Source of the DNA: a virus
Virus record (IMG/VR): IMGVR_UViG_3300032288_001494
Location: 1 to 25,105 of that record
Length of the DNA stretch: 25,105 bases
Direction: 5' to 3' (one strand)
Below are positions 1 through 25,105 of this stretch, in pieces. Position numbers and translations under genes: made by a program. The notes below the pieces were generated by a model, which saw only the letters and a program-made list of their open reading frames with translations, had not been told where the DNA came from and did not search any database. Position 1 is the stretch's first letter. Each line of letters opens with the position of its first letter.

Positions 1-96
1 ACATTGGATGAACTGTATTAGAGGTTCGTTCGTTGACCCACGAAAACGTGATTGTAAGTACGACAAAAGCATGTACGATTATACAAAAGGAATTTT

Positions 97-285
97 ATGC
101 CATTCTTTCTTGGATCAATTCTCCGCCACTTGCTCACATTAGCAGCTGGTGGTCTTCTTGGTTTAGGCGTTGCAGAGGATGACGCCCACAACCTGGTTAA
201 AGCCGTTGAGCCAGTTGTGGGTGGCGTTGTGTTATACGGCGTATCTCAGGCTTGGTCTTTATTTGATTCTAAGAAGAAACGCTAA
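97..285 (+). CDS. Putative holin, small membrane protein (Pam3-gp28-like)
   Basis: A 62-residue protein with a hydrophobic N-terminal helix (about residues 5-26, beginning RHLLTLAAGGLLGLG), a short acidic linker, a second hydrophobic stretch (about 37-54) and a basic tail (KKKR). The RHLLTxAGG start, the two short membrane segments and the lysine-rich end resemble the Pam3-gp28 family of putative phage holins, which would permeabilise the inner membrane at the end of infection. The start is supported by an AAGGA Shine-Dalgarno six bases upstream of ATG. Its stop overlaps the stop of the leftward gene at 282, so the two are convergent. No endolysin or spanin is adjacent inside the window, so the lysis role rests on family resemblance alone. 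It could be another small phage membrane protein. Confidence 0.6.
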   Translation: MPFFLGSILRHLLTLAAGGLLGLGVAEDDAHNLVKAVEPVVGGVVLYGVSQAWSLFDSKKKR

Positions 286-752
286 ACGTCGGTGTTCAGG
301 CGGTAGCGTTTGTTGCGGAGTTTGCTTTCTTCCGTTGCTGCTACTGCCTTATCAGCTCCGGTGTTTTCTTCAATGTACTTAACGATAAGGGCAAACTTGC
401 CCTGTGCTCGCACTTTATCAAGTTGCAGTTTGAATTGTTCTTTAGCTTGTTTCCGCATGGCTTCTGCAATGCTCTCATCATTGTATAGCTCGCAAGCTAA
501 GTAAGTGAGGTTAAACGGTGATGGTGTGGGATTAAAGAGGAACCACCGCAGCCTGGAAAAGTCACCAATGATTTTGTGGTACATCACGTTTTTACGAGTT
601 GAATTGCGCTCGTGGAAAGTTTTGTGAATGCCTTGTTGAGGCAAACCTTCTAGCCTATCGAAAAAGAAACAATAATCTTTTAGTGCCCGTTCGATTACGG
701 CCAGCCACAGAGTACGCTCTGGAAAGTCTTGTGAGATTTCTGCCTGTTCCAT
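282..752 (-). CDS. Conserved phage protein of unknown function
   Basis: A 156-residue soluble protein, last gene of the leftward block. The N-terminal half has a PERTLWLAVIERALKDY segment followed by RLRWFLF and a YLACELYND stretch. This spacing resembles the E-x-LW-x-AVI-x-A...W-(F/L)...C-L pattern of small phage proteins often found beside DNA-processing genes, whose role is unknown to me. The C-terminal third is charged and helical. I chose the ATG at 752, which follows the upstream TAA directly (TAACATG); an in-frame ATG at 776 would overlap the upstream gene by 23 bases and has no better ribosome-binding site. The gene is real by coupling and by its position in a tightly packed operon. 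Confidence 0.7.
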   Translation of the reverse strand: MEQAEISQDFPERTLWLAVIERALKDYCFFFDRLEGLPQQGIHKTFHERNSTRKNVMYHKIIGDFSRLRWFLFNPTPSPFNLTYLACELYNDESIAEAMRKQAKEQFKLQLDKVRAQGKFALIVKYIEENTGADKAVAATEESKLRNKRYRLNTDV

Positions 753-753
753 G

Positions 754-1083
754 TTAAGTGTCAGTTCTCTTCGCATCTTTTACCAAAGCGATCCAGTCTT
801 CTAAGTACATTGTTACTAGCCAAGGCTTATGATTTCTGCGGTGCATTACTGTTGGTATTCGGTCGTGACAATCTCGCAATGATTGGTCCATTGCGTTATC
901 AACATTTAGCTTTTCTACTCGTTTACATTCGATATGGAACTGATGCAGCTCACTGCACTCTACATCAGAATCACCAGCTGCGCCGCAAAATTGTTGTGTA
1001 CGCCTAGCACTAAATCCGTGTTCACGTAGCTTTGATGCCAGTTCTCGTTCTCCGGCGCTGCCTTTTTGTTTACCGTTTGTCAT
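754..1083 (-). CDS. Holliday-junction-resolvase-like PD-(D/E)XK nuclease
   Basis: A 109-residue protein with the layout of archaeal Hjc-type and related phage resolvases. KGSAGERELASKLREHGF at 7-24 supplies the first acidic residue (E12), D40 lies in GDSDVE, and E52-C-K54 in HIECKRVEKLN completes a PD-(D/E)XK active site (D40-x11-E52-x-K54). A basic HRRNHKPWLVTM strand follows at 81-92. Such enzymes cut branched DNA, clearing recombination and replication junctions before packaging. The ATG overlaps the upstream stop (ATGA). With the SSB-like and ERF genes in the same window it suggests a phage-encoded recombination set. The fold assignment is fairly secure; the exact substrate is inferred. 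Confidence 0.75.
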   Translation of the reverse strand: MTNGKQKGSAGERELASKLREHGFSARRTQQFCGAAGDSDVECSELHQFHIECKRVEKLNVDNAMDQSLRDCHDRIPTVMHRRNHKPWLVTMYLEDWIALVKDAKRTDT

Positions 1084-1604
1084 GCTCTTTGTATCAAGTT
1101 ATGAAACTGGCTTAGTAGTATCGGGACTTTTGGTGGGTTGTCTCCAAATCGTCTGATCACATTCTTGCAAAACTGCTCGTCAGTGTAGGCGCAAATTAGT
1201 TCGGTATCTTTTCCCGCTGCCAGTGTAACTAAAAATTTGCGTCGGCGGTAATACTTTTCTGCTAACTCGTCTTTTATGCCCTCGACAATGAGTTGTTTAG
1301 AGTGAGCGTCAATCTTGCGGATACCGTCCAAGACTTTGCGGAGAGCGAGCGAATTATCAAACTCAAACTTTAGGTTGATGGGATGATACTCAACAAAAAC
1401 ACCATTAACTAAAAAGTCGATGGTCTTGTTATACCCGACACCAATTTGAAACGTTGTACCGTTTTGTAACTGAAAGCCTCTCACGTAACGTTCCAGGAGC
1501 ATCCCACAAGCGTATTCTGATTTTGAGGCAAACTTTATCGGCGTTTCAGGAATGTGTGGCAGTCGCGGTGTAAAGTCTCTGATAGGCTCCATTGCGACTA
1601 TCAT
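1080..1604 (-). CDS. Conserved phage protein, possible PD-(D/E)XK-fold nuclease
   Basis: A 174-residue protein. Residues 28-75 read like a nuclease core: SKSEYACGMLLERYV (helix with E30), then GVGYNKTIDFLVNG (D63) and VFVEYHPI (E72). An E...D-F...E-Y-H arrangement on a beta hairpin is seen in restriction-endonuclease-like folds, but the expected lysine two residues after E72 is H74, so catalysis is uncertain. The rest is mixed alpha/beta with a basic YYRRRKF segment. It lies directly upstream of the resolvase-like gene with an ATGA junction, consistent with a DNA-processing role. Neither the ATG at 1604 nor the in-frame ATG at 1592 has a clear Shine-Dalgarno; the longer form is listed. Confidence 0.6.
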   Translation of the reverse strand: MIVAMEPIRDFTPRLPHIPETPIKFASKSEYACGMLLERYVRGFQLQNGTTFQIGVGYNKTIDFLVNGVFVEYHPINLKFEFDNSLALRKVLDGIRKIDAHSKQLIVEGIKDELAEKYYRRRKFLVTLAAGKDTELICAYTDEQFCKNVIRRFGDNPPKVPILLSQFHNLIQRA

Positions 1605-1625
1605 GCAACGGATTGTGCTACTAGC

Positions 1626-2237
1626 CTACCTGTAAAACGTTTCGTCTGTGTTAGCTACAGACCACCTATCGCTGCTTTCAGCCTGAAATATTGTGTCTAT
1701 TGTTTTGTATTTTCGGGCGGCTGCGTTGGGTGCGTTCCCAATAAAAAACGCATCTTTGAAACAGATACGATTGGTCGGCAAACAACAGATCCGTCCGTCA
1801 TCGAGCAGTATGATATGTCCACATTTGTTCTGGTCGGGTTGGTGCAGGAAACCTGCGGTAGTATCGCAATCAGCCAGCCAATCCACCGTGCAATAATATG
1901 TGCCAGATACCACAGATTTGTTTTTAAGCAGCACATCACATTGATAGTCTTTTAGGAAATCAAAAACCGTTACGATTGGCTTAAAACTAAAGCAGTCCCA
2001 AAGTTGTAGGTCTTCAAGGTTAGTGCTCTCAACCGTTGGCTCGTCGTGTAACAACCAGTGGAGCGGAACGTGCCGAAAGTGTGCGCCTGATTCAAGCAAA
2101 ACGTGAAACTGTAATGCTCGTCCTTTGTGCGATATGATTGCAAACGCATATCCTTTCTCAAATCCTGCTACCGTTTCGTCTTGAGTCAAAAACGCTGCTG
2201 GTATCAAAATTTTAAGTGGCGGGATGTTTGCGTTCAT
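1626..2237 (-). CDS. Conserved hypothetical phage protein
   Basis: A 203-residue, mostly beta-rich soluble protein. It begins MNANIPPLKILIPAAFLTQ and has a central KGRALQFHVLLESGAHFRHVP segment. It contains many cysteines (CFSF, CDVLL, YYCTVDWLADCD, KCGH, CCLP, ICF), but they are not spaced as an obvious zinc ribbon. I do not recognise a catalytic motif. Its ATG overlaps the stop of the 45-codon gene upstream (ATGA), so the two are translationally coupled. The length and coupling make it a genuine gene; the function is unknown. Confidence 0.7.
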   Translation of the reverse strand: MNANIPPLKILIPAAFLTQDETVAGFEKGYAFAIISHKGRALQFHVLLESGAHFRHVPLHWLLHDEPTVESTNLEDLQLWDCFSFKPIVTVFDFLKDYQCDVLLKNKSVVSGTYYCTVDWLADCDTTAGFLHQPDQNKCGHIILLDDGRICCLPTNRICFKDAFFIGNAPNAAARKYKTIDTIFQAESSDRWSVANTDETFYR

Positions 2238-2371
2238 TTCTTCTTTTTCTTCTCAGCTCCTTTAATTTTGCCCTTGTTTATCGTGGCATAAAAAACAGAG
2301 TCTCCCTGCTTTTTGCCATAGAACTTTTCCATAGACTCACGGATCTTTAGACCTTTTTTTGTAAGCGGCAT
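2234..2371 (-). CDS. Small basic phage protein (45 aa)
   Basis: A 45-residue protein, MPLTKKGLKIRESMEKFYGK followed by KQGDSVFYATINKGKIKG and a run of lysines. The pattern P-L-T-K-K-G-x-K-I...M...YG-x-K-x-G-x-x-V-F-Y-A...N-K-G-x-I-x-G is one I recognise from very common small phage proteins of unknown role. A GGAGC Shine-Dalgarno sits seven bases before the ATG, and the stop overlaps the next ATG (ATGA). Its net charge is strongly positive, so nucleic-acid binding is a guess. It overlaps the end of the upstream gene by 25 bases. Confidence 0.75.
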   Translation of the reverse strand: MPLTKKGLKIRESMEKFYGKKQGDSVFYATINKGKIKGAEKKKKK

Positions 2372-2520
2372 GTTTGCTCCTTTTTAAGCATAGTCTCAAA
2401 AAGTTTAGCATCTGATGCGACTTTAGCCGATTGGGTTTTAACTGCTGCTTGGTGTGCTGCTTGCAACTCGCGCCAAAACTGCTCCTGGAAAAGTTGTTTT
2501 ACTGATTTAATCTGACTCAT
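2347..2520 (-). CDS. Hypothetical protein (57 aa), helical
   Basis: A 57-residue, mainly helical protein (MSQIKSVKQLFQEQFWRELQ, then alanine- and lysine-rich). I chose the internal ATG at 2520 because the longer frame from 2574 would lie wholly within the upstream gene. The chosen start still overlaps that gene by 14 bases and has only a weak GGA upstream. The 3-prime end overlaps the start of the 45-codon gene by 25 bases. No motif is recognised; it could be a shadow, but the tight leftward packing favours a gene. Confidence 0.5.
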   Translation of the reverse strand: MSQIKSVKQLFQEQFWRELQAAHQAAVKTQSAKVASDAKLFETMLKKEQTCRLQKKV

Positions 2521-2758
2521 GACGTTCCATGTAAAATCCTTGTCCGGACAAGGTATGTACCTCGACAGCATCACAATGTAGCACTCGTTCGATTAGTAAC
2601 TTTGCCATTTCGTGCGGTTCTATGTTGTAGTGCTCGTCAATCAAAGCTCGTATGTCAGGTCGTGGCTCGTAACGGAACTTGTAATCGTCGTTTTCACGGA
2701 TATGCAAAACAACTTCCCATCGACCGTCAGTGACTTTGTAAAGCGAATAAAGTTTCAT
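2507..2758 (-). CDS. Hypothetical protein (83 aa)
   Basis: An 83-residue acidic alpha/beta protein. Two beta strands at the start (MKLYSLYKVTDGRWEVVLHI) are followed by a charged helix (RALIDEHYNIEPHEMAKLLI) and a short C-terminal strand. No catalytic or binding motif is visible. Its ATG lies just after the stop of the upstream gene, with no strong Shine-Dalgarno, so translation probably depends on coupling. The function is unknown. Confidence 0.6.
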   Translation of the reverse strand: MKLYSLYKVTDGRWEVVLHIRENDDYKFRYEPRPDIRALIDEHYNIEPHEMAKLLIERVLHCDAVEVHTLSGQGFYMERHESD

Positions 2759-2760
2759 AA

Positions 2761-3243
2761 TTAATACGCAAAAATATCAGTGTGTAAAACGGATTGAGGT
2801 ATACGCCAGTACGGGTTGTTGATCGGTTGACCACCACGATCTTTGTCTACCCAATACTCCGGGCATTTTGCTTCTTTCCCAGTCAACCAACCAACAATTT
2901 TTAAGTCAGGGTACATACCAACTACGAGATAATACCGCCGCTCATCATAATCCCGTGGCCGTATAATCAACGGTCCATCGGACTTAATCGTGCTGCGTAC
3001 TTCTATGTTCGAGCCCACGTCAGCTAGTACCCGATTTGGACTTGCAACATTGCAATATAGACCAAGAGTTTTAGCGACAAACACCTCCGCTATCGCTCCA
3101 TGAATGTCGTGCGTAAATGTATCAACAGTTATGTTCCCGTTGTTATCCTTTGCGCCTCTTTCAATAGCCCTAAATCGTCTCTGTAGACCCGCTACAGCAG
3201 CATTAAAGGCTTCTCCATGGTCTAATCGTCCAATTGCGTCCAT
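2761..3243 (-). CDS. Conserved phage protein, possible PD-(D/E)XK-like endonuclease
   Basis: A 160-residue protein. The HDIHGAIAEVFVAKTLGL helix (46-62) carries E53. It is followed by LADVGSNIEVRST (74-85), with D75 and E81-V-R83, then LIIRPRD, YYLVVGMYPDLKIVGWLTG and YWRIPQSVL. A helix with H-G-x-x-A-E followed by D...E-x-(K/R) is typical of restriction-endonuclease-like proteins in phages. Here the lysine is replaced by arginine, so activity is uncertain. The hydrophobic VVGMYP...VGW strands fit the core of that fold. An AGGA lies upstream of the ATG. Neighbouring SSB-like and resolvase-like genes support a DNA-handling role. Confidence 0.65.
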   Translation of the reverse strand: MDAIGRLDHGEAFNAAVAGLQRRFRAIERGAKDNNGNITVDTFTHDIHGAIAEVFVAKTLGLYCNVASPNRVLADVGSNIEVRSTIKSDGPLIIRPRDYDERRYYLVVGMYPDLKIVGWLTGKEAKCPEYWVDKDRGGQPINNPYWRIPQSVLHTDIFAY

Positions 3244-3258
3244 GACCGTCCTGAAGGC

Positions 3259-3564
3259 TTAAAAAGGAATATCGTCGTACTCTTCGTGCTTTGCTGCTGG
3301 TCCTGGCTTACCTTGACCACTGGCAACTCCCTCCGCTTCGTGGATTTGTCGGTCTAGGTTTCGAGCGTCTCGCCATTTATCGACTTGGCTCAATAGCTCA
3401 CTAAGAACCGTAAGATCGTCCGGATACCAGTATTTGCTCTCTTTGTACTCACCGCTCGTCTTGTCCTTGTACGTTTTGCGAAACGTGTAGCTATAGCCTC
3501 GCTCGTTTTGCCACGCTGCTATGTCTATCCCTTTCATTCGCCATGATTGTGCTGGTTTTGCCAT
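3259..3564 (-). CDS. SSB-like single-stranded-DNA-binding protein (PC4-type resemblance)
   Basis: A 101-residue protein, first gene of the leftward block. The N-terminal 65 residues (KGIDIAAWQN, YSYTFRKTYKDK, YKESKYWYPDDL, VLSELLSQV) resemble phage proteins of the PC4/transcription-coactivator-like ssDNA-binding group. A flexible G/P linker leads to an acidic end, EEYDDIPF. That C-terminal DDIPF is the signature of bacterial SSB tails, which dock host replication and repair proteins. The gene has a good TATAGGAGAC Shine-Dalgarno context and faces the HTH gene across a 53-bp control region. With ERF it would coat and anneal single strands. The tail and the partial domain match are seen; binding itself is inferred. 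Confidence 0.65.
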   Translation of the reverse strand: MAKPAQSWRMKGIDIAAWQNERGYSYTFRKTYKDKTSGEYKESKYWYPDDLTVLSELLSQVDKWRDARNLDRQIHEAEGVASGQGKPGPAAKHEEYDDIPF

Positions 3565-3581
3565 GTTGTCTCCTATAAAGA

Positions 3582-3610
3582 TTGCGTTACTTATCGCAAC
3601 CTAGTACACT
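3582..3610. promoter_or_regulatory. Divergent control region with palindromic operator and leaderless rightward promoter
   Basis: An 18-bp inverted repeat, TTGCG-N8-CGCAA (3582-3599), sits between the SSB-like gene (-) and the HTH gene (+). On the plus strand TTGCGT (3582-3587), a 17-bp spacer and TACACT (3605-3610) make a plausible sigma-70 promoter. Its start would fall at about 3617, directly on the ATG at 3618, which has no Shine-Dalgarno. That implies a leaderless message. The palindrome covers the -35 and spacer, so its binder could repress this promoter and perhaps leftward transcription of the 3564 block. Confidence 0.5.
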
Positions 3611-3617
3611 CTAAGAC

Positions 3618-3821
3618 ATGACACAAGACAAAAACGAATCAATTATTACACCGATGCCAGAAAAATATGTGCCGATAAAGGTTGTGTGCCAACACTTTGA
3701 CATATCGGAAACGACTGTTCGTAAGCTGATAAAAAAGGGCTTACCTCAATTGAGAGTAGGCATTGAATATCGGTTTAAGATTTCGGATGTAGAGCGTTGG
3801 TTGATTGAACAGAAGAAATAA
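3618..3821 (+). CDS. Small HTH DNA-binding protein (excisionase/MerR-type)
   Basis: A 67-residue protein. After a 15-residue polar tail it has the standard HTH_17/excisionase pattern: YVPIKVVCQHFDISETTVRK (17-36), LIKKGLPQLRVGIEYRF (37-53) and a C-terminal ISDVERWL helix. That is a winged helix with the recognition helix at about 29-40 and the RVG...YRF wing. Such proteins act as excisionases or as small transcription regulators. With no integrase in view, regulation of the flanking divergent genes is the better guess. It has no ribosome-binding site and is probably translated from a leaderless transcript. A bidirectional terminator follows its stop immediately. Confidence 0.75.
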   Translation: MTQDKNESIITPMPEKYVPIKVVCQHFDISETTVRKLIKKGLPQLRVGIEYRFKISDVERWLIEQKK

Positions 3822-3862
3822 AAAAACCACTCGTTAGCTTGCCGGCACGGAGTGGCTTTTTA
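3821..3862. terminator. Bidirectional intrinsic terminator
   Basis: The stem CCACTC (3827-3832) / GAGTGG (3850-3855) encloses a 17-base loop that contains GCCGGC. On the plus strand it is followed by CTTTTT; on the minus strand it is followed by TTTTTT. It can therefore stop rightward transcription after the HTH gene and leftward transcription coming from the 4.6-8.4 kb block. The initiator ATG at 3890 is only 28 bases beyond, so initiator expression must come from read-through or a promoter I could not identify. Confidence 0.8.
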
Positions 3863-3889
3863 ATAAATGCTAAAGGAATTGCTCCTTCT

Positions 3890-4396
3890 ATGAAGAACAA
3901 TATCAGAAAACACCGCATCGGCATAGTAGACTTTGCGCTAGTTGACGCAGGACTATCACACCACGAAGCATTGATTTATGCATATGTAAAACGGTTTCAA
4001 CGGAACAAGCGGCCATGCTTTGCAAGCATCACTCACATAGCGGCTGAATTAAGAATGTCAGCGCCGACTGTTAAACGACATATCAGGCGACTTTTACAGC
4101 TGCAAGTTTTAACAGAAACGGTACGTGGAAGAGGGCGGTTCTTGAGCACGAATGGGATCAAAATGATCCCAATCAAGAATAGGGATCAAAATGATCGGAA
4201 TAGGGATCAAATTGATCTCGATAGGGATCAAAATGATCCCGGTGATTGGGATCAAAATGATCCCCTACCATTAAAAGTATTACCATTAAAAGATACCAAT
4301 AAAAGTACCATGAATGATTCTAATCTTGATTTTAAGAAGCTAAACACGTTTGCAGAGCGTTCTGGACTACGTCGTAGGTTTGGAGATGCCGATTAA
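3890..4396 (+). CDS. Lambda-O-like replication initiator with built-in origin
   Basis: A 168-residue protein. Residues 22-85 form a winged helix-turn-helix of the HTH_36 type (LSHHEALIYAYVKRF, ITHIAAELRMSAPTVKRHIR, LQVLTETVRGRGRF), as in phage replication initiators that bind origin iterons. Residues 88-125 are a low-complexity linker encoded by five 17-bp palindromic iterons. A short tail (LDFKKLNTFAERSGLRRRFGDAD) ends the protein. Lambda O (299 aa) has the same order: DNA-binding domain, linker encoded by ori, and C-terminal helicase-loader contact domain. Here the last part is almost absent. I chose ATG 3890 (AAAGGA 12 bases upstream); an in-frame TTG at 3839 lies inside the terminator hairpin. 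No lambda P- or DnaC-like partner follows. Confidence 0.75.
   Translation: MKNNIRKHRIGIVDFALVDAGLSHHEALIYAYVKRFQRNKRPCFASITHIAAELRMSAPTVKRHIRRLLQLQVLTETVRGRGRFLSTNGIKMIPIKNRDQNDRNRDQIDLDRDQNDPGDWDQNDPLPLKVLPLKDTNKSTMNDSNLDFKKLNTFAERSGLRRRFGDAD
4154..4264. repeat. Five palindromic iterons: probable replication origin
   Basis: Five copies of GGGATCAAAATGATCCC or close variants lie at 4154-4170, 4182-4198, 4203-4219, 4224-4240 and 4248-4264. Start-to-start spacings are 28, 21, 21 and 24 bp, so the central copies repeat about every two helical turns. Copies 1, 4 and 5 are identical; copy 2 ends in CGG, and copy 3 has ATTG in the centre and ends in CTC. Each is a 7-3-7 dyad like the lambda O iterons. 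Copy 1 is read in a different frame (GIKMIP) from the others (RDQNDP-type), so conservation is of the DNA, not the peptide. Each copy contains two GATC sites. Confidence 0.8.
4266..4317. repeat. AT-rich 12-mer repeats: candidate DNA unwinding element
   Basis: Immediately after the last iteron come TACCATTAAAAG (4266-4277), TACCATTAAAAG (4281-4292), TACCAATAAAAG (4294-4305) and a weaker TACCATGAATGA (4306-4317). AT-rich direct repeats beside the iterons are what an initiator melts first in lambda ori and in oriC. They are translated as part of the initiator tail (LPLKVLPLKDTNKS). The unwinding role is inferred from position and composition. Confidence 0.6.
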
Positions 4397-4565
4397 AAGC
4401 TCTACAATGAACGCTGTGGCACGATAACGGGCTAGGGTATATCTGAGGTAGGTCCAAGATTAGGATTGAATAGCGTTCATCCTAGAGGCTTGAAAGAAAG
4501 GTTGTGCGAAGTGGTCAGAATGTGTACATTGAAGATGCGTGATCTAGTCCATCATGTCTCCATGC
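4397..4565 (+). other. Structured intergenic stretch, candidate non-coding RNA
   Basis: About 170 bases between the initiator stop and a strong terminator hold no convincing ORF. ATGAACGCT (4407-4415) pairs perfectly with AGCGTTCAT (4472-4480). CTAGG inside that loop (4432-4436) can pair with CCTAG directly after the stem (4481-4485), a possible pseudoknot. It could be a 3-prime UTR structure or a separate small RNA from the origin region. I found no clear promoter for it and do not recognise an RNA family. Confidence 0.3.
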
Positions 4566-4605
4566 CCTCTCGTCAGTAAGCAATTACCGGCGAGAGGTTT
4601 TTTTT
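4566..4605 (+). terminator. Strong rightward intrinsic terminator
   Basis: The stem CCTCTCG (4566-4572) / CGAGAGG (4591-4597) with an 18-base loop is followed by eight T residues. It ends rightward transcription from the initiator island just before the convergent gene whose stop codon is at 4604-4606. It has no T run in the leftward direction. Confidence 0.9.
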
Positions 4606-4873
4606 ACTCTTCAGTGTCTTCTGCAAATAATTCTTTCACGTGGTCTAACAACCAGAACAAAGCATCTCTTTGCCCTAGCTCAAATTCACCTTTCGGCTCT
4701 CCAAGCATTGTATCCACTCGTTCTACAAAAGCGTTCACGTAAATCTTGAGCTGTTGCGCTCCCGCCATATACGCAATTTGATAATCTTCAACCGCTTGTG
4801 CCCGATTACGGCGCGGGCAAAATTCAGTACCAAATTCCAAAGCGTCTTTTTCCAATTGTCCTTTAATGTCCAT
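4604..4873 (-). CDS. Hypothetical protein (89 aa)
   Basis: An 89-residue acidic helical protein (MDIKGQLEKDALEFGTEFCP, RAQAVEDYQIAYMAGAQQLK, ending KELFAEDTEE). It overlaps the upstream RHH-like gene by 11 bases, so the pair is coupled. No catalytic motif is seen. Its 3-prime end abuts the rightward terminator. As the last leftward gene before the origin, it leaves leftward read-through free to run antisense across the origin until the bidirectional terminator at 3862. The function is unknown. Confidence 0.65.
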   Translation of the reverse strand: MDIKGQLEKDALEFGTEFCPRRNRAQAVEDYQIAYMAGAQQLKIYVNAFVERVDTMLGEPKGEFELGQRDALFWLLDHVKELFAEDTEE

Positions 4874-5042
4874 GACTTATGTACCATTTAATAGCCTTTG
4901 CAAGCGCATCTTTCAGCGACTCGCCATTTGATTTCGCAATTTTTACAAACTGACTAAACACCTCCAACTGCACATAAACAGTTTGTCTTTTGTAGCCAGC
5001 AGGAGGCGCGTCATAAGATTTGCGGTCAGGTATTTTCTTCAT
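4863..5042 (-). CDS. Small ribbon-helix-helix-like protein (59 aa)
   Basis: A 59-residue basic protein. YKRQTVYVQLEVFSQFVKIA plus KSNGESLKDALAKAIKWYI gives a short strand, a helix, a turn and a second helix, the layout of ribbon-helix-helix (CopG/Arc) DNA-binding proteins. That suggests a dimeric regulator, but the match is by pattern only. I prefer the ATG at 5042; a TTG at 5051 is in frame. Either start overlaps the end of the ERF gene (17 or 26 bases), and neither has a good Shine-Dalgarno, so translational coupling is likely. Confidence 0.6.
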   Translation of the reverse strand: MKKIPDRKSYDAPPAGYKRQTVYVQLEVFSQFVKIAKSNGESLKDALAKAIKWYISHGH

Positions 5043-5682
5043 TGCTATCAACTACATATTGCGTTAGCCGTTCCAATCTGAATTTAGTTTTGAGCTTATT
5101 TTCAGAAATTTCTACGGCACCATTTTGCAACAGATATTCCCTTGCCGCTTGCCGTTTTGTCTCGTCAAGTGGCGACAGGTCATACGTTGTTGGGGTTAGC
5201 TTGCCGGGTGCGACAGCTTGCACGATTTTGGCTACATCACCCTCAAGCACTTTCTTGCCACCCACAATCTCACCTGGTGTACGACCAGTCTTTTGCAGAG
5301 GTTTTACCGATGCTACTGCGGCGTTACCGTCACAATCCTCTGGTGCTATACCGCACGCCGACATCAGCCCATAGCGCCTTGCATAGGTCAAAGCTGAACC
5401 GAAGCCGTGAGCATCTTGTTTAGACGCTGGTACGTGCAGTTTTCCACACGATAGAGATTCTCCACTCTCGTGGATAAATATGGTTTCCACCAATGCGCCA
5501 TTGTTACACTCATGTACCGTTTGAATTAGCCCTATTCCGTTATCGTTTAATGCGTCTATTACTGCCTCGACACACGCCGACAAATCAGCATACTTCGATC
5601 TGAAATGTGGGTTAGTGCTAGTCTTTAGCGCTGGTCCAAAAGCTTTTTGTGCTTTTACAAAAGCTGCGTAAATTGTTTTCAT
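5026..5682 (-). CDS. erf: ERF-family single-strand annealing recombinase
   Basis: A 218-residue protein with all the ERF hallmarks: KAFGPALKTSTNPHFRSKYADL (13-34), a central strand LVETIFIHESGESL, GSALTYARRYGLMSACGIA (95-113) and the acidic EDCDGNAA (115-122). A variable linker and helical C-terminus follow. ERF proteins (P22 Erf type) form rings that anneal complementary single strands for genome circularisation and recombination. A strong GGAGG lies six bases before the ATG, which overlaps the preceding stop (TAATG). Length is usual for the family. It pairs naturally with the SSB-like protein at 3259-3564 and the resolvase-like nuclease at 754-1083. Confidence 0.92.
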   Translation of the reverse strand: MKTIYAAFVKAQKAFGPALKTSTNPHFRSKYADLSACVEAVIDALNDNGIGLIQTVHECNNGALVETIFIHESGESLSCGKLHVPASKQDAHGFGSALTYARRYGLMSACGIAPEDCDGNAAVASVKPLQKTGRTPGEIVGGKKVLEGDVAKIVQAVAPGKLTPTTYDLSPLDETKRQAAREYLLQNGAVEISENKLKTKFRLERLTQYVVDSNEENT

Positions 5683-5885
5683 TATAAACCTCCAAAATTA
5701 AATACAGCCTCGTCTATTTGTTCCAACAGATTCTCTGGGTGTACGTTGGTTTCTGCGGCAATCTGATTCCAACCGTCCTCTGGTTCGAGGACTAATCTGT
5801 CGCCGTCCTTACTGGCTTTTACCCAAAATTCTACATCGTTATGTTTCATGAGTAGACGCCAATCGCCTAACTGTAATATGTCCAT
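5682..5885 (-). CDS. Hypothetical protein (67 aa)
   Basis: A 67-residue acidic protein, MDILQLGDWRLLMKHNDVEF onward, ending LLEQIDEAVFNFGGL. The ATG at 5885 has a clear GGAGA five bases upstream; in-frame ATGs further up (5894, 5951, 5984) lie in the control region without ribosome-binding sites. Its stop overlaps the ERF start by one base (TAATG), so it probably feeds ribosomes to ERF. No domain is recognised. Confidence 0.65.
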   Translation of the reverse strand: MDILQLGDWRLLMKHNDVEFWVKASKDGDRLVLEPEDGWNQIAAETNVHPENLLEQIDEAVFNFGGL

Positions 5886-5985
5886 TTTTGTCTCCATTTT
5901 CGTTTCAATCTCAATTTTCCAAAATATTTTTGGGATCGAGAAATTATCCATACTATGTGTATACACTATGCGTACATAATGCACA
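5886..5985. promoter_or_regulatory. AT-rich spacer with GTGTATACAC palindrome, possible leftward control site
   Basis: A 100-bp gap, long for this compact block, lies upstream of the 67-aa gene and ERF. It contains the perfect 10-bp palindrome GTGTATACAC (5957-5966). On the minus strand, GATAAT (5943-5948) could be a -10, but I see no matching -35 at 16-18 bp. The 11-mer TAGTGTATACA recurs on the plus strand at 22083-22093. A promoter or operator is plausible but unproven. Confidence 0.35.
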
Positions 5986-6216
5986 CTACCGCTTTTTAGG
6001 TTTTTGAGGGGTCAGAATCACATCGTGTTCGCTGTCGACTTGCTCAGTGATATATTCTACTCCGTGCAGTAAACTGCGACTGCAACCGTAGTGCGCTGTC
6101 TCACACGTGAGCGTATGCAACGTTCTCTCACACGCTACGAGTATGAGACCGATTGTGACCGGTACCCCGACGATCATCGATGTAACCGTGAACCAGCACC
6201 ATAATTTATTGACCAT
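5986..6216 (-). CDS. Single-span membrane protein (76 aa)
   Basis: A 76-residue protein. A hydrophobic anchor (about 6-29, WCWFTVTSMIVGVPVTIGLI) is followed by a cysteine-containing region (CERTLHTLTCETAHYGCSRS) and a charged, lysine-ending tail. The topology is probably N-in with the cysteine domain in the periplasm, where disulfides could form. GAGGTGG lies just upstream of ATG 6216, which overlaps the end of the lipoprotein gene by 11 bases. It belongs to a run of four envelope-directed genes. The role is unknown; a spanin or superinfection-exclusion part is possible. Confidence 0.6.
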   Translation of the reverse strand: MVNKLWCWFTVTSMIVGVPVTIGLILVACERTLHTLTCETAHYGCSRSLLHGVEYITEQVDSEHDVILTPQKPKKR

Positions 6217-6475
6217 TTTCCACCTCTTTGTTGCTTGCAATTAGCCCCTTAGACAACATTTCCCACACTGAGAGCCGTTGTATTTGTTGCTCACGTTGTT
6301 GCCAGTATGCCGTGTTACCGTTCGGCCGTGAGGTCTTGGCTTGTGCGACCATGCCAACCACACCATCGTGATACGCACGAATACCCTCCGGTGTGCCGTA
6401 AATCACAACACCATCGGACAGCAATCCGCATCCAGATAAAAGACAACACAAAGCACCAGCGCATATAATACGCAT
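6206..6475 (-). CDS. Phage lipoprotein (89 aa)
   Basis: An 89-residue protein with a textbook lipoprotein signal: MRIICAGALCCLLSGC, where LLSGC is the lipobox and C16 the lipidated cysteine. The mature part (about 74 residues) is polar and ends in a helical segment (QQREQQIQRLSVWEMLSKGL). I chose ATG 6475 because GGAGGG lies just before it; an ATG at 6487 would lengthen the signal without a ribosome-binding site. Phage lipoproteins in early operons often block superinfection, while Rz1-type ones are proline-rich and lie in lysis cassettes. This one is neither proline-rich nor near lysis genes. Confidence 0.75.
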   Translation of the reverse strand: MRIICAGALCCLLSGCGLLSDGVVIYGTPEGIRAYHDGVVGMVAQAKTSRPNGNTAYWQQREQQIQRLSVWEMLSKGLIASNKEVENGQ

Positions 6476-6509
6476 AAATCCCTCCATTTAATGTTGTACA
6501 GCTTCCCAA

Positions 6510-6560
6510 CTAGTCGGAATTGACTAGCCTATCGAACGCCACGCATGACGTTCTAAGGCT
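6510..6560. repeat. Two adjacent hairpins between secreted-protein genes
   Basis: CTAGTC (6510-6515) pairs with GACTAG (6522-6527) across a 6-base loop. Next to it, AGCCT-ATC-GAACG (6526-6538) pairs with CGTTC-TA-AGGCT (6549-6560). Neither is followed by a T run in the leftward direction, so they look like mRNA processing or stability structures between the 107-aa and lipoprotein genes rather than terminators. Confidence 0.45.
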
Positions 6561-6562
6561 AC

Positions 6563-6886
6563 TCATTTCCCCAATACCCACGGCTGATTCGCTGCGCCGC
6601 TATCGTCGTTCGGCACCACTTGAATGGTTTTTTCTTTGTAGAATGGATTCATAAACCCCGTAGCCGCTCGGTAAGGGTCAAATTGCGTTCGTTCTGTTTC
6701 TGTTACGGTGTATCCGTTACGGTAGGCACCATTCGCTGCGCCGTAATAGTTGGGTGGCGCAGGTACTCCAGGCACAATCGGGATCGCTTGCTCCGGGTAA
6801 TAGCCGGGAATATCTTCGGCGTACCAGTCCTGTGCTGATACTGCGAGCGGTGTCAGTAGTGCGAGGGTAAAAATTATGGGTTTCAT
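6563..6886 (-). CDS. Secreted periplasmic protein, Tyr/Pro-rich (107 aa)
   Basis: A 107-residue protein. It has a clear Sec signal peptide, MKPIIFTLALLTPLAVSAQD, with probable cleavage after AVSA (residue 18). The mature chain is rich in tyrosine, proline and asparagine (YYPEQAIPIVPGVPAPPNYY, GAYRNGYTVTE), has no cysteine, and ends NQPWVLGK. I chose ATG 6886: GGAGC lies nine bases upstream, inside the last codons of the preceding 27-aa gene. No family is recognised. Export of an early phage protein suggests action on the cell envelope. Confidence 0.65.
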   Translation of the reverse strand: MKPIIFTLALLTPLAVSAQDWYAEDIPGYYPEQAIPIVPGVPAPPNYYGAANGAYRNGYTVTETERTQFDPYRAATGFMNPFYKEKTIQVVPNDDSGAANQPWVLGK

Positions 6887-6888
6887 GG

Positions 6889-6972
6889 TTAAAAGCTCCA
6901 AAAGCATACAAGGATTAGGTACCACGCTGCGAAGTTAGCCAGGCCGCATAGTAGTTGTAGGAATAGCGTCAT
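6889..6972 (-). CDS. 27-residue membrane peptide
   Basis: The reading frame MTLFLQLLCGLANFAAWYLI-LVCFWSF is one hydrophobic helix with no charged residue. GGAGAT lies eight bases before the ATG, within the leader cassette shared by neighbouring genes (GGAGATATGACTATATG). The TAA is followed after two bases by the next ATG, which indicates coupling with the secreted protein. Small phage membrane peptides of this size often modulate host envelope proteins. The function here is unknown. Confidence 0.55.
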   Translation of the reverse strand: MTLFLQLLCGLANFAAWYLILVCFWSF

Positions 6973-6993
6973 ATAGTCATATCTCCGTTGTTG

Positions 6994-7446
6994 TTAGTTC
7001 GTTTGGTAAATGTAAAACTCCACTACCTTCTCGCCAACTTCATGCTCCGCACCATCGTATGAACTAATGAAATGCCCACGCCCATCACACCTGATCGCAT
7101 CTTCGATAAAGTGATCAAGGTCTTCTATAAGAGCTTCCACAATGGAATTAGCGTTCTCACAAAGCTTCCCCTGCATTTGCTTGAAAGCTTCGATCTGATC
7201 GTCGTCTAATCCGTGTTTAGTGTGTGAACTGATAAACTCGGCATTAAATGCCCATAGGCTATCTTTAATGCGTTCTGCCGCTAATTCGTCGGCCTCCTCA
7301 TCAGTAAGCACAAGATACTCGTTGCCTTCAGCTTCAAACGTGTTGTCACCATATCCAGCGATACTGATCTCGTTAGCGTCACAGTTTAGATGTTTAGCTA
7401 GTGCGTACATGCGTGGATACATTGTTTCTGTGTTCGTCGTGTTCAT
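6994..7446 (-). CDS. Conserved phage early protein (150 aa)
   Basis: A 150-residue acidic protein: MYPRMYALAKHLNCDANEIS, then GNEYLVLTDEEADELAAERIKDSLWAFNAEFI, QIEAFKQMQGKLCENANSIV, and an end on DGRGHFISSYDGAEHEVGE. This pattern (short region, YLVLTDEEAD, SLWAFNAEF, DGRGHFLSxYDG) is one I recognise from many phages as an uncharacterised early protein. I chose ATG 7446 over 7482 because AAGGATTACGACT, the shared leader, precedes it and the longer form would overlap the upstream gene's end. The function is unknown. Confidence 0.75.
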   Translation of the reverse strand: MNTTNTETMYPRMYALAKHLNCDANEISIAGYGDNTFEAEGNEYLVLTDEEADELAAERIKDSLWAFNAEFISSHTKHGLDDDQIEAFKQMQGKLCENANSIVEALIEDLDHFIEDAIRCDGRGHFISSYDGAEHEVGEKVVEFYIYQTN

Positions 7447-7463
7447 AGTCGTAATCCTTTGTA

Positions 7464-7658
7464 TTAGTATGGGTTTGTCCAATTAAACGCTTGCGTGTCT
7501 GAAACTTGGCGATCTTTGTTAAGCATATCCACGAAGTTGTTAAACTCTTCTCTTTTCATAATCTGATCTCCCCTAGCATCTGGGTTACTTGCGACAATTT
7601 CACGCCACATCTCTGAGAACATAGCGATCACTTCTTTCTTTGTTAGTTTGCGTCTCAT
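7464..7658 (-). CDS. Hypothetical early protein (64 aa)
   Basis: A 64-residue basic helical protein (MRRKLTKKEVIAMFSEMWRE, REEFNNFVDMLNKDRQ), ending FNWTNPY. GGAGATACGACTATG, the shared leader, precedes the ATG. No domain is recognised. Small size and position in a chain of tiny early genes suggest a host-takeover or accessory product. Confidence 0.65.
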   Translation of the reverse strand: MRRKLTKKEVIAMFSEMWREIVASNPDARGDQIMKREEFNNFVDMLNKDRQVSDTQAFNWTNPY

Positions 7659-7685
7659 AGTCGTATCTCCAATTAATCGTTAAAT

Positions 7686-7937
7686 TTACAACGTTTCAAA
7701 ATGGGTACTTACCAGCGACATGATGATTTTATTATCAGTCGCAGCTTCAATCACTGTTGTTAGTTCTTCGTTGGTGTACGTGACGTCATCAAAATAGGTT
7801 TGCACTAATTCAAGCAACGATGGGAATTTTAATATGCTGCTTCCGTTAATATCGTAATTTTCGGTTACGCAGCTTTCGAGGTAATCGACAACTGCTTCGA
7901 TGCTGGTAAATTCTTCAGTTAGTGTTTTCTTGCTCAT
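7686..7937 (-). CDS. Hypothetical early protein (83 aa)
   Basis: An 83-residue acidic, mostly helical protein (MSKKTLTEEFTSIEAVVDYL, LELVQTYFDDVTYTNEELTT). The leader AAGGAGATACGGACT lies immediately before ATG 7937. No motif is recognised. The low isoelectric point and small size are typical of phage early proteins that bind host proteins, but that is only a guess. Confidence 0.65.
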   Translation of the reverse strand: MSKKTLTEEFTSIEAVVDYLESCVTENYDINGSSILKFPSLLELVQTYFDDVTYTNEELTTVIEAATDNKIIMSLVSTHFETL

Positions 7938-7950
7938 AGTCCGTATCTCC

Positions 7951-8046
7951 TTAGTTGGCTAAATGTAGCAAAGTAATAAAGGTAACGATGAAGCATCCGC
8001 TGATGCCGATAACTGCTAATCTGTAGATCGTGTCGTCGTTATTCAT
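7951..8046 (-). CDS. 31-residue membrane peptide
   Basis: The frame reads MNNDDTIYRLAVIGISGCFI-VTFITLLHLAN. An acidic N-terminus is followed by a single membrane helix from about residue 8 to 29. AGGA lies eight bases before ATG 8046, which overlaps the upstream stop by eight bases. Its TAA runs directly into the shared leader of the next gene. The hydrophobic layout and coupling make translation likely; the function is unknown. Confidence 0.5.
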   Translation of the reverse strand: MNNDDTIYRLAVIGISGCFIVTFITLLHLAN

Positions 8047-8206
8047 CGTTTTGATCCTCTTCTTCTACGTACCCCTCACAATGCGCCATGTCTGCTACAT
8101 CCGCTTCGCTCATGTAGCGTAGGCAGGAAAGGGCTACCGACTCCCACGAGATAATGCCTTGCTCGCAGAAATCGATTAGTGTGTTTGTCGCTTTTCGTGT
8201 TGTCAT
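8039..8206 (-). CDS. Conserved small acidic early protein (55 aa)
   Basis: A 55-residue protein (MTTRKATNTLIDFCEQGIIS, WESVALSCLRYMSEADVADM, ending EEEDQNDE). The LSCLRYMSEADVADMA segment resembles a motif in many small phage proteins of unknown role. AAGGAGACACGGACT, the shared leader, is right before ATG 8206, and the preceding gene's TAA forms part of that leader. A very acidic tail is consistent with protein or DNA-mimic interactions, though nothing more can be said. Confidence 0.65.
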   Translation of the reverse strand: MTTRKATNTLIDFCEQGIISWESVALSCLRYMSEADVADMAHCEGYVEEEDQNDE

Positions 8207-8219
8207 AGTCCGTGTCTCC

Positions 8220-8390
8220 TTACTTAGTTGTGGTTAATTGCCACGTTCCGTTACTGTCTTGCGTCCAATCAAGATGAAGGGATGCTACTAGCTCCCTAGC
8301 TCGTGAAAGCTCGTCATAGCTGTATTGGCTGTACCCATTCCGGTGTTCAACCAATACGCTGATTGCCTCGGCTATTTGTTGCGTGTTCAT
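8220..8390 (-). CDS. First early leftward gene, hypothetical (56 aa)
   Basis: A 56-residue protein (MNTQQIAEAISVLVEHRNGY, DELSRARELVASLHLDW, ending NGTWQLTTTK). ATG 8390 has AAGGAGACACGCAC just upstream. The predicted leftward promoter start is about 38 bases before the ATG, making this the first gene of the early transcript. No domain is recognised. Its rank under an operator-controlled promoter suggests an immediate-early product. Confidence 0.65.
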   Translation of the reverse strand: MNTQQIAEAISVLVEHRNGYSQYSYDELSRARELVASLHLDWTQDSNGTWQLTTTK

Positions 8391-8425
8391 GTGCGTGTCT
8401 CCTTATGTGAGGGATTAACTACCCT

Positions 8426-8438
8426 CTATGAATCATAG
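8426..8438. promoter_or_regulatory. Operator copy 1 (CTATGAATCATAG)
   Basis: A perfect 13-bp palindrome with central A. It overlaps the -10 and predicted start of the leftward promoter, so binding here would block transcription directly. It shares the TATGANTCATA core with the sites at 8467 and 8562. Confidence 0.6.
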
Positions 8439-8464
8439 TAGAGGATAAGATGTCACACAGTCAA
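8435..8464 (-). promoter_or_regulatory. Leftward early promoter (sigma-70 type)
   Basis: On the minus strand TTGACT (8464-8459), an 18-bp spacer and TACTAT (8440-8435) form a good promoter driving the early block that starts at 8390. Operator 2 touches the upstream side of the -35 and operator 1 covers the -10, a typical arrangement for a repressed phage early promoter. Confidence 0.6.
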
Positions 8465-8466
8465 TA

Positions 8467-8477
8467 TATGATTCATA
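8467..8477. promoter_or_regulatory. Operator copy 2 (TATGATTCATA)
   Basis: An 11-bp palindrome with central T, placed directly upstream of the leftward -35. Its centre is 40 bp from operator 1, about four helical turns, so bound proteins would lie on one face of the helix. Confidence 0.6.
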
Positions 8478-8561
8478 ATTATTTATAGTAAGTAAGATTA
8501 ATGGGTTAGCTACGTATTTAAAGATATTCACAAATAAATGAGAATAACATTGAATAAACTC

Positions 8562-8572
8562 TATGAGTCATC
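8562..8572. promoter_or_regulatory. Operator copy 3 (TATGAGTCATC)
   Basis: The third copy has a weaker right arm and lies 95 bp from operator 2, about nine turns. A weak rightward promoter may straddle it (TTGAAT at 8550-8555, TCGTAT at 8574-8579). A GTAACT/AGTTAC inverted repeat (8590-8595 and 8604-8609) lies a little downstream, in what would be the leader of the HTH gene. Confidence 0.45.
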
Positions 8573-8665
8573 GTCGTATCTCTCTGAGTGTAACTATCCT
8601 GCAAGTTACGAGGGTATCACTCTACTCTAGTAGACAAACTAGGCGCCTTTCAGCACTATCAGAAT

Positions 8666-8959
8666 GTGCGGCATACAGTGAGCCAATTAGAAATTGATAA
8701 AGCGCAACTGAAACCCCGGATTTTAGAGGGCTATAGGCACAACCTGCCCATTAAACGAGGTAACCTATACCAAGCCATACGTCATCGGTTGGGGCTCTCT
8801 AGAGTCGCTATGGCCGCCTTGCTGGGCATCAAGCCTGACTCCGTTAGGTACCGTGAGAGACAGAAACAACTGTATCATCCCGCTGAGGTCGTTGTGTTAT
8901 TCAGCGTATCAGGTATGACATCCGATGACTTCTTAGGATTAATGCGTGATATCGCATAG
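8666..8959 (+). CDS. HTH DNA-binding regulator (97 aa)
   Basis: A 97-residue protein, first gene of the rightward region. Residues 35-78 read as a Cro/C1-like helix-turn-helix: YQAIRHRLGLSRVAMAALLG, IKPDSVRYRERQKQ, then HPAEVVVLFSVSGM. It is the natural candidate to bind the TATGANTCATA operators just upstream and switch between early leftward and late rightward transcription; this is inferred from position. The start is GTG 8666 without a good Shine-Dalgarno; a GTG at 8678 is also in frame, and no ATG is available before the HTH. Confidence 0.7.
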   Translation: MRHTVSQLEIDKAQLKPRILEGYRHNLPIKRGNLYQAIRHRLGLSRVAMAALLGIKPDSVRYRERQKQLYHPAEVVVLFSVSGMTSDDFLGLMRDIA

Positions 8960-9177
8960 TTATAACAAATTGACCGATAACTTGTCTTATCGGGACACGC
9001 CACGCATATATAGTTTCTTAGGTAACTACCTGTTTCGATTGGAAATATTGATAGGTAATCTCTGTAATAGAGCTACGTTTCTGTTTTTAGTTTCGGATCG
9101 GAAACGCAAAGGTACCGGTACTATACATATATCCACCCTCCCAAATTTTTTACCCCTACTACCAATCAAACACGTTT
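8960..9177. other. Intergenic control region before the small terminase
   Basis: About 218 bp without a convincing gene. CCGATAA (8974-8980) and TTATCGG (8987-8993) form a 7-bp hairpin without a T run. GTTTC/GAAAC arms (9090-9105) and the perfect palindrome GTACCGGTAC (9112-9121) sit just ahead of an AT-rich TATACATATAT. The palindromes and AT-rich stretch suggest a late promoter or operator, but no -35/-10 pair with good spacing is visible. Confidence 0.4.
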
Positions 9178-9606
9178 ATGAGTGATGAAACAAACGAATC
9201 GAATGTAGAGGTGTTGCCGCCTATTATGCAGCCTAAGCCTCATACGAGGGAGCATCAGCGTAACGAAGATTTGGCGCATCAGATTAGTGATTTGGGTAGG
9301 CTAGGGTTGTCGAAGGGCAATGCGGCTATAGCTGCGAGGGTGACGGTGTATGTTTTGGAGAAGTATTACCTAGAGGATTATTTGAGTGGTGTTACGGAGA
9401 TGCAGCGTGGTTTAGCGTCTGTTGCGATTACTGAGGCTATGAATGGGAACACGCCTATTTTGTTACATTTGCTTAAGACTAAGTTGGGTTGGAGTGAGCA
9501 GCAGGTGATTGAGCATACTGGCGAGATTCGTGCTGTGGTTAGTTCCAAGCCGATGAGCAAGGAAGAATTTGTACAAAAGTATCTAACGAAAGACGACGAT
9601 CTATAG
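9178..9606 (+). CDS. Candidate terminase small subunit
   Basis: A 142-residue protein. A disordered N-terminus leads to a helical region with LGLSKGNAAIAARVTVYVLE (42-61, HTH-like), a helix LASVAITEAMNGNTPILLHLLKTKLGWSE (79-107) and QQVIEHTGEIRAV near the end. Helical repeats of the form A-x-G-N-x-x-x-(I/L)-x-(F/L)-L-K-x-x-L-G-W-x-E followed by V-E-H-T-G are typical of small terminase-like phage proteins, which recognise the packaging site and regulate the large subunit. The large subunit lies 1.6 kb downstream on the same strand, separated by small genes. No strong ribosome-binding site is visible before ATG 9178. Confidence 0.65.
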   Translation: MSDETNESNVEVLPPIMQPKPHTREHQRNEDLAHQISDLGRLGLSKGNAAIAARVTVYVLEKYYLEDYLSGVTEMQRGLASVAITEAMNGNTPILLHLLKTKLGWSEQQVIEHTGEIRAVVSSKPMSKEEFVQKYLTKDDDL

Positions 9607-9676
9607 TATGTAGACATAGACCAATGGTTCGTTAGTGGTGGGCGTTTTTGCTGTTTCCTGCCCCGGTACATGATTT

Positions 9677-9889
9677 ATGGCTAAGTCGAAGATTAACAGC
9701 GTCAGACGGCCAACATTGGTCTGTTTCATTTGTAAGAAGTGCGAGCACCGTGGGATTGGTGTGACTGAGAAGCCTTATATACAGTGCTGGCAGTGCAATA
9801 CGTGGAACAGTTGTAGGTACAGTCGGATTACTTATAAGGAGTACGATTGGTATTGGAATCGTGAGCATGGAGAGGAGTGGAAGAAATGA
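9677..9889 (+). CDS. Small zinc-ribbon protein (70 aa)
   Basis: A 70-residue basic protein. Cysteine pairs CFICKKC (16-22) and CWQCNTWNSC (37-46) can form a treble-clef or ribbon zinc site, followed by an aromatic, charged tail (YKEYDWYWNREHGEEWKK). Such proteins usually bind nucleic acid or act as small adaptors. The 70 bases between the terminase small subunit and this ATG hold no gene. It ends in an ATGA overlap with the next gene. Confidence 0.6.
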   Translation: MAKSKINSVRRPTLVCFICKKCEHRGIGVTEKPYIQCWQCNTWNSCRYSRITYKEYDWYWNREHGEEWKK

Positions 9890-10242
9890 CTAAGACACCA
9901 AAAGAGTTGGCAAAGGAATACGTGTTGTCTCGGCATGATGTCAATGTTGAGTACAGTGGCACATTAGAAGGGTGTAAGGACGATTTTCTTGCTGGCTATC
10001 AGGCGGCAGCGCCGCAGTGGATCAGCGTTAAGGATTGTTTGCTAGAGCTTAATGAGCATGGGTACAGCGACGATGTATTATTGCTGAGCCAAGATGGGAG
10101 AATAGAAGTGTCGAGCATACAGAAAGTTAAGCGCGTGGTGAAATGGCGTGGGATTGAGTCCGTAATTGAAACCGGAAATGGGACTAGGATTGAAGAGTTC
10201 ACGCATTGGATGCCGCTACCTAAATTGCCAGAGGACAAATAA
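9886..10242 (+). CDS. DUF551-type protein, copy 1 (118 aa)
   Basis: A 118-residue protein. TKTPKELAKEYV and DDFLAGYQAA precede a DUF551 core, PQWISVKDCLLELNEHGYSD...HWMPLPKLPEDK. In DUF551 the W-I-S-V-K-D-R-L-P entry and THWMPLP exit are diagnostic; its biochemical role is unknown although it is common in phages and prophages. The start is ATG 9886, overlapping the previous stop (ATGA) with GAGGA upstream; a GTG at 9877 is in frame. It is a paralogue of the 10520 gene, but here the conserved R-L-P is C-L-L, a sign of drift. Confidence 0.75.
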   Translation: MTKTPKELAKEYVLSRHDVNVEYSGTLEGCKDDFLAGYQAAAPQWISVKDCLLELNEHGYSDDVLLLSQDGRIEVSSIQKVKRVVKWRGIESVIETGNGTRIEEFTHWMPLPKLPEDK

Positions 10243-10523
10243 TGACCACATATAATTACAATCGTTACGACCAGCAATTGCGAAAGATGAACAAGTTTTA
10301 CGCTGTAACTGCGGTAATTTTAGCTGTTCTTGCCGTAGTTTTCTTGTTGTGGGGACTAATGAAGCTATTTGAGCGCTCTAAAAGCGACTGTGTAGTGGAG
10401 TTGTCCGATGGCACGGTAGTAAAGACGAAATCGTGCATATCTTGGAGTAGGACAAACGTACTGAGTTGCGACAACCACAAGAAATATTCCTTGTATGCCG
10501 TTAAATCGTGGGAGTGCAAATGA
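10242..10523 (+). CDS. Single-span membrane protein (93 aa)
   Basis: A 93-residue protein. A short N-terminal tail is followed by a strong membrane helix (about 20-43, AVTAVILAVLAVVFLLWGLM). A small domain with four cysteines (DCVVELSDG, KSCISW, LSCDNH, WECK) follows. The tail is likely periplasmic given the positive side KMNK at the start, so disulfides are possible. It overlaps the previous stop by one base (TAATG) and the next start by ATGA. It lies between the two DUF551 copies. The function is unknown. Confidence 0.6.
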   Translation: MTTYNYNRYDQQLRKMNKFYAVTAVILAVLAVVFLLWGLMKLFERSKSDCVVELSDGTVVKTKSCISWSRTNVLSCDNHKKYSLYAVKSWECK

Positions 10524-10867
10524 AAACACCTAAAGAGTTGGTAATGAAAACATTTGAGCAGATGGCAGAGGAATGGGCTTCAAGTCGCTGGTATGCGAAC
10601 CACGATCCGACGGTTTCGGGTGAATCAAAGGTTGCCTTTCTCGCTGGTTATCAGGCCGCAAAACCGCAGTGGATCTCGGTGAAGGATAGGCTGCCGGAAG
10701 AATTTAATGATTACGTTGCATTTGGATACGGACCGACTACACCTGCTCGTCATTTTCTTGCGGAATATGAGCCAAAAACTAAGCGTTGGTATGAAAGAGA
10801 TCATGATTGGGATTTAACGGACACGATTCTTTACTGGATGCCGCTACCTAAACCACCGGAGGAATAA
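10520..10867 (+). CDS. DUF551-type protein, copy 2 (115 aa)
   Basis: A 115-residue paralogue of the 9886 gene. It shares the TPKELV start, VAFLAGYQAAKPQWISVKDR and the YWMPLPKPPEE end. Here the DUF551 core keeps the canonical R-L-P. The two genes share the exact 18-mer TGGATGCCGCTACCTAAA (10207-10224 and 10835-10852), which points to a fairly recent duplication. The start is ATG 10520 with GGGAG upstream and an ATGA overlap; a GTG at 10508 is less likely. The role is unknown. Confidence 0.75.
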   Translation: MKTPKELVMKTFEQMAEEWASSRWYANHDPTVSGESKVAFLAGYQAAKPQWISVKDRLPEEFNDYVAFGYGPTTPARHFLAEYEPKTKRWYERDHDWDLTDTILYWMPLPKPPEE

Positions 10868-11070
10868 TGGGTATTGAGCATCGCATGAAAGATGAGTCAG
10901 AACAGACCCGCCGTTGTCCTTGGTGCAATCACATCAGTACCGTAAGCGTTGTGGATGGTAAGGATTTCTACTTTTACTGTCAGAATCCTACATGTAGTGT
11001 AGAGCGGATTTACGGTGATAATGCGGTGATGACAGGTGGGTATGATTCAGCAGACCGAGAGATACTTTAA
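10867..11070 (+). CDS. Small zinc-ribbon protein (Lar-like pattern, 67 aa)
   Basis: A 67-residue protein with RRCPWCNHISTVSVVDG and YFYCQNPTCSVE, a C-x2-C...C-x4-C zinc ribbon. It resembles the Lar (restriction alleviation) and related phage ribbon family, which has CP(F/W)CG near the start and a second cysteine pair after a beta hairpin. Lar proteins blunt type I restriction, but this match covers only the metal site, so the function is unproven. GGAGG lies five bases before ATG 10867, and it overlaps the previous stop by one base. Confidence 0.55.
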   Translation: MGIEHRMKDESEQTRRCPWCNHISTVSVVDGKDFYFYCQNPTCSVERIYGDNAVMTGGYDSADREIL

Positions 11071-11227
11071 GTGCCCTGAGTGTGGTGCCGTCGCAGTGGT
11101 TGATGAGGACATTGAACCAGGCGAGTTTGAGACGTGTTTAGAGTGCGATGAAGAGATAGACCCAAGGACTAACCCGGCTATTTGGGAAGAGTTTTGGGCG
11201 TACTGTCAAAAGCTAAAACATGGATGA
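11042..11227 (+). CDS. Small zinc-ribbon protein (61 aa)
   Basis: A 61-residue acidic protein: YFKCPECGAVAVVDEDIEPG and ETCLECDEEID form a C-x2-C...C-x2-C ribbon, followed by an aromatic helix (AIWEEFWAYCQKLKHG). It overlaps the previous gene by 29 bases and the large terminase by eight. I use ATG 11042; a GTG at 11036 is in frame. It is the third ribbon protein between the small and large terminase genes. The function is unknown. Confidence 0.6.
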   Translation: MIQQTERYFKCPECGAVAVVDEDIEPGEFETCLECDEEIDPRTNPAIWEEFWAYCQKLKHG

Positions 11228-12644
11228 TTATCTTGCGGATAGACGCATTGATGAGACCATAGTTTGGGCTCCACAAGCTGGACCACAAGAAGCATTAGTA
11301 CATTGCCCTATCACCCTTATAGGCTACGGCGGTGCCCGTGGTGGCGGTAAGACTGATGGGGTTTTGGGTAAGTTCGCTATAGTGCAGGAACAGTTTGGCG
11401 TTGATTTTAACGCTATATTCTTCCGCAAAGAGTTACCCCAGGCCGATGACTTAATCGAGCGAGCAAAGCAGATATACTTACCACTAAAAGCTCACTGGCA
11501 GGACCAAAAGAAACAGTTTACCTTTCTTAATGGTGGAAGGTTACGGTTTAGGCCATTGTCCGATGATTCTGATGCTGAAAAGTATCAAGGGCAGAATCTT
11601 AGTCATTGTGCCGTAGAGGAAGCAGGTAACTACGCTGACCCTGCACCTATCTGGAAGCTATTCGGAGCATTACGAGGTAAGGGTGGTGGGCAAGTTATTT
11701 TGACCTTTAACCCAGGCGGTATAGGTCACGGATGGCTAAAAGAGCTGTTTATTAGACCATCGCCAAAAGGCATGAAGCTCTTACGCAAAGACCTGCCTAA
11801 TGGTGCTGGCTTTGATTACATTTATATTCCGTCCCGAGTACACGATAACCAAATACTGTTAGCTAAAGACCCGGAGTACATTAACCGATTGCATATGGTT
11901 GGCTCGCCAGAGCTAGTCAGAGCATGGCTAGAAGGAGACTTTGAGATCCATGAAGGTAGTTACTTTCCTGAGTTCAGTAGCAAGCATATCGTTAGTCCTT
12001 TTAACGTGCCTAAACATTGGCCTCGCTATCTTGGTTACGATTGGGGTTTTCGTAGTCCTTTTGCCGCTGTATGGGGTGCTGTTAGTTCTGGCAGGGATGA
12101 TTCCGGTAACGAAGTCCCGTACCCCAAAGGAAGCATCGTTATTTATAGAGAATTGTGGGGCAAAGGAGTCGATAACGTTGAACAGGCAAATAGAATTGCT
12201 TCTCTTTCCGTCGGAGAAAATCCACTAGGCTACGCCGACCCGTCTATTTTCAAACATGATGGTGGACCAAGCATTAACGACCAACTTACCCAGGTTTTTG
12301 GAAAGTATAAGCACCCACCGTTTAGAGCGGCTGACAATGATAGGTTGTCGGGTTGGTCACAGATCAGACAAAGGTTGGTTAATAAGCCACCGTTGCTGTA
12401 TATTTTTGCTACTTGTCCGTATCTCATCCAGACCCTTCCCGCTTTGGCAATCGACAAACGGAAGCCAGAGGATGCCGACAGTGCAGGCGATGACCATTGC
12501 ATGGATGCTTTGCGCTATATGTGTAAGGCAAGATTGGTTGACAGCAAATGGGAACAACCTGCGGAAGTCTTCAACAAAGGTGTTATCAAGTTACAAGCGT
12601 ATATTGCGCAAATGCGGCAACAAGCCAGTAGGCCAAAAATATGA
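11220..12644 (+). CDS. terL: Terminase large subunit
   Basis: A 474-residue ATPase-nuclease that drives DNA into proheads. The ATPase domain has a Walker A-like GGARGGGKT (37-45), a Walker B-like LSHCAVEEAG (127-136, E133 or E134 catalytic) and coupling motif LTFNPGG (161-167). The RNase-H-like nuclease domain has LGYDWGFRSPFAAVW (271-285, D274), YADPS (339-343, D340) and DDHCMDALRYM (424-434, D424/D425), the acidic residues that bind metal for cutting. Length and motif order are usual. It overlaps the preceding ribbon gene and ends in an ATGA overlap with the portal, so expression is coupled. Confidence 0.95.
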   Translation: MDDYLADRRIDETIVWAPQAGPQEALVHCPITLIGYGGARGGGKTDGVLGKFAIVQEQFGVDFNAIFFRKELPQADDLIERAKQIYLPLKAHWQDQKKQFTFLNGGRLRFRPLSDDSDAEKYQGQNLSHCAVEEAGNYADPAPIWKLFGALRGKGGGQVILTFNPGGIGHGWLKELFIRPSPKGMKLLRKDLPNGAGFDYIYIPSRVHDNQILLAKDPEYINRLHMVGSPELVRAWLEGDFEIHEGSYFPEFSSKHIVSPFNVPKHWPRYLGYDWGFRSPFAAVWGAVSSGRDDSGNEVPYPKGSIVIYRELWGKGVDNVEQANRIASLSVGENPLGYADPSIFKHDGGPSINDQLTQVFGKYKHPPFRAADNDRLSGWSQIRQRLVNKPPLLYIFATCPYLIQTLPALAIDKRKPEDADSAGDDHCMDALRYMCKARLVDSKWEQPAEVFNKGVIKLQAYIAQMRQQASRPKI

Positions 12645-15169
12645 GTGATGAATCAGTAATCAAGCGTTTCTCCGGTGCCTATTGGAAGAGTCAGATTAAC
12701 CTCGCTTTAGAGCGCCGAAAGACGTTTATTACTGCGGCTGAAGAGTCTATCCGTGTTTATAACGCTCAAAAAGATGTTGGTATCATGCGTGATACTGAGC
12801 GTCGTTTGAACGTGTGGTGGTACTGCGTAAACACTCTGTTACCAGCTTATTACTCTTCTACACCCAAAGCTGAAGTAACACTACGCAAACGCTCAGGCGG
12901 TACCTTGCATGAGGCTTCCGCTGTTATCTTAGAGCGAAACATTCAGTACCAGATGGATATGGAGTTTAACTTTGATCAGGTTGGGTACAGTGCTGCCTTG
13001 CAATTCCTTCTTACCGGCCAAGCTGTTTTGTGGGCAAGATATGCTTTTGAGTCAGAAGTGCAAAAGCAAGAGATGGTATTGTTTCAAAACCCAGACGGTA
13101 CTCTAGTTGATTCTGACAATGAAACCTATGAAGGGCCTACTGACATCCTTACCGCTGGCCCTGGTAACACTTTAATCGTTCCGATGGATGTTGAAGTAAA
13201 AGAGGATGAGCGAGCAATCCTAGAGACGGTTCAATACAATGACTACATTTGTTCTGATGCTCGTAACGAGTCAGAAGTAGAATGGCGTGGACGTAGGGCT
13301 TACCTCAATCGTGGGCAAGCAGTAGAGCTTTTCGGAGAAGATGTAGGTAATAAGCTAAAGTTTGACAGCTTCCCAGAGGCTATAAAGAAAGACTTTAATC
13401 GTGACAGAGAGAAGTACGAGGGCAAGGCAGAGGTTTACGAGATTTGGTGTTACGAGTCAGGGCAAGTTTACTGGATTCAAATGACTGGCGAGAAGTCGCT
13501 ACTTATGGAGTCAGAGCCACCTATAGAGTTTGAGAAGTTCTATCCTTGTGTTGTTATCGCTCAAAGCCAAGACCCAGACTCGGTTATTCCAGTATCAGAC
13601 TACTCTCACGTTAAAGACCAGATTCTCGAAATTGAGAGAATGACTACCCGTATTCATGCGGTTACTCAGGCTATCAGAACAAACGCAACTTACGATTCCG
13701 CTATCGGTAGCCAGATTGAACAGTTAATGATTGGTGACTTAAAGATGGTGCCGACGATTAACTGGCCGTCTTATAAGGCTCGTGGTGGATTGCAAAACAG
13801 CATTGAGTTCATGCCTATTGCACCGTTTGTAGAGGCGCTTGGAACATTACAGGCCGCTCGTCAAACAGCTTTGTCACAGCTTTATGAAACACTTAAAGTA
13901 TCCGATCTACTACGTGGCACCAGTGCCGAGTACAAAACTGCAACTGCAAACAGACTCGAAAACGCTTGGTCCTCGCTCGGTCTTATCGTTCGTCAGAACA
14001 TGTTTACTAAGTTCATTTCTGACGGTATCGGAAATCTTGGTGTCATCGTTACTACGATGTTTGAAAAGAACAAGATAATGAATGTAGCTGATGCGCCACA
14101 GGTATTACTACCGTTGGTACCAGCAACACCGCCACCGCCTCCGCTAGACCCAAATCTCCCGCCAGAAATGCAGCCTTTGCCACCACCACCGATTGATCCA
14201 AACATGATGGTAATGGCGATGGAAGAACAGATCATGGCACTGTATCGTGATGACGATCAGTTTAACTACCGCATCCAGATTGCGTCTGACAGCATGGTAG
14301 CTATTGACCAAGCACAAGACCAAGCAGAAGGTGCACAGCTTATGTCTACGTGCGGCGAGTTTTTCAATCAAATGAAAGCTCTGATTGAGCAGTACCCACC
14401 TCTACTCGAGTTTTCTATTCAGTTGTTCCAGAACGTCATTAAACGATTTAAGGGAGGCAAGGAGCTTGATGGCATCTTTACGAAAGCTCTTAAACAGGTT
14501 GGTGAAATATCAGCGGCTAGAGAAGAGGCAGCTAAGCAACCGCCTCCACCGGACCCTAAGACGATTGAGATACAAGGCAGAATGCAAATTGCGCAAATTG
14601 AAGCACAAGCTAGGCTGCAAGCTGCGCAAATGGAAATGACTGATGCCCATGACAAGAACATGATCAGTTATCAAGAATCTCAGTTAAAGATGCAACGTGA
14701 TCAGGTTGAGTCTCAATTGAAGATTCAAGCGCAGCAATTCAATGAGTATGTGAAGCAGCAAGAACTTGGTTTGGGTCAACAAGAATTGCAAATCAAATCG
14801 AATGCCGTTCAAGTTGATATGCTTAAAGTACAAGCCATGTCGCAATCGGATGCAAACAAGCAAGCGATTCAGCAAGAAACCAATCGCATGTCTCAGATAC
14901 TTGAGATTCAAAAACTTGAGTTAGAGAATATGCGAGTGCGTTTAGCTGAATCTGAGAAGTTAATGGAAGAACGTAGACTTCAAAACGAACAGCAGCTTGA
15001 GCGAGTCCGAATGACAATGCAGACGTTTCAAAATCCGATGAAACAGGAATCGCAGCCAGTTGTTATCAATAACATCATTCCAAAACCAAGCAAGCGAGTT
15101 GGTAAAGTGACTATGGATGAGTTAGGTAATCCTTCGATTGAATTGAACAACATTGATGATGAAGGATAG
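12641..15169 (+). CDS. Portal protein (P22-like, 842 aa)
   Basis: An 842-residue portal, the dodecameric ring through which DNA enters and leaves the head. The N-terminal 480 residues carry portal-type sequence (RRLNVWWYCVNTLLPAYYSS, NEVEWRGRRAYL-like segments, SDYSHVKDQILEIERMTTRI, TALSQLYETLKVSDLLRGTS). A proline-rich insert (about 485-525, with TPPPPPLDP) precedes a helical part. A glutamine-rich coiled coil (about 640-800) would form the barrel extending inward, as in P22 gp1 (725 aa). It is longer than P22 gp1, mostly because of this coiled coil. ATGA coupling with the terminase is typical of packaging modules. Confidence 0.88.
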   Translation: MSDESVIKRFSGAYWKSQINLALERRKTFITAAEESIRVYNAQKDVGIMRDTERRLNVWWYCVNTLLPAYYSSTPKAEVTLRKRSGGTLHEASAVILERNIQYQMDMEFNFDQVGYSAALQFLLTGQAVLWARYAFESEVQKQEMVLFQNPDGTLVDSDNETYEGPTDILTAGPGNTLIVPMDVEVKEDERAILETVQYNDYICSDARNESEVEWRGRRAYLNRGQAVELFGEDVGNKLKFDSFPEAIKKDFNRDREKYEGKAEVYEIWCYESGQVYWIQMTGEKSLLMESEPPIEFEKFYPCVVIAQSQDPDSVIPVSDYSHVKDQILEIERMTTRIHAVTQAIRTNATYDSAIGSQIEQLMIGDLKMVPTINWPSYKARGGLQNSIEFMPIAPFVEALGTLQAARQTALSQLYETLKVSDLLRGTSAEYKTATANRLENAWSSLGLIVRQNMFTKFISDGIGNLGVIVTTMFEKNKIMNVADAPQVLLPLVPATPPPPPLDPNLPPEMQPLPPPPIDPNMMVMAMEEQIMALYRDDDQFNYRIQIASDSMVAIDQAQDQAEGAQLMSTCGEFFNQMKALIEQYPPLLEFSIQLFQNVIKRFKGGKELDGIFTKALKQVGEISAAREEAAKQPPPPDPKTIEIQGRMQIAQIEAQARLQAAQMEMTDAHDKNMISYQESQLKMQRDQVESQLKIQAQQFNEYVKQQELGLGQQELQIKSNAVQVDMLKVQAMSQSDANKQAIQQETNRMSQILEIQKLELENMRVRLAESEKLMEERRLQNEQQLERVRMTMQTFQNPMKQESQPVVINNIIPKPSKRVGKVTMDELGNPSIELNNIDDEG

Positions 15170-15171
15170 TC

Positions 15172-16851
15172 GTGGCGAATAATGTTGATGTATCTAACAG
15201 TCCTACCAGTATCAATCCTGACATTCCTGTTCGTACCATTGATAAAGGTGGCGAACAGATTCAGGTAGTAGCAATAGACTACGGTGGCGCTGGAGCAGAG
15301 GATCTAACTGTTCCAGACTTTGCTACGGAGACAACTCTACAAAGCATTAACAATGCAGTAGTAGGCGGGTTGTATTTCAACATTACAGCAAACTCCGACA
15401 TTTTAGGCGTAGGAGTTACAGGCAGACGCAATAATGAAATTGAAATTAGTTTTTACAGTGCGTTTGATACAAATGTAATTACTAACACCGCAAGTTTTGG
15501 TGGTTCAGCGACAATCACAGGAGGCCATGCTCGTTACCAAAGTGGTACTAACACTAATGGTGGGGTAACAGGATTAAGTGTTTTAAAATGCAACTACCGG
15601 CCAGCGCACGAAGAATACACAATGTTCTCTGCTGCTTTTACGACTGGCATTGCAAACAGTTATCAACGCCTTGGATTGTATGACAGTGATAACGGTACAT
15701 TTATTGGCTATGAAGGAACTCTATTCGGCTTGACCCTTCGCAATGGTGGAGTGGACACACGAATCAATCGTTCAAGTTGGAATGGCGATCCACTTGACGG
15801 ATCTGCGGGTTCTTTGTTTACAAGAAATGGAATTCCTGAAGCCATAAATTTTGAGTATTCAAATCTTTATCGCATTCGATTTGCTTGGCTAGGTTCAGGA
15901 TCGTTTGTATACGAAGTTTTTAGTCCTGATGCTAAATGGATTGTTTATCACACAATTCGCATACCCAATAGCCAACTAGACCCCAGTATTGAAAATCCAT
16001 CTTTGCCAATGCAATTAGAGGTAAAGAAAAACTCGGCTGGAGCAGCAAACATTTCGATTTATACGGGATGTTGGGCCGCTGGCACTACTTCCGATTACAA
16101 TCCGTTAAACGAAGCTCTCACAGATTATAGCTTAGCTAATTTAACTCGTGCTGTTCTTGCGGGTCGGTCAAGTACTGGCGGTGGCACTTACTACAACGTA
16201 AAGGTAAATCCATCTGGATCACTTATTACATCTATTGGAGATATTGCCGATATTGTTGGTCAAAACACGATGGCTAACAGTTTGCCTGTCGCCATTGCAT
16301 CTGATCAAACTGGTGTGCCTGTTACAGATAATGGTGGATCACTTACAGATGACGGCACTGTAGCTGCAACTCAAAGTGGCACTTGGAACATTAACAATAT
16401 TAGCGGAACCATTAGTTTACCTACGGGTGCCGCAACAGAAACTACGCTTTCAACCTTAAACGGTAAAATTACGGCGTGTAACACTGGTGCAGTTACTATC
16501 TCTACTGCGTTACCGGCCGGAACAAATAATATAGGTGATGTGGATGTTCTTACGTTGCCAGATGTTGCGCTAAAGAATTATTCAACAAGTGCTGTAACAA
16601 GTGTAGTTTCAGCGGCAACAAGCACAAGTATTCTTGCGAGTAACGCAAATCGCCGCATGGCAATCATGGTGAATGACACCGACAAAAACACTTATGTAAA
16701 ACTTGGGGCTACTGCTAGTACAACCAGTTTTTCGTATAAACTGTCGCCCGGTCAGATATTGGAACTTCCTATTCCAATTTATACAGGGGCTATTGATGCT
16801 ATATGGGACTCAAGCCCAACGGGTAGTATGCGGGTTACGGAGATCACATAA
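15172..16851 (+). CDS. Fibre-like virion protein (559 aa)
   Basis: A 559-residue protein of beta-rich fibre type. The N-terminus (NVDVSNSPTSINPDIPVRTI, IQVVAIDYGGAGAED, FATETTLQSINN) and the 370-430 region (DNGGSLTDDGTVAATQSGTW, AATETTLSTLNGKIT) repeat the ATETTL element common in phage head and tail fibres. The middle (about 70-320) looks like a receptor-binding beta domain. The last 70 residues (NRRMAIMVNDTDKNTYVKLG, SPGQILELPIPIYTGAIDAI) form a small domain common at the ends of virion proteins. GTG 15172 follows AAGGA and is three bases after the portal stop. Head or tail fibre cannot be decided. Confidence 0.7.
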   Translation: MANNVDVSNSPTSINPDIPVRTIDKGGEQIQVVAIDYGGAGAEDLTVPDFATETTLQSINNAVVGGLYFNITANSDILGVGVTGRRNNEIEISFYSAFDTNVITNTASFGGSATITGGHARYQSGTNTNGGVTGLSVLKCNYRPAHEEYTMFSAAFTTGIANSYQRLGLYDSDNGTFIGYEGTLFGLTLRNGGVDTRINRSSWNGDPLDGSAGSLFTRNGIPEAINFEYSNLYRIRFAWLGSGSFVYEVFSPDAKWIVYHTIRIPNSQLDPSIENPSLPMQLEVKKNSAGAANISIYTGCWAAGTTSDYNPLNEALTDYSLANLTRAVLAGRSSTGGGTYYNVKVNPSGSLITSIGDIADIVGQNTMANSLPVAIASDQTGVPVTDNGGSLTDDGTVAATQSGTWNINNISGTISLPTGAATETTLSTLNGKITACNTGAVTISTALPAGTNNIGDVDVLTLPDVALKNYSTSAVTSVVSAATSTSILASNANRRMAIMVNDTDKNTYVKLGATASTTSFSYKLSPGQILELPIPIYTGAIDAIWDSSPTGSMRVTEIT

Positions 16852-17381
16852 TGCCGGTTTATGGATCAGATGTACCTGTAGGTGCTGGCATGATTTGGTA
16901 TACCAATACCGCTCCCGCTGGCTGGTTAATTGCTGATGGTAGTAGCTTAAACCGAGCTGACTATCCAAAACTGTTTGCTGTTATTAACACTACTTACGGA
17001 TCGGCAAGCGGCACAACCTTTAACATTCCTGACCTTAGACAGCGGTTTCCGATGGGTAAAGCTGCTTCTGGGACAGGCAACACTCTTGCTGGAACAGGCG
17101 GTAGTATAGACCATACCCACAGCGTTCCTGCGCATTATCACGGGATGGGAACTGGTGCTGATTTAGCAGTTAGCAATTCTCCTAGTGGTTATAGTGCTTG
17201 GGGTGGTCAAATTACAACTACAGCTCCAAAAGGAGATACTTCTGCTGGATCTTATACAGCGCCAAGTATTTCAGGTCGTATTGGTCTTGTAACGGGTGGC
17301 GTTAATGGTAACGCTGCAATGACTTCTGGTAGTCAAAACTCTCCTTACTTGGTTGTTAATTACATCATAAAAGCCACATGA
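16851..17381 (+). CDS. Tail-collar domain protein (176 aa)
   Basis: A 176-residue protein with a Phage Tail Collar domain: VPVGAGMIWYTNTAPAGWLI and ADGSSLNRADYPKLFAVINT (8-47), TFNIPDLRQRFPMGK (56-70) and the metal-binding loop DHTHSVPAHYHG (87-98). It ends SPYLVVNYIIKAT. Such short proteins cap or decorate fibres, and the histidine cluster binds metal in fibre tips. It starts on the preceding stop (TAATG) and is probably the partner or tip of the 559-residue fibre. Confidence 0.85.
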   Translation: MPVYGSDVPVGAGMIWYTNTAPAGWLIADGSSLNRADYPKLFAVINTTYGSASGTTFNIPDLRQRFPMGKAASGTGNTLAGTGGSIDHTHSVPAHYHGMGTGADLAVSNSPSGYSAWGGQITTTAPKGDTSAGSYTAPSISGRIGLVTGGVNGNAAMTSGSQNSPYLVVNYIIKAT

Positions 17382-17692
17382 GCCTGTTACTGCTACTTAA
17401 CCCAAAGCAGTACGGCGGTGAGGTTGTAACACCAGATACAAGTGATATTCTGGATGTTTACCGAAAGCGCCGTAAAAAGCGCGAGGATGAACTACTCGAA
17501 GAAGAAATCGCCGCTCAATTACTCAAGGCACGTCAGGCCGATGTCGTAATACCGGCCACGGTGGACGTTATAAAGCTAGGTGCAATTCTTCGTGAAAAGT
17601 TGTATGAAAACATAAAGCCAGACGAGGTACAGGGTTTAGAGCGCACCAAGCGCATTAAGCTGCTGTTGTTAGCCCTGGTGATGGATGACTAA
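17378..17692 (+). CDS. Small conserved late protein (104 aa)
   Basis: A 104-residue protein. A short hydrophobic start (MSLLLLLNPKQYGG) is followed by a highly charged helix with KRRKKREDELLEEEIAAQLL and a second helix (LGAILREKLYENIKPDEV) near the end. It fits the small, basic, coiled proteins that often follow fibre genes in podovirus-like operons; a fibre chaperone or assembly role is possible but unproven. It is ATGA-coupled to the collar protein and TAATG-coupled to the next gene. Confidence 0.6.
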   Translation: MSLLLLLNPKQYGGEVVTPDTSDILDVYRKRRKKREDELLEEEIAAQLLKARQADVVIPATVDVIKLGAILREKLYENIKPDEVQGLERTKRIKLLLLALVMDD

Positions 17693-18003
17693 TGAGCAAA
17701 TACAAACTGTTTCAATACTGTCCTATACAGCAAAAAGTTGTTCCGATTGATGAAATTCAAAAAGAACGCTTTTGTCGGGATCTCTTCATTCAAGATGAGA
17801 TGCCACCGACACGAAATCCGCTTAATCCAAAAGAAATATACACCAGCAAATCAAAGCTCCGATCCGCTTATCGTGCGGCTGGCGCTATAGAAGTCGGCGA
17901 TGCTTACGACCGTGGATATGTTCCTGAGAAGGAAACGCAACGGTCTGAAAAGCAATTAGTCGATAAAATGATGCGTAACTTACGGGAAAGATATGGCCGA
18001 TAA
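17692..18003 (+). CDS. Hypothetical late protein (103 aa)
   Basis: A 103-residue basic protein (MSKYKLFQYCPIQQKVVPID, SKLRSAYRAAGAIEVGDAYD, ending MMRNLRERYGR). The SKSKLRSAYRAAGAIEVGD stretch looks like a short nucleic-acid or protein-binding helix pair and recurs, in my recollection, in small phage head-module proteins. It overlaps the scaffold start by 11 bases. Head assembly is suggested only by position. Confidence 0.6.
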   Translation: MSKYKLFQYCPIQQKVVPIDEIQKERFCRDLFIQDEMPPTRNPLNPKEIYTSKSKLRSAYRAAGAIEVGDAYDRGYVPEKETQRSEKQLVDKMMRNLRERYGR

Positions 18004-19033
18004 CACACAAGATATTGAAGCTACAGAAGTACAATCAGACCGATCCGCCCAAGAGCGTCTGAGTATTCGTGATGCCTTGCAACAGCAGTTTGATCAACCA
18101 AAACAAGCCGAGAACGAAATTGAGGCCGAAACAGAAGCACAAGAGGAAAATCAAAATGTTAGTGACAGCGTTCCAAATACAGCTGAGACAGAGGTAAAGC
18201 CTGGTCTGCTCCCACCAGCAGATATGCGTAAAGAGGAAAAGGAAGCATTCCTCAATCCAACGGCTGAAAATGCCCATATTTTGCAATCCTATTTGAATCG
18301 GCGAGCGTATGAAACTCGGTCAGACTACAGCCGTAAAATGGCCGAAGTTGAGGAGTTACGCAAAAACACATCATCAGTATACGACACCATTAAGCAATAT
18401 GAAGAAGATTATGCAAAACAAGGTATTAGCCTTGGAGACATAGCTAAGCGGTCAATTGCTTGGGATCGTGCTATGCAAAATAACCCTGTAGAGACTGCCC
18501 GTGAATGGCTTGAGTCTTATGGGTTGTCTTTAGAGGAACTTAATAACTTTCAATCACAGACCCCTCAAGCTCCCCAAAACTACCTCACACGGGCAGATGC
18601 TGAACAGATTGCAGAGCAACGGATGCAAGCGTTGATGCAACAGCAAGAGCAAAAAGCCGTTGAGTATTATAATCAGAAGGTCGTAGAATCCTTCATGAAT
18701 AGTAAACCCGTATTTCGGGATCCAGAAACAGCTGCTCAAATTGAGGCTGATATGGCTCCGGTAGTACAGGCATTAACGGGAACTGGACGCTACAGCTCTC
18801 CAGAAGAAATCCTTGATACTGCCTATAACTACGTCATTAACGGGAATGCGGCTTATTCCAGTCTAGTTTCTAAGATGACTGCTAAGCCCATAATTCAAGA
18901 ACAAAAGGCAGCGGTCCAAAAGGCCAAGGCTGCGTCAAAGTCAATATCTGGCTCCGCTGGTTCAGGGACTCCCAGGGTACAAACAAAAGACATACGGGAT
19001 AATCTGCGTCGGCGTCTCTCAGGTGGAGACTAG
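17993..19033 (+). CDS. Scaffolding-like protein (346 aa)
   Basis: A 346-residue acidic, alanine- and glutamine-rich, almost wholly helical protein directly before the major capsid gene. The N-terminus is acidic and low complexity (QAENEIEAETEAQEENQNVS). A conserved LLPPADMRKEEKEAFLNPTA segment (73-92) is followed by coiled-coil helices and a basic C-terminus (KAKAASKS, RDNLRRRLSGGD). Position, composition and the basic end, which in scaffolds contacts coat protein, all fit an internal scaffold. No protease is visible nearby, so it probably exits intact. Confidence 0.8.
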   Translation: MADNTQDIEATEVQSDRSAQERLSIRDALQQQFDQPKQAENEIEAETEAQEENQNVSDSVPNTAETEVKPGLLPPADMRKEEKEAFLNPTAENAHILQSYLNRRAYETRSDYSRKMAEVEELRKNTSSVYDTIKQYEEDYAKQGISLGDIAKRSIAWDRAMQNNPVETAREWLESYGLSLEELNNFQSQTPQAPQNYLTRADAEQIAEQRMQALMQQQEQKAVEYYNQKVVESFMNSKPVFRDPETAAQIEADMAPVVQALTGTGRYSSPEEILDTAYNYVINGNAAYSSLVSKMTAKPIIQEQKAAVQKAKAASKSISGSAGSGTPRVQTKDIRDNLRRRLSGGD

Positions 19034-19042
19034 GCCATAGAG

Positions 19043-19069
19043 GTTATCCCGAAATTTATAAGGGATAAC
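19043..19069 (+). promoter_or_regulatory. Hairpin enclosing the capsid ribosome-binding site
   Basis: GTTATCCC (19043-19050) pairs with GGGATAAC (19062-19069) across an 11-base AT-rich loop. The 3-prime arm contains AAGGGA, the Shine-Dalgarno for the capsid ATG at 19074. It can act as an mRNA stability or processing structure, or tune capsid translation. The absence of a T run argues against a terminator. Confidence 0.6.
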
Positions 19070-19073
19070 TAAA

Positions 19074-20030
19074 ATGGCAAATCTTGAGGAAGCAATCGTA
19101 GCGACCTTGTTCGATCAGTCCGATTCAATAGCAGATGAGATTCTTCATCATAATCCGCTTTTGGCTTCGCTTGATGAGCAGGGTCTAATTCGTAAATTCT
19201 CCGGTGGATATGAGCTTCGTAAGCCAGTCATGTACAATGATTCGGCTGTCGGTGGTTTCTATTCCGGATTCTCATCTTTCAACCTTGATTCAATCGATGA
19301 TGCAACTGCATTCCGATTCGCTATCAAGCAGGTATATGAGCCTGTAGCAATCTCAGGGCGTGATCGTCGTGCTAACCGTGACGAAGCTATGCTGCTTGAC
19401 CTTGCTGAAATGAAGATGAAGGCTGCAATCGCTCGACTTAAGAATACCGTTTCTACCTCGCTCCGTGGCGATGGAACAGGAAGCGGAGGACTTGAGTTTG
19501 ACGGTATCAAGAAGGCAGTTTCGACTTCACCTTCATCTGGTACTTATGGAACGATTGACCGCACTTCAAACACTTTTGCACGCAACCTTGCAGTAAACGT
19601 AACGTTGACTGCTGCAAACGTACAGGAGCAAATCACCGATGCAATCAGCCAGATTACTCGTGGTGATGAGCAGCCTGACCTTGGACTTATGGATCGTACT
19701 GCTTGGAAGTACCTTCATAGTTCTTTGACTGCAATTCAGCGCATTCAGCTTCCTGTAAAGAAAGCTGTAGCTGGATTCAGAGTGCTTCAGTATGACGGAT
19801 GTGATTTTGTATTCGATGGTGGATACGGATCCTCTGTACTTGAGACAAACAGCTGCCGACTTCTCAACACCAAATATTGGTCGTTTGATGTAGTTCGTGG
19901 CGCAGATTTCAAGCCGCTTGCTCCAGAGATGGCACGTCCTGTTGACCAGGATGCGTTCTTCACTGTGATCATTGTAGAGGGTAACCTCTGCTGTGCGGCT
20001 CCTGCGCTTCAGGCTGTTATTTACGCTTAA
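19074..20030 (+). CDS. Major capsid protein (318 aa)
   Basis: A 318-residue coat protein of the HK97-like fold. The pattern is ANLEEAIVATLFDQSDSIAD, NPLLASLDEQGLIRKFSGGYELRKPVMYN, FRFAIKQVYEPVAISGRDRRANRDEAM, LRGDGTGSGGLEFDGIKKAV (E-loop and spine region), then LMDRTAWKYLHSSL, LQYDGCDFVFDGGYG and a hydrophobic C-terminal strand (QDAFFTVIIVEGNLCCAAPA). It resembles coat proteins of marine and other short-tailed phages that have an F-x-R/Q-S-x-x-I-A-D start. Position after the scaffold and strong, biased codon use support the call. A hairpin covers its ribosome-binding site. Confidence 0.88.
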   Translation: MANLEEAIVATLFDQSDSIADEILHHNPLLASLDEQGLIRKFSGGYELRKPVMYNDSAVGGFYSGFSSFNLDSIDDATAFRFAIKQVYEPVAISGRDRRANRDEAMLLDLAEMKMKAAIARLKNTVSTSLRGDGTGSGGLEFDGIKKAVSTSPSSGTYGTIDRTSNTFARNLAVNVTLTAANVQEQITDAISQITRGDEQPDLGLMDRTAWKYLHSSLTAIQRIQLPVKKAVAGFRVLQYDGCDFVFDGGYGSSVLETNSCRLLNTKYWSFDVVRGADFKPLAPEMARPVDQDAFFTVIIVEGNLCCAAPALQAVIYA

Positions 20031-20048
20031 TTGTAGGAGGAACATAAT

Positions 20049-20528
20049 ATGTCAGGTTCAGGATCATTTGGAGTTAATTACAAGAAAGTATGGGATGGTG
20101 TTTCATCCCCTCTTCCTGCCAAGCTCAAAGACGTAGGCCATTCAACAGAAGGGTCTTTTGTATTTGTTCAAGCAAGTGGCGCCATTGCTCAGTATGACTT
20201 TGTGCATATTGATACCGAAGGCCAAGCTGCTAAATGCACAACGACTCTTGCTGCTCAAACCAGCCAGGTTGGTGCTGCTCAGGTAGCTGCTGCTGACAAC
20301 GAGTACCTTTGGGTATGGATTGGTGGAGAGCAGGGTGGTGGAACGGGTAAGGGAATTAAAGGCAGCATCCTCACTGGATATGTTGCTAAAAACACCCTTT
20401 ACACAACTGCCACTGCTGGCTCTGCTGATGACACTGCTACGACTAAGTTGATTGGAGTAGTAGGTCTCACAGCTACCACAGCGACTCAGGCTGTAGAGCT
20501 TGCTTCCACGTCAATCATCACAACCTAG
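20049..20528 (+). CDS. Capsid decoration-like protein (159 aa)
   Basis: A 159-residue small beta protein (SGSGSFGVNYKKVWDGVSSP, then many short strands ending VELASTSIITT). High alanine, glycine and threonine content, a position right after the coat gene, and a very strong TAGGAGG ribosome-binding site eight bases before ATG suggest a major virion component such as a decoration or cement protein. I see no specific family motif. A hairpin follows its stop. Confidence 0.6.
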   Translation: MSGSGSFGVNYKKVWDGVSSPLPAKLKDVGHSTEGSFVFVQASGAIAQYDFVHIDTEGQAAKCTTTLAAQTSQVGAAQVAAADNEYLWVWIGGEQGGGTGKGIKGSILTGYVAKNTLYTTATAGSADDTATTKLIGVVGLTATTATQAVELASTSIITT

Positions 20529-20538
20529 TTGTGTAGTA

Positions 20539-20562
20539 GAGGGAGGCTTGTACAGCTCCCTC
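20539..20562 (+). repeat. GC-rich hairpin, copy 1
   Basis: GAGGGAG (20539-20545) pairs with CTCCCTC (20556-20562) around the loop GCTTGTACAG. There is no T run afterwards. The same loop design recurs at 20989-21012 (GCTTGTTTAG), so the pair are duplicated elements between the capsid accessory genes. They are probably mRNA stabilisers or partial terminators that grade expression. Confidence 0.6.
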
Positions 20563-20579
20563 GCTTCTAAGGAGATTAT

Positions 20580-20984
20580 ATGTCACTTCTTACAGATTTG
20601 ATTGGTTTGGGACTTCCTCCAGAGCAAGCAAATGTGTTGTCAACTTTTAGCATTACATCGGCTCCTGCACTCTCATCGAGTGGAAGTCTCACTGCTACTG
20701 GCACGACAATTACAGATGCTCTTGCTCTTACATCGTTTATCAACCTTGTAGGTACTGCTGCTGCATCGACAGGAGTTAAACTTCCTGACGTTCAGATTGG
20801 TGGAATCGTGGTTGTACAAAACAATGGCGCAAATGCTCTGAACGTATTCCCGCATTCATCACTAGGAACACTTAACGGTGGTACTGCTGGTGCTGCGGTA
20901 ACGTGTGCTGCTGCGGCTGGTAACATTTGTATTAAACGCTCGTCAACAGATTGGCTTGTATACGTTGTTGCTAAGGAAGCATAA
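20580..20984 (+). CDS. Small virion protein (134 aa)
   Basis: A 134-residue beta protein: MSLLTDLIGLGLPPEQANVL, then repeated small-residue strands (SSGSLTATGTTITDALALTS, VKLPDVQIGGIVVVQNNGAN, ending DWLVYVVAKEA). The QIGGIVVVQNNGANALNVFP pattern is one I recall from structural proteins of other phages. It is a candidate decoration or fibre-base part. AAGGAG lies just before ATG. The function is inferred from position. Confidence 0.6.
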   Translation: MSLLTDLIGLGLPPEQANVLSTFSITSAPALSSSGSLTATGTTITDALALTSFINLVGTAAASTGVKLPDVQIGGIVVVQNNGANALNVFPHSSLGTLNGGTAGAAVTCAAAAGNICIKRSSTDWLVYVVAKEA

Positions 20985-20988
20985 CAAA

Positions 20989-21012
20989 TGGGGAGGCTTG
21001 TTTAGCTCCCCA
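20989..21012 (+). terminator. GC-rich hairpin, copy 2, possible weak terminator
   Basis: TGGGGAG (20989-20995) pairs with CTCCCCA (21006-21012) around GCTTGTTTAG and is followed by AATTTTATT. The short T run makes partial termination plausible, lowering expression of downstream genes. It matches the hairpin at 20539-20562 in loop and stem design. Confidence 0.5.
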
Positions 21013-21029
21013 AATTTTATTGGTGATTT

Positions 21030-21287
21030 ATGCCAGATTTTACACCCTCTAATCCTAGTGCATTATTTTCTGCTCGAAGCGTTGCCGCTGTAACTGCTTC
21101 TGATTCTACCGATCTAACTGGCTGTAGAGCTTTGTGGGTTGGTGGGACTGGAAACTTAGTTGTCAAAGGAGTGGACAATGCTTCAGCTGTTACAATCGTT
21201 ATCCCTGCGGCTGGTGTGCTTATTCCGATTTTTGCTAGCCGTGTTATGGCAGCTACTACCGCAACGTCTATTGTGGCGTTTTACTAG
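21030..21287 (+). CDS. Small virion protein (85 aa)
   Basis: An 85-residue beta protein: MPDFTPSNPSALFSARSVAA, then GCRALWVGGTGNLVVKGVDN, IPAAGVLIPIFASRVMAATTATSIVAFY. The G-x-L-x-V...G-V-L-P-x-x-V-x-R-V-x-x-T-T-A-x-x-I pattern is common in tiny phage structural proteins near the capsid genes. GGTGA lies upstream. Function unknown; a fibre-base or decoration role is possible. Confidence 0.65.
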   Translation: MPDFTPSNPSALFSARSVAAVTASDSTDLTGCRALWVGGTGNLVVKGVDNASAVTIVIPAAGVLIPIFASRVMAATTATSIVAFY

Positions 21288-21288
21288 T

Positions 21289-22056
21289 ATGTTTATTGGA
21301 ATCAATGGCATATCAATTTGTCGTCCTGGCAAGCAGGGTGCGTCATTTGATCCAAGTTCTTTAAGTCCTTTGGTGTGGCTTGAGGGAGATAAAAACGTAA
21401 CTAACGACGGTAGTGGCAACTGTTCCGCTTGGGGAGATTTGTCTGGCAATTCACGCAATGCCGCTCAAGCTACTCTTGCTGATAGACCTTTGATTGTTTC
21501 AGCTGGTCAAAACGGTCTTAATATTCTTAGGTTTGATGGTAGCACTGATTTCTTACAAATACCGCTATTTACTGGACCATTTGCTTATCCCGTTACGTGG
21601 TATGTAGCATTGAAGGTGCCTACGTTGTCGGTGGATTACGGGCCAATCATTGATACTTATCAGGGACTAGGTGGCAATGCTGGCTATACGTTTTACATTA
21701 AAAACACATACAAAAGTGCGGTGTATGCTAAGACTGGTGCGCCACAGGTATCGTATGATGGGACTGGCGCTACAACGTATGTTGCTAATAACAAGTACAC
21801 GCTAGCTTGGGTAGTTGGAAACAGCGCCACAAATCCAACCACGTCGTATACAAACAATGTTCAAGATGGGCAGATAGCTGGTTCGTATACTTTGGATACG
21901 AATACGCTTGCCCAACCACTTTTGATCGGTAAAGGCTTTGGTACTACTCGGCGCATGGCAATGGATCTATATCATGTTTCTTGTTTTGCTGGCGCACATG
22001 ATGCCACAACAAGAGGCAAGATGCAGACATGGATACAAGGCAAATGGGGCATCTAA
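21289..22056 (+). CDS. LamG/concanavalin-like virion protein (255 aa)
   Basis: A 255-residue protein. After a short lead it has a lectin-like jelly roll: FDPSSLSPLVWLEGDKNVTN, GSGNCSAWGDLSGNSRNAAQ, LRFDGSTDFLQIP, then strand-rich repeats ending MAMDLYHVSCFAGAHDATTR and MQTWIQGKWGI. The W-x-D-L-S-G-N...F-D-G-x-x-D-(F/Y)-L entry is typical of LamG domains in phage fibres and head decorations, which can bind sugars. ATG 21289 lies one base after the previous stop; longer in-frame starts lie inside the upstream gene. A glycan-binding role is inferred. Confidence 0.75.
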   Translation: MFIGINGISICRPGKQGASFDPSSLSPLVWLEGDKNVTNDGSGNCSAWGDLSGNSRNAAQATLADRPLIVSAGQNGLNILRFDGSTDFLQIPLFTGPFAYPVTWYVALKVPTLSVDYGPIIDTYQGLGGNAGYTFYIKNTYKSAVYAKTGAPQVSYDGTGATTYVANNKYTLAWVVGNSATNPTTSYTNNVQDGQIAGSYTLDTNTLAQPLLIGKGFGTTRRMAMDLYHVSCFAGAHDATTRGKMQTWIQGKWGI

Positions 22057-22126
22057 ATGCGTAGATCCCAATATTTAATTTCTAGTGTATACATAATGGC
22101 ATAGGCAATCTTTTATTAGGAGAATT
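22057..22126 (+). other. Short AT-rich spacer with a shared 11-mer
   Basis: A 70-bp gap before the next gene, ending in AGGAGA before ATG 22127. It contains TAGTGTATACA (22083-22093), which also occurs on the minus strand at 5958-5968 in another spacer. No convincing promoter spacing is seen. Confidence 0.3.
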
Positions 22127-22807
22127 ATGCCGCAGATAGACTGGAATACGATTATGAACGGGCAGTCACAGCAGAAAAAGCGTTTTGCTGGTGCTAACGT
22201 AAAGTTTTTTAATGCTTATAACGAGAACAAAGAAAAGTCATTGAAAGAGGGACGACCTATCTTCGATGAAATTCCCTCAATTTCTATTCAATGGCCGGGT
22301 GGGGACGAAACTGTGCGTCGCATAGAACCACAAGATATCCACGAATATCCAGAGCTATACAAAGCATTTTCCATTGGCAACGAACCAATTGAAAGCGGGA
22401 CACCACTTGTAGAGTGGCCACCTATTAGTGGTTCTGCGGTGCGAGAACTTCAGTACATTGGATTCAAGACAGTCGAGCAGTTGGCAGAGGCAAATGATAG
22501 CCTTCGGTCTAAACTTGGCCCACTGTTCCGGTTTGTAAAGATGGCGAAAGATTGGTTGGATGCTGCAAACTCGTCACAAAATGACGTTGTTGGGCTGCGG
22601 CAATTACTTGAGCGAGAGCAGAAGCGTACTGCAAAACTTGAGCACCAACTGGAACTACTCATGCAGAGAGTTGAGGCCAATGAAGGCACTGATTTGCGTA
22701 ATGTAAGAAAGGAGGTGATCCAAGAATCTGACGATGTCGAAAGCCCTTTCGACACCGGGGAAGTTACTGGGGAACCGAAACGAAGAGGCAGACCGAGAAA
22801 AGGATAG
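22127..22807 (+). CDS. Late protein with C-terminal AT-hook (226 aa)
   Basis: A 226-residue protein. The N-terminal half has RFAGANVKFFNAYNENKEKS, a PSISIQWPGGDETVRRIEP beta segment and LVEWPPISGSAVRELQYIGFKTVEQLA (93-119), the last resembling an HhH-like helix pair. A coiled coil follows (about 155-190). The end, KRRGRPRKG (218-226), contains an R-G-R-P core with flanking basic residues, a classical AT-hook. The WPP-x-SGSAV...L-x-Y-x-G-(I/F)-x-T-x-E-Q-L-A stretch recurs in phage head-region proteins. DNA binding inside or during packaging is a reasonable guess. AGGAGA precedes the ATG. Confidence 0.65.
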   Translation: MPQIDWNTIMNGQSQQKKRFAGANVKFFNAYNENKEKSLKEGRPIFDEIPSISIQWPGGDETVRRIEPQDIHEYPELYKAFSIGNEPIESGTPLVEWPPISGSAVRELQYIGFKTVEQLAEANDSLRSKLGPLFRFVKMAKDWLDAANSSQNDVVGLRQLLEREQKRTAKLEHQLELLMQRVEANEGTDLRNVRKEVIQESDDVESPFDTGEVTGEPKRRGRPRKG

Positions 22808-22810
22808 ATT

Positions 22811-23146
22811 ATGGCATCACTTGATGAATACAAAAAGTTGTTAGAAGAAGAAGTTGCTCGCAGAAATGCAGTGCAGAAAAGCGAGCTACTAAACAATCTG
22901 ATTAAGTATTATCAACAAGATGCCGAAGGCCGAGCCTTTTTCAGGACTCAAACGCCTCTTAACAAATATCAGATGGCGGGGCAGGAGGTGTTGCAGCAAA
23001 TGTTCACTCCTTACGGTGTAAGTGACGTGGCGAAATACATTGAGATTGCCAAGGAATTCAATCAACAAGAAGCAGAAAAGAAACTAGAAGAGGAGCTACG
23101 GCCATCTCTTTTACAATCCTTACTGCAAAATTTAATTGGTGAATAA
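22811..23146 (+). CDS. Small helical late protein (111 aa)
   Basis: A 111-residue, mostly helical, glutamine- and glutamate-rich protein (MASLDEYKKLLEEEVARRNA, EFNQQEAEKKLEEELRPSLL, ending LLQNLIGE). It has no membrane segment. AAGGAT lies before ATG, and its TAA is directly followed by the adaptor ATG. Position before the adaptor suggests a small head-completion protein. No family is recognised. Confidence 0.6.
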   Translation: MASLDEYKKLLEEEVARRNAVQKSELLNNLIKYYQQDAEGRAFFRTQTPLNKYQMAGQEVLQQMFTPYGVSDVAKYIEIAKEFNQQEAEKKLEEELRPSLLQSLLQNLIGE

Positions 23147-24010
23147 ATGTCCTTAGCAACAATTGTTCAAAACGTAGCAGACGAGTGCGGCTATACAGTC
23201 GAGTCAAACGTAGCTACTTCTTCTGAAACTACTACAAAACAATTGTTGGCAATCACTCAGCGTATTAACCGTGACATCTTCGAGGCATACCCCTGGCCTA
23301 AATGTTATGCGTCTGGAAGTATTACGTTGGTCGGAGGGCAAGCAAACTATGCGTTGCCCTCCGCTTTTTCTTGGTATCAATACGAAACGTTTTGGAATAG
23401 CTCTACACGTTTTCGCATTCTTGGCCCAATGAGTGAGCAGGAATATGGCGAGATTAGAGGATTCGGGCTTAACACCACGGTCTATCAAAGAATGCAAATC
23501 CGTGGCATTTCAAATACTGAACTACTTATTAGTCCGACTCCTGGAGCTAATAACAATGGTAACATTATTGTATTTGAGTATATCGCTGATAGAAGCGTTA
23601 AGCCAAAAACTTGGACTACCAACACACTTTTCACAACCAATTCCTATTGTTTCTACAACGGCAACTATTACTTTACGACCGCTGGAGGAACCACAGGAGC
23701 TACCCCACCGACTCATACAAGCGGATCAGTTTCAGATGGCGGTGTAACTTGGGACTACTATAACGGTGCTTACAGCACGTTTTTAGCAGATACGGATGTA
23801 AGCGTATTTAACGAGAAGTTAGTTGAGCAAGGAGTGCTTGAGCGCTTTGCTGAGATACATGGACTGACTACCATTCAACAGAAATTTCCGACGCAATTAC
23901 ATGAAGAGTATAGCCGAGATAACCCTGGCAAAATTATATATGCTGGTGGTCATACTCGTGCTGAACTTTTTGCTAGAAGTGGAACCGCTGTATTTGGAAC
24001 GTGGATATAA
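23147..24010 (+). CDS. Head-tail adaptor (P22 gp4-like), with inserted beta module
   Basis: A 287-residue protein. Residues 1-160 match the gp4-like adaptor group that extends the portal (SLATIVQNVADECGYTVESN, ITQRINRDIFEAYPWPKCYA, GQANYALPSAFSWYQYE, IRGISNTELLISPTPGAN, VFEYIADRS). Residues about 163-206 are an extra small domain (CFYNGNYYFTTAGGTTGATP, VSDGGVTWDYY) of the Y-x-T-T-x-G-T-T-G...P-T-H-T-S-G...D-G-x-x-T-W type usually seen in tail spikes and fibres. The core resumes at about 211 (FLADTDVSVFNEKLVEQGVL). Adaptor identity is well supported; the insert's role is unknown. Confidence 0.78.
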   Translation: MSLATIVQNVADECGYTVESNVATSSETTTKQLLAITQRINRDIFEAYPWPKCYASGSITLVGGQANYALPSAFSWYQYETFWNSSTRFRILGPMSEQEYGEIRGFGLNTTVYQRMQIRGISNTELLISPTPGANNNGNIIVFEYIADRSVKPKTWTTNTLFTTNSYCFYNGNYYFTTAGGTTGATPPTHTSGSVSDGGVTWDYYNGAYSTFLADTDVSVFNEKLVEQGVLERFAEIHGLTTIQQKFPTQLHEEYSRDNPGKIIYAGGHTRAELFARSGTAVFGTWI

Positions 24011-25105
24011 TGGCTATTGCAGGACCAACAACATTTAAGAGCGATCCAGAGCTGACTTATAAAGACCCGAATGCGTACATTGCCTACCTACGCACACAAG
24101 GACTGCCACCACAACAGGTAGTTCAAATGGTAACACAACGATTTGGTCCGCCAAAAACTCCACAAGAGCAAGCAAAGGATAGGGCTTCTCAAGCTCAGAC
24201 GGCTGGCCTTGCTCAAACTGGTGGAGCATTAGCAGGAACAATTGGCGCTGCATATCTTACAAATCAACTTCTAGGTAGTGGCACAAGTGCCATTGCGCCA
24301 CAACTTGCAACCCCAGCTGCAACTCCAGTCGCCACGCCAGTTGCAAGTCCACAAATTGTTGGAGCAACTAAAGTTGGAGGCGAAACAGCAGCTAGTTCTG
24401 TTAGTTCTGTAGCATTGCCGGTTGTGGCAACAGCTCTACAATTAAACAATATCTGGGAAGGTGGAATGAAGGATATTGTTCGAGGTCGAGCAAATCGTTC
24501 TGATTATACAAATCAAGCTATAAATATGTTTCCGTATACAGCACCCTATAATATAGGACTGCGATTACTTGGGAAACGATCCATTGGTCAAATGATGACC
24601 ACTGGCAAATCAGATGCGCAACTGATGCGTGATGATTTCCGTGGAGTCCTTAAAGACACTGGAGTTGCTGATAAAACGTATCATGTAAACTTAGCAGATG
24701 GGTCAAAGTTTAACATTGGACTTGATGGCAAAACTCGCTACAAAAATGTAGGCGAAAATATTGACGGCAAAACCACTCGTCAGGCATGGGACGTTGATTT
24801 TAGTAATCCACTTGCAAAGTTTGCTACAAGTCAAATTGACCCCATGATCCGTAACATTTACGCAGAAGCGCCAAAAAGTGTTAAGCCCGAGCAGTACACG
24901 GGAATGCTTGTAAACGCTGCCACGTCAAATGCTAAATCAGAGCAAGATGTATTAAACAACATCCAAGCCATGCTTGGTAAATCAACTTTTGCTAAGCAAG
25001 CTGGTGTTGGCGTAGAAGGGCCAATAGCGCCAGTACAACGGCCACCAAAGGGTCAAGTAGCACGAGTCTCCCCTGGTATGTACATGAACGATAAAGGCCA
25101 TGTAG
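24010..25105 (+). CDS. Internal virion / DNA-ejection-type protein (partial, runs off window)
   Basis: An open frame of at least 365 codons with no stop before the window edge. It starts MAIAGPTTFKSDPELTYKDP, overlapping the adaptor stop (TAATG). Residues about 65-90 hold a glycine-rich membrane-like segment (GGALAGTIGAAYLTNQLLG). An alanine/proline/threonine-rich hinge, a second hydrophobic stretch and a long helical, polar region follow. Glycine-zipper segments early in a long virion protein are typical of podovirus ejection proteins that form a channel for DNA across the envelope. Position after the adaptor fits. The full length cannot be seen. Confidence 0.65.
   Translation, partial: MAIAGPTTFKSDPELTYKDPNAYIAYLRTQGLPPQQVVQMVTQRFGPPKTPQEQAKDRASQAQTAGLAQTGGALAGTIGAAYLTNQLLGSGTSAIAPQLATPAATPVATPVASPQIVGATKVGGETAASSVSSVALPVVATALQLNNIWEGGMKDIVRGRANRSDYTNQAINMFPYTAPYNIGLRLLGKRSIGQMMTTGKSDAQLMRDDFRGVLKDTGVADKTYHVNLADGSKFNIGLDGKTRYKNVGENIDGKTTRQAWDVDFSNPLAKFATSQIDPMIRNIYAEAPKSVKPEQYTGMLVNAATSNAKSEQDVLNNIQAMLGKSTFAKQAGVGVEGPIAPVQRPPKGQVARVSPGMYMNDKGHV

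Follow-up and report, generated by a model that had tools for sequence, protein, structure and literature searches.

The 25,105-nucleotide stretch of viral DNA analysed here (the window) carries five 17-bp dyads inside a gene for a winged-helix protein. They are very probably the iterons of a replication origin of the lambda-O type, nested in the gene for its initiator, which is the best explanation we have for the arrangement. The gene layout is that of lambda O, the dyads have the core of lambda's iterons, and they are under selection as DNA.

Results

The initiator gene (3890-4396, + strand, 168 codons) was identified from domain matches, PHROG families and alignments. Its start codon was set at 3890 rather than 3839 because the protein is common to relatives from MKNN onward. 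A domain search matched HTH_36 in the N-terminal part, and in PHROG the top matches fall among replication initiation and O-like proteins, with several families at E values of 1e-9 to 1e-5. The AlphaFold2 model has a block-mean pLDDT of 71-90 over residues 11-90; the model, fold comparison and covariation place a winged-helix domain at residues 15-87 (3932-4150, +), with the recognition helix at residues 58-70 (4061-4099, +) and residue 59 encoded at 4064-4066. The linker that follows has a pLDDT mostly below 50 and is predicted to be disordered. Fold searches with the model pointed to no more than a generic winged helix, the DnaD N-domain being one of the tied matches. The winged-helix initiator proposed in the original prediction is therefore backed by the HTH_36 match, the PHROG matches and the AlphaFold2 model.

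The initiator had no match by tblastn in the INPHARED phages or by phmmer among PDB sequences, and a search of GTDB genomes with its N-terminal alignment returned no relatives. Many of its relatives end in a tail of the form D(D/E)(I/L)P(E/D), which is presumably similar to the acidic tip found on single-strand binding proteins; the clade that includes the window has no such tail. Elsewhere in the window, a 101-residue protein of no assigned family, encoded at 3259-3564 (- strand), ends in EEYDDIPF, a C-terminus that resembles the acidic tip of a single-strand DNA binding protein. A small helix-turn-helix gene lies directly upstream of the initiator (3618-3821, +; an open reading frame with HTH_17 and excisionase-like PHROG matches) and probably heads the transcription unit that includes the initiator. 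Just 3' of the initiator gene, at 4393-4494, is an inverted repeat with 23-nt arms that are 78% complementary; it is partly conserved among relatives and had no Rfam match. An Erf-type single-strand annealing protein is encoded beside the presumed origin region (5026-5682, -).

The five dyads occupy codons 89-125 of the 168, 3' of the DNA-binding part, and all lie on the + strand. Iteron 1 (GGGATCAAAATGATCCC, 4154-4170) is read as G-I-K-M-I-P. Iterons 2 (GGGATCAAAATGATCGG, 4182-4198) and 3 (GGGATCAAATTGATCTC, 4203-4219) are read in the D-Q-N-D and D-Q-I-D frame here, and in the GIKMI frame in most relatives. Iterons 4 and 5 (both GGGATCAAAATGATCCC, 4224-4240 and 4248-4264) are again in the D-Q-N-D frame. 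The positions and frames originally described, with copies 2-5 one base off and read as (R/W)-D-Q-(N/I)-D, were thus recovered. Copies 1, 4 and 5 are identical, while copies 2 and 3 each carry two mismatches. When up to three mismatches are allowed, these are the only sites in the window, against 0.06 expected from dinucleotide shuffles, none of which reached the observed number.

Adjoining the array is a block of 73% AT (4265-4320, +), the presumed DNA unwinding element, which ranks among the 0.4% most AT-rich 50-bp windows. It holds three 12-bp AT-rich repeats (TACCATTAAAAG, TACCATTAAAAG and TACCAATAAAAG at 4266, 4281 and 4294, together spanning 4266-4305) that had gone unmentioned in the original prediction. 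They are read in two frames, twice as P-L-K and then as T-N-K. Of 24 relatives, 23 have two or three copies beside the array, and the block is without a single difference in two near relatives. By analogy with lambda, these repeats may be the site of unwinding.

The relatives comprise 24 loci, some of them near-identical to one another. They were gathered with the N-terminal domain alone, so the iterons had no influence on the choice. Dyads were found in all 24, degenerate in a few; the script detected only one in L234 and two each in L221 and L231. In most relatives the GIKMI frame covers copies 1-3 and the DQND frame copies 4-5. The window's clade has the GIKMI reading for copy 1 only, and in L219 the first frame extends to four copies. 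The stretch that separates copies 1 and 4 is 53 nt long in the window and 50 nt long in L216, and the two loci read copies 2 and 3 in different frames. A search of relatives for dyads in non-orthologous frames had been suggested as a check, and this is what most of them have at copies 2 and 3. Single exact matches to the 17-mer in six other loci (L009, L010, L012, L020, L021 and L022) had no good second copy and were set aside as chance.

Codon choice within the window points the same way. Given the encoded peptides and the codon usage of this phage, the probabilities of the five observed 17-mers multiply to about 1e-13. In 20,000 synonymous redraws the mismatches to the dyad consensus came to 19.4 +/- 2.5 with a minimum of 10, against four observed. 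Comparison with relative L213 gives 28 synonymous differences among 63 sites for the N-terminal part and one among 29 for the iterons and AT block together (Fisher p 3e-5). The iterons are under selection as DNA, as had been proposed: synonymous change is almost nil across the array, the redraws fall far from the observed sequence, and the frame shifts among relatives with the dyads kept.

The arms of the dyads vary between relatives together with residue 59 of the recognition helix. Across 20 relatives, proline at this position goes with AT just outside the CAAA core, serine or cysteine with GT or GG, and arginine with GC. Of the 81 N-terminal positions compared (7-87), residue 59 alone fully predicts the arm class in these 20 relatives, the classes being assigned by hand and L231 carrying a GT copy as well as a GC copy. 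When the helix was left out of the tree, in which most branches are poorly supported, residue 59 and the arms each changed six times; two independent changes lie on supported branches, too few for a significance test. Relatives L219 and L227 are near-identical before the helix and after the iterons, while the helix and all the iterons differ, as if one cassette had been exchanged. These comparisons suggest that the DNA-reading helix and its presumed binding sites change together, and the covariation of residue 59 with the arms indirectly supports the proposed binding of the iterons by the initiator. Outside the family, alanine or valine at residue 59 goes with C and lysine or arginine with G (Fisher p 0.05 and 0.004, from related sequences and classes chosen post hoc), which we treat as a lead only.

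The layout closely follows that of lambda gene O and ori-lambda (J02459, 38686-39585, iterons at 39034-39118): a DNA-binding N-terminal part comes first, followed by the iterons in mid-gene and after them an AT-rich tract. The iterons had been thought to differ in sequence from those of lambda. In fact the core TCAAAAYGA is common to lambda (ATCCCTCAAAACGAGGGA) and the window (GGGATCAAAATGATCCC), and only the arms differ (CCC...GGG in lambda, GGGA...TCCC here). Spacing is about 20-24 bp in both, with four iterons in lambda and five here. Lambda's four annotated iterons are read in three frames, as PQNEG, PKTRD, LKLGD and PSKQG (J02459). Lambda O is the larger protein at 299 residues; its C-terminal part is large, and gene P lies downstream. 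The window's initiator has 168 residues and no recognised loader. The Stx phages P27 and 933W also have nested iterons and an AT-rich region (PMC7466680); unlike the window, they have six iterons of lambda sequence and clear lambda O relatives. Pam5, the nearest phage by terminase (41.5%), has no such iteron array.

We searched IMG/VR for closely spaced triplets of the core TCAAAAYGA, which returned at least 119 stretches, and analysed 118 loci, near-duplicates included. The presence of the core in these arrays follows by construction, as it was the search term; their location, outer dyads and frames do not. Among the matches listed for the 118 loci, 95 arrays overlap an open reading frame, with strands agreeing in 92 cases, and 63 of these 95 arrays are read in two or three frames. 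Outside the core, where the search pattern left the bases free, 2.32 of 4 positions pair in the matches listed; a reversed-core control gave 1.07 of 4. At least 45 of the 68 non-redundant genes with nested arrays, again among the matches listed, match a PHROG initiator family; the 25 commonest families in the control are tail or unknown proteins. A scan of genome contigs for core triples gave at least 118 loci, mostly unrelated repeats, of which 16 were initiator-like or multi-frame. The families concerned are O-like and DnaD-like initiators of other phages (phrog_428, 270, 678, 391 and 186), several of which the window's initiator matches too. Their members are mostly longer than it, with a further C-terminal part and other arms.

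Two loci stand apart. One, from the reversed-core control (L204, 6437-7234, -), has dyads at 22-bp spacing in three frames of a replication-like gene and probably represents a nested origin built on another core. The other (L023, 438-500) has three TCAAAATGA dyads outside any open reading frame, just downstream of an opposite-strand gene for a winged-helix protein.

Judged by these sequences, nesting of iterons in several frames is common in the lambda-O class. Lambda's own use of three frames and the shared core make multi-frame nesting a property of the class rather than the mark of a new type. The parallel with lambda O drawn in the original prediction has accordingly grown closer, extending to gene layout, iteron core and multi-frame reading. 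The two-frame reading loses its special standing, since lambda uses three frames and most of the listed arrays that overlap a reading frame use two or three. What was put forward as a new origin type seems instead to be an additional member of the lambda-O class of nested origins.

Discussion

How might such an origin work? The N-terminal winged helix of the initiator, probably as a dimer, would bind the five dyads, and the assembled complex would open the neighbouring AT-rich repeats at 4265-4320. The host replicative helicase could then be recruited through the initiator's short tail or another partner. Dyad binding, dimerisation, unwinding and helicase recruitment are all steps that we infer. 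We propose that the linker encoded by the iterons serves as an unstructured tether under little protein constraint, so that dyads could fit any stop-free frame. There is experimental precedent for the general model in P27, where transformants fell from about 5e4 to fewer than 10 when iterons 1 and 1' were mutated without altering O (PMC7466680), so that plasmid establishment was abolished.

The initiator is much shorter than lambda O, which we counted against a nested origin. A search for DnaB (PF03796) and DnaC-type proteins (PF01695) in nine contigs, 20-37 kb in length and all possibly incomplete, gave no match. GC skew turns near 8-9 kb in the window and not at 4.2 kb, where a change of sign had been anticipated. 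This does not refute an origin, as the lambda origin also lacks an extremum, and we dropped skew as uninformative for that reason.

The dyads would suit a dimeric regulator, and the winged helix is as close to MarR and ArsR repressors as to DnaD, so they might instead be operators through which a transcriptional autoregulator, and no replication initiator, binds inside its own gene. We consider this unlikely: the sites lie mid-gene, distant from any promoter and beside conserved AT-rich repeats, the PHROG matches are replication initiators and the layout is that of lambda O. Formation of hairpins in RNA or single-stranded DNA, as in a terminator, attenuator or cruciform, is less probable again. 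Every dyad is able to pair, and a minus-strand terminator-like match spans copies 4 and 5, but such matches occur at the level of shuffled sequence, no Rfam family was found, and the arms track a residue of the DNA-recognition helix. Least credible of all is that the repeats are kept for the peptide, for instance if they formed a series of binding motifs in the linker. Both DQND and GIKMI do recur as motifs within the protein, but frame shifts alter the peptide between relatives while the DNA stays, synonymous sites are conserved and the linker is predicted to be disordered. As the reading frame changes between relatives, we rejected selection on the peptide.

The nested origin thus remains our preferred reading, and with it the lambda-O origin class gains a lineage of uncultured phages whose initiator is unmatched in the annotated phage collection. 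Because a single gene holds the helix and the iterons within about 200 bp, origin specificity could spread between phages as a single cassette. It is possible, and we suggest it tentatively, that O-like initiators share one core, TCAAAAYGA or close to it, that one helix residue sets the adjacent base pairs and that specificities spread as such a cassette. Relatives in which the helix and all the iterons differ jointly are natural pairs that make an initiator specificity code directly testable. Such a code would help to predict origins from sequence in uncultured phages.
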